From Anaerolineaceae bacterium (GTDB taxonomy: Bacteria; Chloroflexota; Anaerolineae; Aggregatilineales; Phototrophicaceae): 64,000 nucleotides of DNA. Made by a program: the position numbers and the translations under genes. Under the pieces are notes generated by a model, which searched no databases, had not been told where the DNA came from, and saw only the letters and a list, made by a program, of their open reading frames with translations. Location of the stretch: the NCBI GenBank assembly GCA_016124855.1, contig WGMX01000009.1, forward strand, positions 124,001 through 188,000, in the 5' to 3' direction. Shown piece after piece: positions 1 to 64,000 of this stretch (position 1 is its first letter; each line of letters starts with the position of its first letter).

Positions 1-747
1 ACCGTCGTATACCACACACATGAAGTGATGTAAGCCGACTGATAGGACAAATACATCCTTTTCATCACCATCATAAAAATGAATGGTTTGGGCTTGCCCA
101 CCGACGAGCGGTGACATTTCGATGGTGGTCATCACCGTGGGTATGAGGGCTTTGGTCAGCAGCTCGCGGTCAAGATAACCCGGCGCGCCATCTTCCAGCA
201 GCACTTCGCCGTTTCGTGCCGACAGGATGATCGCCATAGCGCCGACATCTACCAACATCTGCTTAATAATCGCACGGGCATTTTGTAAATTGAGCGGCGG
301 CAGCGGGCCGTGATCAATAACCGTGGGCGCATTATTGGCAACTGTTCGCGCGGCCTCAATGATATTCTCGCCTTTCAAACCGGCGATAAAGACGCGTAAT
401 AATTGGTGTATATCGACTGGCCGCCTTAGATATACAAAGGGTGGCTCGCCATCGGTTTCTTCATCTACGGTTTCAGGATCATCTTCAGTGGCAAGGATGA
501 GCACGGCGGTTTGAGGGGCAATCTGCTTAACCTCAAGCGCCAGAATCAAACCTTGAATTTCATCATCAAGTTCCCAATTCATGATGATCAAATTGGCATC
601 GCTATGTCGTAGTTCTTCCAGTGCATCAGCTCCGGTGGGTGTATCAACCTGAATAATTGATATACCGAGCAAATCCGTAGCGCTGCGTACGATTCGCGAA
701 ATATTTTGCGTAGGGTCTACTGTAATGACTCGCGGCAGAGAGGGCAT
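1..747 (-). CDS. Receiver-like plus roadblock/LC7-type regulatory protein (C-terminus off window)
   Basis: The minus-strand frame from the ATG at 747 is open for all 249 codons to the window edge, so the stop lies outside. Residues 1 to about 120 resemble a response-regulator receiver fold (N-terminal MPSLPRVITVDPTQN, then a strand ending LIIMNWEL where the phosphoacceptor Asp would be, here Asn). From about 150 onward the pattern resembles a roadblock/LC7 module (segments LVDVGAMAIILSARNGEVLL and FVLSVGLHHFMCVVYDG). Such proteins usually act as small-GTPase or signalling partners in the cytoplasm; that role is inferred. No DNA-binding domain is seen in the visible part. The apparent lack of the phospho-Asp suggests a pseudo-receiver. 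Confidence 0.6.
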   Translation of the reverse strand, partial: MPSLPRVITVDPTQNISRIVRSATDLLGISIIQVDTPTGADALEELRHSDANLIIMNWELDDEIQGLILALEVKQIAPQTAVLILATEDDPETVDEETDGEPPFVYLRRPVDIHQLLRVFIAGLKGENIIEAARTVANNAPTVIDHGPLPPLNLQNARAIIKQMLVDVGAMAIILSARNGEVLLEDGAPGYLDRELLTKALIPTVMTTIEMSPLVGGQAQTIHFYDGDEKDVFVLSVGLHHFMCVVYDG

Positions 748-908
748 ATTTAATAGGCGATGCGGTCAAAATCAGATTGCTGATGACCTCATATTCGCCT
801 CCACTCCTTTCCGAATTGGCTGCAATAATTATTATACTGCACTTCAGTACATCGGAAAGGTGCTTAAACGGGACAATGAATTAAGATTTGAGTGGTACTT
901 TCGTCCTT

Positions 909-1268
909 TTATACAGGGCAAGTCCAGCGATGCCGCATCATTTCGAGGTCATGTAAAGTCAATCCATTGCAATAATTGGGCTTTGCTTTGTAATAATGTA
1001 CCGAGTTGTTGTGCGCTTTGTGGTAAGTGGTTTCTTGGGTGAAAACGTAAGCGATCCACTGTAAGATGCGGACGTGCAGCGGTTCACAGGCGGTTACCGG
1101 GCTCGTGATGCTGTCGAAGTCGTCATCGAACGCAAAGCTAGCTGTTGGTTGAACAGCTCTCATTTGAATTTGAGTCCATGCGGAATCCCTCGCTTGCTTG
1201 GTCAACATGAGTTCGTTGTTGAGACTATTTTTGATCCAATTGTCAAACTGTTTATCGCGCATATCCAT
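909..1268 (-). CDS. Small protein coupled to ECF sigma factor, possible anti-sigma factor
   Basis: A 119-residue protein starting inside the last codons of the sigma gene: the ATG at 1268 lies within the sigma frame, with GAGG six bases upstream, which implies translational coupling. The N-terminal third (WIKNSLNNELMLTKQARDSA) is helical and amphipathic, as in the sigma-binding region of anti-sigma factors. I see no transmembrane helix and no HxxxCxxC zinc motif, so it would be a soluble, non-ZAS type if it is an anti-sigma at all. Position is the main evidence. Alternative starts are GTG 1280 and ATG 1262. Confidence 0.5.
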   Translation of the reverse strand: MDMRDKQFDNWIKNSLNNELMLTKQARDSAWTQIQMRAVQPTASFAFDDDFDSITSPVTACEPLHVRILQWIAYVFTQETTYHKAHNNSVHYYKAKPNYCNGLTLHDLEMMRHRWTCPV

Positions 1269-1845
1269 GTGCAACCTCACCGGTCAAATGTGTTGTTTCG
1301 AGTTGGTGACGTAGGTTTTCACGGGCGTAATGTAAACGGCTCTTAACCGTACCTAACGGACAATCGAGAATATCGGCTATTTCCTCGAGACTCAATCCAC
1401 TCAAATAATGAAGCGCCACCACAACACGTTGATTCAAATTGAGCTGGCCGATAGCGTCGCGCACTTGTCGCTGCGTCTCACTGTGTTCCGCTAAATGATC
1501 AGGCGATAACCAATTGGGACTGATGAGACGGTCAACCATACCATCTAATGATATTGTACGCTTCTTTTGGCGTGTGACCCATGAATAGCTTAAATTAACG
1601 GTCACGCGGTATAACCAAGGAATAAGGGGGAGAGAGGTATCGATACGGTTAGCATAACGGTGAATTTTTAAGAAACATTCTTGGGCGATGTCTTCTGCGG
1701 CTGCGTTATCTTGTGTGATGACAACGGCTGAACGATAAACCTGAGCGTAATAACGGTCAAACAGATGTCCCAGTGCGTCCAAATCATTTTCGCGAATTCG
1801 CTCGATAAAATGTGCGTCACTGAGTTCATTTTCCAATTCGGGCAT
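1252..1845 (-). CDS. ECF-family RNA polymerase sigma factor
   Basis: This 197-residue protein has the two-domain ECF layout. Sigma region 2 spans about residues 12-85 (LGHLFDRYYAQVYRSA, then DIAQECFLKIHRY and PWLYRVTVNL). Sigma region 4 spans about residues 130-180, with the helix-turn-helix LSLEEIADILDCPLGTVKSR. It would direct RNA polymerase to a small alternative regulon. A short overlapping gene follows and may encode its regulator. No long C-terminal extension is present. The cognate signal cannot be told from this sequence. Confidence 0.92.
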   Translation of the reverse strand: MPELENELSDAHFIERIRENDLDALGHLFDRYYAQVYRSAVVITQDNAAAEDIAQECFLKIHRYANRIDTSLPLIPWLYRVTVNLSYSWVTRQKKRTISLDGMVDRLISPNWLSPDHLAEHSETQRQVRDAIGQLNLNQRVVVALHYLSGLSLEEIADILDCPLGTVKSRLHYARENLRHQLETTHLTGEVAHGYAR

Positions 1846-2109
1846 GTTAACTTACCCTCGTGATATATGTAGAAAGCAGGGTTACGAGACAATAACCCTA
1901 TAAATTTATCTTAAACATCTCTACTTGTAAGCCCTGAAAAAGGTTCAAAATGCTCATGAAGGATTATCACCTTACTTATGAACGGGTTAACCTTGTTACT
2001 CGATGTTCAGAAATATTAGTGGATTATCTCGCAGCTTTTAAGTGGGGCAGTCGTTGGGCAGCGGTGTATAAAATCTGTTAGGATAAACTCCAGTTAATAA
2101 GGAAACGTA

Positions 2110-2517
2110 ATGAAAACACGATTTGGATTTGTGCCGCTGCGCTTGTTAGTCTTAGTGGCATGGGGAGCGTTAGCCATTATTCTCACTACGCAATCCGACC
2201 GCCTGCCACTGGTTCATTTGATGACCAGTACAATTGGCAGCACCGAATTTGGTGATGCATTGGGACATGCTGGATTATTTGGCGTGTTAACTTTCGCCGT
2301 TTATATGGCGCTGGCAATCTGTCTCAAACGCGAATGGGCTTTGCCCCTAACAATGGGCATTGTTCTAGCGTTAGGTGGCCTGACCGAGCTTTCGCAGTTT
2401 GGCGTTTGGCATCGTGCGCCATCCATTAGTGACTTATTAGCCAATTCGTTAGGTGTGTTTATTGTTGGATTCACCATGAGCTACCTCTCCATGCTCCGTT
2501 CGCGTCACTTATCATAA
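2110..2517 (+). CDS. VanZ-like membrane protein
   Basis: A 135-residue, four-helix membrane protein. The family signature is visible as a polar/His segment between helices 1 and 2 (FGDALGHAGLFGVL) and as the E-x-x-Q segment GGLTELSQFGVWHRAPSISD near the C-terminus, where acidic and aromatic residues typical of VanZ-like proteins occur. AAGGAAA lies upstream of the ATG. VanZ-type proteins are linked to teicoplanin resistance or cell-envelope physiology, but most members have no proven function. It sits 10 bp upstream of a penicillin-binding protein gene, which fits an envelope role. Confidence 0.8.
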   Translation: MKTRFGFVPLRLLVLVAWGALAIILTTQSDRLPLVHLMTSTIGSTEFGDALGHAGLFGVLTFAVYMALAICLKREWALPLTMGIVLALGGLTELSQFGVWHRAPSISDLLANSLGVFIVGFTMSYLSMLRSRHLS

Positions 2518-2527
2518 ATAAACTGCC

Positions 2528-5029
2528 GTGTTCATTTTTCGCAGACTTGCCCATCTTTCTCGCCGCCGTAAAATACTACTGAGCCTCACAACCGTATTGG
2601 TCGCAGGCGGCATATTCATTTACTTCTGGTTATTTGCTGATCTGCCATCAATTGACCGGCTGCAAGCAGGACTCGCGTTACCGTCAACCCGCATTTATGA
2701 CCGAAACGGTCAGCTTCTTTATGAAATTCTTCCCTCTGAAGGCGGGCGAAACACAGCCTTGCCCTTAAGCGACATACCCAAACACTGTATTCAAGCCGTC
2801 ATCGCGACGGAGGATGCTAACTTCTACAACCATCCGGGCGTTGACATCACAGGCATTGTACGTGCCTTTTGGATTGACTTGCGCGGCGGCGAGATTGTGG
2901 CGGGTGGAAGCACCATCACCCAGCAAGTCGCGCGTAACCTTCTGTTTGACCCTGAACAGCGTGCCGAGCGCAGCCTGCGCCGAAAATTGCGGGAAAGTAT
3001 TCTGGCGCTGCGATTGCAAAACGCCTATAGCAAAGACGATGTGCTGGCTTTGTATCTCAACCAGAGTTATTTCGGTAATCTGGCTTACGGTATCGAAGGT
3101 GCGGCGCGCGCCTATTTCGGCAAATCCGCGCGAGAACTTTCACTGTCAGAATGTTCGCTTTTAGCTGGACTTGTGCAAGCCCCTGCTGTTTACGACCCGT
3201 TGACAAACCTTCAAGCGGCTAAAGATCGACGCGATGCCGTTTTAGAATTGATGGTCAAGAATAATTATTTAACCAGCGAAGATGCAGCAGTTGCTAAACA
3301 GGACACGCTGCAATTTGCAGCCAGCCCATTCCCTATTAAAGCGCCGCATTTTGTCATGGCGGTGTGGAAGCAGTTGCAGCGCGATTATCCCGAAGCCCTT
3401 TATAACGGTGGGCTTGAGGTCACGACAACCGTTGATCTGAACTGGCAAAACAGCGCCGAAGCCATTGCACGCCAGCAGTTGTATTCCCTCAATAATCCAG
3501 TTTTCGAGGGTAAAGTGCCTGCTAATGCCCACAACGCCGCATTGGTCGCGATTGATCCTTACAATGGGCAGGTACTTACCATGTTAGGCAGCCCCGATTA
3601 CTTTGACGAGTCGATTGACGGGGCAGTCAACGCAGCAGTAGCGCTCCGCCAACCCGGCAGTGCATTGAAGCCTTTTACCTATGCGGCGGCTTTTGACCCC
3701 ACCAAATCTAATCCTTGGACGGCGGCAACAATGCTCTTAGATGTCAAAACGCCGTTCATCACACGCAAGCTGGAAAGTTATACGCCGGCCAACTTTGGTT
3801 TAGTGGAACACGGTCCTGTTTCGGCGCGTGAAGCCTTAGCCTCTTCTTTTAATATTCCGGCGGTCGTCACGCTTGACCATATCGGTTTGCAAACTTTGGT
3901 GGAACTGTTGAAGCGGGCCGGGGTCGAGACGCTGGCACAAAATACCAACATCGACCTCGCCATTACCTTGGGCGGCGGTGAAGTGCGTTTGCTGGATTTA
4001 ACACAGGCTTACAGTATTTTTCCCAACGGTGGTTATCGCGTCCAGCCGACGTTTATTCTGAAAGTTGTCGATCATAACAGTAAGGTTCTGTATCAGTGGC
4101 ACCCTCCGCCGCTCACAACTCGGGTTATTGATCCACGTGTGGCCTATATCATCACCAATATTCTCAGCGATAACGGCGCGCGTATACCAGCCTTCGGTCC
4201 GAACAGTGCCTTGAATATCGGTCGTCCTGCTGCCGCTAAAACCGGAACAACAACTGATTTCCGCGACAATTGGATTGTTGGCTATACACCGAATCTGGTG
4301 GTTGGGGTATGGGTAGGCAATGCTGATAACGAGGCCATGGTTAATGTAACCGGTGTCAGCGGCGCAGCGCCCATCTGGAATGCCTTTATTCGGGACGTGC
4401 TGGTAGGACAGCCTGAAGTTCCATTTAAGGAACCGCCGGGTATCGTTCATCAAACGGTTTGTGCGACCAGCGGCTTACTGCCAACACCCGAATGCCCTCT
4501 GACAAAGGATGAGGTGTTTGTTGACGGTACTGTTCCGACAAAGTCGGATAATTTATATCAGGCCTTCGTCATTGATAAACAAACGGGCTACTTAGCGGAT
4601 GATTCGACACCTCAAGATCGACGGCAGTCACAGGTCTATCTGGTACTGCCGCAGGAAGCGCGGGATTGGGCATTACGAAACGGTATTCGCCCACCGCCGC
4701 ACAATGCGCCTATCCAAATCACCGATAATAAGACCGGTTTACGGCTGCTTGCGCCTGATCCTTACACTATATTTCAGTTGAGTCCTTTAATTCCGGCGGA
4801 TACACAGCGCTTGCGTCTAACAGTTGCCGCGCCCTCCGGTACACAATCCGTCACCTATCGGATGGACAATCAGGTTATTGGTCAAGTCGATGCTTCACCG
4901 TGGGTTGTGTGGTGGCAGTTAGCACTTGGCGATCACGAGTTGGTCGCTACCGCCACCATGAGTGATGGCACTCTGCAAACCAGCAGCCCTGTAAAGTTCA
5001 GTGTCACCAATTACGTGCCTCCCGCATAA
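2528..5029 (+). CDS. Bifunctional penicillin-binding protein (GT51 transglycosylase + transpeptidase), PBP1C-like
   Basis: An 833-residue class A PBP starting at GTG. It has a short cytoplasmic tail and one signal-anchor helix (residues about 16-37). The glycosyltransferase domain carries the catalytic Glu95 in ATEDANFYNHPG and the motif GGSTITQQVARNL. The transpeptidase domain has the nucleophile S378xxK381 (PGSALKPF), SFN as the second motif and KTG at 571-573. The C-terminal ~130 residues, after CATSGLLPTPECP, form a beta-rich domain like the PBP1C C-terminal domain. It would polymerise and crosslink peptidoglycan at the outer face of the membrane. It forms a unit with the VanZ-like gene upstream. 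Confidence 0.93.
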   Translation: MFIFRRLAHLSRRRKILLSLTTVLVAGGIFIYFWLFADLPSIDRLQAGLALPSTRIYDRNGQLLYEILPSEGGRNTALPLSDIPKHCIQAVIATEDANFYNHPGVDITGIVRAFWIDLRGGEIVAGGSTITQQVARNLLFDPEQRAERSLRRKLRESILALRLQNAYSKDDVLALYLNQSYFGNLAYGIEGAARAYFGKSARELSLSECSLLAGLVQAPAVYDPLTNLQAAKDRRDAVLELMVKNNYLTSEDAAVAKQDTLQFAASPFPIKAPHFVMAVWKQLQRDYPEALYNGGLEVTTTVDLNWQNSAEAIARQQLYSLNNPVFEGKVPANAHNAALVAIDPYNGQVLTMLGSPDYFDESIDGAVNAAVALRQPGSALKPFTYAAAFDPTKSNPWTAATMLLDVKTPFITRKLESYTPANFGLVEHGPVSAREALASSFNIPAVVTLDHIGLQTLVELLKRAGVETLAQNTNIDLAITLGGGEVRLLDLTQAYSIFPNGGYRVQPTFILKVVDHNSKVLYQWHPPPLTTRVIDPRVAYIITNILSDNGARIPAFGPNSALNIGRPAAAKTGTTTDFRDNWIVGYTPNLVVGVWVGNADNEAMVNVTGVSGAAPIWNAFIRDVLVGQPEVPFKEPPGIVHQTVCATSGLLPTPECPLTKDEVFVDGTVPTKSDNLYQAFVIDKQTGYLADDSTPQDRRQSQVYLVLPQEARDWALRNGIRPPPHNAPIQITDNKTGLRLLAPDPYTIFQLSPLIPADTQRLRLTVAAPSGTQSVTYRMDNQVIGQVDASPWVVWWQLALGDHELVATATMSDGTLQTSSPVKFSVTNYVPPA

Positions 5030-5137
5030 CCTAAATAAGCAAGCCCTTAGCGTTATTCCCCCCACTTGGCTATATCTTGACACCACTTGGTCACTCCGCT
5101 ATTTTTGAGATGTAAGTTGTTCGATAGGACGATCAAT

Positions 5138-6418
5138 ATGCAAATCAAACGGGATTATTCACAACCGTTCTTTAGCAGTCGCCGTCGCAGCCGTGTGACG
5201 GGACGTTTTTTGTTCTTTTATGGCCTTCTAATCGGGGGATTTCTGGTATTCGTCAGTGCTCAATACGGCAAGCTCCAAATGGTCGCGCTTGGTGCGGTTG
5301 GTCTAGCGCCTACGCCGACGGCATTTGCCAGTGTATGGGCAGCACAGGGTTATGACTTGTTTTTACAGGGTAAAATGGAAGAGGCTGCCGCCGCTTATTC
5401 ACAAGCCGTTAGCCAAGAACCGGATAACATCAATTATCTGTATGAGTACGGGCGTACGCTGATTGAACTGGATCGACCTGCGAGTCTTGCTCAAAATCGA
5501 CCCAAAGCAGATTCAGAACTGGCTAATGAATTGGGCGACCATGCCATTGAAGTCGCGCCGCAGGATGTGCGGGCTTATACCTTGAAGGCCAAAGCGCTGG
5601 TCTGGTTGGATGATTCGCAATCCGCCATTCCCTTTGCGCTTAAGGGCTATGAAATTAATAACAACTTCTCGCCGCTGCTGGCGGTGTTAGCCCGTGCTTA
5701 TACGGATATCGGTCGCTACCAGCAGGGCTTGGATTACGGTCAGGCAGCAGTTGATGCAGACCCTAAAAATGTTGATGCCCATCGTGGTTTTGCGATTGCG
5801 CTTATTCTGGTCGGTCGGCGTGACGAAGCCATCAAAGAACTCGAAGATGCCATTAACATCAGTCCGAATCTAACGGCGCCTTACTTTGAATTGGCAGGGC
5901 AGTACAAGGGCGCTAACCGGCTGGAAGACGCGATTGCCGCTTATGAAAAGGTGCTGACGATTCAGCCGCGAAATGCGAAAGCGCTGCTTCGTTTGTGTGA
6001 AACCTATACGCAGGTTGGTCAAAATGATCAAGCGGAAGGTTTTTGTGACGATGCCTTGACGATTGATCCTTCCTATGCCGATGCTTATAAAGCGCGCGGC
6101 GGTGTGCGTTTTCGCCGCCGAAACTATGAAGATGCTATTGTCGATTTCAAGGCCTGCCAAGCCAACGACTCAAAGGCTATCGAATGCTACTATCAACAAG
6201 GGTTAGCTTATTATTACATCGGTGGCCCTGCGAATTGTGACTCGGCATGGCAGCTTCTTTCGGAGGCGCAAGGTCTCAAACCACCGCCTGAACCTCAAAT
6301 CATGACCATTATCCAAACCGGTTTGAAGCTTGTCACCGAAAACTGCGTCAAATATACCAACCGCGCGGTTCCAACGGTTGAGCCGACGGCTGTTGTTCCG
6401 ACACCAATAGGGAGTTAG
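5138..6418 (+). CDS. Membrane-anchored TPR protein A
   Basis: A 426-residue protein with one N-terminal transmembrane helix (about residues 20-40 from this start) and then a long TPR array (for example GMEEAAAAYSQAVSQEPDN-like units repeating every 34 residues) to near the C-terminus. I chose ATG 5138, which has AGGA about seven bases upstream, over an in-frame TTG at 5087. TPR arrays bind other proteins, so this is probably a scaffold on the outer face of the membrane. It is followed three bases later by a second protein of the same design, suggesting a duplicated pair co-transcribed after the PBP gene. Confidence 0.85.
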   Translation: MQIKRDYSQPFFSSRRRSRVTGRFLFFYGLLIGGFLVFVSAQYGKLQMVALGAVGLAPTPTAFASVWAAQGYDLFLQGKMEEAAAAYSQAVSQEPDNINYLYEYGRTLIELDRPASLAQNRPKADSELANELGDHAIEVAPQDVRAYTLKAKALVWLDDSQSAIPFALKGYEINNNFSPLLAVLARAYTDIGRYQQGLDYGQAAVDADPKNVDAHRGFAIALILVGRRDEAIKELEDAINISPNLTAPYFELAGQYKGANRLEDAIAAYEKVLTIQPRNAKALLRLCETYTQVGQNDQAEGFCDDALTIDPSYADAYKARGGVRFRRRNYEDAIVDFKACQANDSKAIECYYQQGLAYYYIGGPANCDSAWQLLSEAQGLKPPPEPQIMTIIQTGLKLVTENCVKYTNRAVPTVEPTAVVPTPIGS

Positions 6419-6421
6419 TTC

Positions 6422-7735
6422 ATGTACCTAAAGACTCCCAAGCGCTATTCAAAAGGGAGACAGCGCCGCAGTCCGCTTTCTTTGCGCTGGTTGTGGTTAT
6501 GGGTATTGACACCGATTGTTCTAGTCGTGGGCATCCAACTGTATAAACGACGGGCAGAATTTGCGCCACCCGTACAAGAAGCGATTAGCAGTGTTATACA
6601 AAGTGTACAGAGCGGCGTTTCAACAGTTGTTGCGCCAACGGCCACCGCGACCGAAAATCCAACCGCAAAATTGAATTCGGCGGAAAATGATTGGCGCGAA
6701 GGGCGTATCGAAGCCGCCGTAAATAGTTATGAGGTCATTGTCAGCGCGCTGCCCAATGATGTAACAGTTCACAACCGGTTGGCCTATGGCCTTATCATGG
6801 AAGGACGCAACCAAGAAGCGCTGGCCGCATCTGAAGCAGCAGTGACTGCCAATCCGTTTTCGTCGGACGCATGGGCGTACCGGTCTTTGGCGCTTGATCG
6901 TAATGATCGTGCCGGGGAAGCTATTGCCAGTGCTTTACGCTCACTTGAACTCGACCCGAATAACGCCCGTGCGCTGGCCTTTTTAGCATTAGCCTATTAC
7001 AGTAACGGTAATTTTGAACTGGCTCAAAGCACCAGTGAGCAAGCCATCAATGTCGATTCGGGGAGCTTTGAAGCGCTCAATGTAAGGGGTGTCATCGCCC
7101 AGAGTATCGAGTTTGACCGTGAAGCAGCGAGGAAATATTATCAGGAAGCCTATGACATTGCGCCCAAAATACCGTATCTAGCGGTTGATCTGGCGAACAT
7201 TCTCTACACATTGGGTGTAAGCAGCGGTGATGCCGCAATACAAACCAAGAACCTTGATGATGCCATTTCCATTCTCAGTGATGTGATTGAAGTCAATCCG
7301 AAAAACGGGCTGGCTTTATTTGCCCTCGGAACACTTTATTTTCGTGGACAAGGGAATTTTTCTCAGGCTGCCGAAATGTTGAACCGCTGTGTGGATGCCA
7401 ACCCCGACAGCATTGATTGCAACGCCTATCTCGGGCGGGTGCAAAGCAGTCTCGATGATAACGAGAGTGCCATCAAACACTTACAGAAAGCGATTGATTT
7501 GGGTTCGCAGTTCCCTTATTACTATTTCTGGTTGGGACGTTCGCAGAAATCGCTCGGTTTATGTACACAAGCCTTACCCAACTTGCGGCAATCACGAGAA
7601 CTCGCTGTGAAGGATGAAATTGAGGATGTAGTCAGCGCCGCTGATGATCTCATCCGCGAATGCGAAGCTGCAACTGGCATCTTTAGTTCTACGCCCGTAC
7701 CTGAATCAACAGCTGAGGCAACCCAAGCACCTTAA
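6422..7735 (+). CDS. Membrane-anchored TPR protein B
   Basis: A 437-residue protein: basic N-terminus (KTPKRYSKGRQRR), one transmembrane helix at about residues 23-40, a TATATENPTAK-type linker, then about eight TPR units ending near residue 420, and a Thr/Pro/Ser-rich tail. It has the same architecture as the preceding gene, with which it is nearly contiguous (stop to start three bases), so the two are probably paralogues from a tandem duplication and co-translated. The partner bound by the TPRs is unknown. Confidence 0.85.
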   Translation: MYLKTPKRYSKGRQRRSPLSLRWLWLWVLTPIVLVVGIQLYKRRAEFAPPVQEAISSVIQSVQSGVSTVVAPTATATENPTAKLNSAENDWREGRIEAAVNSYEVIVSALPNDVTVHNRLAYGLIMEGRNQEALAASEAAVTANPFSSDAWAYRSLALDRNDRAGEAIASALRSLELDPNNARALAFLALAYYSNGNFELAQSTSEQAINVDSGSFEALNVRGVIAQSIEFDREAARKYYQEAYDIAPKIPYLAVDLANILYTLGVSSGDAAIQTKNLDDAISILSDVIEVNPKNGLALFALGTLYFRGQGNFSQAAEMLNRCVDANPDSIDCNAYLGRVQSSLDDNESAIKHLQKAIDLGSQFPYYYFWLGRSQKSLGLCTQALPNLRQSRELAVKDEIEDVVSAADDLIRECEAATGIFSSTPVPESTAEATQAP

Positions 7736-7770
7736 GACTATTGTCAACGATACGTTAGCAAGGAATGACT

Positions 7771-7802
7771 CCCTTCTCCCTTGTTACTACGGGGGAGAAG
7801 GG
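7771..7802. repeat. CCCTTCTCCC hairpin (intergenic repeat, possible terminator)
   Basis: Ten-base arms CCCTTCTCCC (7771-7780) and GGGAGAAGGG (7793-7802), followed by TTGGGGATGAGGGGG. It lies between the ends of a plus-strand TPR gene and a minus-strand lipoprotein gene, so it may terminate transcription from either side, although there is no clean T tract. The wording resembles an intergenic hairpin motif common in many bacterial genomes; that resemblance is from memory. Confidence 0.5.
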
Positions 7803-7845
7803 TTGGGGATGAGGGGGTCAAGAGCATTCCGTTTTCACGCGAGCA

Positions 7846-8844
7846 CTACGGACTCGGATCAGCGCAGCTTGGTAAATCACCCGCGTTACGCGGCCAAGTG
7901 CGTCCGTAAAACGCCAGATATTCCGAAACGTGGGTTGACCAATAGGTTTCATCATGATTGCCCACCGGATTAATAACATAGGTGTGGGCGATTCCGCGTT
8001 CAGTCAGGCGGCTGGAAAACAACTCTAACAAGGTGCCGGATGGGTCTTGTGCGCCGTTATCAATGTACATCCGCAGCTTGGCATCCGGCAGGAACGATGA
8101 ATCATTTGCTAATTCCAGTGGATTAAATGCCGGCGGCACTTCGTTCAAATCCTGCGTCATATAAGCACTGTGTCCACCGAGAATACCAAAAAGGTCGGGA
8201 TGGCGCATTCCGATGCTGTAAGCCCAGAATCCCCCGCGTGAAACCCCGCCTAGCGCTCGATGATCGCGATTATTCCACGTGCAGAAATCACGCTCGATAG
8301 CTGGCATTAGTTCATCTAAAACAACCGTTTCATAAGCCGGATCAGGTGGAAAAAAGGGGTTGTTGCCGATTGTGCCGGTGTAAGGCATGACGATAATCAT
8401 CGGTGGCAGGATACCCAATTGGAAACCCTGATCTTCGCTTTTCAGGATACCGAGTTTTTCCCACTCGTCCTCTTTTTGTCCCGCGCCATGAAAGAGAATC
8501 ACATAGGGATAGCGCTTCTGCGTTTTCTGGTAACAGGGTGGCACATACACCCGGTAACGCAGGTTTTCATCGGCGACCGTACTCTTGAATTGGTCAATCT
8601 TGATCATTTGCCCTGCTGGTTCATCGCAAGCTGGAGAAGTTGCCGATGGCAGTACAATGGGTGTTAAGGTCGGAACAGGTGTGATGGTCGCTTCGGGCGT
8701 TGCAGTTGGGGGAGGTGTGGCGCTGGGTACAGCTGTAATTATGAGTACCGCCGGAGTCGGTTGGCTGCTCAATGGATCACAGCCGACGATCAAAAACGTT
8801 AAAATCAGGATAAGGGTTGGGATTAGTGGTTTGTTTTGGCGCAT
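7846..8844 (-). CDS. Secreted lipoprotein esterase (alpha/beta hydrolase, esterase D/enterochelin-esterase-like)
   Basis: A 332-residue protein with a lipoprotein signal peptide and lipobox ending LIVGC at about residue 22, then a Thr/Pro-rich linker (VPSATPPPTATPEA), then an alpha/beta hydrolase domain from about residue 90. The nucleophile elbow is GGVSRGGFWA and the likely catalytic His is in VGNHDETYW. An HGAGQKEDEWEK segment supplies the oxyanion-hole region. It is probably an outer-face ester hydrolase. The substrate cannot be deduced. It is divergently transcribed from the HAD phosphatase, with only 50 bp between the starts. Confidence 0.82.
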   Translation of the reverse strand: MRQNKPLIPTLILILTFLIVGCDPLSSQPTPAVLIITAVPSATPPPTATPEATITPVPTLTPIVLPSATSPACDEPAGQMIKIDQFKSTVADENLRYRVYVPPCYQKTQKRYPYVILFHGAGQKEDEWEKLGILKSEDQGFQLGILPPMIIVMPYTGTIGNNPFFPPDPAYETVVLDELMPAIERDFCTWNNRDHRALGGVSRGGFWAYSIGMRHPDLFGILGGHSAYMTQDLNEVPPAFNPLELANDSSFLPDAKLRMYIDNGAQDPSGTLLELFSSRLTERGIAHTYVINPVGNHDETYWSTHVSEYLAFYGRTWPRNAGDLPSCADPSP

Positions 8845-8894
8845 AGTCTGCTATTATATCGCTAATCAACCAAAGAAAAACCTCGTAATGGTCT

Positions 8895-9578
8895 ATGGCT
8901 TTGAATATTCGCGCACTCATCTTTGATATGGACGGCGTCCTAGCAGATACACCGCCTTTGCACTACGAATCGTGGAAGCGGTTGGCTCAGGACGAAGGTA
9001 TTAACTTCGGCTGGGAACAGCACGAACAAATGCAGGGTTTGGTACGCCGCCACAGCCTTGATGTCTTTTTAGGCGGCAAGCTCATCACCGAGTCCCAAGC
9101 CCAAGAGATGATGGCGCGTAAGAACACCTACTTTACCGAGAGTTTGCAAAAGCTAACTCCGGCAGATCGCTTCCCGGGCACGGCTGAAATCATGCAAGAA
9201 GCGCATGAGGCGGGAATCAAAGTTGGCCTCGGCTCATCCAGCCAAAACGCGCGTGAGGTGATTAAGAAACTCGGTTTAGCACCCTATTTTGATGTGGTTG
9301 CGGATGGCTATACGGTGCGCCAGAATAAGCCCGCTCCCGACATTTTTCTGTGGGTTGCTGACCAACTGAAGGTTACCCCCTCAGAAGCCATCGTCTTTGA
9401 AGATTCAGTCGCTGGAATGCAAGCAGCGATAGCTGGCGGATTTTGGCGTGTCGGCTTAGGTGGCAAGCATGGTGATGGCGCGCATGTGGCCTTGAATTCG
9501 CTGGCTGAAGTCAATTTAGCAGGGCTTCTACAACGCCTCAATGAGGTCGCTGCCCACCAAAATGGAACCAGCCACTAG
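8895..9578 (+). CDS. HAD-superfamily hydrolase, beta-phosphoglucomutase-like
   Basis: A 227-residue cytoplasmic HAD phosphatase. Motif I is FDMDGVLADT (nucleophile Asp and general acid Asp). Motif II is VGLGSSSQN, followed by KPAPDIFLW (motif III Lys) and FEDSVAGMQAA (motif IV acidic residues). The helical cap between motifs I and II makes it subfamily IA, as in beta-phosphoglucomutase and related sugar-phosphate phosphatases. Whether it is a mutase or a phosphatase is not clear from sequence alone. Confidence 0.88.
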   Translation: MALNIRALIFDMDGVLADTPPLHYESWKRLAQDEGINFGWEQHEQMQGLVRRHSLDVFLGGKLITESQAQEMMARKNTYFTESLQKLTPADRFPGTAEIMQEAHEAGIKVGLGSSSQNAREVIKKLGLAPYFDVVADGYTVRQNKPAPDIFLWVADQLKVTPSEAIVFEDSVAGMQAAIAGGFWRVGLGGKHGDGAHVALNSLAEVNLAGLLQRLNEVAAHQNGTSH

Positions 9579-9593
9579 CCGAAAAATTGACAC

Positions 9594-9621
9594 TTGCAAA
9601 GTGGTCACGACGGATTATAAT
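9594..9621 (+). promoter_or_regulatory. Candidate promoter of tRNA-Gly
   Basis: TTGCAA (9594-9599), a 16-base spacer and TATAAT (9616-9621); the tRNA begins 12 bases after the -10 box. A better -35 hexamer, TTGACA, lies at 9587-9592, but its 23-base spacing is too long. Confidence 0.5.
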
Positions 9622-9633
9622 GGTTTCCATAGT

Positions 9634-9705
9634 GCGGGCGTAATTCAGCGGTAGAATGCTTCCTTGCCAAGGAAGATGTCACGAGTTCGAATCTCGTCGC
9701 CCGCT
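9634..9705 (+). tRNA. tRNA-Gly (GCC)
   Basis: The cloverleaf is complete. The acceptor arms GCGGGCG and CGCCCGC pair fully, the D arm contains AGCGGTAGAAT, the anticodon loop is TGCCAAG (anticodon GCC), and the T arm ACGAGTTCGAATCTCGT is canonical. The discriminator is T. No CCA is encoded. A terminator follows directly. Confidence 0.95.
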
Positions 9706-9707
9706 TC

Positions 9708-9736
9708 AAAGCTCCGAATGTTCGGAGCTTTTTTGT
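9708..9736 (+). terminator. Intrinsic terminator of tRNA-Gly
   Basis: AGCTCCGAA and TTCGGAGCT arms with a two-base loop, followed by a run of seven T. It begins three bases after the tRNA. Confidence 0.85.
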
Positions 9737-9768
9737 TCCCTCTTTCCAGCCTCATGAGGGTATCCTCA

Positions 9769-10773
9769 ATGACTTTTGCCAGCCTCACTTATGAGCAGCA
9801 AGTCGCGCAGCTCACAGCTGCCGCCCGATCCATTTTGCACCACTACGATTTAACCGGCGCACAAATCGAACTGCTCAGTTATGCCAACAACGCCGTCTTT
9901 AAAGTCAGTCCATCGCCCGATAAACACTTCGTGCTGCGTATGCACCGTCCCGGTCACAAACGGATCGAGTGGATATTTTCCGAAATCAATTGGCTTTCGT
10001 ATGTGCGTGAGCATTCCAGCGCTCAGGTTCCGCGTCCCATTCCAACCCCTAACGGAGCATGGCTAGTTGGCGCTGAGGTCGAAACGCTTGAAACGCCGCT
10101 GCCTTGCGTCCTGTTTGACTGGATTGAAGGCCACTTTTACACGGCTGCCGAGATACCTGTTGAACAGGTTTATCAAGCCGCCACCTTCATCGCAGGTTTG
10201 CACCAGTTCGCCACCCAATTTAAACCGCCGCACGGCTTTACCCGTCCCCGTTTGGATTGGGAAGGACTGTTCGGTGAACAATCGCCTTACAATCCCGGCG
10301 AAGGCGTACGGATTTTCACCGCTGATCAGAAAATCGTATTCGCCGCTGTCGAAGCCCGTGTCCAAACGGTATTCAACGAATTGGATGCACTGCCGCAGTC
10401 GTTCGGTATCATTCACGCTGATTTTTTACCGAAGAATTTTCTGTTCACACCAACGGGTGTCGCCGCCATTGACTTCGATGATCTGAGTTGGGGCTACTAC
10501 CTTTACGATCTCTCACCAACCTTGCTATTATTCAAGTCTGAAAGCCGCTATCCTGAATTGCGTGATGCATGGCTAAGTGGCTATTCATCCGTTCGTCCTT
10601 TGCCAGCGCGTCATGTGGATTATCTTGAGGCGTTTATGGCGGCGCGGCATCTCGCCTCTTGTCGCTGGCAAGCAGGTCATTTGCATAACCCACGCATTCG
10701 CGAACATGCTGCCGAAGTCATTGCCCGCCGTACGGAAGATTTGCGCCGTTTCCTTGAAACTGGCACGTTGTAG
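9769..10773 (+). CDS. Aminoglycoside phosphotransferase-family (APH) kinase
   Basis: A 334-residue APH-fold kinase. The nucleotide-binding N-lobe has SYANNAVFKV and FVLRMHRPG (candidate ATP Lys/Arg region). The catalytic loop is H216AD218FLPKNF, followed by the metal-binding Asp in AAIDFDDLSWGYYLYDL. I start at ATG 9769, which has GAGGG eight bases upstream; the frame extends further 5' but into the tRNA. Similar proteins include homoserine kinase II and choline/aminoglycoside kinases, so the substrate is open. It probably forms an operon with the DUF952 gene 12 bp downstream. Confidence 0.85.
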   Translation: MTFASLTYEQQVAQLTAAARSILHHYDLTGAQIELLSYANNAVFKVSPSPDKHFVLRMHRPGHKRIEWIFSEINWLSYVREHSSAQVPRPIPTPNGAWLVGAEVETLETPLPCVLFDWIEGHFYTAAEIPVEQVYQAATFIAGLHQFATQFKPPHGFTRPRLDWEGLFGEQSPYNPGEGVRIFTADQKIVFAAVEARVQTVFNELDALPQSFGIIHADFLPKNFLFTPTGVAAIDFDDLSWGYYLYDLSPTLLLFKSESRYPELRDAWLSGYSSVRPLPARHVDYLEAFMAARHLASCRWQAGHLHNPRIREHAAEVIARRTEDLRRFLETGTL

Positions 10774-10785
10774 GAGACATATTTC

Positions 10786-11151
10786 ATGGCGATCATTTTG
10801 CATATCACCCACCAGCACGATTGGCAGTCGGCACTCGAATCGGGGGCTTATCAAACACCGACTTTGCAAAAAGACGGTTTCATCCATTGTTCAACAGTTG
10901 CTCAAGTGCTGCGTGTTGCCAACGCCTTTTATCGTGGTCAAACCGATTTGGTGCTGCTGGTGATTGATACCGATAAGCTGGTCGCGCCGGTGAAATTCGA
11001 AGCGCCGATTAACCCACAGACAGGCCAGTCAGAACCCGAAGTCAAAGACTTATTCCCGCACATTTACGGTACGATAAACCTCGACGCGGTGACGGAGGTT
11101 CTCGCCTTCCCACCCAATGCGGATGGTACATTTATACTGCCGCAAATTTAA
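10786..11151 (+). CDS. DUF952 domain protein
   Basis: A 121-residue protein matching the DUF952 family by its conserved stretch KDGFIHCSTVAQVLRVAN near residue 30 and by PHIYGTINLDAV near the C-terminus. The fold is thought to be related to ADP-ribosyltransferase-like or RES/PARP-like folds, but the biochemical function is unknown. GGAGA precedes the ATG. The 3' end overlaps the convergent hydrolase gene by four bases. Confidence 0.85.
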   Translation: MAIILHITHQHDWQSALESGAYQTPTLQKDGFIHCSTVAQVLRVANAFYRGQTDLVLLVIDTDKLVAPVKFEAPINPQTGQSEPEVKDLFPHIYGTINLDAVTEVLAFPPNADGTFILPQI

Positions 11152-11891
11152 CCGGAACTTCGCAAGAAATCGCCGTACACCCGCTGGAATTCGCCCCACT
11201 GTTCGTCGTGTACTGGATGCCCACAGTGAAACATTTCTAAGCGTCCATTTGGTGTGCGCTCCAAAAATTTGAGTGCGTATTCTGCCGGATTAAGCGTATC
11301 CTTATCGCCAAGCATAATGAGAACCGGACAGGTGATGTTTGCTGCCAGACTCAAGCTGACGTCGCCGCCGGTATCAATTGTGTGTTTCATAGCATTGACC
11401 CATTGCAGGATGAACGCATTTGCGTCAGGAATGTCATGCAAGGATTTGTCCGCTTCTGTCATCCATGTTGCCGGGAACATACTTTGGACACGTGGCCGGA
11501 TAGCCGGTGTGAAGTTGCCCACCGCGCCGATGACTGCCACCGATTTAAACCGTTCTGGTTGTAAACCCGCTGCGACTAACGCCGTTTCGCCGCCATCCGA
11601 ATAGCCTAAAATGTGCGCCGATTGGATACCGAACGCATCCATAAACGCCAGCACATCTTTTGCGTCACGGTGATAAAAATCTAAAGGGAAGTCGCGCGGC
11701 TTAGGTGTTGATTCGCCATAACCTCGTAAGGACGGTCCATAGATATGATAGCGGTCGTTTAGCCAATCCATCACGTTTGCGAGATGCAGCTTGGCCGTTC
11801 CCAGCAGTCCATGTAGGATGATTAACGCTTCCCCTTGACCAACATCTTCATAATGCAAACGTGCGCCAGTCGCAATCTCGATAAAGGGCAT
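11148..11891 (-). CDS. Alpha/beta hydrolase
   Basis: A 247-residue cytoplasmic hydrolase. The oxyanion-hole HG is in IILHGLLGTAK, the nucleophile elbow is LGYSDGGETA, the catalytic acid is probably the Asp in MLGDKDTLNP, and the His is in FHCGHPVHDEQW. I start at ATG 11891, eight residues into a family-like beginning (MPFIEIATGARLHYED); an in-frame GTG at 11903 is also possible but would overlap the upstream stop. GAGGG lies 11 bases upstream. It is the second gene of a pair with the flippase-like protein. Substrate unknown. Confidence 0.85.
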   Translation of the reverse strand: MPFIEIATGARLHYEDVGQGEALIILHGLLGTAKLHLANVMDWLNDRYHIYGPSLRGYGESTPKPRDFPLDFYHRDAKDVLAFMDAFGIQSAHILGYSDGGETALVAAGLQPERFKSVAVIGAVGNFTPAIRPRVQSMFPATWMTEADKSLHDIPDANAFILQWVNAMKHTIDTGGDVSLSLAANITCPVLIMLGDKDTLNPAEYALKFLERTPNGRLEMFHCGHPVHDEQWGEFQRVYGDFLRSSG

Positions 11892-11895
11892 GGTC

Positions 11896-12930
11896 CTAAA
11901 CACCCTCAGGAGCTTCGATTTTTTGATCGTTCTTTTGCCCGCTGTTCATCACATCCCCTAACGAAACACCCGTTGCCAGTAATCCGACGATTCCCCACAC
12001 CGCGTATCCGAGGATATTGACTCCGTGAAACAGGAAGCCCAATGAAATAGCGCTTTCTTTGGGGATACCGACTGTTTGCCCCGCCAGAAGAATGGTCGCT
12101 TCGAAGGGGCCAATACCTGCCACACTAACCGGTACAGCGTTACCCAGTGAAGCCAGTGCCAGACCTAAAAGCGTCAGTAAGAATCGCGAACTTTCGTCGA
12201 GTGCCGTACCATCCGCATTGGTGATGTTCAGCGCGCGTATCAGCGCATAAAGTGTCAGGAATGAAAACGCCCATGAAATGAACGTCCATACAATCGCGAA
12301 AATTGCGCTGTTGAGATGCGTCAACGGTTTCAATCCGGCCAGCAGTTGGTCAAATAATTTGTCCATTCCCAAACGCTTGAGGAATGGCAATATTCGTTCG
12401 ACCAGTTCTAAAACCTGATGACCAATCTTCGGGAAACGCGCGAAAAAAACCATGACTGCAAAAGCGATCACGACTAGAACACCGAATACAGTTGTCGGTT
12501 TGGTAATTTCGGGTGGCGTATTCGGTAGCTGTGTGATGGATAAAACCAGCGTGACCACTACCAATAAAGTGTCGATTAAGCGTTCCAGCACAACGCTGGT
12601 TGCTGCGGTAACCACCGGCACGCCTTCCCGCGTGATAAGAATGCTGCGTGCGACTTCACCTACACGTAGGGGCAGCAAGTTGAGCAAGAAACCCAAATTG
12701 AGAATATGACAGGTTTTGATGAGCGCGGGTTTGAAATCCAGCAGACCTCGCCACCGCACACCACGCATCCACAAACCGGCTGTAATCCCGATGAAAGACA
12801 CAATGATCCAGCCGATTTCCGCTTGCTGGATACTTTGCATCACCTGTTGAAAGTCAACACCGCGTAAAGCGATCCACAGGAAAAACCCGCTGACGACGAC
12901 GCTGGCAATCACGAAAATAGTTCGGCGCAT
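11896..12930 (-). CDS. Lysylphosphatidylglycerol synthase TM-region / UPF0104-like membrane protein
   Basis: A 344-residue integral membrane protein with about eight hydrophobic segments. It follows the flippase-domain pattern of MprF/AglD/YbhN proteins, including GLWMRGVRWRGLLD near residue 50, LLPLRVGEVARSIL near 85 and SVAGIGPFEATILLAGQTVG near 275. There is no synthase domain, so it is a lone membrane module, probably concerned with lipid or lipid-linked sugar movement (inferred). GAGGGGG precedes the start. The alpha/beta hydrolase start follows its stop by four bases. Confidence 0.85.
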   Translation of the reverse strand: MRRTIFVIASVVVSGFFLWIALRGVDFQQVMQSIQQAEIGWIIVSFIGITAGLWMRGVRWRGLLDFKPALIKTCHILNLGFLLNLLPLRVGEVARSILITREGVPVVTAATSVVLERLIDTLLVVVTLVLSITQLPNTPPEITKPTTVFGVLVVIAFAVMVFFARFPKIGHQVLELVERILPFLKRLGMDKLFDQLLAGLKPLTHLNSAIFAIVWTFISWAFSFLTLYALIRALNITNADGTALDESSRFLLTLLGLALASLGNAVPVSVAGIGPFEATILLAGQTVGIPKESAISLGFLFHGVNILGYAVWGIVGLLATGVSLGDVMNSGQKNDQKIEAPEGV

Positions 12931-13068
12931 GAAGCCCCCTCATGGTGCTGTTTGTTCGGGTTTAATTGTAGAGCAAAGGGGTTGAATAACCTAGATGCCT
13001 GCCCATTCAACCCGAATCTACTTTGCCTATTCGACATTGCATCGGCCTAAATCAGATTCACCATTCGA

Positions 13069-14574
13069 TTAGAACGACGGGTTATGTTGGGGTTTTTCAC
13101 TTTTGCCCAAAACGACTTGTCCAGTTTGCCCGTTGACTAATGCCGTGCGATGATCTTTGTCCTGCTCGATTAAATGCGCAATCCATACTGGAGCCAGAAT
13201 GAGTCGGAAGCTCATTTGCTGGATATTCGTGAACACATTGATAGACACTTTTTCATCTTCCATCACTTCACGGCGGCTGTACTTATAACGCATGGCCGCT
13301 GAAATCTGGCTGCGGGCTTCTAACGCCGCTTCGTCAAAATCCTGTGTATAAATCTGTGCCGGATACTTCGCCAATAGGTTGGGCGAGTAATCAAGCAGTT
13401 CTGAAGTGTGGTAATCGCCTAATCCGCGCGTCAGTTCTTTGGATGGCGACTGCACACCGCACACTTCTAAATCGCCAAAAATTTCGTTGTACTTGGTTTG
13501 CACATAGGGATCGACCGGTGTCATGGTGCGGGTATATCCATAACCGCGATTCGTCGGTTGGGTTTGGATGCGCGTCCGTGTCACCTCGACCGTCGCGTCA
13601 AACATCCAGAACGGCAGGTAATAACCATTCAGCGTTGCCGACGCAATCTTGTTGTTATCAAACCAGCCTTTGATGCGCTCACTCACGCTTTTCAACTGCT
13701 CTTTAATCAGGCTGCTGGCTTCTTCCCTTGTCACTTTAAAAGGGATGATGCCCTCTGGTTGGTCAAAGGAGTTCAGCGCGTCCTGTTCAATAACCTGATT
13801 CGAACCGCAGAATGGGCAGCGTGTCGAGAGTTGTGTTGCAGGAATAGCGCGTTCTGCCCCACAATTTTTGCAGTGGAGTAAGCGTTCACCAATCACCCAC
13901 TTGACGGGCTGCGCTCGCCGCTCCAATAATGCTGCCAATAACGAGTCGCCGTTGGATGTATTGCGCTCGCCTTGCCCTTCCACATAACCGCAAAAGCCGC
14001 ATTCAACGCGTCCGGTAATATCGTTGGTTGTCAGGTTGCCTTTACATTTTGGGCAGCGTGTGCCCGCAATAGTCGTTTCGATGGCTTCGTCCGACTGCTT
14101 GATGACCGGCCCGCTGCTTTTTTCACCTTTTTCGGCTTGGTCGGCTGTCAATCGCCCATTCAAAACCAGCATCATACGAGTGGCTTCTGCGTCTGAGGCA
14201 TCCACTGCCAGAATGCTGCTCAGATGATCCCGTTTAATCGTTTCGTCATCACTAATCTTAGCAATCCACAGATGCGCATCAGCCAAATCCGGTTGGATAT
14301 CCAGCGCGTCTTGCAGACTGTCGATGGCAGCTTTCTTGTCGCCGTTAAAGAGATGATCTTGCGCGGTATTAAACAGTGAAAGCGCACGTGCTTGGATCTG
14401 ATCCACATTCCGAATAGCGACATTCGGACGCTGACCTTTAGACCGTATTTGCGCTGCCCGTTCATCAATCCCCGTGCTTGGTGAATAACCACAGTTAGGG
14501 CATGAGACACTGGTAGTTTGCAAATCAAATCTCATCCGCGTGCCGCAAGTCGGGCAGTCAAGTTTAATTCCCAT
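13069..14574 (-). CDS. Multi-zinc-ribbon/TPR protein of unknown function
   Basis: A 501-residue protein with three separate zinc-ribbon modules: residues 7-30 (CPTCGTRM ... CPNCGYS), about 172-196 (CPKCKGNL ... CGFCGYVEG) and about 233-258 (CKNCGAERA ... CPFCGSNQ). A TPR-like helix pair lies at about 65-105 (QDHLFNGDKKAAIDSLQDAL). The C-terminal 220 residues form a beta-rich domain that includes YLPFWMFDATVEV, a pattern seen in large uncharacterised zinc-ribbon proteins. It is probably cytoplasmic. Its start codon and SD sequence sit inside a long inverted repeat. No function is established. Confidence 0.75.
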   Translation of the reverse strand: MGIKLDCPTCGTRMRFDLQTTSVSCPNCGYSPSTGIDERAAQIRSKGQRPNVAIRNVDQIQARALSLFNTAQDHLFNGDKKAAIDSLQDALDIQPDLADAHLWIAKISDDETIKRDHLSSILAVDASDAEATRMMLVLNGRLTADQAEKGEKSSGPVIKQSDEAIETTIAGTRCPKCKGNLTTNDITGRVECGFCGYVEGQGERNTSNGDSLLAALLERRAQPVKWVIGERLLHCKNCGAERAIPATQLSTRCPFCGSNQVIEQDALNSFDQPEGIIPFKVTREEASSLIKEQLKSVSERIKGWFDNNKIASATLNGYYLPFWMFDATVEVTRTRIQTQPTNRGYGYTRTMTPVDPYVQTKYNEIFGDLEVCGVQSPSKELTRGLGDYHTSELLDYSPNLLAKYPAQIYTQDFDEAALEARSQISAAMRYKYSRREVMEDEKVSINVFTNIQQMSFRLILAPVWIAHLIEQDKDHRTALVNGQTGQVVLGKSEKPQHNPSF

Positions 14575-14665
14575 CCGAAAAACCCTTTGTTGAATCCTCG
14601 TTCTTATTTCAGTATAGGGGCGAATGTCTGCCCCTAAATGCCTGAAAATGAGGGTTTTCGGATGG
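14571..14665 (-). promoter_or_regulatory. Inverted repeat masking the start of the zinc-ribbon gene
   Basis: The segment 14571-14586 (CCATCCGAAAAACCCT) matches the reverse complement of 14651-14665 apart from one extra A. In the minus-strand mRNA the downstream arm contains the AAAGGG SD-like sequence and the ATG at 14574. Inside lies a second stem, TAGGGGC (14615-14621) with GCCCCTA (14630-14636). The two stems together could hide the ribosome binding site. It could instead be a small mobile palindrome. Confidence 0.5.
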
Positions 14666-14679
14666 TTTTCATAATTACC

Positions 14680-15618
14680 TTAATGCATGTCTTTCAGAAA
14701 TTGTTCCAACGCCGCTCGTGTAGGCAGCGCTGGAATCGCGCCAAGTTGTGTGGTTGTTAGTGCGCCTACCGCATTAGCAAAGCGCACAATAGACTCGAGG
14801 TGTTTCAGGTAATCGTCTTTGTGTTCCAGCAGCCCGACCAATAGACCTGCGACAAAACCATCACCTGCGCCCGTTGTATCGACGGATTTTACACTGAAGC
14901 CTTTGACCTGCTGTTTGCCATCTCGCGTGTGGATGATCGCGCCGTCTGCGCCCTGCGTCACCGCGATGATTTGGATGGAATCGCGCCACAGTGATGACAC
15001 ATCGTGGCTGCCAGTGAGAAATTCGACTTCTTCTTCGCTCACCTTAACGACCGTTGCATAATTCAATCCGGCTAACATGCCGGCTCGTGCCGCCTCAGCA
15101 TCGGGCCATAATGCCAGTCTTAAATTTGGGTCGTATGAAATCATCAGTCCGGCAGCGCGCGCGGCCTCAGCCGCCTTGAGCGTAGCGGATCGGCTGGGTT
15201 CGTTAATCAACGTGATGGAGCCAAAATGGAAAATTCGCTTTCCTTTAAGGAGGTCAGTCGCCACGTCTTCGGGGCGCATCAACATGTCTGCGCTGGGATG
15301 ACGGTAAAACATAAAGCTGCGTTCGCCATCTGCCCTTAAAGACACGAACGCCAGAGCGGTTCTTGCTTCTGAAGAATATTTTAAACCCCTGACATCAACC
15401 TTATCTGCGGCTAATACATCGGCCAGATAATGACCAAACGGATCATCACCAACTTGCCCCAGAAACGCACTATCATGACCTAACCGTGCCACCGCGACGG
15501 CCACATTGGCAGGTGCACCACCCGGCGCCTTCTTAAATCCCGATGCTTCGCCTACACCGACACCATGTTCGAGCGCCACGAAATCAATCAATAATTCACC
15601 TAAACAAACAACGCTCAT
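14680..15618 (-). CDS. PfkB-family carbohydrate kinase (fructokinase-like)
   Basis: A 312-residue ribokinase-fold sugar kinase. The N-terminal signature is VVCLGELLIDFVA, the substrate loop is KKAPGGAPANVAVAVARLG, and the C-terminal signature DTTGAGDGFVAGLLVG contains the catalytic Asp and the anion hole. Substrate pattern and length suggest fructokinase, but other sugars are possible. I start at ATG 15618, preceded by AAGG, rather than at 15654, because the family begins at this Met. Acts in the cytoplasm on free sugars. Confidence 0.88.
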   Translation of the reverse strand: MSVVCLGELLIDFVALEHGVGVGEASGFKKAPGGAPANVAVAVARLGHDSAFLGQVGDDPFGHYLADVLAADKVDVRGLKYSSEARTALAFVSLRADGERSFMFYRHPSADMLMRPEDVATDLLKGKRIFHFGSITLINEPSRSATLKAAEAARAAGLMISYDPNLRLALWPDAEAARAGMLAGLNYATVVKVSEEEVEFLTGSHDVSSLWRDSIQIIAVTQGADGAIIHTRDGKQQVKGFSVKSVDTTGAGDGFVAGLLVGLLEHKDDYLKHLESIVRFANAVGALTTTQLGAIPALPTRAALEQFLKDMH

Positions 15619-15848
15619 AATAAACCTTGTCCTAAAGTACGAAGTTAAATTCAAACCTAATGTGTATTTTTACCCTAAATTTTCATAGTTGACACGATAC
15701 GCTGTGCCCATTCATAAACACTCAAAAGTTTGCATATTCGAACGATCAAATAAGAATTTTTGTGCTACACTCTAACTATGATTAATACTTACCCAAATTA
15801 CTCTTTCCCCACATCCTCCGCGCCTCTGCAGGCAAATTGCATTCGTAT
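15619..15848. other. Intergenic region before repeat copy 1
   Basis: AT-rich upstream region of the sugar kinase gene. It contains TTGACA at 15689 with a weak TCATAA 17 bases later on the plus strand. No gene is supported here. Confidence 0.4.
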
Positions 15849-16050
15849 TGCATTTTCGGTGGTTCGTTCTCTCATATCCACCGCAACGACACCGATAATT
15901 GCGACGCGGTGGACATGCGGGAGACTTCCGCTGCATTCGCGTCATTTCAGCGCTTACAGCCGGGCCATCCGCCACACCAAATTGTCGATTCAGCGGTTCT
16001 TCCCGTGCTTCCCGCCAGACATTTCGGCGGAATAATTGCGACAAATGTCA
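15849..16050 (+). repeat. Structured dispersed repeat, copy 1 (same family as 47567-47771)
   Basis: About 200 bp that align along their whole length, by eye at roughly 70% identity, with the reverse complement of 47567-47771. Shared blocks include TGCATTTTCGG at the start, GCGTCATTTCAGCGC, AAATTGTC-ATTCAGCGG and CATTTCGGCGG. Several hairpins are visible, for example TCCACCGC (15877-15884) with GCGGTGGA (15906-15913). All three forward frames are open over most of it, as they are in the other copy, so ORF predictions here are not evidence for genes. It ends six bases before the stop codon of the FAD oxidoreductase gene. Confidence 0.75.
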
Positions 16051-16056
16051 TAAATG

Positions 16057-17079
16057 TTATACAACCGAAACCACTTGTGCGGCCACCGCTTCCCCGGCTG
16101 CCAAACCTGAAAGGAATGCCCCTTCGACCCGTGCCTCACCAAATCCATCGCCAGCAAAAGTCAAGCCAGACAAGCCCTGTGCCATCAAATAACGCTCGGA
16201 GTGCAAAACCGTCGGCAGCGAATAACGCCAGCGTTTGAGTTGGGCTTCAACGATGTGTGCATTTATATCCAAATAGCGCTCAAATTCCTGTTGGATAAAA
16301 CTCAACGCGTCGGCTTCAGGTAAATCCCACAAGTTCTGGCTGATGCTGCCGGCTGCGTGAACGGTGATAACTCGTGCTTGAGGTGAAATTCCTTTCCGCT
16401 GATTATCCGCTATCCAACTCAAAACGGCATCCGGTCGCTGTAATGCCCCCGGCTCAGGAATATTTACCTCGCCCTCAACCCGAAATAACCCTGCCACACA
16501 GGGAAGGTAGGTAATTCTCTCCAATGCTTTGCGATCATGGGGTTTGAGTTTATCGCGAATACTACCCAACAATGTCAGTGATTGCGGTACGGGGGAGGTC
16601 ATGAGCAGTGCCTTTGCCGAATACACGTCCCCATTTTCGCCCTGTGCCTGCCAATCTCCGCCCATCTGGCTAATGCTCGTGATCTTAACATTGACATGAA
16701 TGTCAGCTTTTTTCCCTAATTGTTGGGCTAGATGTTTCGCCAGTGCGTTCATACCGCCCTTGGTTGCGTAACGCGGATAACCATCGAACTGTTCTTGAGT
16801 CCGTTCGCCGTCGCTAAAGCCGTGCGACCACACGTAAACGAGATCTTCAGCCAACCACTCGTCAACACATTGTTGGAATTCACTTGAACGGACGGTGAAG
16901 AACTGCGCACCGTGGTCAGCTAATCCCTCACCAATGCGTCGTGTTGCCAACCGACCGCCCACACTTCGCCCTTTATCTACCAGCGTCACACTTAATCCGC
17001 GTTCGGCCACTTTACCAGCCGCGACCAAACCACTTAATCCAGCACCAACGATCAGTACATCAGAGATTTGTTCAGTCAT
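16057..17079 (-). CDS. FAD-dependent oxidoreductase, renalase/amine-oxidase-like
   Basis: A 340-residue protein with an N-terminal FAD-binding Rossmann motif VLIVGAGLSGLVAAGK at residues 8-23, followed by the conserved KGRSVGGRLATRRIG and DHGAQFFTVR segments typical of the renalase-like NAD(P)/FAD proteins. The C-terminal FAD-contact motif is LTFAGDGFGEARVEGAFLSG. It probably oxidises a small NAD(P)H-like or amine substrate in the cytoplasm; the substrate is not determined. It stands alone, with the structured repeat directly at its 3' end. Confidence 0.85.
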   Translation of the reverse strand: MTEQISDVLIVGAGLSGLVAAGKVAERGLSVTLVDKGRSVGGRLATRRIGEGLADHGAQFFTVRSSEFQQCVDEWLAEDLVYVWSHGFSDGERTQEQFDGYPRYATKGGMNALAKHLAQQLGKKADIHVNVKITSISQMGGDWQAQGENGDVYSAKALLMTSPVPQSLTLLGSIRDKLKPHDRKALERITYLPCVAGLFRVEGEVNIPEPGALQRPDAVLSWIADNQRKGISPQARVITVHAAGSISQNLWDLPEADALSFIQQEFERYLDINAHIVEAQLKRWRYSLPTVLHSERYLMAQGLSGLTFAGDGFGEARVEGAFLSGLAAGEAVAAQVVSVV

Positions 17080-17153
17080 ATCTACCCCGTGCGCCCTGTC
17101 AATAAAATAGTATTGGGTTCAATTTAACCAATAAGTGCGATAATTACGAACGT

Positions 17154-19034
17154 CTATGGTTCGATATTAACCGCTTGCATCATCAACACATCACCCCAAC
17201 CAACTGTTTTGCTGCTTCCGGTTTCGAATACCGGCAAACGTTCAAGTGTTGACCAATTGTACAAAGTGAGTTCGAGATGATACGAACCAGCGGGCACTTG
17301 GTCAGGGATATCTAAACAAGGCGCAAGTTTCACATCCTCATTAGCCTTATGAGGTTCAAATCCCTTATCCCATTGAGCTGCATTGATATTGCCTGTAATA
17401 TCGACCAGATGAAGCCCTACCGAAAACGAGTTGTCAATATCGGTTAGTGTTTGCAGCTCGATATCGACACAAACGGGTTTACCTGATTGTGCACTTAACA
17501 CTTGGTCAGATAATAAACCTCCTACATAGCGCACCCGTTCACCAAATTGGAATTGTAAATCGTTACCGCTGCTCCGGTCAAAACGGTAAAAAATCATATT
17601 GCCTAAGCCGCTTCGGTAGCCCACACTTCGATTTTGATCAAGCTGAGCAACCACTTGCCAACTCTTCGCCGTATTAACAGGGAGTGCAATCCATATAGAT
17701 TGCTCAGTATCTAATTTTGTGACTAGCCTATGCACTTCATCAGGTGGTTGAAGTTTCCACGACAAATCCAGTCCGATGCCGCGTTTCAAGCCCAATTGAC
17801 GGTCATAATAAGCAGCCGGACTATAAGCAGCCAAATCGGTGATGGTTGCGTCCAGCGGCTTACGTTCGTTAATCATGCTGCGGATGGTCTTTTCCCACGG
17901 CGGTTTGGCTGGCCAGAGTTCTGGATACATCGTCAGTTGAACATAGGCTAAACATGCCAGCAACGTGCACGTTCCTATGGACGATATGAATTGGGCAGAG
18001 ATTTTTTCGGAGGATAATGCCTTTGGTAAACCGATGAAGCGTAATCCATATGCTAGCAGTAAAGCTCCGGCAGGCAGCATCCCAATCGTGTACCGGACTT
18101 GATACACCGGCGCAAACCACGCATTTAATGCCAGCAGACCAACTGGTGTGATGAATAGCCAAATGACCAGCAGCAAAATGGTGTTTCCATACTGCCGTAG
18201 ACGTGGTACTGCCGTACCCAGCACGAAAGGAGCAATGGTCAGTACCCAATTCCCGCCTGTCAAAATCAATACCAGTGCAGCAACAGTCGCCCAGTTGGTC
18301 GGCACAGGAATTGCCAGTGGTCCATTTGGATTACTCTGCATTTGTCTAAAAAATACCGGTAACCAAGGGACATATAAAATTGCCGCGATGATGTAGGGCA
18401 GGGGAATCATCAACCATTTGGTGCGTAGTCTCGTTCGTGGAAAAAACTGCGTCAATGCCGAGTGAAGGAGATGTGACACGATGACGAACATGCCCCCATA
18501 GTGGGTATAAAGCAGCGCCGCCATTGCTAAGCTGTACGGAACTGTTCGCCAAAGTGTGGGTTTTTCTCGCCAGCGCACATAGAATAGAGTCGATAATACA
18601 GCCAGTGACATCAGCAAGCTGTACATCCGTGCTTCGCGGGCATAGTACACGAAAAAACTGGCTGTCCCCAATAAAACCAGCGCGATAATTCCGGTGCGCC
18701 GATCAAAGATTTGCTTGCCCAGCGCGTAGGTTGCCGCTAATCCGATCATGCTGAATAAAGCAGAGGGCCAACGCAACGCAAGTACTGAATCGCCGGCAAA
18801 GCGATCTAGTCCGCCGAGCAGTACAAAATAAAACGGCGGATGCACATCAGCCTCTACCCGCTGCAATATATCCCGTATATACGGTGAACGAATTGCCCAA
18901 GCCGTCCACGCTTCATCGTTCCACAGACTTTCACGGCGGACGTCAATGGTAACAATTAGAAACGCAATAAGCAGCAGTCCTGCTACTAACAGAACTGCTG
19001 CTTTCGATTTGGTTTCCGATGCAGCGCTCAACAC
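17154..19034 (-). CDS. Glycosyltransferase family 39-type membrane protein with C-terminal soluble domain
   Basis: About 626 residues. The frame is open further 5', but there it overlaps the upstream gene, so I place the start at GTG 19034, seven bases after that gene's stop. About ten transmembrane helices follow. The first extracellular loop has the GT39/ArnT-like signature ESLWNDEAWTAW, and VEADVHPPFYFVLL follows; the Asp/Glu pair is the probable catalytic acid region. It would transfer a sugar from a polyprenyl-phosphate donor on the outer face. The last ~200 residues are beta-rich and lack helices, an unusual extension. Confidence 0.8.
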   Translation of the reverse strand: MLSAASETKSKAAVLLVAGLLLIAFLIVTIDVRRESLWNDEAWTAWAIRSPYIRDILQRVEADVHPPFYFVLLGGLDRFAGDSVLALRWPSALFSMIGLAATYALGKQIFDRRTGIIALVLLGTASFFVYYAREARMYSLLMSLAVLSTLFYVRWREKPTLWRTVPYSLAMAALLYTHYGGMFVIVSHLLHSALTQFFPRTRLRTKWLMIPLPYIIAAILYVPWLPVFFRQMQSNPNGPLAIPVPTNWATVAALVLILTGGNWVLTIAPFVLGTAVPRLRQYGNTILLLVIWLFITPVGLLALNAWFAPVYQVRYTIGMLPAGALLLAYGLRFIGLPKALSSEKISAQFISSIGTCTLLACLAYVQLTMYPELWPAKPPWEKTIRSMINERKPLDATITDLAAYSPAAYYDRQLGLKRGIGLDLSWKLQPPDEVHRLVTKLDTEQSIWIALPVNTAKSWQVVAQLDQNRSVGYRSGLGNMIFYRFDRSSGNDLQFQFGERVRYVGGLLSDQVLSAQSGKPVCVDIELQTLTDIDNSFSVGLHLVDITGNINAAQWDKGFEPHKANEDVKLAPCLDIPDQVPAGSYHLELTLYNWSTLERLPVFETGSSKTVGWGDVLMMQAVNIEP

Positions 19035-19044
19035 ATGCCGCTGC

Positions 19045-19623
19045 TTAATCAGGTTGTGGAGGACGACCGTAAAGCCACCAAAATGAGCTTTGCGGATAGG
19101 TTGATTGTAAAGCTTTATCCCAAATGAACGGTACTTCACGGATGTTGCGCCGTAAACCGCTGTCAACACTGGCCATTGATGACTTGAGAGCCGATTGGTC
19201 GATGTCAGATGGTAAAGCCGCTATCAGTTCCGCGACAATTGTACGGCGTAGTGCTTCCGGATTATAGGCATTGGCACACAATTTGGGATCTTCTTTGCAC
19301 TCTTTGACATAAGTTTGGAGATCGCGCAAGCGTGATTCGGCTTCTTTGATCATCTTCTTGCCGTAAGCCACACCCCATTCTTTGCGTACTGACTCGTTTT
19401 GCGCGTTCAGCTTATCGAACTGAGCGGCTTGTGATTCGCTCATCTGGCCGCGAAGGTTTCCTAAACGCCGCAGCCTTAATAGAACCGATCCGGGTGTCAA
19501 ACGCGCCGAGTCAGTGTTGATATTGCCATAAAGCGTATCTTCATAAATGTAGGGGACAAGGTTTTCAACCATTGCCTTCAGTTCTTTAAGATCAAGCTCA
19601 ATGGAATAATTAAGTTCAGTCAT
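19045..19623 (-). CDS. Conserved hypothetical protein, helical
   Basis: A 192-residue soluble protein with a strongly helical, charged central region (SESQAAQFDKLNAQNESVRK to SRLRDLQTYVKECKED) that may form a coiled coil, and an aromatic C-terminus (PQSSFWWLYGRPPQPD). I do not recognise the family. GGGAGG precedes the ATG. It sits immediately upstream of the GT39-type glycosyltransferase and is probably co-transcribed with it. Confidence 0.6.
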   Translation of the reverse strand: MTELNYSIELDLKELKAMVENLVPYIYEDTLYGNINTDSARLTPGSVLLRLRRLGNLRGQMSESQAAQFDKLNAQNESVRKEWGVAYGKKMIKEAESRLRDLQTYVKECKEDPKLCANAYNPEALRRTIVAELIAALPSDIDQSALKSSMASVDSGLRRNIREVPFIWDKALQSTYPQSSFWWLYGRPPQPD

Positions 19624-19675
19624 AATTTAATATCCTCCCTTGCTGAATTGAGTGTAACGCAATCAGCATAAACAA

Positions 19676-19701
19676 AACACCCCTTCTGAAAAAGGGGTGT
19701 T
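19676..19701 (-). terminator. Intrinsic terminator of the OsmC gene
   Basis: Ten-base arms AACACCCCTT (19676-19685) and AAGGGGTGTT (19692-19701), with a six-base loop. Read on the minus strand, the hairpin is followed by TTTTGTTT. Confidence 0.85.
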
Positions 19702-19723
19702 CGTCCTATTTAGGTATTGGAAG

Positions 19724-20164
19724 TTAGGTTCCGGTAATTGGCTCACCGTGTGACGCGACGAAGAATGTGGGGTTCATCAGTACTCGTCGTACCGGGCATT
19801 TCGTTGATATTTCCAGCAGTCGTGCCCGTTGTTCTTCGGTCAGCTGGTCGCCCAACAAAGTGATGTGTTCACGGATTTCGGTAACGAACTGTGCATCCCC
19901 TTGATAAGCCGGGTATTGATCCGCCTTGAAACGCTCCAAATTCAGTTGAATTTCCATTCCCTCTAGCGGCCACTGTTTGCGCTGTGCGTATAATTGTACC
20001 GTGATAGCCATGCAGCTACCGACTGAGCCCAAAAGTTGTTCAACCGGATCAGCTGCTACCCCTGTACCACCATTTTCGATTAACTCATCCGCGTGCCACG
20101 TATGATGTTCCGATTCAATTGTGGTTTTTAGTCCCTGATCAATGGTAACTGTTAAAGCAGCCAT
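19724..20164 (-). CDS. OsmC/Ohr-family protein
   Basis: A 146-residue OsmC-family protein. The two conserved cysteines are in SVGSCMAITVQ (about residue 52) and STKCPVRRVL (about 124), placed as in organic-hydroperoxide peroxidases of this family. The VEQLLGSVGSCMA segment is the usual signature helix. It would reduce organic hydroperoxides with these cysteines in the cytoplasm, but many OsmC relatives are uncharacterised. Monocistronic, with its own terminator. Confidence 0.88.
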   Translation of the reverse strand: MAALTVTIDQGLKTTIESEHHTWHADELIENGGTGVAADPVEQLLGSVGSCMAITVQLYAQRKQWPLEGMEIQLNLERFKADQYPAYQGDAQFVTEIREHITLLGDQLTEEQRARLLEISTKCPVRRVLMNPTFFVASHGEPITGT

Positions 20165-20221
20165 GTTTTTTCCTGTGTTGCGTTCGAATCTGTATATTAG
20201 ATCAGTTTAACATGCATTCTC

Positions 20222-20929
20222 TTACAGTCCGCCGCTAATGTCTAAACTAATGCCGTTAATCGCTCGACTTTCGTCTGATGCGAGAAACAGAATCGCATCT
20301 GCGATTTCTTCTGGCTTCACCCATTTGCTGTAATCTGCATTCGGTGAACCGGCGCGATTTTGAGGCGTGTCAATCGTGCTGGGTACTATACCATTGACGG
20401 TGATTCCCAACTTGCCAAGTTCGGCAGCCATACTTTCCAGAACCCGTTGGGCCGCTGCTTTTGAAGCTGAATATGCCGCGTGATTATTCGTGCCCTTATA
20501 AGCATTTTTCGCCAGAATAGCGATGATTCGTCCGTTGATTTTATGGTCAACCATATGCTTTGCGATGCGCCCACAGCTCACATAAACCGACTTGGCATTT
20601 AAGGTCATCATTTTGTCCCACACATCCAGTCCGGACTCGTGAACGGGAGTGCCTGCGCTGTAGCCGCCCACGGTATGTGCTAATATATCAATTGTGCCGT
20701 AACTGCCTTCAACCTGTTTGACCAGCGCATCAAGGCTTGCGGGATCAGTCACGTCTGCTACGCCGACCGTACCACCGAGTTCTTGGGCGACTGCCGATAA
20801 CTCACTCTCGCTGCGACCGACCAACACCACTTTAGCCCCTGCTTCAGCAAAGCGCCGCGCCACTGCTTGACCAATGTTGCCACCTGCGCCGGTTACGATG
20901 ACCACTTTATTTGTGAAATTTGCTCCCAT
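20222..20929 (-). CDS. Short-chain dehydrogenase/reductase (SDR)
   Basis: About 235 residues of classical SDR. The NAD(P)-binding motif is VTGAGGNIGQAVA near residue 12, followed by the stabilising Asp-Val pair VADVTDP and the active-site YSASKAA (Tyr-x-x-x-Lys). The usual Ser before Tyr appears as the Leu/Ala segment IAILAKNAYKG, so the catalytic Ser is not obvious. PEEIADAILFLASDESRAING is the typical C-terminal segment. I prefer ATG 20929 (AGGA eight bases upstream) to ATG 20938. Substrate unknown. Confidence 0.85.
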   Translation of the reverse strand: MGANFTNKVVIVTGAGGNIGQAVARRFAEAGAKVVLVGRSESELSAVAQELGGTVGVADVTDPASLDALVKQVEGSYGTIDILAHTVGGYSAGTPVHESGLDVWDKMMTLNAKSVYVSCGRIAKHMVDHKINGRIIAILAKNAYKGTNNHAAYSASKAAAQRVLESMAAELGKLGITVNGIVPSTIDTPQNRAGSPNADYSKWVKPEEIADAILFLASDESRAINGISLDISGGL

Positions 20930-21011
20930 TTCGCTCATCCTTGTTTGTACATAATCAAGTTCTATTGAGTATGGTCTGTAAATGCTGCTTTTTCATTACG
21001 TCAAAATTTGT

Positions 21012-21350
21012 TTATGTGGTTTTTTCCGCGCAAAGCTCAACAATCAGTCCATCATTCCACCGATATTTGGCTTGCATCAAGTCATCAATGATGCCCGATA
21101 ACTCAGTTTCAGTTGCCCGGTCAACGGCACGGCCTGTGCCTGTATATTTTTGTCCTTGCACCCAGAATATGATGTGTGGATTGTGCATGAGGTTCTTAAC
21201 CCAATGTGCGTCGGTTCTGCCACCTGAAATGAGATAGTAACAGTTGCCATGACCAACATACCAAATTTCGATTTCATGTGGTTGACCACTTTTACGGCCT
21301 ATAGTCGTTAGATACAAAAATTCTGGATTATATTCACGCGGTTCAGCCAT
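21012..21350 (-). CDS. Deazaflavin (F420)-dependent nitroreductase-family / DUF385-like protein
   Basis: A 112-residue PNPOx-like split-barrel protein. The family signature LTTIGRKSGQPHEIEIWYVG occurs at residues 14-33 and GGRTDAHWVKNLMHNP follows, a pattern of the F420H2-dependent reductase (DUF385) family. It would bind a deazaflavin or flavin and reduce small molecules. GGAGGATC precedes the ATG. The coenzyme cannot be confirmed from sequence, and no F420 biosynthesis gene is in the window. Confidence 0.8.
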   Translation of the reverse strand: MAEPREYNPEFLYLTTIGRKSGQPHEIEIWYVGHGNCYYLISGGRTDAHWVKNLMHNPHIIFWVQGQKYTGTGRAVDRATETELSGIIDDLMQAKYRWNDGLIVELCAEKTT

Positions 21351-21465
21351 AATTGATCCTCCACAGCCAAAGCGGTAGAACTATAAACATGAGTGTAATC
21401 AATTGTGGCTGGTTGTGCATTGTTCCTAAGTTCAGGGCTTACGGTCATTCGACCTATAGAATCAA

Positions 21466-21496
21466 AAGAGGCATCTTCAACGGGTAGATGCCTCTT
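21466..21496 (-). terminator. Intrinsic terminator of efp
   Basis: Perfect 11-base arms AAGAGGCATCT (21466-21476) and AGATGCCTCTT (21486-21496) with a nine-base loop. On the minus strand TTGATTC follows, so the T tract is short. Confidence 0.75.
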
Positions 21497-21519
21497 AATG
21501 TGAAATGGTTTAGGGTGGA

Positions 21520-22077
21520 TTAACCGCGTCCGGTGTATGAACCGTCGCGAGTATCGACGGTGATTGCGTCACCAACGTTGACGAACAGCGGAACCTGTAC
21601 ATCGAGTCCGGTGTCGGTGGTCGCCTTCTTCATGACCTTACCGCTGGTATCACCGGCGATTTGCACATCGGACTCGGCGATCTTCAGGGTAACGGTGGTG
21701 GGCAGCTTGTAGTCGATTGCCAGACCTTCGTAAAGCCGCAGTTCCAACTCAAGGTTTTCGGTCAGGTAGCGGGTGTCATCACCAAACAACTCGACACCTG
21801 CTTCATACTGTTCGTAGCTTTCCGGGTTCATGAAGTGCAAATGCATACCATCACCGTAAAGGTACTGCACTTTTTCAGCTTCAACGAAGATGTTATCCAG
21901 ACGTTCTTCCACGCCGAATACACGGTTGATGGTATGTCCGGTGCGGATGTCCATAAGGGTTGTGTTCATGGATGCTTTGCCACGACCCGGTTTGTTATAG
22001 AGACTTTTAGTGACGCGGTACAACGTATTATCCAACTTGAGCGTCACGCCCGTTTTCAAATCGCCTGCTTCTATCAT
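21520..22077 (-). CDS. efp: Elongation factor P
   Basis: A 185-residue protein, the usual EF-P length, with the three-domain pattern: N-terminal KOW-like domain (MIEAGDLKTGVTLKLD), the OB-like centre (RTGHTINRVFGVEERLDNI), and a C-terminal domain ending VNVGDAITVDTRDGSYTGR. EF-P relieves ribosomes stalled on polyproline. The tip of the loop reads NKPGRGKA, which puts Arg32 at the position that is Lys34 in E. coli; a Lys is two residues further. ATG 22077 fits the family start and GAGGAG lies upstream. It has its own terminator. Confidence 0.95.
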   Translation of the reverse strand: MIEAGDLKTGVTLKLDNTLYRVTKSLYNKPGRGKASMNTTLMDIRTGHTINRVFGVEERLDNIFVEAEKVQYLYGDGMHLHFMNPESYEQYEAGVELFGDDTRYLTENLELELRLYEGLAIDYKLPTTVTLKIAESDVQIAGDTSGKVMKKATTDTGLDVQVPLFVNVGDAITVDTRDGSYTGRG

Positions 22078-22142
22078 TGCCGAACTCCTCAAACTCTGCT
22101 GTCAATCTGTGGTTATTGAAGGTATTCTACCAGACGATTAAT

Positions 22143-23291
22143 TCATATTAAATCCTCTGATTCTACTTTTCGTCTCCAAATCTCAACCACTGGATCACGA
22201 ACACGGGCGACATATCGATATCTTCCCCAATCCACCCACGATGCACCATAATTTTCTAGGCGCTTTCCAATCTCATTGGCACATTCGGCGATCAGCTTTT
22301 CGGCATCAGAGTTGTAACCGCGAAAGCGTGGGCTTATCATCTGTCGCAGCCGTCCGAGCCAATCTAATGGCACATTCAAACTGCTGCCACCAACCCGTTC
22401 ATCCGGGATATGCAGGGAATAATGAAGCGTGCGCTCGATGACTTTGCGAACGCCTGCACGGTCGAAGACAGGGGGTGCTTGACGATAAATCTGCGGATCA
22501 TCGACCCATAAGCAGCGTACACCGAAGTTTAATTCGCGGATGATGCGGTCAATATCTAAGTCATCTTCCCACAAGGTTTGTTCGCTACTCGCGCGAATTG
22601 CGCCGCACATACCAAATGGTGTCATGCTCATTTTGCCCCAGAAAGCTTGTACCCTATCGCGCCGAATTTTCCAGCGAAACCATGTATCGCGGCTCAGAGC
22701 CGTATTCATGAGATGGATAACATCAGCCGGAATATTTGCACCTTCCACAGCCGAATGTTGGTAATAGGTATAGGGGCTAACCGCAGCCGGTAAATTGTTC
22801 TTGGCATAGTGATGACTGTAATGCTCAAGTTGCGAGAGCAAGGTTTTTCCCCATACCGCATCATGAGCGGGCATCAGTAAATAACCAGATTGAGATATTC
22901 CACTTCCGATTTGCAGCGCTGTATCAATCCGCGTCCAGCGATCTGTGGTTTGCATCTGTTCCCATTGGTCGGGTGTTTCCCATTGAAGATCAAATGGTGT
23001 ACTACCAACTTTCCCTTTAAAGGGCCGAGGATTGGTGATGATTGCCGTCATCAATACTTGTGGAAACTCGGCCTCAAATGGTTGCAGACTGTCAATAGTG
23101 GCTTGGCTGTCGCAGATAAAGACCACTGCATCATTTTGCCCTAGCGCCCCTAAACGTGATCGCAGCGTTGAGTCAAAAACCACTCTCTCACGAGACATTT
23201 CGGGTCGTGGACGGTACATAAACTCGGCATCAAGGTAATGTCGTCCAGTTAATTGCGAGGCTATTTCTTGGGGCGCTGCGAACTGCTGCAC
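22143..23291 (-). CDS. Hypothetical protein, possibly glycosyltransferase-like
   Basis: A 382-residue soluble protein starting at GTG, two bases after the previous stop. The region WEDDLDIDRIIRELNFGVRC followed by LWVDDPQIYRQAPPVFDRAG resembles the acceptor side of GT-A glycosyltransferases, where acidic pairs bind metal and sugar nucleotide. I cannot name a family with confidence. It is the last gene of the minus-strand run that begins with the LutB-type gene. Confidence 0.4.
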   Translation of the reverse strand: MQQFAAPQEIASQLTGRHYLDAEFMYRPRPEMSRERVVFDSTLRSRLGALGQNDAVVFICDSQATIDSLQPFEAEFPQVLMTAIITNPRPFKGKVGSTPFDLQWETPDQWEQMQTTDRWTRIDTALQIGSGISQSGYLLMPAHDAVWGKTLLSQLEHYSHHYAKNNLPAAVSPYTYYQHSAVEGANIPADVIHLMNTALSRDTWFRWKIRRDRVQAFWGKMSMTPFGMCGAIRASSEQTLWEDDLDIDRIIRELNFGVRCLWVDDPQIYRQAPPVFDRAGVRKVIERTLHYSLHIPDERVGGSSLNVPLDWLGRLRQMISPRFRGYNSDAEKLIAECANEIGKRLENYGASWVDWGRYRYVARVRDPVVEIWRRKVESEDLI

Positions 23292-23293
23292 AG

Positions 23294-23779
23294 TTATGGT
23301 GAATAAGGTGAGCTAAAGGCGAAATCGACGTAGCCTTTGTTGGTGTTGGGGAGTTTACCTGCTGCCAAAATCGTGATGTCGGCGATGGTACGCAGTTTTT
23401 CAAGTCGTTCTTGAAACGATATCACCTGTAAGGGCGGCAGCATCGCGCTGAAGGTATTGTCCTCGTGCTGATGAAGTTCGGTGATATGAATACCTGCTTG
23501 TCCGAGCAGCGTTAGAGCCGCCTCGCGCGAAACGTAGGCGTAACTGATTTCTGTAGAGGAGTCTGTTACATGCTTCTCGTTAGTCACGAGCTGTTCAATA
23601 TCGGCCACCGCACTCCGTAAACCTTCGGCGATGCCACGCTGATAAAGGGCTTGCTGGATATTCCCGACACCGAGCTGCCGGCCTTTTTTGTCAGCTTCCT
23701 GAGATTTTGCCAGCCAATTGGCACGGAGTTCGCGCAGAGCAGCCAGCAGGCTATCAACAGAGTCGTGTTTGTCGCTCAT
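23294..23779 (-). CDS. Conserved hypothetical protein
   Basis: A 161-residue soluble protein with a helical first half (LLAALRELRANWLAKSQEAD) that could form a coiled coil and a mixed second half (TFSAMLPPLQVISFQERLEK). No family recognised. It overlaps the acyl-CoA dehydrogenase by four bases (ATGA), which implies coupled translation. The gene behind it begins two bases after its stop. Confidence 0.6.
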   Translation of the reverse strand: MSDKHDSVDSLLAALRELRANWLAKSQEADKKGRQLGVGNIQQALYQRGIAEGLRSAVADIEQLVTNEKHVTDSSTEISYAYVSREAALTLLGQAGIHITELHQHEDNTFSAMLPPLQVISFQERLEKLRTIADITILAAGKLPNTNKGYVDFAFSSPYSP

Positions 23780-24927
23780 CTGGAACTCAACTGCTCAATT
23801 GCTCCACGCCCGACAATCTCCAGCGCTGTATCACCGGAGGGCGGCTGCATTAATCCGGCGCGTGTATCACGGAAGAAGCGCTCTAAGGGTAAATCACGAG
23901 TTAAGCTGGTTCCACCTGCGATTTGCAGTGCTTTATCGGTCACCATGTTGGCAGTTTCCGTCGCGAGATGTTTAGCTGCTGCGATGCGCGGGAACAACCC
24001 CTTGCTGCGTTCATCACCTGTCCACTGACTCGCTACATCGAGCATCAATGCCCGCGCTGCCATGAGCGCCAGATCAATTTCACCTATTTGACGCTGGATT
24101 TTGGGCAGCGTCGTAATGGGTTTACCTAAGGCAGTTGGAATGCGTTCCAGTCCGAACTTAATTACGGCATCCCGTGCCGCCATGGCTGTGCCGAGATAAA
24201 CCGCACCCATAATCATGGGAAACCATGCGTTGGGTGTCTTGTCGTCGCGCTTGCCCCGTTCGAGGATGTTTTCGGCTGGGACAATTACATCTCTAAAATA
24301 AACATCGTGACTGTCGCTGGCTCGAAGGCTTAGACCATCACCCCATGTTTCTACCCATTCGACACCGGCTGTGTTTCCCGGTACGACAATTACACCTGCT
24401 TCGCCTTCAATATCAAGCCGCACCACAATATGGGTTAAGTGTTTACCACCTGTCGTCCAAGTTTTATGCCCGTTTATGACCCAACTTGCGTCATTCCGCA
24501 CAGCAGTGGTTGCGAAAGCGCCTCCACGCGATGGGCTGCCAAGTGTGGGTTCGCTGGCTGCTGTATTGAACAACCCACCAGCGACCGCTTCACGGCTGAG
24601 ACGTTCAAATGTTGCTTCGGGCCACGGACGGTTTTCGCTGACGTTGCCAAACATGTGGAATTGCATTCCGGCGACCATCGCGCTGGATGTGCTGCCTTGA
24701 GCCAGTTCCAGTTGAGCCGCGACACAATCTTTGAGTGGTAATCCCATACCGCCATACTCACGCGGTACGCTCATCAAGAGGTAACCAGACTCTTTGAGTG
24801 CTTGTACATCTTCGGCTGGCAGTTTGGCCTGTTTGTCGGCCTCTTCTGCTCGTGTGGCAAAATCGGCTGCGAGTTGCTTGGCGATAGCGATAATGTCTGT
24901 TGTAGAAGTCGTGTTCATGTCACTCAT
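23776..24927 (-). CDS. Acyl-CoA dehydrogenase family protein
   Basis: About 383 residues. The N-terminal helical domain is followed by the middle domain motif FNTAASEPTLGSPSRGG and VINGHKTWTTGGKHLTHIVV (flavin-binding beta domain), and a C-terminal helical domain ending QIAGGTSLTRDLPLERFFRDT. This fits an FAD-dependent acyl-CoA dehydrogenase or a relative, acting in the cytoplasm. The catalytic Glu cannot be placed with certainty. I start at ATG 24927, where ATGA overlaps the stop of the upstream ORF. Confidence 0.85.
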   Translation of the reverse strand: MSDMNTTSTTDIIAIAKQLAADFATRAEEADKQAKLPAEDVQALKESGYLLMSVPREYGGMGLPLKDCVAAQLELAQGSTSSAMVAGMQFHMFGNVSENRPWPEATFERLSREAVAGGLFNTAASEPTLGSPSRGGAFATTAVRNDASWVINGHKTWTTGGKHLTHIVVRLDIEGEAGVIVVPGNTAGVEWVETWGDGLSLRASDSHDVYFRDVIVPAENILERGKRDDKTPNAWFPMIMGAVYLGTAMAARDAVIKFGLERIPTALGKPITTLPKIQRQIGEIDLALMAARALMLDVASQWTGDERSKGLFPRIAAAKHLATETANMVTDKALQIAGGTSLTRDLPLERFFRDTRAGLMQPPSGDTALEIVGRGAIEQLSSR

Positions 24928-25646
24928 GTTGTTGGATATTGAACGATCAGCCATGGATAGTAAGGTTCGGGTTCGCCTCTATTTTCGTCTTCCCACATCC
25001 ACTCATAGATTTTCATTGCATCTTTGTAGGTCTGAATTAATCCATATTGATTTGGGCGAATACCAAATATTTGGAATATCTCACGCTCAAGATAGTTGCA
25101 TAATAGAGAATGATCAAGATTTGAATACATATAGCTAAGAATCTCAAATCCTAATATATTCCCATTTGGCTTGAGAGGTTCTAAGTGAGAAAGGACGAGG
25201 TTTGTTCCATAAAGTTCATTGCTAAATGTATTTGTTTCCCGATGATGAAGCTTTTGTTGATTATCAATTAGGAATTTTGCAACTATCGCTTTAGGTAAAC
25301 CCACCCCAAATACAGAGAATTCGCTTGTATACGACAGGAATTCTGCAATAAAGCTCTGTGCAACTTGAAGCGTATAGAATACGTTGGGAAATCCAACTTC
25401 ATCTGACGCGCTCCACCGTTTAAAGTTGTCAAGCTTTTCGTTACTAATTCCTAGCTCAGCTATACGTTCGCTAGGATTATCAGTGTGCCAGCCCCAATAT
25501 ATTTGCACCTTGGATTTATTGAGGCAGCTTGAAAGTGTGGTAATCTGTTCCGGCAATAGATCCACGGACATCCATGTTTCGCGCTGAATCGGTTTGGCGA
25601 CAAAGTATCCGCCTGCAACGTAATCGTTTAAGTCGATGTTGTCCAT
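24924..25646 (-). CDS. Orphan hypothetical protein, AT-rich
   Basis: A 240-residue soluble protein with many Asn, Ile, Tyr and Ser residues (LLPEQITTLSSCLNKSKVQI, NQYGLIQTYKDAMKIYEWMW). I recognise no family. Its base composition is visibly more AT-rich than its neighbours and its codon choice differs, which suggests a recent acquisition. It lies between the LutC-type gene (12 bp upstream) and the acyl-CoA dehydrogenase (four-base overlap), so it is expressed from that operon if at all. Confidence 0.55.
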   Translation of the reverse strand: MDNIDLNDYVAGGYFVAKPIQRETWMSVDLLPEQITTLSSCLNKSKVQIYWGWHTDNPSERIAELGISNEKLDNFKRWSASDEVGFPNVFYTLQVAQSFIAEFLSYTSEFSVFGVGLPKAIVAKFLIDNQQKLHHRETNTFSNELYGTNLVLSHLEPLKPNGNILGFEILSYMYSNLDHSLLCNYLEREIFQIFGIRPNQYGLIQTYKDAMKIYEWMWEDENRGEPEPYYPWLIVQYPTT

Positions 25647-25657
25647 TGGAACTGCGG

Positions 25658-26347
25658 CTACTTCTTCACGACCACTTGAACAATCCCCGGCCCATGCGCG
25701 CCGTAAATCAGTTCCATCTCAATATCAGCCGTTTTACTTGGCCCACTGATGAAACATACGTTGGCGCTGTTCCACAATCTATCTGATCTTTGCGTCCGCT
25801 GCTGTGCCAGCCAGTCTTCCATGCGTGGAACGATTTGATCCATTGTAATCACGGCAATGTGGGCGGGCGGGAGTACAGTCGGTAAGCGGCCTTTTCCCGT
25901 ACCGGTGGTCACTACCAGTGATCCAGTCGCTGCAATCGCCGCATCCGCGCCGGTTAATCCAGCTTGCGCTGCTTGAATAGTTTCGACAGTTTCCTGCCGG
26001 AATTCGTCGTGCATTTCTGGATAGTGTATGGTAATGCCATTCTCTTTAATGGCGGCTTCAAGATACTTCACCGGAATGTGCTTGAAATCCCATGCTAGGA
26101 TATTGGTGGCGTTATGTGACTTCAAGAGTTCGACTACTTTGTCACACGCTGCTTCATCCCCCTCTACGATGAAGATTTCCGCATGAAGTTCTTGGACGAT
26201 TCGCGAGAATTGGTTCAACAGCCCTTCGGGTGATGTGTCGTCAACTAATGCCACCGGTAAATATTGTTTTGGGCGCGGCGGAGCATCAGGAAAGGGTTTA
26301 CGCGCCTCGCGGAGTTTGTTGAGTATTTTGTCGCGTGAGGAAGTCAT
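25658..26347 (-). CDS. lutC: LutC/YkgG-type lactate utilisation protein (LUD domain)
   Basis: A 229-residue LUD-domain protein: ILNKLREARKPFPDAPPRPK at the N-terminus, ITGADAAIAATGSLVV-type and GRLPTVLPPAHIAVITMDQI segments, and a C-terminal SGPSKTADIEMELIYGAHGP, all shared with LutC. With LutB it takes part in the LutABC-type oxidation of L-lactate to pyruvate at the cytoplasmic face of the membrane. I start at ATG 26347 (MTSSRDKILNK), 27 bases inside the longest frame. Its LutB partner lies 1.2 kb upstream, separated by a methyltransferase. LutA is not in the window. Confidence 0.85.
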   Translation of the reverse strand: MTSSRDKILNKLREARKPFPDAPPRPKQYLPVALVDDTSPEGLLNQFSRIVQELHAEIFIVEGDEAACDKVVELLKSHNATNILAWDFKHIPVKYLEAAIKENGITIHYPEMHDEFRQETVETIQAAQAGLTGADAAIAATGSLVVTTGTGKGRLPTVLPPAHIAVITMDQIVPRMEDWLAQQRTQRSDRLWNSANVCFISGPSKTADIEMELIYGAHGPGIVQVVVKK

Positions 26348-26380
26348 ATCAATACTGCCCTTCGTTAACTGCAAAGATTG

Positions 26381-27382
26381 TCATTGTTTCCGGCTCAAGA
26401 CCCAGATACGGGGGTGCATTCCACTAACGCTGATGCGTAAATTCTGTTCGATTTTCCAGTTCGCTGAATTTTCAAGAAGCGAATCGAGCAGCCGAACTTC
26501 GTGCGAAACCAGCACCATTCGTCCGTCCGGTTTGAGCAGTCTAGCGGCCTCATTCAGCAAGCCCGGATACAAAGTTAGGTTATCGTCGTGGCTGCCGACC
26601 AATTGACCGAACGGCAAATCGGCTGTGATTACGTCAACACTCTTTGCTGATAGGGGCAAGTCAGTAATGTTTCCCTGCCGACGTTTGATGATTTCGCTGT
26701 AGCCCGCCGCTTCAATATTTTTTCCAGCACATTCTAGCGCTACTGGATCATGGTCGTAGCCGACAATGCTTTTGACTTCGCCTAAGGCCATGCGTTCGAT
26801 CAGCAGTGTGCCTGAACCGCAGCCCATATTTAGATAAACATCCTCGTCCGTCGGCTGCGACAGTACATTCATGGCGTAAGCTACCGGTGCATTGAGTGCG
26901 CCTTCCCGATTGCAAACACGCCATGCCCGAGTCGCTTGTGGGCGGGGACTGATGCGTACCAGTGTTTCCCATCCGTCACCATCTTTGGTCTTGCGGACGC
27001 GAATCAGCAAATCCCCTTCTTCATCGGCAATCGCTAAGCCCGTTTTGGCCGCAAGTTCTTCTTTAAGGCGCGTCATTACTGATGAATCGGAACCCGCTGC
27101 ACTAATGTAAAGCGTTTTGAATGCATCTTTGGGCGATAAATCACGCACGGTGATAATTTGTGCCAGCAGTTTCTTGAAATGTTCATCACCCAGCAAAGCT
27201 TTTGGACGAGGAACATTGTACTGCTGGACAAAATAAATGGCCTGCACGGTTCGCAGCTTCAGCAATTGAAAGGGATTGCCGACATATTCGAAACGCAGCG
27301 CACCCGCCCGTGCTGGAACATTCGACCTTTCCAACCGGTCATCGAATAGCAGTTTCATTTCGCGCCAAGCCAAACCCTCCAA
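26381..27382 (-). CDS. SAM-dependent methyltransferase, THUMP/Trm14-RlmL-like
   Basis: About 333 residues from TTG 27382. The Rossmann methyltransferase domain begins near residue 190: motif I is LNMGCGSGTLLIE, the acidic ribose contact is VGYDHDP, and the catalytic motif is DLPFG (N-methyltransferase DPPxG type), as in tRNA/rRNA guanine-N2 methylases. The N-terminal third resembles a THUMP-type RNA-binding domain. The frame continues upstream with protein-like sequence (VATIPVHECEADVSEGLE) to an in-frame TAA near 27511, but has no ATG, GTG or TTG there, so the true start is uncertain. Predicted to modify RNA. Confidence 0.75.
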   Translation of the reverse strand: MEGLAWREMKLLFDDRLERSNVPARAGALRFEYVGNPFQLLKLRTVQAIYFVQQYNVPRPKALLGDEHFKKLLAQIITVRDLSPKDAFKTLYISAAGSDSSVMTRLKEELAAKTGLAIADEEGDLLIRVRKTKDGDGWETLVRISPRPQATRAWRVCNREGALNAPVAYAMNVLSQPTDEDVYLNMGCGSGTLLIERMALGEVKSIVGYDHDPVALECAGKNIEAAGYSEIIKRRQGNITDLPLSAKSVDVITADLPFGQLVGSHDDNLTLYPGLLNEAARLLKPDGRMVLVSHEVRLLDSLLENSANWKIEQNLRISVSGMHPRIWVLSRKQ

Positions 27383-27532
27383 GCCTTCAGAGACATCCGC
27401 CTCACACTCATGTACAGGGATGGTTGCTACCGTTTCAAGCTGTTTACGCGGTTCGTTTGGGCGCCGTTTTCGGTTACTGATTTCTAAAACTCCACTTGGA
27501 TAGAATAAGTCTTACAGCGAATACTATAGTCG

Positions 27533-28945
27533 CTATGAAGATCGGTTTTGCCGCCACCAATCATGGAACGACTGCTCAGAGAACGAAGGAAAGTCGCGAT
27601 AATCTGTCCAACCATTTAGCGGGTAGGGCAGTTTATTTAGTTTGTCTTCGCCCATTGTTTTGCTAATAGTGCGGGTTGCGAGGCTGGCGGCTTTCCCACC
27701 CATTTCGTAGAGTAGTGGATGCGTGTTGCCGAAACTCCAACTTTTAAGCCCGACCTTCCAAACTGCGTCCTGATCTTGTTCCAGATCACGCCGCAGCATG
27801 AGCAGCATATCCGGGATGTTGATGTCTACCGGACAGGCTTGCTTGCAGGCTCCACACAAGCTGCTGGCAAAGGGAAGCGGTTCGGCATTTTCTTTGCCCT
27901 GAAGTAAAGGTGTAATGACCGCGCCAATTGGCCCCGAATATACCGAACCATAAGTATGCCCGCCGACATTTTGATAAATCGGACAGGCATTCAAACATGC
28001 TCCGCAGCGAATGCAAGCCAGCGCCTCGGTAAATTCAGTTCCGTAAATATTACTGCGTCCGTTGTCCACCAAAATTAGGTAAAACTCTTCTGGTCCATCA
28101 GGTTCTTCGGGACGAGCTGGCCCGCTGAAGGTATTGACATAAGTGGTCATGCGGTGACCGGTTGCGCTGCGCGGCAGAAGCTGCACCAGTGTAGCGAAAT
28201 CTTCCCATGTCGGCACAATTTTCTCGATTCCGACCACCGCAATGTGCACAGGAGGCAAACCCGTGGACAGCCGTCCATTGCCTTCGTTGGTGACAATCGC
28301 GACGGTTCCGGTTTCAGCAATCATGAAGTTGCCGCCGCTCATGCCGAAATCCGCATTTAGGAATTCCTCACGCAGGAGTTTACGGGCGAAGGCTGTCATT
28401 TCTTTGGCCTCGTCCGTCATTGGCATATTCAACTTTTCAACGAATAAATCGCGCACCTGTTCTTTGGTCATGTGCATTACCGGCATGACGATGTGGCTTG
28501 GGTGGCTTTCATTGACCTGAACGATATATTCGCCCAAATCTGTCTCGACCATATGGATGCCGTTGGCTTCAAGTACAGGCAGCAGACCAATTTCTTCGGT
28601 CGCCATGCTCTTACTTTTAACACCACGCTTGAGATTATGCTTCTTGCAAATATCGAGCACGTGTTGATTGGCTTCGGCGGCATCAGTCGCCCATAGAACA
28701 TGACCGCCATTTTTGATGACATTGCGTTCCATCTCTTCAAGCAAATCTGGTAGATCGGCTAGAGCGCGCAGCTTGGCTCCTCGTCCTTGCTGGCGTAAGT
28801 CTTTGGCGTCCACTTCAGCCATGACTTGTCGGCGGCGTCCGTCGGCATTTCCCGTACCCCGCTTGAGCGCTGTGCTAAGTTGAATATCATCGAGTGCGAT
28901 GACGGCGTGTTCCGTAAATAGATTGGGGTTCATCTCTGTTGTCAT
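27533..28945 (-). CDS. lutB: LutB-type iron-sulfur lactate utilisation protein
   Basis: A 470-residue protein. The N-terminal LUD domain (ITALD-type helices, KSKSMATEEIGL, VQVNESHPSHIVMP, GTVAIVTNEGNGRLSTGLPP) is followed by two [4Fe-4S] motifs: CIRCGACLNACP at about residue 317 and CGACKQACPVDI at about 370. This is the LutB layout; the complex passes electrons from L-lactate oxidation to the respiratory chain at the membrane. It opens a minus-strand run and has an ordinary intergenic gap and two tRNA genes upstream. Confidence 0.9.
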   Translation of the reverse strand: MTTEMNPNLFTEHAVIALDDIQLSTALKRGTGNADGRRRQVMAEVDAKDLRQQGRGAKLRALADLPDLLEEMERNVIKNGGHVLWATDAAEANQHVLDICKKHNLKRGVKSKSMATEEIGLLPVLEANGIHMVETDLGEYIVQVNESHPSHIVMPVMHMTKEQVRDLFVEKLNMPMTDEAKEMTAFARKLLREEFLNADFGMSGGNFMIAETGTVAIVTNEGNGRLSTGLPPVHIAVVGIEKIVPTWEDFATLVQLLPRSATGHRMTTYVNTFSGPARPEEPDGPEEFYLILVDNGRSNIYGTEFTEALACIRCGACLNACPIYQNVGGHTYGSVYSGPIGAVITPLLQGKENAEPLPFASSLCGACKQACPVDINIPDMLLMLRRDLEQDQDAVWKVGLKSWSFGNTHPLLYEMGGKAASLATRTISKTMGEDKLNKLPYPLNGWTDYRDFPSFSEQSFHDWWRQNRSS

Positions 28946-29052
28946 GGTTTATTCCCAATAAAACTGTTGAATTTTGGTCTATTCTAGCGCCAGACCGCAC
29001 CAATCGCTAATCAGAATCAAAAACGAGGACGCATTGTCCTCATTTGATGGTG

Positions 29053-29126
<74 letters not shown>

Positions 29127-29136
29127 TCATGACCGT

Positions 29137-29160
29137 CTAAAAAACCAGCCTGCGCTGGTT
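29137..29160 (-). terminator. Intrinsic terminator between the two tRNA-Val genes
   Basis: On the minus strand: arms AACCAGC and GCTGGTT with a four-base loop GCAG, followed by TTTTAG. It follows tRNA-Val (GAC). Confidence 0.7.
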
Positions 29161-29172
29161 ACTGACATCCGA

Positions 29173-29245
29173 TGGGCAATAGAGGACTCGAACCTCTAAC
29201 CCCTCCCACGTCAAAGGAGTGCTCTGCCAATTGAGCTAATTGCCC
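29173..29245 (-). tRNA. tRNA-Val (GAC)
   Basis: On the minus strand: acceptor GGGCAAT pairs with ATTGCCC, anticodon stem CTCCT/GGGAG encloses TTGACGT (anticodon GAC), T arm with GGTTCGAGTCC is canonical, discriminator A. It lies 46 bases upstream of tRNA-Val (CAC). Confidence 0.95.
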
Positions 29246-29310
29246 TGAATGAAATCGAGTATACATCATTTCAGGTGCTTTGCAAGAGGCATTCATCCCC
29301 TGACACGCAC

Positions 29311-30624
29311 CTATTTTTGTGTTACCTCACTGACCTTTTGGAGATCGACACGAGCCTGAATTTGATTGATAAATGGCTCTAAATGATCAGAATCTTCTTC
29401 CCCTAACGCCTTTTTGAGGCGGGTTAAAGTATCCAGCAAACTTTCAAAGACATAGGGGGAATCTTTCGGGGCAATTTCCAGTACCGAGGCTAACACGGGT
29501 TCGGCCTCGTCGGTTTTCTTTAGGGCCAGTCGTGCTGTGAGTAAATCGGCATAGGCCCAGTAATTATCGACATCGGCCTGTACCTCACCATAAGCCAACT
29601 GCTCTACACGGACGTAGGTTTTCAGCATTTTTTCTTTATTTTCCTTCTGCAAATAAAGTAAGGCTAAATTGCTGAAGGCGTAAGAAGATTTGGGCGTGAC
29701 TTGAGATGCCCGTTCATAAGCTGCAATGGCTTGATCAATCTGCCCTCGACGGCGATATAGCCCGCCCAATGATCCCCACCACGACTCGTTATCATCATCG
29801 ACCAGCTTATCGGAGCTTCTCAAACCTTGAAGTAAGAAGTCTTCGGCATGGTTGAGGATTTGGTCACGGTCAATTCCCGGCTGCATCTTTTCACCAATAC
29901 GACGGTAAACATAACCGAGCGCTGCTAATGCTGGTGCGAAATCTTTTTCAATTTCTAAAGCGCGGTTCAAATGATATTGGGCTTGTTCCAAATTGCCGGA
30001 TTGAACGTATACATAGCCTAGACGATAGTGGGTGATTAGACTGTTTGGGTCAAGTTCAAGTGCGCGGCGGTAGGTATTGAGCGCGCCTTGAAAATCCTGC
30101 GATCTGTACTGCCGTTCGCCCAGCGTCAGTAGGGATAGCGCGAGATTGGCATTTGCTGTATTCTGGCGCTGCTTTTCGCTGCTTTCTTCCATTTCCTTGC
30201 GAACGGTCGTCAACTCGTCCTGTTTCGCTTGAATTTCTTTCTCGAAACGCACACGCGCTTCGGTCAGTTCTTTTTGGGCTGCGTTCAAACGGTTAAATCC
30301 AAAAATACCGGCTGCGATGGCGAGGGCAGGACCGGCAATGGTGAAAATCGCAAAAATCGACTGTGTTACACTCTGAAATAGGCCAAGAAGATTATTGGAT
30401 AGGGCTAATTGATTCTGCGCTTGAGATTGTGCGTCTGCCGCATAAGTTCGCGCATCTTCAGCCGACCGGCGGGCATCGGCTGCGTTTGCTGCAACCTGTG
30501 TGGCCAAATCAGATAGGGATAAGGTTGGGCTAGGCACAGGTGTAACAGTCGCATCTTGGGCGAATGCGGTTGATACAATCCCAATCAAAATGGCAATTAT
30601 GACCATGATAGCAATGCGTTTCAT
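29311..30624 (-). CDS. Membrane-anchored TPR protein with signal peptide
   Basis: A 437-residue protein: signal peptide ending near FAQD at residue 23, an Ala-rich helical segment (AANAADARRSAEDARTYAAD), a transmembrane helix at about 88-110 (IFAIFTIAGPALAIAAGIFG), a coiled-coil-like region, then TPR units from about 155 to 400. AAGGAAAACC precedes the ATG. TPRs make it a likely scaffold at the membrane; binding partner unknown. Located between tRNA genes and mutY, not obviously in an operon. Confidence 0.82.
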   Translation of the reverse strand: MKRIAIMVIIAILIGIVSTAFAQDATVTPVPSPTLSLSDLATQVAANAADARRSAEDARTYAADAQSQAQNQLALSNNLLGLFQSVTQSIFAIFTIAGPALAIAAGIFGFNRLNAAQKELTEARVRFEKEIQAKQDELTTVRKEMEESSEKQRQNTANANLALSLLTLGERQYRSQDFQGALNTYRRALELDPNSLITHYRLGYVYVQSGNLEQAQYHLNRALEIEKDFAPALAALGYVYRRIGEKMQPGIDRDQILNHAEDFLLQGLRSSDKLVDDDNESWWGSLGGLYRRRGQIDQAIAAYERASQVTPKSSYAFSNLALLYLQKENKEKMLKTYVRVEQLAYGEVQADVDNYWAYADLLTARLALKKTDEAEPVLASVLEIAPKDSPYVFESLLDTLTRLKKALGEEDSDHLEPFINQIQARVDLQKVSEVTQK

Positions 30625-30728
30625 AAGGTTTTCCTTCGAACGATGCGCGATTTCAAGGTTGGCAGAACACAGGTGCTAAATTATCATCAAACAACGCGTT
30701 GTCAAATGAGATAAAACTGCGAGTCGCT

Positions 30729-31802
30729 ATGTCATTTCAAACTGATTTGCTCGCTTGGTATGACCAACATGCCGCTGCTTTACCGTGGCGCGAAAACCAA
30801 AATGCTTACCGCGTCTGGTTGTCTGAAATTATGCTCCAGCAAACGCAGGTTGAAACAGTAATACCCTACTTTATGCGCTTTCTGAGTGCTTTTCCAACGG
30901 TTCAAGCACTGGCTGCCGCCCCACTGGATGATGTACTTAAGATGTGGGAGGGCTTAGGTTATTATAGCCGTGCGCGTAATTTACACCAAGCGGCGCAGCA
31001 GGTTGCCCAAAACGATGCGGGACAATTTCCGCAAACGGTCGAAGGACTGCTCGCTTTACCGGGGATCGGGCGTTATACAGCCGGTGCGATTGCTAGCATC
31101 GCTTTTGATCAGCCAGCGGCATTATTGGATGGTAACGTCATCCGTGTATTCGCTCGTCTAACCGATTTGGAAGCCGATGTGACGCAGCCCGGTGTTAAAC
31201 AATCGCTGTGGAAGCTGGCTGAAGATTGGCTTGATCGGAACCGCCCCGGTGATTATAACCAAGCGCTGATGGAATTGGGCCGTGTCGTCTGTAAACCGCG
31301 TAATCCATTGTGCGCGGAATGCCCCATAAGCCAACATTGTAAAGCCTTTGCCAAAGGCACACAAAGTCAACGGCCTGTCAAAAAACGGAAAGCTGCAACG
31401 CCTCACTATGACGTGGCTGCGGCGATGATTTGGAATGACTCGGGGCAGTTGTTGATTGCTCAGCGACCATTGGATGGCTTACTGGGCGGTCTGTGGGAAT
31501 TCCCCGGTGGCAAACAAGAAGCAGGCGAAACGTTAGCCGAATGTGTACGCCGTGAATTACGCGAAGAAATGGCGATTGATGTGGAAGTGGGGGAACTATT
31601 TACAGTTGTCCAGCATGCCTTCACTCATTTTAAGATAACCCTTCACGCTTTCACCTGCCGTTACCTAAGCGATGAACCCCAAGCCATCGGTGTACGCGAT
31701 TGGGCGTGGGTTAGACCTGATGAACTCGATAGATTTTCATTTGGCAAGGCAGACCGTGAAGTCATTAAGGCGTTAGAAGATCGGGGGCGTATGCTGCTTT
31801 AA
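30729..31802 (+). CDS. mutY: A/G-specific adenine glycosylase
   Basis: About 357 residues. MutY removes A mispaired with 8-oxoG. The helix-hairpin-helix region is LPGIGRYTAGAIASIAFD. Catalytic Glu33 is in WLSEIMLQQTQ and Asp134 in LDGNVIRV. The [4Fe-4S] cluster motif is C-x6-C-x2-C-x5-C (CKPRNPLCAECPISQHC). The C-terminal NUDIX-like domain recognises 8-oxoG (LGGLWEFPGGKQEAGETLAE). I start at ATG 30729, not at an upstream in-frame TTG. It is convergent with the SH3b lipoprotein gene. Confidence 0.95.
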   Translation: MSFQTDLLAWYDQHAAALPWRENQNAYRVWLSEIMLQQTQVETVIPYFMRFLSAFPTVQALAAAPLDDVLKMWEGLGYYSRARNLHQAAQQVAQNDAGQFPQTVEGLLALPGIGRYTAGAIASIAFDQPAALLDGNVIRVFARLTDLEADVTQPGVKQSLWKLAEDWLDRNRPGDYNQALMELGRVVCKPRNPLCAECPISQHCKAFAKGTQSQRPVKKRKAATPHYDVAAAMIWNDSGQLLIAQRPLDGLLGGLWEFPGGKQEAGETLAECVRRELREEMAIDVEVGELFTVVQHAFTHFKITLHAFTCRYLSDEPQAIGVRDWAWVRPDELDRFSFGKADREVIKALEDRGRMLL

Positions 31803-31809
31803 ATAAAAG

Positions 31810-31833
31810 CGAGGCGACTGGTTTGCCGCCTCG
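31810..31833. terminator. Terminator between convergent mutY and SH3b lipoprotein genes
   Basis: Arms CGAGGCG (31810-31816) and CGCCTCG (31827-31833). On the minus strand a T-rich stretch TTTTATTT follows; on the plus strand TTTGCTT follows. It can serve both genes. Confidence 0.7.
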
Positions 31834-31850
31834 TTTGCTTCTGCGTTTAT

Positions 31851-33104
31851 TTATTTCACTGTGAAAGTACAGCTTCCTGATTCGCTCGGCTTGTTTGTGC
31901 CGGGTCCGTAGTTATCGTAGCCATCGCTGATTTGGGCTTTCCATGACACATTGTAGGTAATGGAATGCTGCCCTGATGCCAGCGGCCCAGCCGGAACGTA
32001 CCAGAAAATATAGTAATTACCATCATTTTGTTTGCGGATGGACGACGCGTATTCGCGCCAATTGTCCAATGACTTACCGTCAACTTTTACATCGTAGACA
32101 ACGTTATCAAGATGCTGTTGTATCAAGTCACGGTCTTTGACAAACCAGCTCCAGAATACATCAATGGTTGCGCCCGCTAGCAGATTAGTCGGGGCAGGTC
32201 GTCCGAATGCCTTATTGTCACAGTAGGCCAAGACATCTACGCCGGATTGTGAACCGGTATTGCCTTCACCACCCACGCCGCCTGCTGACGGAGTGAAGGT
32301 CACGCCGACAAATGGGATACTGGGTGTTGCTGTATCAGCGCCAACCGGTGTGAAAGTTGCGGTACTGGTGGGTAAAGCCATCGCTGTTGCGGTGAGATTG
32401 ATGGCGTTAACATCAATCACGGGCAGTGGTGGCAGTGTGCCATCAATAGCTGATGAGGCAGGGGTATTGCTAGCGGCTGCGCTGCTCCCAACTTCTGTTG
32501 GCGTGATTACCGAGCGCGGAGGGGTCGGGGTAATCGTGCCGCCACCGAGAACAGCCGTAGGCAGCAGTGTGCCTTGAGCCAGCGCCGTCAAATTGGGTGA
32601 GGGTGTAGCGGTCGGAAATTCAGTCGGCACAGGGTTCACGCGTACCAACTCGGCGGCGATCCAGCCTTCACGACCATCATCCATACGAATGTTGAACCAT
32701 TTACTGTCGGGACTGGTCGCCAGAATTTGAACACCAGTACCCGGTTTCAGCGCTACAATCGCCCCGGCACTGACGCTCGGCCCTTCGCGTACATTGACCG
32801 TATTAATCGACGCGACGATTCCGGTTACCGGTGGTGTCGCGCTTGCCGTCGGAGTATTGGAGGGCGTGGGCGAAATGGGCGTGTCGGACGGGGTTAGGGT
32901 GAAGGTTGGCAGCGGCGTTCGGGAAGGTACAGGGGTCGCGGTAAAACGTGGTGTAAATGTGACCAGCGGTGCAAGTGTATCCGTCGCCACACCTGCGCTT
33001 TGTTCACTTGGTGTGTTCGTGGTACAAGCCGCAGTCACCACTAAAACAAGACCAATAACAATCAAACCGTAACGTGAATTAAATGTGTAGTTTCCCAAAC
33101 GCAT
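31851..33104 (-). CDS. SH3b-domain lipoprotein
   Basis: A 417-residue lipoprotein with a lipobox ending TAAC near residue 27. The N-terminal third is a Thr/Pro/Ser-rich linker (FTPRFTATPVPSRTPLPTF), then a bacterial SH3 domain at about 95-155 (INTVNVREGPSVSAGAIVAL to SKWFNIRMDDGREGWI). A second Thr/Pro linker follows, then a beta-sandwich-like C-terminal domain from about 285 (LAYCDNKAFGRPAPTNL). SH3b domains bind peptidoglycan or other cell-wall ligands, so it probably acts outside the membrane. Function is not proven. Confidence 0.85.
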   Translation of the reverse strand: MRLGNYTFNSRYGLIVIGLVLVVTAACTTNTPSEQSAGVATDTLAPLVTFTPRFTATPVPSRTPLPTFTLTPSDTPISPTPSNTPTASATPPVTGIVASINTVNVREGPSVSAGAIVALKPGTGVQILATSPDSKWFNIRMDDGREGWIAAELVRVNPVPTEFPTATPSPNLTALAQGTLLPTAVLGGGTITPTPPRSVITPTEVGSSAAASNTPASSAIDGTLPPLPVIDVNAINLTATAMALPTSTATFTPVGADTATPSIPFVGVTFTPSAGGVGGEGNTGSQSGVDVLAYCDNKAFGRPAPTNLLAGATIDVFWSWFVKDRDLIQQHLDNVVYDVKVDGKSLDNWREYASSIRKQNDGNYYIFWYVPAGPLASGQHSITYNVSWKAQISDGYDNYGPGTNKPSESGSCTFTVK

Positions 33105-33206
33105 AATCCAACCACTTTACTTTATCGGTAACCTCCCCCAATTTAGCAGCAAATAGGCTATTACGCAAAGTATCGAAAATAGCGGAGGTTAATCGTCAGA
33201 ATTTCC

Positions 33207-33235
33207 TTGACAGGTTTCTGCAAACACGCTAACCT
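33207..33235 (+). promoter_or_regulatory. Candidate promoter of the aspartate kinase leader
   Basis: TTGACA (33207-33212) is a consensus -35; TAACCT (33230-33235) lies 17 bases away and keeps the key T, A and final T positions. The predicted start near 33242 would give a leader beginning about 22 bases before the leader-peptide GTG. Confidence 0.6.
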
Positions 33236-33263
33236 TGTGAATTAGAAATTAGGAGAGACGTTC

Positions 33264-33350
33264 GTGAATCTTCGAATTGCTGGCACGATGACTATGGGTA
33301 TGATGACTACTCGGCACATAAGTGCAAGAGGGGTTTTCCGTCTGTCCTGA
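33264..33350 (+). CDS. Attenuator leader peptide, Thr/Met rich
   Basis: A 28-residue ORF starting at GTG with AGGAG eight bases upstream (33251-33255) and ending at TGA 33348. Residues 8-16 read TMTMGMMTT: four Thr and four Met codons in nine, with Ile at 5 and 19. Thr, Met and Ile are made from aspartate, the pathway that the downstream enzyme opens. The codon content and position match a leader peptide of the thrL type rather than a functional protein. Too short to score as a normal gene; the codon run is the evidence. Confidence 0.75.
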   Translation: MNLRIAGTMTMGMMTTRHISARGVFRLS

Positions 33351-33377
33351 GCCAGCCAATAACGGTGTGCAAACAGA

Positions 33378-33409
33378 AGCGTGTGGAAACCCCACACGCT
33401 TTTTTATTT
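33378..33409 (+). terminator. Intrinsic terminator in the aspartate kinase leader
   Basis: Nine-base stem AGCGTGTGG/CCACACGCT with a five-base loop and TTTTTTATTT downstream; it lies 23 bases before the aspartate kinase ATG, upstream of the gene rather than after one. Confidence 0.85.
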
Positions 33410-33431
33410 AACAAACTAGGGGAAATCCGCT

Positions 33432-34847
33432 ATGAAGACCATAACCATGAAGTTCGGGGGGACATCAGTAGGCAGTCCAGAAGCGATTGCGAATCTGGTG
33501 AGCATCGTCAAAGAGTCACGCGAGGCGGGTAACCGCGTGATCGTCGTCGTGTCGGCGATGTCGGGCGTGACCGACCAGCTGCTTAACTCGGTCAAAATGG
33601 CGGCCAGTGGCAATAAATGGGGGTATTTATCTACGGCCAACAAACTTCGTGACCGCCATGATGATGCCCTCAATATTCTTGTGCCTCCCGGTGAAAATCG
33701 CGAAAAGGCGCTGGTACAGACGAAATCTCTCCTAGAAGAATATACCGAAATCTGTCATGCTGTGAGCATCCTTGGTGAAGAAACTGCCCGAATCTCGGAT
33801 GCGATTGTGGCTTATGGTGAACGTTTGAGCAGCCGGTTAGTAGCTGCTGCCCTTAAGGCACGCGGTATAGAAGCCGCTGCTTTTGACGCGGGCGATTTCC
33901 TTGTGACCGATGACCGATACCAGAATGCAACGCCGTTGTGGGATGAAACCCAGTCACGTATTGACAGTAGACTGATGCCAGCTTTAGCGGATGGCATAAC
34001 CCCCGTCATCACCGGATTTATCGGCGCGACACGGACAGGCACACTTACGACACTGGGACGTGGTGGCAGCGATTATAGTGGTGCAATTTTCGCTGCAGGC
34101 AGCGACAGCGACGAATTGGTAATTTGGACGGATGTGGACGGCGTGATGACCACCGACCCACGCGTGGATAAACGCGCCCGTGTGCTGCCTTATGTTTCGT
34201 ATCAAGAAGTCGGTGAACTGGCGTTTTATGGCGCGAAGGTACTGCATCCAAAAACGGTGCAGCCGGTTCTTGATAAAGCGATCCCAATTCGCGTTCGAAA
34301 CACGTTTAACCCCACTTTCCCCGGTACGTTGATTGGTGAGATGGGCGAACCCAGTGTCACCGTCATCAAAGCAGTGACCAGCATCAAAAAAGTGAGCCTA
34401 CTCACGGTGAGCGGTAAAGGCATGATTGGTGTGCCGGGTATTGCCGGACGTACTTTTCACGCTACTGCCAGTGCTGGAGCCAGTATTTTGATGATCTCGC
34501 AGTCCTCATCAGAACAGAGCTTCTGCTTTTTGGTAACGGATACCACTGCTGACGCGGTGAAGCACAGCATCGAGACGCAGCTTGCCGCCGAAATAGCTAC
34601 CCGTGATATTGATCGTGTCGATGTGCGTGATGACGTGGTGATTATCACGGCAGTTGGCGCAGGCATGAGCGGCATTCCGGGCGTAGCGGGACGCGTTTTC
34701 TCGACGATGGGCAATAACCGGATTAACGTCATTGCTATCGCTCAGGGATCATCGGAATGCAGCATCTCGTTTGTGGTCGCCGAGTCTGATCTCGAACGCG
34801 CCGTGATTGCTTTGCATGATTTGGCGTTGGAGTCGGTTTCAGCCTGA
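33432..34847 (+). CDS. lysC: Aspartate kinase, monofunctional
   Basis: A 471-residue enzyme that phosphorylates aspartate in the first step of Lys, Thr, Met and Ile synthesis. The N-terminal signature MKFGGTSVGSPEAIANL and the catalytic/ATP region RGGSDYSGAIFAAGSDSDE, WTDVDGVMTTDP are present. The C-terminal regulatory half contains two ACT domains (LLTVSGKGMIGVPGIAGRTF and ITAVGAGMSGIPGVAGRVF) which bind effector amino acids. It lacks a homoserine dehydrogenase domain. Its leader carries the attenuator. Length and sequence suggest the ThrA-like branch. Confidence 0.93.
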   Translation: MKTITMKFGGTSVGSPEAIANLVSIVKESREAGNRVIVVVSAMSGVTDQLLNSVKMAASGNKWGYLSTANKLRDRHDDALNILVPPGENREKALVQTKSLLEEYTEICHAVSILGEETARISDAIVAYGERLSSRLVAAALKARGIEAAAFDAGDFLVTDDRYQNATPLWDETQSRIDSRLMPALADGITPVITGFIGATRTGTLTTLGRGGSDYSGAIFAAGSDSDELVIWTDVDGVMTTDPRVDKRARVLPYVSYQEVGELAFYGAKVLHPKTVQPVLDKAIPIRVRNTFNPTFPGTLIGEMGEPSVTVIKAVTSIKKVSLLTVSGKGMIGVPGIAGRTFHATASAGASILMISQSSSEQSFCFLVTDTTADAVKHSIETQLAAEIATRDIDRVDVRDDVVIITAVGAGMSGIPGVAGRVFSTMGNNRINVIAIAQGSSECSISFVVAESDLERAVIALHDLALESVSA

Positions 34848-35401
34848 TCGAAACGGATGAGCTTTCTATTATTTGATTCACAAAATGCACAAAGTGAATC
34901 AGGTTAGATGGTGTGGGCGGCGAATTTGAGCGAGTAATCTGCCGAATATTCGCAAGATTCTTCAAATTCTTCAGATTCACTGTGAAGTTTACAGTTATCA
35001 GTTGACCTTCACCAGTCAAATACAACTGAACTGGTTACGGTCGATTGGCGGCAGTGGCGGCGGCATTGACATTGGCTATGTGGCAAATGTTTAAAATATT
35101 GCAGTTGTTGCAGTTGAGAATGCATGATTTTTGTCTCATTTGTAACGATTGGTGGTTGTTAAGGTGCGCGGGAAATTCGTTTTCAGTCGAAGACAATCCC
35201 TATGAACATTTTACAAGAAGTAAAGTTGCAAAGGGTGACATTTTGGAAGAACATTTTGTAACTGTTTGATGCGATTGGCGCTAACTTAATAGGGGAGTGA
35301 GTGGACGAACGGGTTTATGAAGTGTTTGAAAATGGTATGCCGACAAACTTAAACTAAACCTTGTTTATAAGTTCAAATTCCGGTGGTGATACAGGGGGAA
35401 T
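34848..35401. other. Intergenic region, no gene seen
   Basis: 554 bases without a supported gene. TGATTCAC (34874-34881) and GTGAATCA (34894-34901) form an eight-base hairpin 27 bases after the aspartate kinase stop, but no T run follows. A short 74-codon ORF at 35045-35269 is Cys/Trp-rich and does not look coding. GGCGGCAGTGGCGGCGGC near 35050 is a simple repeat. Confidence 0.4.
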
Positions 35402-36055
35402 ATGTCTATCAATAGTGACCAGCCTAGAATACTTACGTTGCCAACTGTGCCAATGGTTATCGAACCTGTCACTTTAGAAGGGCAGTATGTTCGGTTAGAA
35501 CCGCTTTCGATGGATCATTATGCGGGATTATCTCAGTTCGCGATGGAAGAAGAAGTATGGCGCTGGTTTCCCTCGCCGCTGGACACGCCGGAGGAACTAC
35601 GCAAGTTCATCGAACTGGCCTTAAAACTCCAAGCTGAAGGCAGCGTACTCCCGTTTACCACCCTTTATAAACCGACGAATGAGGTGGTGGGTTGCAGCCG
35701 CTTCCTGAGCTTGGATACGCATAGTCATCATGTGGAAATTGGGGCGACACTGGTGGCTAGAGCGTGGCAGCGCAGTGTCATTAATACGGAAGCTAAATAT
35801 CTCATGCTGCGTCATGCTTTCGAAACATGGGGCTGCTTACGTGTCGAGTTCAAAACGGATTCTCTGAACACCAAATCACGGAACGCCTTAGCACGTATTG
35901 GCGCGACGCAAGAGGGTATTTTTCGCAACCATATCATTTGTGCAAATGGGCGTGTTCGGCACTCTGTTTATTTCAGCATTACCGATGAAGAATGGCCGAG
36001 AGTGAAGGCGGATCTGGAAGAAAAGTTGGCGAGACCGTTTACGCCGCCAAGCTAG
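35402..36055 (+). CDS. GNAT-family N-acetyltransferase (RimJ/RimL-like)
   Basis: A 217-residue acetyltransferase. The N-terminal strand VRLEPLSMDHYAGLSQFA and the segment VEIGATLVARAWQRSVINTE, then GCLRVEFKTDSLNTKSRNAL (with the typical Asn-x-x-Ser before the C-terminal helix) match the RimL-type GNAT pattern, in which the acetyl-CoA loop is less conserved. It would acetylate a protein N-terminus or a small amine in the cytoplasm. Substrate unknown. Good GGGGG precedes the ATG. Confidence 0.85.
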   Translation: MSINSDQPRILTLPTVPMVIEPVTLEGQYVRLEPLSMDHYAGLSQFAMEEEVWRWFPSPLDTPEELRKFIELALKLQAEGSVLPFTTLYKPTNEVVGCSRFLSLDTHSHHVEIGATLVARAWQRSVINTEAKYLMLRHAFETWGCLRVEFKTDSLNTKSRNALARIGATQEGIFRNHIICANGRVRHSVYFSITDEEWPRVKADLEEKLARPFTPPS

Positions 36056-36085
36056 AGGGAAACTTTAATGATTAAAATCTGATAC

Positions 36086-36107
36086 GGGAGCACACATAGG
36101 TGCTCCC
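36086..36107. repeat. GGGAGCAC hairpin with CCCTACA tail (intergenic family)
   Basis: GGGAGCAC (36086-36093) pairs with GTGCTCCC (36100-36107), followed by CTACA. The same outline (GGG-hairpin-CCCTACA) recurs at 38193-38218 and 48118-48143. It lies between convergent gene ends and may help terminate both. Confidence 0.5.
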
Positions 36108-36177
36108 CTACAGGGAAATATGTCTTGTTCCCTCGGCAATCGCATAAATCGGTAGGAGAAGAGTAAGTGATTTTTAT

Positions 36178-37317
36178 CTAGGACAAGCCGAGGACAGCTT
36201 GCAAACCGCTGAGTAAGTGTTCAAGATCGTCCGAGGTGTTGTAGCCTTGAAAGGACACGCGCACACCTTTTGTCCCATTCCAATCAATTGCTGGAATTTC
36301 AATCTTAAATTCGTCGTACAAGCGGTTCTTAATCTCGCTTGCATCGGTGTCAGGGGGTAGGGCAAGCAGTGCCATCTGTGAGTACCATTCGGTTCCGTCG
36401 GGTGTTACTGGAGCGATACCGGTCATGGTCGCGACTTGCTTACGCGCCTCGGTCGCTAATTGATGGCAAGCTGCCCGCACTGAGGCCCAATTATTGGTTT
36501 CAAAAAATTCGATTGCCGCGGGAACGCTCAAGAATGCTGAGATGTCACGCGTTCCTTGCCATTGGTTTTGCTCGATGAAGGACGAACTCGTCCAACCGTG
36601 ACTGATGACCAACGGCTCAACCATCGTCTGAATGTCTTTACGGGCATGGAAAAAGGCTGCACCTTTTGGCGCACACAGCCATTTGTGGAGGTTGCCAGAA
36701 TAGAAATCGGCATCAATGTCGGTCAAATCCAGCGGGATTTGTCCCGGTACATGCGCCCCATCAATGATGGTCATGATTCCAGCTTCACGCGCGCGACGGC
36801 AAATTTCCTTTACCGGGAAGATCAATGCAGTCGGTGATGTGATATGACTGATAAAGATGACCTTTGTACGCGGCGTGACGCCCGTCCAAAACTGTTCGAC
36901 AAAGGCTTCATGAGTGGTCATCGGCAGCGGCATGGGATAATTGATGTATTTCGCACCGGTTTTCTGGCAAATGAAAGCCCATGTGTTATTCAACGCGCCA
37001 TATTCGTGGTTGGTCGTCAGGATTTCGTCACCGGGTTCTAGTTTGAGTGAGCGAATCATGGTGTTCAGGCCGAGTGTCGCGTTCATGCAGAATATTAAAT
37101 CGTCAGGATCAGCATTGAGGTATTTGCCTAGGGCTGCCCGTGCTTCCGCCAACATGCCATCTGCCCGCCGCCCTAAGAAATCAACCGGCTGCCATTCGAG
37201 TTCACGCTGAATTTTTTGGTAGGTGTCAAATACTGGCTTGGGACAGGCTCCGAATGAGCCATGATTGAGGAATGTCACTGATGGATCGAGCAGGAATTGG
37301 TCTTTAAGTGCGGTCAA
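36178..37317 (-). CDS. Class V aminotransferase-fold PLP enzyme (isopenicillin-N-epimerase-like)
   Basis: A 379-residue PLP enzyme. N-terminal LNHGSFGACPKPVFD is a family hallmark; ITSPTALIFPVKEICRRARE and IDGAHVPGQIPLDL contact the cofactor; the Lys forming the aldimine is in YSGNLHKWLCAPKG. Relatives include cysteine-lyase-like enzymes and isopenicillin N epimerase. The start is TTG 37317, where TTGA overlaps the methyltransferase stop by four bases. These two genes are probably a single operon. Substrate unknown. Confidence 0.85.
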   Translation of the reverse strand: MTALKDQFLLDPSVTFLNHGSFGACPKPVFDTYQKIQRELEWQPVDFLGRRADGMLAEARAALGKYLNADPDDLIFCMNATLGLNTMIRSLKLEPGDEILTTNHEYGALNNTWAFICQKTGAKYINYPMPLPMTTHEAFVEQFWTGVTPRTKVIFISHITSPTALIFPVKEICRRAREAGIMTIIDGAHVPGQIPLDLTDIDADFYSGNLHKWLCAPKGAAFFHARKDIQTMVEPLVISHGWTSSSFIEQNQWQGTRDISAFLSVPAAIEFFETNNWASVRAACHQLATEARKQVATMTGIAPVTPDGTEWYSQMALLALPPDTDASEIKNRLYDEFKIEIPAIDWNGTKGVRVSFQGYNTSDDLEHLLSGLQAVLGLS

Positions 37318-38045
37318 TTTGTTTTTTCCATGATAAGCAGGTGCGATAAACCGAATTTGTCGAGCGGTGTACCTTCAATGCGATACAGCATGTCACGTAT
37401 CACCTTTCCAGTTGTCCCCAATCGCGCGATGATATTGTCATACCCGCCGTAAATGCGTTGATGGCTCACGACTTTTACTGGACAACCATCAAATAGGCCG
37501 CGCAGTCCATGTGCGGTATAGGCCCGGACATGCGGAGCAAGCCGGTTACGCAGAACATCGGGCAAATAGTTAATCAGCGGTGTATTGCCGAAGTGATATT
37601 CACCGCGCCAATAATGTCCATGTGTTTCAAATGGATACCAGCGATTAGGTACAAAAATAATAACCCGACCACCCGGCTTCAGTACACGTACCATTTCGTG
37701 AATGGACTTACGGTCGTCCAGCACGTGTTCTAAAACTTCATGGGAGAGGATGGTATCGAACTGATCATCAGGATAGGGGAGGGCTTCCGCTGCCGCGATT
37801 AAGGCATGAGGGGTTTCAACCCGCGCTTCCTGTACACGGTCAGCTTCAATGTCGAAGGCTTCAACATCAGCCGTATAACGGTGACGGATTTCAGTGGCGT
37901 AGGTTCCCACGCCGCATCCGGCAATTAAAACTCTGGCATCTTCGAGGCGTGTCCATTTGGCAATCATTTGCAAACGGCGTTCCTGTCCGGCACGCCATAC
38001 CAGACTGGGCACGCCGCGTTCTGCCGCGCGATCATAATGACTCAT
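37314..38045 (-). CDS. Class I SAM-dependent methyltransferase
   Basis: A 243-residue methyltransferase. Motif I is VLIAGCGVGTYATEI near residue 40, motif II the acidic loop EAFDIEADRV, motif IV EVLEHVLDDR, and motif VI PGGRVIIFVP near 125. It matches the small-molecule or lipid (UbiE/COQ5-like) branch. It probably acts on a small substrate, and is followed by the class V PLP enzyme with four-base overlap. Confidence 0.85.
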   Translation of the reverse strand: MSHYDRAAERGVPSLVWRAGQERRLQMIAKWTRLEDARVLIAGCGVGTYATEIRHRYTADVEAFDIEADRVQEARVETPHALIAAAEALPYPDDQFDTILSHEVLEHVLDDRKSIHEMVRVLKPGGRVIIFVPNRWYPFETHGHYWRGEYHFGNTPLINYLPDVLRNRLAPHVRAYTAHGLRGLFDGCPVKVVSHQRIYGGYDNIIARLGTTGKVIRDMLYRIEGTPLDKFGLSHLLIMEKTN

Positions 38046-38192
38046 GTAAGCATTATCCGGTACTAAAAATCGTCTTACTTCGCATCGCCGGGGGCTAAAG
38101 CCACCCGGCTATCCACCCGACAAGCGCACTAAAGGCGCTTCGGGATTGGATACTTCTCGGTTAGCAAGTACGGGCGGGATAAATCCACGCCC

Positions 38193-38218
38193 TACAAAAT
38201 AGGCTATCAGCGGAAAAA
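38193..38218. repeat. GGGCGGGAT hairpin with CCCTACA tail
   Basis: ACGGGCGGGATAAATCCACG followed by CCCTACA in the intergenic stretch between the methyltransferase and the histidine kinase. It is one of several such hairpins here; another (GAGTCCC with GGGGACTC, 38249-38278) overlaps the kinase stop and may act as its terminator. A GCCGGGGGCTAAAGCCACCC palindrome lies near 38087. Confidence 0.5.
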
Positions 38219-38274
38219 GTGAATTTCGTAGGCATCCGGGTGAAACGAGTCCCTGACAAGCGTATGTAGGGGAC

Positions 38275-40158
38275 TCACTTGTTGCCGGACTGCTGCCGAA
38301 CTCGTTCAAGGGCCGCGGCTTCCAATTTACTGGTTTTACCACTGGCCTGACGTGCAGCGGCGGTCTGTGCTTTCATGGTTGTGCTGGAACCTTCGGCGGG
38401 ATGGTCTTTTATCGGTACAACCACTGTGATTGATGTCCCTTTGCCGCGCGCACTTTCCATACGCAGTGTACCGCCGACCATTTCGGCGCGTTCACGCAAA
38501 TTGATCATGCCCAAGTGTCCACCGCGATCCATCGCTTTCTTTTCGGCTTCGGTTGTGTCGAAGCCCACACCATTATCGCTGATGTTCACCAGAATGACAT
38601 CTTCTTGTTTATAGACGTTTACCGTAATCATGCTGGCCTGAGCGTGTTTGCGGGCATTCCCCGCCGCTTCTTCAATGATGTAGAAAATGACACCTTGCTG
38701 GTGAGAGTCAAGGTAGCGCTCGGCCTCGCGGCTAATCTTGATCGTCACCGGTTGGTCATAAGACTCTTTAAATTTATCGGCCAATTGGCTTAGAGCGGCT
38801 GATAGACCTTGATTTTCTAATACCAACGGTCGCAGCGTGAACAGCATATGCCGGATTTCTTTGGTGGTCTTACGTGCCAAATCTTCGATCTTTCGCAGTT
38901 CATTAGGCACTTCGCTCGGGTTGCGCTCCAGAAGTTTCTGAATAATGCTCATACGCATGGCGATAGCAGCCACATCCTGCGTCGGACCGTCGTGCAAATC
39001 ACGCGCGAGTTTTTTGCGCGCTTCTTCTTCCGCGTCAATCAATTTGTCGCGTTCATCCAACAGGTTCTGATAGAGATGAGAATTTTGCAGTGCAATCGTG
39101 GCTTGAGAACCAATAGCGGTCAACAGTTCAAGGTGCTCATCGGTGAAGGCATCGGGGAAGGGGCTCCCATAAACGGTGATGCCGAAGTTGTCGAAACCTG
39201 CTCGCAACGGTACACACATGACCGAACGCATGGTTTGGAAGGCCACAAAGTTACCTAATTCAGGGTCTTTACGAGGGTTATCACCAAAAACGGGAATGGT
39301 TTGCTTGAGCGCTTCGCCCATCACGCCGTCTAAGCCCGGTGTTGAGCGCTGTTCATCCAAACGCGTTAGACCCCGGCTAACAACCACGTGCAGTTCGTTA
39401 TCGGCTGCACGGAATAGTAAGACCATGCTGACTAATTTTTCGGGGATTTCGCGGTTTTTGTCACGTAATCCCAGCCAACCCACGTTCATAGCGGCTTGCA
39501 GGATTTTTTCGTAGTTTAAGGTCGAACTGAGCACGGCAGCCATATCATAAATGGCGCGGGTGCGTTCGCGCATATCGCTTAACTGTTTTTCACGGTTATT
39601 TTGTTCAGCAAGAAGTTGGGCTTGTTGGGCGCCGACCTGTCGCTGGATGGCGTACGCCCAGCCATTAGCGATGATGCCGAACAAGGTTACGATGAACACC
39701 GGCATTCTGTCTGTTATGCCAGCGGGCGGCACACTTACTAACTTGGCGATCTCAGGCCGAATCAACAGCATAATGATGACGATGCCAATAGCTTGAGCGG
39801 TTCCCCAATACGCCTGTATTCGCAGCACACTGGTAACGATTAACAGCCCCCCGGTGGCGACACTCACCAGCATATCAGCGCGGCTGATATACATTACCAA
39901 CGCCATCAACACCCAATCACTAACCACCACAATCGGTGGTAGCAAAATCTTTAAGGTTGGAAACATGACCGGGATAATCAGTAAGATCGTACTCAGTACG
40001 CCAATAACAAGCGCGATGGTTATTTCATTTTGGGCGTAAAGTGCGCCTTCACTGGTTCGTAACGTGGGGAATTCAATCGCAGCGATGACAAGCAGCAAGC
40101 ACCGCAGTGCGATGAGCGCCCAATCTTGCCATTGTGATGTTTTAGGTTGGTTTTCCAT
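38275..40158 (-). CDS. Sensor histidine kinase (GAF plus HisKA_3, NarX/DegS-like)
   Basis: About 627 residues. The N-terminal half has about six transmembrane helices. A GAF-type sensory domain follows near 215-370 (ILQAAMNVGWLGLRDKN to LELLTAIGSQATIALQN). The dimerisation/phosphotransfer region contains the site His in KLARDLHDGPTQDVAAIAMR near 400. The ATP-binding domain carries NARKHAQASM (N box), VSDNG-type NISDNGVGFD (G1) and LGMINLRERAEMVGG (G2). Autophosphorylation, and phosphotransfer to a LuxR-type regulator elsewhere, is inferred. No response regulator adjoins it. ATG 40158 is preferred over TTG 40179. Confidence 0.9.
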   Translation of the reverse strand: MENQPKTSQWQDWALIALRCLLLVIAAIEFPTLRTSEGALYAQNEITIALVIGVLSTILLIIPVMFPTLKILLPPIVVVSDWVLMALVMYISRADMLVSVATGGLLIVTSVLRIQAYWGTAQAIGIVIIMLLIRPEIAKLVSVPPAGITDRMPVFIVTLFGIIANGWAYAIQRQVGAQQAQLLAEQNNREKQLSDMRERTRAIYDMAAVLSSTLNYEKILQAAMNVGWLGLRDKNREIPEKLVSMVLLFRAADNELHVVVSRGLTRLDEQRSTPGLDGVMGEALKQTIPVFGDNPRKDPELGNFVAFQTMRSVMCVPLRAGFDNFGITVYGSPFPDAFTDEHLELLTAIGSQATIALQNSHLYQNLLDERDKLIDAEEEARKKLARDLHDGPTQDVAAIAMRMSIIQKLLERNPSEVPNELRKIEDLARKTTKEIRHMLFTLRPLVLENQGLSAALSQLADKFKESYDQPVTIKISREAERYLDSHQQGVIFYIIEEAAGNARKHAQASMITVNVYKQEDVILVNISDNGVGFDTTEAEKKAMDRGGHLGMINLRERAEMVGGTLRMESARGKGTSITVVVPIKDHPAEGSSTTMKAQTAAARQASGKTSKLEAAALERVRQQSGNK

Positions 40159-40239
40159 AGACTTGCTGTGGCTACTCAATCCTGCGTTGTGACGTTCACG
40201 TACATGCTTAAAGTACCATGTGGTTCAAGTTTGTTCAAG

Positions 40240-40270
40240 GTATGAACAATTGATTTCCACCCGTTCATAC
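40240..40270. promoter_or_regulatory. Inverted repeat GTATGAAC/GTTCATAC upstream of the kinase gene
   Basis: GTATGAAC (40240-40247) and GTTCATAC (40263-40270), plus two further GTTCAAG copies just before. They lie 60-110 bases upstream of the kinase start and may be an operator or the end of the PPC-repeat transcript. No protein is known to bind here. Confidence 0.3.
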
Positions 40271-40318
40271 ACTCTATAATCTTATTGTAGTCTTGCGAAA
40301 AACTAAAAAGTGTAAAGG

Positions 40319-41821
40319 TTATTGTACGATCCTCGCTAAAACCAGCACGAAACTGCCCTGTGTGTTGGGATTACCGTCCGTTCCGCTAAAACGTGTCGCC
40401 TTAATGTAGTAGGCACCACTCTCAGGCAAAACAAAACGGGCAATTCTGGCGTTTTGTCCACCGCCACTGTCATCGTCCTGTTTAATCACTGTTTGATTGC
40501 TGTTCAGCAGGAATAGCGTTGGGTCAAGGTCGCCGTCGCCCCGGTTCAATGATATGGTTATGGCATCACCTTTTGTGCCAAAGAAGGCGAATTGAATTTC
40601 TGGGGTTATTTCGTCCAGCCGTCCGGTGATGGTTGTTCCGTAACTGATGCGCTGTGTTCCTTCGGGGACGCCATCAAAGGCATTGCCCAAACTTTGGACA
40701 CTGAGCTTATATTTACCACTCGTCGTGCCGGCGGCTCGATCCGCCCGTGTCGCGATGATGTAGTACTTGCCATCTTCAGGGATGCGGAAGCTGTCGATTT
40801 TGGCATTTTGACCGCCGCCTCCATCATCATCACTGACCAGTTCTTGCAAATTTTGGTCAGCGATGGCTAGAAAGGCATCCACTGTACCGCTTACACGGTT
40901 CATCTGTACGCTGACCAAATCGTCTTTCTTCGCTTCAAATGTATAGTATTTCTGAACGTTGCTTCCGGTAATTTCGCCTTCGGTTGTGTCATTAAAGTTC
41001 AGTGCAACCGCTGTTTGGAACGCATTACCGAGTCCGCTGTTATCCGCCTCTGCTACCGTCAGAATATAGCGTCCGGTTGATGTGCCGGCTGCTTCGCCAT
41101 AGCGCGTCGCAACGATAATATAAGTGCCGGTTTGTTCGATGACCAGACCTTTGACCCCTGCATCCAGTGACCCAGATCCGCTGATGTCGTCACTTTCGGC
41201 GATGACATGCGCATCACTGTTGACTATTTGCAAATAGGGATCAAGATTGCCCGAATTGCGCTGCATAGTGACATCAATTATGTCACCCTGTTTGGCTTGA
41301 AAACTATAATAGAGCTGCGGTGTCATGTTGCTGATGTTGTTAATGACTGAGTCACCGTAACGCAGCGCACTGCCGGATTCACCGCTGACACCAATGCGCT
41401 CGATGTTGAGTTTGAATGTGCCAGTTGTGCTGCCTAGACTCATGCCAAAGCGCCCGACGATAACGTAGTAACGCAGGCTTTGGGGGATGGTCAGCGCCTG
41501 AATGTTGATGTTACGTGACCCGTTGCTATCGTCACGCTGGGCAATCACACGACCGTTGGCATCAATCAGAGTCAAGAGGGGATCAAGGTCGCCTTTGGTG
41601 GTCGTTACGCTAATGGCAACGACTTCACCCCGCAGTCCGTCAAAATAATAAACGCTGCGTGTGTTTGCTTTAGTAATTTCGCCAGTGATTTGTGCGCCAT
41701 AGTCGAGGCTTGTCTCGTCGTTTGGCTGCGGCGTGTTTTGAGCTTGTACATGCGGGACGATGTACAACGCAGTCAGAATCAAAATAAAAATACTTGTCGT
41801 CACTCGCCCACCAAATCGCAT
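40319..41821 (-). CDS. Secreted protein with four PPC (pre-peptidase C-terminal) domains
   Basis: About 500 residues from ATG 41821 (MRFGGRVTTSIF): signal peptide to VQAQ near residue 29, then four similar beta-sandwich units of about 120 residues. Each contains a GDLDPLLTLIDANGRVIAQ- or GTVDAFLAIADQN-type strand and DDDSGG-type acidic loops. PPC domains usually accompany secreted proteases, but no protease domain is present, so this is a stand-alone PPC array. It probably acts at the surface. No other function can be assigned. Confidence 0.85.
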   Translation of the reverse strand: MRFGGRVTTSIFILILTALYIVPHVQAQNTPQPNDETSLDYGAQITGEITKANTRSVYYFDGLRGEVVAISVTTTKGDLDPLLTLIDANGRVIAQRDDSNGSRNINIQALTIPQSLRYYVIVGRFGMSLGSTTGTFKLNIERIGVSGESGSALRYGDSVINNISNMTPQLYYSFQAKQGDIIDVTMQRNSGNLDPYLQIVNSDAHVIAESDDISGSGSLDAGVKGLVIEQTGTYIIVATRYGEAAGTSTGRYILTVAEADNSGLGNAFQTAVALNFNDTTEGEITGSNVQKYYTFEAKKDDLVSVQMNRVSGTVDAFLAIADQNLQELVSDDDGGGGQNAKIDSFRIPEDGKYYIIATRADRAAGTTSGKYKLSVQSLGNAFDGVPEGTQRISYGTTITGRLDEITPEIQFAFFGTKGDAITISLNRGDGDLDPTLFLLNSNQTVIKQDDDSGGGQNARIARFVLPESGAYYIKATRFSGTDGNPNTQGSFVLVLARIVQ

Positions 41822-41977
41822 TTCGCAGTACCTGCCAAGGCAATATTTCAACTATTTTGATCTAGACTACCACAGCCCGCTATGGGCTGCATATACCCCC
41901 AACATTAAGGGGTTGGCACAAAGCTTACTATTGCTAAGCTATATATCAACCTCACAATTACAAAAAGGTAAGCAAAT

Positions 41978-42328
41978 ATGACTTTTGAACCTCAACCCAA
42001 TCGTTTTCCCTGCTTACCGCCAAGTCCCAAACCTTTTCACATGACGGACGCGGTCATGCAGAATGGTTTGTGGTCGTTTTGGCTGACAGCGGACGATTCG
42101 GTGTTACAGTTTGTCAATAACTTGAATTGTATTTTGCCGGTTGCTCAGTCACCTTTTTTCCGTCGTACCAGTGGACGAGTGATGGTCAGCATCAATCCAC
42201 GTTACGACCCAAAGGAAGCATGGGCCTGGATAAAGGATTTACTCGAAGCCGAAACGCAAATTATTGATTTGGGCGAACCGTGGGAAGCGGCTATCGAGAT
42301 GGCTTGCCAGAATGAAGATGAATATTAG
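41978..42328 (+). CDS. Conserved hypothetical protein
   Basis: A 116-residue soluble protein beginning with FPCLPPSPKPFHMTDAVMQN and ending with WEAAIEMACQNEDEY. AAAAAGG precedes the ATG with suitable spacing. No family recognised. It is divergent from the PPC-repeat gene and convergent with surE; a hairpin follows the stop. Confidence 0.65.
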   Translation: MTFEPQPNRFPCLPPSPKPFHMTDAVMQNGLWSFWLTADDSVLQFVNNLNCILPVAQSPFFRRTSGRVMVSINPRYDPKEAWAWIKDLLEAETQIIDLGEPWEAAIEMACQNEDEY

Positions 42329-42339
42329 CTCATAAACAT

Positions 42340-42372
42340 CAGGCTGATACCCAAGATGAGCGTATCAGCCTG
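42340..42372. terminator. Hairpin between convergent genes
   Basis: CAGGCTGATAC (42340-42350) pairs with GTATCAGCCTG (42362-42372), an 11-base stem with an 11-base loop. It lies between the plus-strand hypothetical gene and surE. No T tract of note. Confidence 0.6.
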
Positions 42373-42387
42373 TGATTTGAACATCCA

Positions 42388-43272
42388 TTAGTCGCCGCTT
42401 GGGACAGGCTCTTTCTGAATTTTGCGGTCTTTTTTGTGCTTAGGTGTATAGGTGGCTTCGCCGCTCAAGATTTGTCCTAAACGGAACATGTCGGTTCGAG
42501 AAGTCAAATCGAGGCTGATGGGCGTTACGGACACAACATGGTCATGCAATACGGCGTAAACATCGGAGTCAGGTTCTGTCTGAGACGGGTCTGCGTCGAA
42601 GTGATAGCCCAAACGACCAACATCAGAGAGCGCAACCCGCTCTGGACGTGTGGGCCAAAATACGCGTCGGCGTGATAAGCGTGTAATCCGCCATTCAGTG
42701 TTCATGGTGGCGTTTGCGGGTACTTCGATTTTCAATACGTCCACATCGTCAGGACGGTGGGGATTTTGAATCAACCATTCACCAAACTGCCGACCAAAAC
42801 CTGCTGCCGCAGTAAAATCCACATCGGTTGAGTAGCTGAGATGCAAATCTTGCGGCATCTGCTGGGAGATCGCAATCGCCGGAATGTCCAAACTAGCGGC
42901 TTCAAGAGCGGCACCAACTGTACCGGAGATGGTTACACCATTGCCTGTGTTTTCGCCGTAATTGATGCCTGACACGACCAAAGATGGTAGACGATCCGAC
43001 AGCTCCAAAACGCCGTGCTGCACAGCCTGTGCTGGCGTGCCATCAACCGCATAAGCTTTATAGGGATAGCCCTTACCATTTTGGGGCAGCTCGTAGGGGA
43101 ATATGCGACCTTCGCTGGTTCCGGGTAGACTGCGACCCATGCCTGACTGCTGTTCGCGCGGCGCGACGACCAGAATATCTCCGATTTCGGCGAATGCCCC
43201 GGCAACTGCCCATAAGCCCGGCGAAGCGATTCCGTCATCGTTGGTAAATAATATAAGCGGACGTTGACTCAT
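42388..43272 (-). CDS. surE: 5'/3'-nucleotidase SurE
   Basis: A 294-residue SurE. The N-terminal metal-binding segment ILFTNDDGIASPGL, the VAPREQQSGMGRSLP segment, GTPAQAVQHGVLEL and SGINYGENTGNGVTISGTVGA all match the SurE core. It is a cytoplasmic survival/nucleotidase enzyme that dephosphorylates nucleoside 5'- or 3'-monophosphates with a divalent metal. The C-terminal extension after residue 270 is basic (HKKDRKIQKE). Stands alone. Confidence 0.93.
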   Translation of the reverse strand: MSQRPLILFTNDDGIASPGLWAVAGAFAEIGDILVVAPREQQSGMGRSLPGTSEGRIFPYELPQNGKGYPYKAYAVDGTPAQAVQHGVLELSDRLPSLVVSGINYGENTGNGVTISGTVGAALEAASLDIPAIAISQQMPQDLHLSYSTDVDFTAAAGFGRQFGEWLIQNPHRPDDVDVLKIEVPANATMNTEWRITRLSRRRVFWPTRPERVALSDVGRLGYHFDADPSQTEPDSDVYAVLHDHVVSVTPISLDLTSRTDMFRLGQILSGEATYTPKHKKDRKIQKEPVPSGD

Positions 43273-43508
43273 AATCTTAACTGCTTCCTAACTGTTAGCC
43301 TGCCATCAGACGATGACAGTTAATCTTACATTCCATGTGAACATAGAATATTTAAGAGCATATCAAGACTTCACGCTATATTTACTTAAAATTTAGTTAA
43401 GATTAAGGGGAAAAGCCAAAATACCCAGCCAATTAGCTGAGGATTCATTAAATTATCAACACTGTGTCCACTTTATTGCATTAACTTAGCAGTAGCGATC
43501 AACGAATC

Positions 43509-44603
43509 TTATTTGAGACGTTGATCGTATTGACACTCGATGCCCAAGGTTTGCGCGATATGGAGACCTGCCATTTGCAGGTCAGTCTGTGCGTTGTACA
43601 AGGTTAGCGGAGTCACCGTTTCTTCGGGGGTGTCCACTGGTTGCTTGGCCTGATTTTCTTCTATCGTATGGGGCTGCTCGAGCACATTACGGAAACTGCC
43701 ATCCTTCAAGTGAAGGTTAATTTCGCCGTGATAGGTAATGTGTTTTTTACCTTTGCGGTTAACGACTTCGCTGACATAGACCGAGTCAACGCTCTCTTTA
43801 GCCACCTGCCATGCGGTTCTGCCGCCGCGTTTGCCCTCGACACCGTTATTGTCAATGACAACCCGATTTGGCCTGTTAACCAGTTCATAGAATGTATACA
43901 GCATCATACCGATCAGGAAAACACCAACCACGATGCCGAGGTACGGTAAAAATTCGGGCTTCGGCAGCGCGATGACTCCCGTAAGGGTCACAATACTCAG
44001 TACAAAGTAGGCAATTACCAACAGGGCATACCATATCAGGCGGATGACACGCTGGCGTGTCCATTGTCCTGACCGAATAAATTGCAGGGCGGATTGGCGT
44101 GTCAGAGTCCATTGATCGAATTCTAGCGGAAGCGAGCGTAATGGGGGCGGAGGCGCACTGATAGATGCGGCTGCGGCTTCTCCGGTTCGATCTGGCTCGA
44201 TTAAGTTGAAAGGACGCTGCACTGTTCGTGCAAGTGTACGTCCGGCTTCTGCCGCAACGTCGTTAAAAACAGTGGTGTCTGGATCAGGCCAGCGTGCGAG
44301 CTCGCACCAACGGCTGCCGCGCTGCTCGGCGAGTTCCGGTTCAACCAACAAACCTAGATGCCAGCTTCCATCCTCGTAAGACCAACCGAGCACAATGCGC
44401 TGTACATCATCCAGCGACAATTTGCCACCTTTGGGAAGACGACGTTTGCTCCCGAAGATTTCAATGTAAGTGATTGGTTTGTCGGGTTGGGCTTCAAGCA
44501 GAAGGCGTTCTTGCCCGTTGCTGGTGCTTATCAGCCGCCAGTGGTCAATATTATGCTCGATTGTCAGGTTTCCACCAGCAGAAATTCGGTCCATCCGGTT
44601 CAT
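43509..44603 (-). CDS. Membrane protein of unknown function
   Basis: About 364 residues from ATG 44603 (MNRMDRISAGG); the longer frame starts at 44684 but its N-terminus looks random. Two adjacent transmembrane helices lie near residue 200-250 (LIWYALLVIAYFVLSIVTLT and GIVVGVFLIGMMLYTFYELV). The N-terminal 170 residues and the C-terminal 110 residues are soluble and beta-rich (VVIDNNGVEGKRGGRTAWQV). No family recognised. An inner-membrane sensor or scaffold is possible but unsupported. Confidence 0.6.
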   Translation of the reverse strand: MNRMDRISAGGNLTIEHNIDHWRLISTSNGQERLLLEAQPDKPITYIEIFGSKRRLPKGGKLSLDDVQRIVLGWSYEDGSWHLGLLVEPELAEQRGSRWCELARWPDPDTTVFNDVAAEAGRTLARTVQRPFNLIEPDRTGEAAAASISAPPPPLRSLPLEFDQWTLTRQSALQFIRSGQWTRQRVIRLIWYALLVIAYFVLSIVTLTGVIALPKPEFLPYLGIVVGVFLIGMMLYTFYELVNRPNRVVIDNNGVEGKRGGRTAWQVAKESVDSVYVSEVVNRKGKKHITYHGEINLHLKDGSFRNVLEQPHTIEENQAKQPVDTPEETVTPLTLYNAQTDLQMAGLHIAQTLGIECQYDQRLK

Positions 44604-44767
44604 CACTTTGCTTGTTGTCAATAAGAGTGACCAGTTTACCGCGCACACCGTTGACTGGCTAGACTCATCTTGACAGCTTCTCATGGAAGGATTATCTAAA
44701 TGAAACGAGGACGATGTAACGCGCCCTCGTTCTAAAATTCGGGTTCAGCTGTACGTCGTGGCAGTAC

Positions 44768-45649
44768 TTACAAGCGCCGTCCACTGAAATACCGTGTCAG
44801 TAAATCTTTGCGCACGAACAGGAAAATCAGCAGTGCGGCTAAAAATCCAGACACATGTGCGGAATGGCTTACGCCGCCGACATTTTGTTGTTGAAGGAAT
44901 GTGAATATGGATGATATAAATTCTTGACCGAGGAAAAAGATCAACAGCAGAAAGGCTGGCAATTTAATCGTCCAGCGCCAAACGGGAGCGCCCTGCACCC
45001 ATTTCACGCCGGCTAGCTTTAACACGGCTACGACTGGCACACGTAAAATAATCCCAATGCCCCAGAACGAAGTGACCATCGCACCCGGAAATAAGACCAG
45101 ATAAGCGCCCATGACGCCTGCGATTGCGCCGCTTGCCCCAATGCTTGGTATGTCATTGTGTGCAGTGTTAAAGACTTCCGCACCAATGCCAGCGACCATG
45201 CCGGCAATCAGATAGAAGGCTAAGAAGCGCCATGATCCACAGGCATCTTCTACGCGGCGACCGAACGCCCACAAGTAAATCATGTTACCGATGAGATGCC
45301 ACATATCGCCGTGCATAAACATGCTGGTGAAAGTTGAAAAAGCCCCGATACTTAATGCGTCGCGCATGAATATTCCGCGATAGCCCATTGTCCAGACCTG
45401 CGAAATATAATTGTTCAGACGTGCCATGCCTTCAACCGGATCGGTTTTGAGAAGGGACGAACCCTGATACAAATCTGGCCCCTGAAAAATCATGAAAATC
45501 AAGGAATTCGCCACAATTAGCAAAATCGTCATGATCGGTACCGTACGGTAGCGAACATTACCACTATCCGTCAGCGGAGTAGGGGTCACAAACGACATGA
45601 TGAACAATGTCACCATGAGATAGAGTAAAAAGTCGAGCAGAATGAGCAT
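44768..45649 (-). CDS. Rhomboid-family intramembrane serine protease
   Basis: A 293-residue membrane protein with about seven helices. The rhomboid features are all present: HGDMWHLIGNMIYLWAFG (His-x-x-x-His/Asn segment in helix 2), catalytic Ser173 in SIGASGAIAGVMG, and catalytic His265 in SHSAHVSGFLAA. The C-terminus is basic. It cleaves transmembrane substrates within the membrane; substrates are unknown. The TPR gene upstream ends about 30 bases before it starts, so the two may be co-transcribed. Confidence 0.92.
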   Translation of the reverse strand: MLILLDFLLYLMVTLFIMSFVTPTPLTDSGNVRYRTVPIMTILLIVANSLIFMIFQGPDLYQGSSLLKTDPVEGMARLNNYISQVWTMGYRGIFMRDALSIGAFSTFTSMFMHGDMWHLIGNMIYLWAFGRRVEDACGSWRFLAFYLIAGMVAGIGAEVFNTAHNDIPSIGASGAIAGVMGAYLVLFPGAMVTSFWGIGIILRVPVVAVLKLAGVKWVQGAPVWRWTIKLPAFLLLIFFLGQEFISSIFTFLQQQNVGGVSHSAHVSGFLAALLIFLFVRKDLLTRYFSGRRL

Positions 45650-45679
45650 GTTGGTTGGCCTTGGTTTCGCCCTAAAGCA

Positions 45680-47365
45680 TTATTGATCTTTGATCATGTC
45701 TTGAATCGTCGGCACGTAAAACTGTGGTGATCCGTTTCGCAGCAAACCTATGGCTGTGCTGAATACCAATACAAAGGCCGCTGCCAGCAGCACGGCCCCA
45801 GCGATGCCGATCACAACACGGACGGCTGTTGGAATAATCGGCAGATGGGTGGCTTCTTCTTCGGGTTCACCCATAATGGCTTTGACGACATCTTCTTTCT
45901 CAGCTTCTGCTTTTGGCTTAGGTGCTTTTACGGGAACGCTGCCACCGAACCATGAAGCAATGGGTTTTTGCTGCGGGGAGGAGGTCGCCGTGACCAGCAA
46001 ATACGCGCCCAAGATACTCATTACAATGCCGCCAATGCGGCTTGGCCCCAAGAGTGCTAAGTTGAGGCCTGCATCTTGAAAGCCCATCAATAAATACAGG
46101 AAACCAACGCCTAGCGCCTCGCGAACTGCCAAGCCGATGCTGCCGCGTTCTTTGTCACTCATATGGGGCATGAACTCGGTCAGTTTTTTGTCAGCCAGTT
46201 GGCCTTCTTTGCTGCGTGTACCAAGCTGGGCGGCTTCTTCATAATAAGTCGCGGCCTCTTTGCGCAGCCCCATATCTTCGGCCAACTGCGCGCGCCGGAA
46301 GGTAATTTTTTGGCTTTTTGGATAGACTGGAATGGCGAGATCAAGCGCTTGTAAGGCTTTTTGAGGCTCGTGTTCGACGAAATACTCGACAATTTGCATC
46401 ACCGTCTTTTCGCCGGCTTCTGGTAGTTGAACAAGCTTCAGGCGTAAGTCGTCGGCTTCACCTTCCAATTTTTGATATTTAGCAATGTCAATCGCCGTTA
46501 AATAAATAGATGGATGGGTTGTGCCGCTGTTGAGGGCGTTCCAGACTAATTCACGAGCGTCATCAATATATTTCAAGCGAGAGAGATAACGGACGGCGTT
46601 ACCCAACGCTGCCTCGTTATCAATCTCAATTTCGAGTACACGTACCCACTGTTCGATGGCTTCCTCAATCTTGTTCTTGTTGAGCAGGGATTGTGCTTGA
46701 TTGAGATAGTTCTTAATTTGGGTCGTTTCGGCTGTGGTCAGGCTGGCTTTTTTGGGGGCGGCGGCCTGTTTGGTTTCTTCGCCCTGTTCCTCTCCATAGA
46801 CTGCTCGTAAATCCTTCAAGCCATTACTGGTCGAGGTTGAGGTACGGGTAACAGCCACTTCATCGGTTGCCCGTTTGGTCGGGATTTTCATTTCGTTGGT
46901 CGAGGTTACACTTAGAACCGCACCTAAATCCGGTGTCAGCCCCATGTCTTCCATCTCGGCTGTGACTTGCGGTTTCATGGTGCTGCCAACCGCCTGCATT
47001 TCATCCGTTGAAATACGCAGCGAATTCCAGTTTGATGTTTCGGATTTGGCAGGAGCGGGTGCTTTGCTTTGAGGCGGCGTTGGTTTGACTGGCGCGGCTG
47101 CGGTACTGCCGCCAGCACCGGCATCAACCGACAATTTGCTGATGAGCGCTTTCGTCTGTTCATTGCCCGGGTTGAGCTTCAGCGCCCGTTCCAGACATTG
47201 AATTTTTTTCCGTGGTTCTGGCATTGTCCGCGACAGCCATAACCATGCCATTTCGTTTTTGGGTTCGATCTTTAAAGACTCCATGAGCAGCTCGCGGCCT
47301 TTCACAGCGTCTCTTTGATCGCGAATGGCGACGACCCCTTGTTCAAATAGGGTTTTCGCGTCCAT
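45680..47365 (-). CDS. TPR protein with C-terminal membrane helices
   Basis: About 561 residues. N-terminal TPR-like helices (residues 5-70, GVVAIRDQRDAVKGRELLMES and NEMAWLWLSRTM) are followed by an Ala/Pro-rich linker (AAPVKPTPPQSKAPAPAKSE). A second TPR region spans about 215-400. Four hydrophobic segments lie in the last 170 residues (GGIVMSILGAYLLVTATS and VVIGIAGAVLLAAAFVLVF). It is probably a scaffold fixed in the membrane. It lies just upstream of the rhomboid gene. ATG 47365 is preferred over TTG 47368. Confidence 0.8.
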   Translation of the reverse strand: MDAKTLFEQGVVAIRDQRDAVKGRELLMESLKIEPKNEMAWLWLSRTMPEPRKKIQCLERALKLNPGNEQTKALISKLSVDAGAGGSTAAAPVKPTPPQSKAPAPAKSETSNWNSLRISTDEMQAVGSTMKPQVTAEMEDMGLTPDLGAVLSVTSTNEMKIPTKRATDEVAVTRTSTSTSNGLKDLRAVYGEEQGEETKQAAAPKKASLTTAETTQIKNYLNQAQSLLNKNKIEEAIEQWVRVLEIEIDNEAALGNAVRYLSRLKYIDDARELVWNALNSGTTHPSIYLTAIDIAKYQKLEGEADDLRLKLVQLPEAGEKTVMQIVEYFVEHEPQKALQALDLAIPVYPKSQKITFRRAQLAEDMGLRKEAATYYEEAAQLGTRSKEGQLADKKLTEFMPHMSDKERGSIGLAVREALGVGFLYLLMGFQDAGLNLALLGPSRIGGIVMSILGAYLLVTATSSPQQKPIASWFGGSVPVKAPKPKAEAEKEDVVKAIMGEPEEEATHLPIIPTAVRVVIGIAGAVLLAAAFVLVFSTAIGLLRNGSPQFYVPTIQDMIKDQ

Positions 47366-47368
47366 CAA

Positions 47369-47566
47369 TTCATTTCCCCCGCCAGTTCATAAGTGTTGTT
47401 TAATAACGATTGTATTATAAATTCGTGTTTTTCGTCTCAATCCTTTCAGAAACGTAACGGCTTATGAATGTATTGAAATAGTGCGGATATTTATCGAATT
47501 GAAGCCTGTACTCTAATGTTAGTTATGAATACGATTGATGATTTAGACAATTGAATGATTTAAATA
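47369..47566. other. Intergenic region between TPR gene and repeat copy 2
   Basis: AT-rich (TATAAATTCGTGTTTTTCG and GATTTAAATAATTT) with no gene visible. It probably carries the promoter of the TPR/rhomboid pair, but I cannot define it. Confidence 0.35.
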
Positions 47567-47771
47567 ATTTGCAGTTTTTGCATATTTCCCGCCGAAATGA
47601 CAGGCGAGATGTTCCCGTGTATCCGCTGAATTGACAATTTGTGCCGGCGGGAGGCACAGCTGATGGCGCTGAAATGACGCTTTTGCAGCGGATTGTTCCC
47701 GTATGTCCGCCCCGTTGCAAATGTGGATGTCGCTGCAACGGATGTGAGGGAGGAATCCGCCGAAAATGCAG
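47567..47771 (-). repeat. Structured dispersed repeat, copy 2 (same family as 15849-16050)
   Basis: The reverse complement of this segment aligns with 15849-16050 along its length. Shared words: TGCATTTTCGGCGG, GCGTCATTTCAGCGC, AAATTGTC and ATTCAGCGG, CATTTCGGCGGG. The hairpin CCGTTGCA (47712-47719) with TGCAACGG (47734-47741) lies at the same relative position as the hairpin in copy 1 but has different bases, as if stem pairing were kept while sequence drifted. All three frames on the minus strand are open here too. Function unknown. Confidence 0.75.
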
Positions 47772-48248
47772 TTACCAGAAGCAAGAAGCAAGGTACAAGA
47801 AAAGACAAAGGCAATGCCATTGAACCGCAGAGTCGCTATGAAATAACATCACACCCGAAGATGAAAATAGTGCATCCAGAACCCCCACCCCAGCCCTCCC
47901 CCGCAAGCGATGGAGGGAGCAATGCAGGTTATTTTCAGAGCAGATTCACAGAGTGAGTTCATTGTGTTTCGCATAAGAAATTTCAGAGCAAATATCGAGA
48001 TTTGAGAGAGAAACAAACCTTATTATAGAACAAATGTGCATAAAATGTCAATACGATTCGGTTCGAGTTTTCAAACACTTCTCAGAGGCTAATTGAAAGG
48101 ATTGATTCATTCCAAAACGGGCGGGTCAGAGACACCGCCCCTACAGAAAACCGTGTGTATGTATCGAATGTATATTTTAGCGACACGATTATTCAAAAGG
48201 CTTCTCAGAATTGAAATTGATTATCTCTAACCGATGTTATGAGATTGA
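47772..48248. other. Intergenic region between repeat copy 2 and the VWA operon end
   Basis: 476 bases, no gene. Holds a C-rich block near 47881 (CCCCCACCCCAGCCCTCCCC) that pairs poorly with GGAGGG downstream, and a hairpin ACGGGCGGGTC...GACACCGCCC with CCCTACA tail at 48118-48143. Confidence 0.4.
48118..48143. repeat. GGGCGGGTC hairpin with CCCTACA tail
   Basis: GGGCGGGTC pairs with GACACCGCCC (one bulge), followed by CTACAG. It is one of the intergenic hairpins with a common CCCTACA end. Confidence 0.5.
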
Positions 48249-51092
48249 CTATTTTCGTTCTTTGCGCTTCTTCAACAGTTCACCTGCGACGTTACCGGGG
48301 TCTTTGGGCGTAGTCACTACAGGTTGGCTTGGACGTTCCGCCGTTGGAGTTTCCGCCCCGCCTTCACCCCGTGAGGATAGGCCTGTAATTGGGTTGGCTG
48401 CCCCGCTTTCGTCTGTTCGTGTTCGGGCACGCTGTTTGGCATCCAAAAGGGTGGACATGCGCTCAGAAGTCGCCTCAACGGCTTGCACCCGACCAAACAA
48501 GGCTTGTCGCAATTTTAACAAGTCGGTACGTGTGACGATCAAACGCCGCACTGCAATATCGAAGGGAAGCAGCAACATGGCGATGAGCAAAAGCAGTGGA
48601 GAGATAGACGTTCCAGCTACATTGGCACGTAAATTGTGGCTAAAGACTGCGCCATTGTCATCGACCAATGAGCGTCCGCCGGTGAGGTCACCCAGACTCT
48701 TTAGAAGTGCCGTGCCATCACTGCGCTTGCTGCGGTCATATTCTGCTGAGTAGCTCATTACCCATCCGGTTGTCTGGGTGAGTTTTAAGCTTTGGTCAGC
48801 GGGATTATTACCCTGTACCGATAACAGGTAAGCTCCCTCGGCATTGGGCGCGAAGGTCGCTTCGTAGCGTCCCGGCGCGACCTGTTGTAACGTCTGAAGG
48901 TTAGGATTGCCATTGGGGTCCACCAATGAGAATTGGAGATTTAAGCCATTGAGGAACGCGCCGTTGTTATCACGCGCATCAACGATCAACCGTGCTTGCT
49001 CACCCTCCATCACCACGCGGCTTTCGAGATTGTTGGTCGTACCTTCGGTGATCGTCCAACGCACCGCTTGATCCCAGAAACGCACGAAATCTGACCAACT
49101 CACCCAATTCGCACCCCAACGCGCAGTGGCGTCGCTGGTGAAGGCTACCGAGCGCCCCAACCCGTACTGCCACGACGCTAATAACGGGTCTTTGAAGGGA
49201 TCGGGGCCGCGCAAGATAACTTCAGCGGTTTGTTTAGCTGTGGTCGCGACATATCCCAGCAGTGTAGGGGCGCTGGTAATGCCATTCATAATCGGGCTGT
49301 TGGAGGTGAGGGTTGGAACAAAAGCATTTTCGATAATGTAGGAACGGGTCGCCAACACAGTTTCCTGCGTGAAGATTGTGGGTATCTCGTCGGCAGTGAT
49401 GACACTGTGGAAGTTGCCTCCACCAGCGTTTGCCATCGCTTGAAGAAAACCCGGCACTGAAGTGCCGATGGCGATGACGGAAGTGGTTACGCCGTTATCT
49501 TCATACAATTTTCTGCTAATCTCAACCAATCCGGTTGGATCCGCGCCACCATCCGTGAGCAAGATAATATGTTTTCGGGCTGAGGGTTCACTGCCGATTT
49601 CTTGGGCGACCAGTGTCATGCCCGCCAGAATATCCGTACCGCCGCTGGCACGGAGCGTGGCGACCAATCTTTCCAAGGCAACACGATCACGCACATCTTG
49701 AATATGGGCGATCCAATAGCCGACAGCATCGAAGGATACGACACCTGCGCGATCATTGGGTTGCAGTAAATCGACCGAGCGAATGATGGCTTCCTTCGCC
49801 AATTCAATATTGGGTATTCCGCTTGGGCTGGGAGCATCCATACTGCCTGAACGGTCAATGACGTAGGCAATGGTTAGCTGCGGGATACGCTTCTGGTCTT
49901 TAATCTGCGACTCCACTGGTAGAGTGTCTTCCAGTGGAGTCTTAAAGTAACCACCCGGCCCATAGGTTTGCGGGCCGCCGACCGCTAATAAGCCGCCGCC
50001 TAAATCACGCACATAACTTTGCAAAACGGTCATGCGCTGGGGCGAGAGATGAGTAGCCGAAACGTTCGCTAGAATGACACTCTGATACTGCGCTAATCCC
50101 ACCAGCGTGAAGGGCAGTTCGTTGGGTGTGATTAGGTCAACTGTCAGTCCAGCTTGCTCCAAAGCGGGCTTCAGATATTGGACTTCCTCAGCGGTTTCCG
50201 AAACCAAGAGGACACGCGGCGGCCCGATTACGCGGCTGAAGGCTGAAAGTTGATTGTTCTGGTAGAAATTGTCATTGCTGATGGGATCAACTTTCACCTG
50301 AAAATCTTTAAAGCCGGCACCCGTTCCTTGCAACGAAAGCGTATAACTGTTTGTCCCTTGTTGCAGTTGGACATCCTGCTGCTGGATGATTTGCCCTGTT
50401 TGCAGCACGGTTACTCGTGCAGGAGTGGCTGCTTCGGCGTTAATGGTTAAGTTCAGGTCGAAGCGCTGTCCGGCATTAATGGCGCTTGGCACATTCACGC
50501 TGGTCACCTGCACTTCAGGCTTGTCAATCGCCACATAGGGGACGTAACTAATTTCAACACCGGTGGCTGCTGCCAATTGAGCGGCTGAGTCGGCGTTGCC
50601 AATGGTGGGCTGTCCATCACTAAGTACAACAATTCGTTTGGCGCTGTCCGCCGGAAACAAGCCCAATGCCAACCGGATCGCCTGTTCGAGATTGGTGTTC
50701 CCTGTAGGTGGCGAAGACTCAATACGTCCAAATTCGTGGACGCTGCTCACGGGATGTTCAACCAGCGCTTTGCCCCCAAAAAGCACAATACCCGCTTGAT
50801 CATCAGGCTGCATGTTACTCATCGCCTGACGGATGTAAGTCAATCCATCGGCCTGAGCTTGCTGCCCCATACTGTCGGAAACGTCCAGTAGGAAGATGAC
50901 CGTTAATTTGTTAGCGGCCTGAACAATCTGTGCACCTGCTAGCGCTAACACTAAAAGTAGGGTGATAACTGAGCGCAGGATTAGACTGGTGATGTCACGC
51001 GCGCGGCGGTAGGCCTGCCGGGGCCAGCCCCAATACAAGAGTAGGGGGATACAAAGGAGCAAAACCAGCGCGATGGGGGTTGTAAAAGTCAT
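48249..51092 (-). CDS. VWA-domain membrane protein with glutamine-amidotransferase-like fold
   Basis: About 947 residues from ATG 51092; the longer TTG start (51107) is less likely. Two N-terminal helices are followed by a first VWA domain with the MIDAS motif DVSDSMG near residue 70 and a beta-rich stretch. Next comes a GATase1-like fold (VRDLGGGLLAVGGPQTYGPG near 370). A second VWA domain has the MIDAS motif DRSGSMD near 400 and TDGGADPTG near 515. A last transmembrane helix lies near 865. It is the final gene of the MoxR/VWA operon. VWA domains bind metal and mediate protein contacts; the ligand is unknown. Confidence 0.85.
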   Translation of the reverse strand: MTFTTPIALVLLLCIPLLLYWGWPRQAYRRARDITSLILRSVITLLLVLALAGAQIVQAANKLTVIFLLDVSDSMGQQAQADGLTYIRQAMSNMQPDDQAGIVLFGGKALVEHPVSSVHEFGRIESSPPTGNTNLEQAIRLALGLFPADSAKRIVVLSDGQPTIGNADSAAQLAAATGVEISYVPYVAIDKPEVQVTSVNVPSAINAGQRFDLNLTINAEAATPARVTVLQTGQIIQQQDVQLQQGTNSYTLSLQGTGAGFKDFQVKVDPISNDNFYQNNQLSAFSRVIGPPRVLLVSETAEEVQYLKPALEQAGLTVDLITPNELPFTLVGLAQYQSVILANVSATHLSPQRMTVLQSYVRDLGGGLLAVGGPQTYGPGGYFKTPLEDTLPVESQIKDQKRIPQLTIAYVIDRSGSMDAPSPSGIPNIELAKEAIIRSVDLLQPNDRAGVVSFDAVGYWIAHIQDVRDRVALERLVATLRASGGTDILAGMTLVAQEIGSEPSARKHIILLTDGGADPTGLVEISRKLYEDNGVTTSVIAIGTSVPGFLQAMANAGGGNFHSVITADEIPTIFTQETVLATRSYIIENAFVPTLTSNSPIMNGITSAPTLLGYVATTAKQTAEVILRGPDPFKDPLLASWQYGLGRSVAFTSDATARWGANWVSWSDFVRFWDQAVRWTITEGTTNNLESRVVMEGEQARLIVDARDNNGAFLNGLNLQFSLVDPNGNPNLQTLQQVAPGRYEATFAPNAEGAYLLSVQGNNPADQSLKLTQTTGWVMSYSAEYDRSKRSDGTALLKSLGDLTGGRSLVDDNGAVFSHNLRANVAGTSISPLLLLIAMLLLPFDIAVRRLIVTRTDLLKLRQALFGRVQAVEATSERMSTLLDAKQRARTRTDESGAANPITGLSSRGEGGAETPTAERPSQPVVTTPKDPGNVAGELLKKRKERK

Positions 51093-51135
51093 AGCATTGC
51101 CCGGCAACTCTTAAGCAAAAAATGAATCTGGCAGC

Positions 51136-53064
51136 TCATCGCGCCACCCCCTGCACGGGCTGCCTGAAAAATGGACGAAATACGGTTCGTGCCTGCATTC
51201 GCCTTTGATATACCAGCCATTCTATCATCAAAATCAACAGCGCCAGCAGCGCTGCCCAAGGCCAGAATTCTTGCTGCCCGACTTCATCACGAGTGGCTGC
51301 GGCGATGGTATTGCCACTCAATGAAATGGTTTGCTGCGGCGTGATGTTACTTTCGGTCGGCGCGAATAGATTGACTGCGAAAGACGCTGATTGAATGATC
51401 TCATCCCCTTTGAGAATGTCAATTTTATAAAGTCCGGGTTCGTGTGTATCAGCGAAGACCACTGTTTGCCGGTCAATCGGCAAATCTTTGCTGCTTCCGT
51501 CAGGCAGTGTGACGTGTACACCGGTTGCTTCAAATGGTGGTCGGATTGGGAGTGACGCACCCACTTGCAGACCATTTGGAACAGAAATAATGGCGCCCGG
51601 TGTAAACCACTCTAGCAAGTTCGCCATCAAAATTGGCCATGTAATGTGCAACGGCAAATCCGAGTCGTGAATATCAAAGGTTAAGATTGCAACCTGTCTT
51701 CCATCCTGCTCACCTGCAACTAACAACGGGCCTGTGGTCGTCGTCACTAAGGGTTCTGCCCAATCAACACCGCTTAATGTCTTGAACTTCAATATGTTTA
51801 CATCCTTGAAGTCCACAAATGTTGTGCGGGGGTCGTTACTTTTAACGGTGAATGCTCCAGCCGGCTTGGTTTCTTCGCCAACCGTAAATAATGAGGTGCT
51901 GCTCGGCGGGTTGATGATGAGCAGATCGCCATCCGGTAACTTGCCGTCAGTTGGCAGCCAACCATCAAGGATATAGAGGTCGAATTTATCCGCTGGCAGC
52001 GGACGTTTGACATCCCCTTTGAAGGCTTCAATCGAAGGCAGACTGCGTAGGACTTGCTCAAGAAAGCGATTCTCGCTGGACATCAACAAGGCTCGACGGG
52101 TGCCGCTGCCGCTGGAGACTGTCCATGCCGCATTGTCTTCGGCTAAATAATCTGGCACTTGGGAGTCGCTCGGCGTGGTTAATCCGGCTTGCAGCAAGGT
52201 GAAGTTTTGGGGAAGCGCGGTCGTGACAATCGGTATGCTGCTCCCTGCTTTGACAGTGTAATTTGCGGCGCTGAAAAGGTTGCCATCCACACGCAGGTCA
52301 AAAATTACTGCCGCGTCTTGCTGTCCATAATTGGTGACTTCGGCGAACAACTCCGGCGCTTGCCCGGGTAGTGAACGGGTTGAAAGGGCGGTAATTGCTA
52401 AATTATCAGTGGATCGTCCGATGGGAATGTACTGCACTTTACCGGGCACACCCGGTAAACCGCTGGCATCGCCTAAGCCACCATCACTAATGACCACCAT
52501 ATTGAAATCGCTGACGTTGATGGCATCGGCTGAGGCTAATGTCAATGCGCCAACCCAGTCGGCCTGTGCTTCGCTGGGATGCGCATTATTAATGGCTGTT
52601 CGCAGCAGCGAAGGATCACCGGTTGCGGGGGCAATGACTTCGGCGACATTCGCTACTCGAATAATGGTCATCGTGTCATTTTGCCCGAGTGTATCGACAA
52701 TGCTCAAGGCTTGACGTTTGGCTTCGTCAAAACGCGTCTCGCCATTGGGCATATCGTTGGCGTTCATGCTGGCGGATGCATCCAGCAGCAGTTCAATTTG
52801 TCCGGTACTGACGGCTGGAACGGTGATGAAAGGTCGTGCGAGCGCCAGCACCAGCAGCGCCAGAATGATCAGTTGCAGGAACAGAAGCAGATTACGGCGC
52901 AAGCGCTGCCATGGTGTATTGGCTTCGTTATCCCGTACAATTTGCTGCCATAAGAATGTGCTGGAAACCACGACTTCACGCCGTCGCAGCCGCAGCATGT
53001 ACAGCAAGACAATGGGTATGGCTAACAGTGCTCCTAAGAGAGCGATAGGTATGAGAAATGCCAT
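51136..53064 (-). CDS. BatA-like VWA membrane protein
   Basis: A 642-residue protein. The N-terminal BatA-type segment (MAFLIPIALLGALLAIPIVL, RRLRRREVVVSSTFLWQQI) with two helices is followed by a VWA domain with MIDAS DASASMN near residue 98 and a second region of beta-strands. One helix lies near the C-terminus (WPWAALLALLILMIEWLV). It is the MoxR/DUF58 partner by context. Translation may suffer from its leader: no SD is visible in the 11 bases between its ATG and the cassette upstream. Confidence 0.85.
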   Translation of the reverse strand: MAFLIPIALLGALLAIPIVLLYMLRLRRREVVVSSTFLWQQIVRDNEANTPWQRLRRNLLLFLQLIILALLVLALARPFITVPAVSTGQIELLLDASASMNANDMPNGETRFDEAKRQALSIVDTLGQNDTMTIIRVANVAEVIAPATGDPSLLRTAINNAHPSEAQADWVGALTLASADAINVSDFNMVVISDGGLGDASGLPGVPGKVQYIPIGRSTDNLAITALSTRSLPGQAPELFAEVTNYGQQDAAVIFDLRVDGNLFSAANYTVKAGSSIPIVTTALPQNFTLLQAGLTTPSDSQVPDYLAEDNAAWTVSSGSGTRRALLMSSENRFLEQVLRSLPSIEAFKGDVKRPLPADKFDLYILDGWLPTDGKLPDGDLLIINPPSSTSLFTVGEETKPAGAFTVKSNDPRTTFVDFKDVNILKFKTLSGVDWAEPLVTTTTGPLLVAGEQDGRQVAILTFDIHDSDLPLHITWPILMANLLEWFTPGAIISVPNGLQVGASLPIRPPFEATGVHVTLPDGSSKDLPIDRQTVVFADTHEPGLYKIDILKGDEIIQSASFAVNLFAPTESNITPQQTISLSGNTIAAATRDEVGQQEFWPWAALLALLILMIEWLVYQRRMQARTVFRPFFRQPVQGVAR

Positions 53065-53075
53065 GATTATGAATT

Positions 53076-53538
53076 AAACGCAAAGACGCAAAGGCGCAAG
53101 GACGCAAAGAGTTTTATCATAAATTATTCACCACTCGTTTGATTCCGTTTTTGACAAGCCGTTCTCCGAAATTGATTACCATTCCTAATTTCAGTTTTGT
53201 TAATCGTAAATAAGTTAAGAGCTGAGCCTCATAAATGGGATGATATGAAGATGTTGCTTTGCATTCCACAATGACACAATCTTGCACAATAAGATCAATC
53301 CGTAATGGTGATGTCAGCAAAACACTTTTGTATTCAATAGGCAATGATTTCTGCCTCTCAATTTTTAATCCCTGTTGTTCCAATTCCCAAGCGAGGGCTT
53401 CTTCATACACACTTTCGAGCAAACCCGGCCCACCTAGAGTTTTATGAACTTCAATCGCCGCTACAATAATTTGACGGCTGATAACATCTTCATGTTGCAT
53501 AATCCTTTGCGTCCTTGCGCCTTAGCGTCTTTGGGTTT
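53076..53538. mobile_element. Putative GxxExxY cassette bounded by 34-bp inverted repeats
   Basis: The left arm (53076-53109) and the reverse complement of the right arm (53505-53538) differ at two positions of 34. Each arm consists of four similar octamers (ACGCAAAG, ACGCAAAG, GCGCAAGG, ACGCAAAG in the left arm). Between them is the GxxExxY gene only. The cassette fits between the DUF58 stop (53550) and the VWA start (53064), 11 bases from each. No transposase is encoded, so mobility would need help in trans. Confidence 0.7.
53117..53500 (-). CDS. GxxExxY-family protein (PD-(D/E)XK nuclease-like)
   Basis: A 127-residue protein with the family name motif GLLESVYEEAL near residue 25. The C-terminal half has the PD-(D/E)xK-like arrangement (LRIDLIVQDCVIVECKA: Asp then Glu-x-Lys), as expected for this nuclease-like family. 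The catalytic activity of GxxExxY proteins is unproven. The SD (AAAGGA) lies in the right inverted-repeat arm. The gene breaks the DUF58-VWA pair, as in an insertion. Confidence 0.85.
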   Translation of the reverse strand: MQHEDVISRQIIVAAIEVHKTLGGPGLLESVYEEALAWELEQQGLKIERQKSLPIEYKSVLLTSPLRIDLIVQDCVIVECKATSSYHPIYEAQLLTYLRLTKLKLGMVINFGERLVKNGIKRVVNNL

Positions 53539-53549
53539 AATCCCCATTT

Positions 53550-54449
53550 TTACTTCACTGCGCCTAAACGCCGTAGGCTTTGCAAGATGACCTTCTCCCA
53601 CGCCTCGCTGGTTTCGATGGTCACAAAATGCACACCACGCCGGACACATTCGGCTTGGATACCGTCGCGCCACTCGCTAAAACGCTTCAGATACAAATCA
53701 CGCATGCCACCGTCAACCGAGACTTCTTGCGCCCGTCCGGTTTCGATGTCGACTAATCGCAAATCTCCACCTATCGGCGGCACAACTTCGTCGGGTGACA
53801 GCACTTGGATTAACCCGACTTCGTAGCCTTTGCCGAGCAGCGCGTTTACCCCGTCTTGAAAACCGTTGGGACTCATCAAATCGCTGACGACGAAGCACAA
53901 CCCCGGTCGTCCACCTCGCAAGGCATAACTTTTCAGTGTGGCGTTCAGATCAACTACGCCTTCGGTTTGTAAGCCGCTGACATAATTCAACATCGCCAAG
54001 CCGTAACCCCGTCCGCGTACTGGCCCATACTGCACGGCGCGTCCTGCGCCTAGTGTCGAAAGAGTCAGCCGATCATTGGTGGCAAGGGAAATATAGGCTA
54101 AACCTGCCATAAGCCGCTGCGCGTATAAAAATTTATTGAGATTTTTGTCGCCCTCTTGAGGCCAGCCCATACTGGCCGAGGTATCAATCAGCAGATGTAC
54201 GGCTAAATCTTCCTCATCTTCTAGCAGCTTGATAAATGGGCGTTCCAAACGGGCGTAAATGTTCCAGTCCAAGCGCCGGAGGTCATCGCCGCGTGTGTAG
54301 TCTCGATAATCCGCGAATTCGATGCTTGTGCCGCGTTTGGTCGAGCGCCGTTCACCTTTCATCGCGCCCGCTCGGACTCGTGTTGCCACCAGCATCAACT
54401 GCTCAAGTTTGCGGCGTGTCTTTTCGTCAAACAGCTTTTGATCGGTCAC
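53550..54449 (-). CDS. DUF58 protein
   Basis: A 299-residue DUF58 protein starting at GTG. The family segment EFADYRDYTRGDDLRRLDWNI is at about residue 44, followed by a VWA-like domain with MIDAS DTSASMG near 92 and SDLMSPNGFQDGV near 195. DUF58 proteins accompany MoxR ATPases; they may be substrates or adaptors of MoxR. The GNAT gene stops five bases before it; the SD is AGGGTGAT. Confidence 0.88.
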   Translation of the reverse strand: MTDQKLFDEKTRRKLEQLMLVATRVRAGAMKGERRSTKRGTSIEFADYRDYTRGDDLRRLDWNIYARLERPFIKLLEDEEDLAVHLLIDTSASMGWPQEGDKNLNKFLYAQRLMAGLAYISLATNDRLTLSTLGAGRAVQYGPVRGRGYGLAMLNYVSGLQTEGVVDLNATLKSYALRGGRPGLCFVVSDLMSPNGFQDGVNALLGKGYEVGLIQVLSPDEVVPPIGGDLRLVDIETGRAQEVSVDGGMRDLYLKRFSEWRDGIQAECVRRGVHFVTIETSEAWEKVILQSLRRLGAVK

Positions 54450-54453
54450 GACA

Positions 54454-54903
54454 TCACCCTGTTAATCCGATGCGGTAAACCAACTCACCATCTTCGATTT
54501 CGCCCGTGTCTTTAAAGCCTAAACTGCTGTACAGCTTTTGCGCAACGGAGTTCTCTGGCACGAAACTGATGAGAATGGCGTTGTATCCTTTTTGAGAACG
54601 GAGGCGTTCAAGAAGCAGAGTCATCGCTGCACGACCATACCCCTTTTTTTGATGACCCTCACCAATCATCACACGATCAATGAACCAGACTTTTGCTAGT
54701 CCGTAATCTTCTGTGCGGTACATGACAAACCCGACCATTTGCTCGTCATCATAGACCGCTAATGGCACACACTCCGGCTCATATTTGGACTGAGCCAGCG
54801 AAAATGGGTTCGATGCTACAAATCGAACTTGATCCGGCTCGACTCGCATACGCGCACATTCTTTCCAATTGTCGCGTGTGATTTCACAGAGGGTAATGGT
54901 CAT
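54454..54903 (-). CDS. GNAT-family acetyltransferase (diamine/spermidine-type-like)
   Basis: A 149-residue acetyltransferase. The acetyl-CoA loop is MIGEGHQKKGYGRAAMTLLL (Gln-Lys-x-Gly-x-Gly-Arg), and the C-terminal Tyr/Ser segment is FVPENSVAQKLYSSLGFKD. It resembles small polyamine or antibiotic acetyltransferases. It lies between MoxR and DUF58, which is unusual for that pair. The ATG begins one base after the MoxR stop (TAA-A-ATG). Substrate unknown. Confidence 0.85.
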   Translation of the reverse strand: MTITLCEITRDNWKECARMRVEPDQVRFVASNPFSLAQSKYEPECVPLAVYDDEQMVGFVMYRTEDYGLAKVWFIDRVMIGEGHQKKGYGRAAMTLLLERLRSQKGYNAILISFVPENSVAQKLYSSLGFKDTGEIEDGELVYRIGLTG

Positions 54904-54904
54904 T

Positions 54905-55897
54905 TTACTTAACAACCGATTTGAGTAGATCAGCGATAATATCGTCGGTGGAAATGCCTTCTGCCAATCCCTCGAAGTTCAAGAGCAAACGATGGCGAAG
55001 TGCCGCCGGTGCAACCGCCGCGATATCCTCAAAGGATACGTTGAAGCGGCCCTCGAGGAGGGCGTTAATTTTTCCGCCGATGATCAAAGCCTGCGCGCCG
55101 CGTGGACTTGCACCATAGCGCACAAACTGTTTGATTTTTTCTGGTGCGCTTGGATCATCGGGATGCGTCGCTACAATCAGCCGCGCCGCATACTCATTTA
55201 CATGGCTGGCGACCGGTGTATTCAATGCCAACTTGCCCATACTGATGATTTCCTTGCCGTCAGCTACCTTCTTGGCATGTGGCACATCGGTACCGGTTGT
55301 TCGTTCAAGTACCGTGACTAAATCCTGTTTGGTCGGGTAGCTGACATTGACCTTGAACATAAAACGGTCAAGCTGGGCTTCGGGCAGGGGATAAGTGCCT
55401 TCCATCTCTAGCGGATTTTGCGTCGCGAGTACGAAAAATGGCGGTTCAAGATGATAGGTGCGGTTGGCGACCGTTACCGACTGCTCAGCCATCGCTTCCA
55501 GCAGCGCCGATTGGGTTTTGGGGGTGGCACGGTTGATTTCATCTGCCAGCAGCAGATTGGCGAACACTGGCCCATTTTGAAACTGCTTGACTTTGCGCCC
55601 ATGTTCATCTTCTTCCAAGATGTCGGTGCCGGTAATATCGGCGGGCATCAAATCCGGCGTAAATTGGATACGGGCAAACTTCAAATCCAGCGCGTCTGCT
55701 AACGACCGGATGAGTATCGTCTTACCTAATCCCGGGACACCTTCCAGAAGGGCGTGTTTACCTGCCAAAATACAGATGATGACACCCCGAACCACATCTT
55801 TCTGCCCGACGATGACTCGCCCAACTTCAGACTCTATGGCTTGTGCCAGTTTACTAAATTGCTCGATGTTTATGTCGAGTACCGGAGCATCAGTCAT
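54905..55897 (-). CDS. MoxR-family AAA+ ATPase
   Basis: A 330-residue AAA+ ATPase of the MoxR branch. Walker A is GVPGLGKT near residue 54, Walker B is LLADEINRATPKTQ near 117, sensor 1 is FVLATQNPLEMEGTYPLPEA, and the arginine-rich lid is ASPRGAQALI near 270. MoxR ATPases act as chaperones for partner VWA proteins. GAGGAG precedes the ATG. It is encoded upstream of DUF58 and VWA proteins, which is the classic neighbourhood. Confidence 0.92.
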   Translation of the reverse strand: MTDAPVLDINIEQFSKLAQAIESEVGRVIVGQKDVVRGVIICILAGKHALLEGVPGLGKTILIRSLADALDLKFARIQFTPDLMPADITGTDILEEDEHGRKVKQFQNGPVFANLLLADEINRATPKTQSALLEAMAEQSVTVANRTYHLEPPFFVLATQNPLEMEGTYPLPEAQLDRFMFKVNVSYPTKQDLVTVLERTTGTDVPHAKKVADGKEIISMGKLALNTPVASHVNEYAARLIVATHPDDPSAPEKIKQFVRYGASPRGAQALIIGGKINALLEGRFNVSFEDIAAVAPAALRHRLLLNFEGLAEGISTDDIIADLLKSVVK

Positions 55898-55943
55898 CTT
55901 GACTCCTCATCAACGTGAATGGATGAAAATTTATCTATATAAG

Positions 55944-57917
55944 TTAGGGGCTGCTGGTATTTGTGTTTCCGCTTTGCCCCGGCTCTAATGACGAAAAATA
56001 GTCGCGTACTACATCCCTCATACCCAATGGAATGTAGTCGTTTTGTAAGGCTTGGTTGGCCTGATTGCTGTAATCGCTAAACACTTGATTGTAGGGAACG
56101 CTTGCGTTACCGGTCGGATTATTGCTGAAGTTGCCTTCCTGTACCGGTTGATTGGACGAATTCGGATCAATTTGCATTTGTTCGGTTCCTTGCCCACCGA
56201 TATGCTGCGGGGCATAAATCGGGTCAAATTGTCCTTCACCTTGTCCATCGGGATTGTTGTTCTGGTCAGGACTGCCGCCCGGTTGGTTTTCACCGCTGGA
56301 GTCGCCCGCTTTACCTTGCGTGTCACCCGCGCCGCTGGCACTCATGCCTTGCCCCGGTTGTGAGGACTGCCCTTGGCCGGCTTGCCCCTGCTGTAGGTTT
56401 TGACTCTGCCCCTGTCCTTGCTGACCTCCGGGTTGATTCCCGTTTTGCTGCCCGCTCTGCTGGCCTTGATTGCCCGTTTGCTGTCCCTGCGCTTGTTGAT
56501 TGCCGGATTGCTGCCCCTGCTGCTGACCTAACTGCTGTTGGCCATTTTGTTGTTGGCCGTTCTGCTGGCTATTTTGGTTTTGCCCCTGCTGCTGTCCTTG
56601 CTGATTCTGTTGCTGTGACTGCTGCCCCTGTTGGCTTTGCTGTCCATTCTGATTTTGCTGCAGCTGCTGTCCCTGCTGATTCTGTTGCTGTGACTGCTGC
56701 CCTTGATTCTGCGGTTGACTCTGCTGGTTTTGTTGGCTGACCTGATTTGCCGCCTGCTGCACGTCCTGAGCGGATTGGTTCATCTGCTGTGCCGAATCTT
56801 GCTGATTCTGAGCATTCTGGGCATCCTGCTGAAGCTGTTGTGTCGCCTGCTGCAAAGACTGTTGTGCGCCGGTTTGGTTACCTTGCTGCATCTGCTGGGC
56901 GGCTTGCTGCATGGCCTGCGCCGCCTGTGGATTCGTCTGCTGGAGCTGGTTGGCGGCTTGCTGTAAGGCTTGTGCCGCGGCCTGCATCTGTGCGGCGGTC
57001 ATATTCGATAAGTTCTGTTGTAAGTCACTGAGGGCCTGCATCAAGCCTTGTTGACCGTTTGGCTGCTGCTGGCTGTCGGTATTCTGGTTAGTCTGGCTGT
57101 TCAATGTCTGGTTGGCAGCGTTCATCGCCGATTGTGCGGCCTGCTGCTGACGGGTCATTTTATCCGCCTGTGATTGCAAAGCGGACTGCGCCGTTGACAA
57201 GGTTGCCAGTGCTTCCTCAGGTGTGATGTCCGGTTCTTTAAGTGTGTCGCTGCTGGCTTGTAAGGCTTCGAGCAGCTGCTTTCGTTCCTCCGGTGTTAGT
57301 GAAGGGTCTGCTGCCACATCCGTCGTAATTTTTTGCAGTTCTTCGCGGGCGGATTGCAGGGCTGCCTGCTGAGCCGTATTGGCGGCGATGGCTGTGGCTT
57401 GCGGATTGGGCAGCAGGGCAACCAGCGCTAAGATGGCCGCCATTAAAACCACAATAATCCATTCTCGCCGGTGCAAAATGAGCGGTAAATGCTGGCTTGC
57501 TTTCACGGTCTGCGCTTGTTCCAAGGCATCGTCAATTTGTAAGGTGGCTAACTCCCCGTTGGCACGAATGCGGCCTTCAATCAACTCCAGTGCCGTGGAA
57601 ACGCGTTCATGGAGTCCAAACTGAACATCGAAACGACGCGCAGCCTCGATTGCCGGACGCGGCCATAACCAAACCGCTAACAGCATTACCAGCACGCCAA
57701 TGCCCAACAGCATCGCTGTGAGAATCAGAATTTGCTGCCCGAGTAATAAGGGGCGCAGGCGTGACACAATGGCAACGATGATCCCAATGACCAGTCCCGG
57801 CATCAAAGAGCGAGGCAACCACAGCGAAAGCTGCTGGATTCGCAGCCGACGATCCCAACGACGTACTAATTGACCTAGTGTGGCGCTGTGCTGGCTTATG
57901 AGGAGTTGTGTTGCCAT
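55944..57917 (-). CDS. Gln-rich membrane protein of the MoxR/VWA operon
   Basis: About 657 residues from ATG 57917 (AAAGGC upstream; ATG 57962 is also possible). Three hydrophobic segments occur in the first 190 residues (LMPGLVIGIIVAIVSRLRPL, ILTAMLLGIGVLVMLLAVWL, EWIIVVLMAAILALVALLPN). Then comes a helical region with Gln-rich repeats from about residue 310 to 570, of which long stretches are almost only Q, N, G and S. The C-terminus is ordered (NDYIPLGMRDVVRDYFSSLE). Low complexity suggests a disordered, possibly coiled-coil, scaffold. Not a known named family to me. Confidence 0.75.
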   Translation of the reverse strand: MATQLLISQHSATLGQLVRRWDRRLRIQQLSLWLPRSLMPGLVIGIIVAIVSRLRPLLLGQQILILTAMLLGIGVLVMLLAVWLWPRPAIEAARRFDVQFGLHERVSTALELIEGRIRANGELATLQIDDALEQAQTVKASQHLPLILHRREWIIVVLMAAILALVALLPNPQATAIAANTAQQAALQSAREELQKITTDVAADPSLTPEERKQLLEALQASSDTLKEPDITPEEALATLSTAQSALQSQADKMTRQQQAAQSAMNAANQTLNSQTNQNTDSQQQPNGQQGLMQALSDLQQNLSNMTAAQMQAAAQALQQAANQLQQTNPQAAQAMQQAAQQMQQGNQTGAQQSLQQATQQLQQDAQNAQNQQDSAQQMNQSAQDVQQAANQVSQQNQQSQPQNQGQQSQQQNQQGQQLQQNQNGQQSQQGQQSQQQNQQGQQQGQNQNSQQNGQQQNGQQQLGQQQGQQSGNQQAQGQQTGNQGQQSGQQNGNQPGGQQGQGQSQNLQQGQAGQGQSSQPGQGMSASGAGDTQGKAGDSSGENQPGGSPDQNNNPDGQGEGQFDPIYAPQHIGGQGTEQMQIDPNSSNQPVQEGNFSNNPTGNASVPYNQVFSDYSNQANQALQNDYIPLGMRDVVRDYFSSLEPGQSGNTNTSSP

Positions 57918-57979
57918 CGTGACTGCCTTTGGTTCCGGTGTAATTTCAAATACACCGTCGGGCATGGATTGGTTCAAGC

Positions 57980-59311
57980 TTACTGCTCGACCTTGCGTGT
58001 TCGTTGAATTGAAAGCACAACCAAAATCGTGGATACCACCAAATAAATAATCGTGAGGGTAATCCAAGGGGAAACACGCGGAATAGTTGTGCCATCTCGT
58101 AAGGTATCCGTCCAGAAGCCGATGCCGCGCTGCTGGATTAACAGTTGTTGCGTCGCTAATGCCGTGGCAATGGGATTCAGACTGGTCAAAAAGTCGTTGA
58201 TATAAATGATGATGGCTTCAACCGTCGAAGGCAATCCACGCAAGGTATTGTTGATGAATCCCAAGATCACAGCTAATACGAGTGGAATGCCGAAGGTCGC
58301 GACCAAAGTCGTGGTATAAGCGCGTACACTTGCCGCTAAGGTGCGTGAAGCCGTCGCCGAAAAATAGATGCCGACTGTGCCGAGCGCAATGGCCGTTACT
58401 GCCAGAATTACCAGCGATAGTACCAATTCCAATTCGGTTACGCCGCCAAAAAGGAAGGCGATGCTTTGTAAGGGTATAGCCGAAAGCAGCAGCAGCAGCA
58501 CATAACCTAAGGCTGATTCCAGCTTACCGATCACAAATGAAGGGCTGGGAAGGAGAGTCGTTTTCAGTAAGTCGTACGTCAGCCGTTCACGTTCGCCTGT
58601 GATGGCTCCTGCTGTGAAGGCCGGCGCGATAAAAATAATCAACATCAGTTCGATGCCCACAACGCCCATGAACAAGATGCGTCCCACTTCGCCTGCGGCT
58701 GCTGACCCATTACGCTGGCTAGCCGATTCGTAAATCAAGTAAAGGAGTGCCAAAAAGGCACTCATCAAACCCAAATAGACACTGAGCACCACGAAGGCCC
58801 GGACACCGCGCATCCGTCCGCGCAGTTCTTTAAGCATCACCGGATTGATGCGAAAGGCTTTCACGTCTTTGCTGACAATGACGGCGCTCCATATCCCCGC
58901 CACAATGGTTATGATGGAAGGTGTGAATCCCATCAACACCAAAGAGAGGATATTCACCACAACCAGCACCCAAACACCGACCAGCGCCCACACTTCGCGA
59001 GCCAGTAAACCGACTGCTACCACCAATAGAAAACTGATATCCAGTTGCAGAAGTAGGATGACCTCAGCGGCTGCCGCATCATCACCAACAGGGATACGTC
59101 CAAGCAATAGATTGTGCAGGGTAGGGAATAGGTTTGGAATGATTCGCAAACCACCTAACAAAGCAAGTATAAAGACCAAGCCCGTGAGTACGCCATTTAT
59201 GACCGCTCCCCAACGCAGAATTAACCCACCGCGCTCAAGACGCAGTTCGCGGGGGCTAAGCGCCTCTTCCGGCGAATCAACTAAGCGAACGGTCGCGATG
59301 TCATCTACCAT
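57980..59311 (-). CDS. ABC transporter permease
   Basis: A 443-residue membrane protein with about twelve hydrophobic helices. It resembles ABC-2-type permeases: INPVMLKELRGRMRGVRAFV at about residue 153 is the cytoplasmic N-terminal loop that contacts the ATPase, and FTAGAITGERERLTYDLLKT is typical. It is followed downstream by the Gln-rich membrane protein and preceded by the ATPase gene. AAGGAT precedes the ATG. Substrate unknown. Confidence 0.9.
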   Translation of the reverse strand: MVDDIATVRLVDSPEEALSPRELRLERGGLILRWGAVINGVLTGLVFILALLGGLRIIPNLFPTLHNLLLGRIPVGDDAAAAEVILLLQLDISFLLVVAVGLLAREVWALVGVWVLVVVNILSLVLMGFTPSIITIVAGIWSAVIVSKDVKAFRINPVMLKELRGRMRGVRAFVVLSVYLGLMSAFLALLYLIYESASQRNGSAAAGEVGRILFMGVVGIELMLIIFIAPAFTAGAITGERERLTYDLLKTTLLPSPSFVIGKLESALGYVLLLLLSAIPLQSIAFLFGGVTELELVLSLVILAVTAIALGTVGIYFSATASRTLAASVRAYTTTLVATFGIPLVLAVILGFINNTLRGLPSTVEAIIIYINDFLTSLNPIATALATQQLLIQQRGIGFWTDTLRDGTTIPRVSPWITLTIIYLVVSTILVVLSIQRTRKVEQ

Positions 59312-59373
59312 TACGACTTATCCTTGCTTGCACTGACTATAAAGACGCTTGATATCTAAGATCTGTTCCACTT

Positions 59374-60330
59374 TTAAGTGACGATGCCTTTCGTTACCCG
59401 CATGAACATGGCTTCGAGGTCTTTGGTTTCTTCGCTGAAGCCCATAATCGCAATGCCTTCGCTGGCAATTTTTTGGTTGATGGCGGAGACACCGTCGTCA
59501 TCACCGGTAAAGTCAATCCGCAGCCGTGACCGTCCGGCTTTGGGCTCTAGTATTTCAGTATTGACTACACCTTGAATGCTGCTCACTAAGGTTTTGACTC
59601 TTTCGGCTGTGTCATTGTCGCGAACGGTAACCATAATTTCGCGGTGGGGCATGAGCTGCGCGCGCATGGCCTCCATGCTTCCCTGCGCCACCATTTGACC
59701 ACCTTCGATGATGCCAATATGGGTACAAATTTCGCTGACATCCGCCAGAATGTGGGACGAGAAGAAAATTGTCTTACCCATCCTTGAAAGTTCGACCAAG
59801 AGTTCGCGGATTTCAACCCGCGCGCGCGGATCAAGACCTGATGCGGGTTCGTCGAGAATCAGCACCGCCGGATCATGCGCCAGCGTCCGCGCCAATGAAA
59901 GACGCTGCTTCATACCACGACTGAGTTTATCGACCATGTCATCGCGGCGATGTGACAGATCGACCAGTTCTAACAAGTCGTCAATGAGTTTCTTGCGGTT
60001 CGCTTCAGGAATATCATAGCAAGCCGCGAAAAAATCCAGATATTCCCAAACGCGCATGTCATCGTAGACACCGAATTCGTCGGGCATGTAGCCAATGGCG
60101 CGCCGCACAGCGCGGGGTTCTTCCGTCACTGAATGGCCCGCGACCCGTGCTTCTCCCGAAGTCGGGCGGGTGAGAGTGGTCAACATTCGCATCGTTGTGG
60201 TTTTACCTGCGCCGTTGGGCCCCACAAACCCGTAAATCGAACCCGCCGGAACTTCCAGTGACACGCCGTTGACGGCCTGAAATTTTCCGTAGCGTTTGAT
60301 CAGGTCTTTCGTTTCGATGATGTAATCCAT
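59374..60330 (-). CDS. ABC transporter ATP-binding protein
   Basis: A 318-residue ATPase. Walker A is GPNGAGKTTTMRML, the signature is LSRGMKQRLSLARTL, Walker B is VLILDEPASGLDPRA and the switch His is in FFSSHILADV. A C-terminal extension of about 85 residues follows the core, as in gliding-motility GldA-like and multidrug CcmA-like ATPases. It works with the permease encoded next. It follows the secreted protein gene by about 45 bases. Confidence 0.92.
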   Translation of the reverse strand: MDYIIETKDLIKRYGKFQAVNGVSLEVPAGSIYGFVGPNGAGKTTTMRMLTTLTRPTSGEARVAGHSVTEEPRAVRRAIGYMPDEFGVYDDMRVWEYLDFFAACYDIPEANRKKLIDDLLELVDLSHRRDDMVDKLSRGMKQRLSLARTLAHDPAVLILDEPASGLDPRARVEIRELLVELSRMGKTIFFSSHILADVSEICTHIGIIEGGQMVAQGSMEAMRAQLMPHREIMVTVRDNDTAERVKTLVSSIQGVVNTEILEPKAGRSRLRIDFTGDDDGVSAINQKIASEGIAIMGFSEETKDLEAMFMRVTKGIVT

Positions 60331-60375
60331 CGGGCATCACTTTCTACTCAACAGGTATAGCGATAACGACGCTGC

Positions 60376-62871
60376 TTATTCAAATAACCCCATTTGTTCG
60401 ATGCTCAAATCATTTAACCTCGGGTAGCCGCCAAATGCATCGGCGCTTACCCGTACCTGTACCGCGTTTTCCGGACCAATATAGCGGGCTGGATTGCTAA
60501 TGATAATCTGGTTTCCGCTGCCTGTGACTTGATCTTCCCACTCAGATGCGTCCCAATTCCAAAGTTGGAGGGTGACGCTGCGGCTGGTATTTTGTTTGCG
60601 ATCGATGTATACCCGCAGCTCGTTTACCTGCTTCAGTACGGCATCCGGCAGCGGAGTAAAGCGCAGAACGGCCTCATCACCGGGGTTGAACGAAATGTCC
60701 AGCGGGCCAACATCAGCCAATGAACTGCGACTCTGCGCAAACCACGTAAATTGATCAGCCGTGATCACGGTGGCGTTTTGCGGAGGTGTATTTTTGACAT
60801 CCAATTGAACCAAAAGCAGCGTCGTATCAATGGTTCTTAGCGTGCTGCTTTCAACAGTTGTGTCAAGCGGTGCTTTGTCCGTCCAGCCTGCCAAATAAGC
60901 GTGGTTGCCGCGTCCGGTAAGTTGTTTATATGGCTCGCTAATCAACCCTGATAAGAACAATGTTCGCCGGAAAAATTCTTGCTGTTCAACCGTGCCGTCG
61001 AGCTTCCGATAGACATAGTAGTTGTTAAGGACGCTGAGCTGCCCACCAAGAATATCCTCGATGCTTTTCGATGTGCTGTTGTAATAACTGTAGAAACGAC
61101 TGTTAAAGGTGTTGTAATCGCCGGGTGTGTAGGCCAATGGAGAGGGGGAAGGCAGACCTTCACCGGGTAAGGTGAATTCAAATGGAATAACATCTCCCGG
61201 GGCAATCGGGTTTTCAATGCGGAAAGATTGTCCACGGACTAGCACCGCCGCGCCACTCAGTGTTAGGTCACTATTGTTTCGCACCGATCCGCGCATAATT
61301 TGCTGCCCATTATCACCGTCTGTGATGAGTGTGACATCACCACCAATGTCGGGTTTGGTAATGGTCGTCTCACTTTCAAACCCTGCAATAAAACTGGCAT
61401 CGACGGGGAAATCGACTGCTCTAAAAACGGGCGCCTGCTCGATAGTGGTACTTGAAATAATGTTGCCGCCGAAAAACGCGCTTTGTCCGATGGCGCGCGG
61501 TATTGTTCGCAGGAAGCTGTCGCCGCTGTTACTTAAACTGTATTGGGTTCGCCTCGGTGAAAGTAAACCTACGATTTGCTCGACATTAGCATGGTCTGAG
61601 TCCGGCCATGACTGCACAATACTCATGCGGCTGAGTGTGACTTCGCTGCCACGCAAATTAAAGCCAAACGTCCACGCCAAGGCACTAAACAGCACGATAA
61701 AAATGGGTATTGTCACCCACGCGTATTCGCGGCGATTAATGCGATTTAAAACAATATAATTCAACGGACCGATTAAGGCGATATACAGCGCCAAAAATCC
61801 AACGAGTGGCAAGATGTCTGGCAGCAGATTCACGCCCGGTAAAATATTGACGGCACTTGAAATTTGATCCCAATCGGCAACGCCATACGACCAACCCGGT
61901 TTTGGATTAACGCTGCTTGCCAGAGCCAACCACATATCGCCTAGTCCACCCCATCCACGCAAGGGGAGGGCGCTGGGACTGGCCGTCAAATAATCGACGG
62001 TTCCCGCACCGAAAGTCCGCCGGATCAGCAGAGGTGTATTATTTTCGTCGCTGGCGAGAACCCGTGCGCCGGCTTGCACTGTTCCGGTTGCTACGACTGT
62101 TTGTTGAATGAGTTGGTCACCGCTGAAGTGCAGCCATTTTGCCAGCGGGGTCAGGTTGTCCAGCGTGCGGCTGTTGTCGGGTTTCATTGGCAGTAAATCT
62201 ATCAGCCCACTGGCGGTGCTTTGCCAATCCACGCCGCCAGTCACAAGCAAGTGACCTCCTTGAGTCACCCAGTCCGAGATGGCTTGCTGCTGTCCGGCGC
62301 TTAGTGTGCCGCTGTCGATGTCGCTAAAGACCAAGGTGTTAATCGCTTCGAGGGCTGCTTCCCGGTCGGGGATATTATTAACGACCCAATTGGCCTGATA
62401 GGCATTGTAGCCGCCGTCATGGACAGTGCTGAGGTCGAGCGCTCCACTGGTGGATTGAGTCACCACCACATGAATCTGGTCACGGGATTGAACCGAGCGT
62501 ATTCTCGCAGGTTCAACCGCTGCGACAACCCCTTCGTTGGTAATCATTTCAACGCGGATTTCGCTGGCGAAGCTTTCCGCCGTGATGTAGAGGAAGGTGG
62601 TTTTTTGTGAGCCTGTCGGCAGACTGATGGGAATATTGTATGAATCGCGAACTGCATTGCTCGAGGTTTCCGGTCGGACGACGAGATGACCTTCCAAGCC
62701 CGCGCCATCATTGCTAATGTGGATGTAGAGGGGTATCCAACTGTTTTCACGGAACGTACCGTCAAAACCTGCGTCGACACTCAGGCTGATTGATTTTGAT
62801 GTGTCCTGCGCTTGTACGAACCGCGCCCCTAGAATTATGAAAAGCAATAAAATCGAGAACCGTTTGTACAT
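60376..62871 (-). CDS. Secreted/membrane GATase-like protein (operon leader gene)
   Basis: An 831-residue protein: signal peptide ending near ARFVQAQD at residue 22, a beta-rich region with a long GATase1-like segment (ISDWVTQGGHLLVTGGVDW near residue 205), two helices near 350-400 (ILPLVGFLALYIALIGPLNY and VTIPIFIVLFSALAWTFGFN), and a large beta-rich part. It is the first gene of the ABC/MoxR run. The GATase-like fold without catalytic Cys is usual in such surface proteins. Ligand unknown. Confidence 0.8.
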   Translation of the reverse strand: MYKRFSILLLFIILGARFVQAQDTSKSISLSVDAGFDGTFRENSWIPLYIHISNDGAGLEGHLVVRPETSSNAVRDSYNIPISLPTGSQKTTFLYITAESFASEIRVEMITNEGVVAAVEPARIRSVQSRDQIHVVVTQSTSGALDLSTVHDGGYNAYQANWVVNNIPDREAALEAINTLVFSDIDSGTLSAGQQQAISDWVTQGGHLLVTGGVDWQSTASGLIDLLPMKPDNSRTLDNLTPLAKWLHFSGDQLIQQTVVATGTVQAGARVLASDENNTPLLIRRTFGAGTVDYLTASPSALPLRGWGGLGDMWLALASSVNPKPGWSYGVADWDQISSAVNILPGVNLLPDILPLVGFLALYIALIGPLNYIVLNRINRREYAWVTIPIFIVLFSALAWTFGFNLRGSEVTLSRMSIVQSWPDSDHANVEQIVGLLSPRRTQYSLSNSGDSFLRTIPRAIGQSAFFGGNIISSTTIEQAPVFRAVDFPVDASFIAGFESETTITKPDIGGDVTLITDGDNGQQIMRGSVRNNSDLTLSGAAVLVRGQSFRIENPIAPGDVIPFEFTLPGEGLPSPSPLAYTPGDYNTFNSRFYSYYNSTSKSIEDILGGQLSVLNNYYVYRKLDGTVEQQEFFRRTLFLSGLISEPYKQLTGRGNHAYLAGWTDKAPLDTTVESSTLRTIDTTLLLVQLDVKNTPPQNATVITADQFTWFAQSRSSLADVGPLDISFNPGDEAVLRFTPLPDAVLKQVNELRVYIDRKQNTSRSVTLQLWNWDASEWEDQVTGSGNQIIISNPARYIGPENAVQVRVSADAFGGYPRLNDLSIEQMGLFE

Positions 62872-63209
62872 GCCTTTATCCCGACATCACCTAACGTTAA
62901 AACTATCCCCCGACTTTCACTGCTGCTCCCCCCAAATTGACAGCGCCAAACTGGTAGCTTAACACACAGATACGGCGCTGCACAAATTAATATATCATTG
63001 GTTCTGGCTTTGTGTCACCTGACGGCCTGACAATCGGCAGGCTGGCACAGCCGCCTCCGGCCAAAACAAATCGGCTCTCACCCACGTCTCATTTTCTAGC
63101 CGCGAACATTTTCTATCATTTGTGCCTTTGGCCTGTTTGCTGACGACAACTTCATCGTCCTCTGCCTTTCTTATCCGTCTGCGCCGTGTGGAAAAATCTG
63201 TCCGATGCA
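62872..63209. other. Intergenic region, no gene seen
   Basis: 338 bases between the operon start and the response regulator. It must carry the operon promoter on the minus strand, but no convincing -35/-10 pair is visible. An ORF at 62995-63351 overlaps the regulator and looks non-coding. Confidence 0.4.
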
Positions 63210-63962
63210 TTAGGATGGTCGGAATACATAACCTACGCCCGGTTGGGTATGAATATATCGCGGCGTATCGGGTGTTGGTTCTAATTTCTTTCGCAGCCGG
63301 CTGACGTTGACCCACAAATACTGTGTTTCGGCCTGATATTCCGGCCCCCAAACTTTTTCGAGTAATTGTTTGTGCGTCAAAACTTGTCCCTGATGCACGG
63401 CCAGCGTATGCAGCAAGTCGTACTCAATGCGTGTCAGCTCTAGGGGTTTATTATTCAGGAACACTTCGCGCCGCGCGAAATCGACGTATAGATTTCCGAG
63501 ATCAAGCGGTTCGCGAGTGCGATCTGGAATACGGCGGCGTTTGAATATGACGTTGATACGCGCAAGCAATTCTTCATCGCTGATTGGGTTGGAAATGTAA
63601 TCGTCAGCACCAATCATGAATGCCCGCACTTTTTCGGCTTCGGATGCTTCATCAGCCAGCATGATGATCGGCACTTCAGTTCGCTTACAAATGCGTTCGC
63701 AAATGTCTAGGCCGTTGGCATCTGTTAGGTTGGTGTCAAGGAAAATAAGGTCGAGCCGTACCGAATTGAGGTCGCGAATGGCCTCTTCTGCCGAGTCATA
63801 AGGGATAACCTCATATTCATCAATCAACATCGCATTCAGGCGATTAACCAACTTGGACTGGCCTTCGATAATCATAATGGTTTGCATGGGGCGCTCTGAA
63901 ACACGACGGCCTGCATTGCCGCGTTCGACAGGCGGCGGATTCACAATAATTGGCCGGCGCAC
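63210..63962 (-). CDS. OmpR-type response regulator with atypical receiver (start may lie beyond window)
   Basis: A 250-residue protein from GTG 63962, but the frame stays open to the window edge (12 more codons), so the start may lie outside; ATG 63887 (MQTIMIIEGQ) is the family-like alternative. The receiver has the phospho-Asp in LDLIFLDTNLTDANG, yet the acidic pair at the start is IIEGQ (one acid) and the usual Lys-Pro near the end reads SNPIS. The winged-helix DNA-binding domain is typical (RIEYDLLHTLAVHQGQVLTH, YLWVNVSRLRKKLEP, PGVGYVFRPS). It probably acts as a transcription regulator with altered or no phosphorylation response. Confidence 0.82.
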   Translation of the reverse strand: MRRPIIVNPPPVERGNAGRRVSERPMQTIMIIEGQSKLVNRLNAMLIDEYEVIPYDSAEEAIRDLNSVRLDLIFLDTNLTDANGLDICERICKRTEVPIIMLADEASEAEKVRAFMIGADDYISNPISDEELLARINVIFKRRRIPDRTREPLDLGNLYVDFARREVFLNNKPLELTRIEYDLLHTLAVHQGQVLTHKQLLEKVWGPEYQAETQYLWVNVSRLRKKLEPTPDTPRYIHTQPGVGYVFRPS

Positions 63963-64000
63963 AACACTTTCTTGTTGAAGGGGCGTTGAGACGACTTTTA

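Follow-up and report, generated by a model that had tools for sequence, protein, structure and literature searches.

In Enterobacteria the thrLABC operon is preceded by thrL, a threonine-rich leader open reading frame (ORF) that is combined with alternative hairpins and an intrinsic terminator and has an aspartate kinase (AK) gene downstream. The leader pairs threonine with isoleucine codons and the operon is headed by an AK-homoserine dehydrogenase fusion. RNA sensors of the SAM-I riboswitch type bind S-adenosylmethionine directly and, unlike the leader described here, need no translated leader. Outside Proteobacteria, leader-peptide attenuators of trp, trpS, leuS and ilvB are described for Actinobacteria in the accessible part of one survey (PMC1262725). 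For Chloroflexi, riboswitches and T-boxes have been reported in a study whose accessible part does not contain the term "leader peptide" (PMC3766115), and short leader genes have been computed for many bacterial groups in a study in which, as far as its accessible part goes, Chloroflexi were too few to judge (PMC4833913).

Results

Parts of the leader locus

The window analysed here is a stretch of 64,000 nucleotides from an Anaerolineaceae bacterium, and its AK gene, which encodes the enzyme for the initial step towards threonine and methionine, is preceded by the features collected in Table 1. An earlier note on this DNA had read the region as a thrL-like attenuator. The AGGAG motif, the 28-codon ORF and the TMTMGMMTT run were present where the note had placed them, as was a strong intrinsic terminator before the ATG of the AK gene. 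The terminator stem (33375-33403) has 12 pairs, the T-rich tail extends to 33409 and the AK ATG (33432) lies 22 nt downstream. The leader ORF ends with its stop codon at 33348-33350, and GGGGTTTTCC (33330-33339) in its last part lies opposite GGAAACCCC (33385-33393) of the terminator. The predicted fold of 33240-33431 is more stable than expected from shuffled sequence (z -2.69, with 1/200 shuffles as good). When 33100-33500 was searched against Rfam at E values up to 1 no match was obtained, and this includes the T-box (RF00230), SAM-I (RF00162) and threonine operon leader models. A second AK in the source genome has 34% identity to the AK in the window.

Table 1. Features of the AK leader locus (positions in the window)
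Feature	Position	Strand	Remark
Promoter-like TTGACA-N17-TAACCT	33207..33235	+	TTGACA 33207-33212, TAACCT 33230-33235
AGGAG, putative ribosome-binding site of leader ORF	33251..33255	+	read in sequence
Predicted leader ORF, 28 codons, GTG 33264, TGA stop, peptide MNLRIAGTMTMGMMTTRHISARGVFRLS	33264..33350	+	
Putative sensor codons TMTMGMMTT	33285..33311	+	in-frame Thr/Met bias across 85 loci
Hairpin 1:2, CTC-G-GCAC-ATAA-GTGC-AA-GAG	33310..33330	+	last base is first G of antiterminator strand
Antiterminator strand 2, GGGGTTTTCCGTCTGTCC	33330..33347	+	partner within 33373-33393
Strand 3, antiterminator partner: ACAGA foot + GGAAACCCC	33373..33393	+	
Intrinsic terminator 3:4, AGAAGCGTGTGG-AAACC-CCACACGCTTTT + T tail	33375..33409	+	
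Aspartate kinase (AK), 471 aa, putatively controlled gene	33432..34847	+	TIGR00657 above its cut-off

Threonine and methionine codons of the leader ORF

On both strands of the 64 kb, the Thr/Met run was the sole 9-codon stretch with at least eight Thr/Met codons, and the best of 3000 dinucleotide shuffles of 33207-33431 reached 6/9. When AK was searched in 98 genomes of the same GTDB family, 97 gave a match. Eight of the 98 genomes had no ortholog-level AK and in one more the ortholog ran off its contig, so that 89 loci with upstream DNA remained. An equivalent ORF, i.e. a short reading frame, predicted to be translated, with a run of codons for pathway products, was found in 85 of these 89 loci, in each case with an intrinsic terminator after it; L088 fits this set only weakly.

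At codons -13 to -22 before the stop, 74.2% of the codons in the 85 leaders specify Thr or Met in frame, compared with 0.9% and 0.4% at the same codon positions in the two shifted frames. Both amino acids occur within these ten codons in 83/85 leaders. All four Thr codons are used (ACT 191, ACC 108, ACG 42 and ACA 24 of 850). The ACT share of Thr codons is 42/49 in leaders of the source genus vs 22/207 in seven ORFs of the window, and such a rare codon would give a sensitive sensor. The distance from the end of the Thr/Met run to the stop is exactly 36 nt in 57/85 leaders and different in the other 28. In some leaders (L018, L037, L040 and L048) the stop is located inside or upstream of the antiterminator strand, so the stop-codon step of the proposed switch must differ there.

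Terminator and antiterminator

Across 50 aligned loci, RNAalifold gave 10 terminator pairs, six of which have two-sided compensated changes. The terminator, located between the leader ORF and the structural gene, was set by eye in 10 of the 85 family loci where the automatic scan had missed or misplaced it. Because loop length moves the register of alignment A1, column-based counting of antiterminator pairs was abandoned in favour of a helix comparison with permutation. The measure was the longest uninterrupted helix between the leader end and the top of the locus's own terminator, with one locus per genus. The mean helix length was 8.16 for cognate combinations vs 6.09 when terminators were permuted among 19 genera, and the p value was 1/201, the smallest possible, in all 50 genus resamplings. 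Examples of these helices are GGGGTTTTC/GGAAACCCC in the window, GGGAGATTTCC/GGAAATCTCCC in L019, GGAGAGTTCTG/CAGGACTCTCC in L044 and GTGGAGGTTG/CAACCTCCAC in L068. The pairing of the leader end with the terminator that the earlier note had drawn for the window is thus conserved and covarying across 19 genera, and this indicated that a competing antiterminator is kept by covariation.

Compared with shuffles of the leader strand, strand 2 paired with the terminator at z < -2 in 53/85 loci, and two control strands did so in 1/83 and 0/84. Duplex energies for 74 loci were better for cognate (-26.8) than for non-cognate combinations (-24.1), but only modestly, and the median locus has 17 better-pairing partners among the 73 other terminators.

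Other partners were also considered. A second pairing proposed in the earlier note, between ATTGCTGGC in the 5' leader and GCCAGCCAAT after the stop codon, is possible in the window, but over 83 loci it showed no conservation (mean z -0.19). As partners of the antiterminator strand, neither the Thr/Met run (mean z -0.24) nor the 5' leader (mean z -0.19) was enriched. A foot helix between the leader end and the post-stop spacer was rejected as a general feature (z +0.47 when taken alone), although the window does allow TCTGT/ACAGA.

A hairpin directly 3' of the codon run

The earlier note contained no hairpin between the codon run and the antiterminator strand. Directly 3' of the run, a hairpin was found (1:2 in Table 1) that overlaps the antiterminator strand; it takes the form CTC-GCAC/GTGC-GAG in the window and CUCC-CAUC/GAUG-GGGG in many relatives. 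Its 3' arm shares four bases (GGGG) with strand 2 in many relatives and one in the window. The mean z was -1.44 in the 85 loci, and for control stretches it was 0.06 and 0.05 (two upstream) and -0.38 and -0.36 (two others). With a fixed geometry, 69.8% of the cells pair in 36 distinct rows from 40 of the 51 loci outside genus g22, the remaining 11 having no anchor, whereas slid registers gave 42-57% and shuffles a maximum of 61.5 (0/500 reached 69.8%); the geometry was taken from the same sequences it was tested on, which favours it. In genus g22 this geometry does not apply and no more than a shorter, GC-rich hairpin is present; the hairpin is also weak in parts of g5. For the group as a whole, weak as it is in g22, a hairpin that could hide or pace the antiterminator strand is present, and with this predicted hairpin the three helices of the classic switch are complete.

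Distribution of the leader

The four family loci that lack the leader (L038, L046, L062 and L078) form one clade with support 99 in a quick AK tree, which took in 27 family loci and in which their contigs are L117, L126, L130 and L144. Given that these loci form one clade, a single loss suffices. Where records of the group carry a name, most are metagenome-assembled genomes (MAGs) labelled Anaerolineae, Chloroflexi or Aggregatilineales. The AK is also carried by the public MAGs of L092 and L106, titled Bacteroidetes (JAPUDW010000391.1, 90% identity) and Pleurocapsa minor (JAHHHY010000012.1, 69% identity); both records look mislabelled or mixed.

Outside the family, 95 AK loci were examined, five from family f13 and 90 from a sample of 150 genomes of the class. 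A Thr/Met leader with terminator was found in 18 of them, distributed over six further families of the class Anaerolineae, and 77 had none. The leader was present in 5/5 loci of f13, 4/4 of f2, 3/4 of f107, 1/1 of f91 (same order) and 4/4 fetched loci of f11 (6 genomes in the sample), and in 1/2 genomes of f102 (L244); the terminators of L249 and L321 were placed by eye. The terminators in these six families differ in sequence from those of the source family. Strand 2 paired with the terminator at z < -2 in 12/18 outside loci, with 0/4 in f11. In the same AK tree, which has 71 rows and is without f11 and f91, the loci with a leader are split between two main clades, with L244 apart from both, and at least five changes are forced. 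Ten distant AKs (L157-L160, L162, L165 and L167-L170) were read and no Thr/Met leader was seen.

Among 400 genomes of the phylum, the covariance model R1 gave matches better than 1e-8 only in the two genomes of the family that the sample contained. Of eight weaker phylum matches that were read, two are leaders (L187 and L188), and of 20 weaker matches read within the family, seven are leaders of other genes. A plasmid search gave no match.

Promoters and translation starts

The earlier note's TTGACA/TAACCT promoter was not reported by the built-in promoter scan, TAACCT matching TATAAT at 3/6 positions. With a looser scan (5/6 in TTGACA, a spacer of 16-18 and a second box with A at position 2 plus 3/6), a similar promoter-like site was found in 81/83 family loci against 8.5 expected from shuffles, two family loci being too short for this count.

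An SD-like 4-mer upstream of an in-frame start was found in only 30/85 family leaders. The first in-frame start is at most 10 nt from the -10 box in 16/81 loci of the source family, and the window is not among these. In f2, f13 and f107, 12 loci were tested; ten had a recognisable promoter (L229-L231, L234, L235, L237, L246, L249, L252 and L253), and in these the ATG is located 7-10 nt past the -10 box and an SD motif is absent. These ten leaders are probably leaderless mRNAs that carry an attenuator.

Other predicted attenuators and RNA sensors

Before AK, SAM-I riboswitches were found in place of the leader in L164 (1253-1377), an Aggregatilineales record, and in L303 (412-534), a genome of the source order. 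Leaders of other pathways were also encountered. In the source genome, a Phe/Tyr leader, MQTTFSFFGSYYYFTGHIETCRAICAGLRR, with a terminator (L326; G000:C75, 620-771 reverse complement) precedes chorismate mutase and DAHP synthase (PF00793), and an Ile/Val/Leu leader, MNSHKNIAIVISLISLIVLVLTCGI, with a terminator (L329; G000:C56, 138-277 reverse complement) precedes a branched-chain aminotransferase (by protein reading) and an acetolactate-synthase-type thiamine-pyrophosphate enzyme (PF02776). With genes likewise assigned by reading, Tyr/Phe leaders stand before chorismate mutase in six family genomes (L209, L210, L211, L215, L222 and L223), in five of which DAHP synthase comes next; a Phe leader stands before prephenate dehydratase (L217) and, elsewhere in the phylum, a Tyr/Phe/Trp leader before DAHP synthase (L187). 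A T-box is located before trpE in the source genome (L328, 2096-2358), which means that T-boxes and leader peptides coexist there. None of the leaders scanned for was seen in the source genome before the second AK, the two genes with a homoserine dehydrogenase domain, the second DAHP synthase or trpE.

These observations might reflect an attenuator set of the class Anaerolineae (Thr/Met for AK, Tyr/Phe for chorismate mutase/DAHP synthase, Phe for prephenate dehydratase and Ile/Val/Leu for branched-chain genes) that is swapped with SAM riboswitches and T-boxes and includes attenuators on leaderless mRNAs at the AK loci of f2, f13 and f107, a proposal that we hold tentatively and to which we give slightly less than even odds. 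No description of such a set was found in the literature searched.

Discussion

The locus is most likely a ribosome-mediated transcription attenuator of the trp/thr type, through which a shortage of charged tRNA-Thr or tRNA-Met would allow AK synthesis (probability about 0.9). At the level of sequence, the parts of this putative device and their conservation, spacing and covariation are established. In related Anaerolineae the ORF, the Thr/Met run, the terminator and the alternative pairing are kept while bases vary and pairs covary, and the conserved parts and covarying pairs support the thrL-like reading put forward before.

We infer that the leader would be translated and that, depending on Thr and Met, ribosome position would decide on termination. 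Stalling at the Thr/Met codons would place the ribosome over the 5' arm of hairpin 1:2, and the freed strand 2 would pair with strand 3. This antiterminator would break the terminator and RNA polymerase would proceed into the AK gene. A ribosome that reaches the stop would instead cover strand 2, the terminator would form and transcription would end. If no ribosome is present, hairpin 1:2 would form and the terminator should win too. With typical footprint sizes, stalling with the last Thr codon of the window leader in the A site would put the 5' arm of the hairpin under the ribosome and leave strand 2 free.

One could argue that only threonine is sensed and that the Met codons are irrelevant. 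Within the ten codons upstream of -12, Thr outnumbers Met (means of 4.3 and 3.1), no leader of the 85 lacks Thr there while two lack Met, and the run of L244 in family f102 contains Thr only. Met, however, greatly exceeds every other non-Thr residue (266 of 850 codons in the 85 family leaders, compared with 68 for Gly and 21 for Ile), and of the six other families five have it too. The SAM riboswitches that two relatives carry before AK are a hint that the Met branch is relevant to this enzyme. Sensing of threonine alone is thus rather unlikely. Control of a different outcome, in which the leader and its pairings are real but act on translation or through Rho and not by intrinsic termination, is very improbable given that 85/89 loci have a stem followed by a T-rich tail and that the top of this terminator is what the antiterminator pairs with.

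The short ORF might also encode a functional small peptide, with a terminator that is constitutive or belongs to the upstream gene, and the conserved C-terminal residues of the leader (RGGF.LL type) would fit with this. But the conserved residues coincide with the antiterminator strand, for which covariation with the terminator loop was seen, the terminator sits downstream of a promoter-like site belonging to the leader itself and upstream of AK, and the gene upstream of the leader is on the opposite strand, which makes a peptide function highly unlikely. A riboswitch or T-box in place of a translated leader would have precedents in the SAM riboswitches before AK in two relatives and the T-box before trpE in the source genome; as Rfam gave no match to the region even at E 1 and the conservation is specific to codon and frame, there is hardly any probability left for it.

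An attenuator of the trp/thr type is apparently new in the phylum Chloroflexota, and so, apparently, is the Thr+Met codon pair. Classic translation-coupled attenuation would thereby be extended to this phylum, for which no report of leader-peptide attenuation was among the matches listed from the open-access literature (subscription journals being mostly outside it). The codon pair would let one switch watch both branches that are fed by homoserine, and the leader suggests which of the two aspartate kinases serves the Thr/Met branch. If it works as proposed, the switch would also mean that transcription in Chloroflexota is coupled to translation closely enough for such control.

Compared with known systems, the leader locus resembles enterobacterial thrL in having a leader ORF whose control codons are rich in Thr, alternative hairpins, an intrinsic terminator and an AK downstream. 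Unlike thrL, the leader combines Thr with Met and not with Ile, which is rare (21/850), the AK stands alone, the phylum is another one and Rfam gives no match. With the Actinobacteria attenuators it shares the logic of leader peptide and terminator outside Proteobacteria, whereas that survey, in its accessible part, describes threonine, lysine and methionine operons of Actinobacteria as having no conserved RNA structure upstream (PMC1262725). The SAM-I riboswitches (RF00162) of L164 and L303 precede the same kind of gene in the same metabolic branch as the window leader, so that AK genes of one bacterial order would be under two unrelated RNA sensors.
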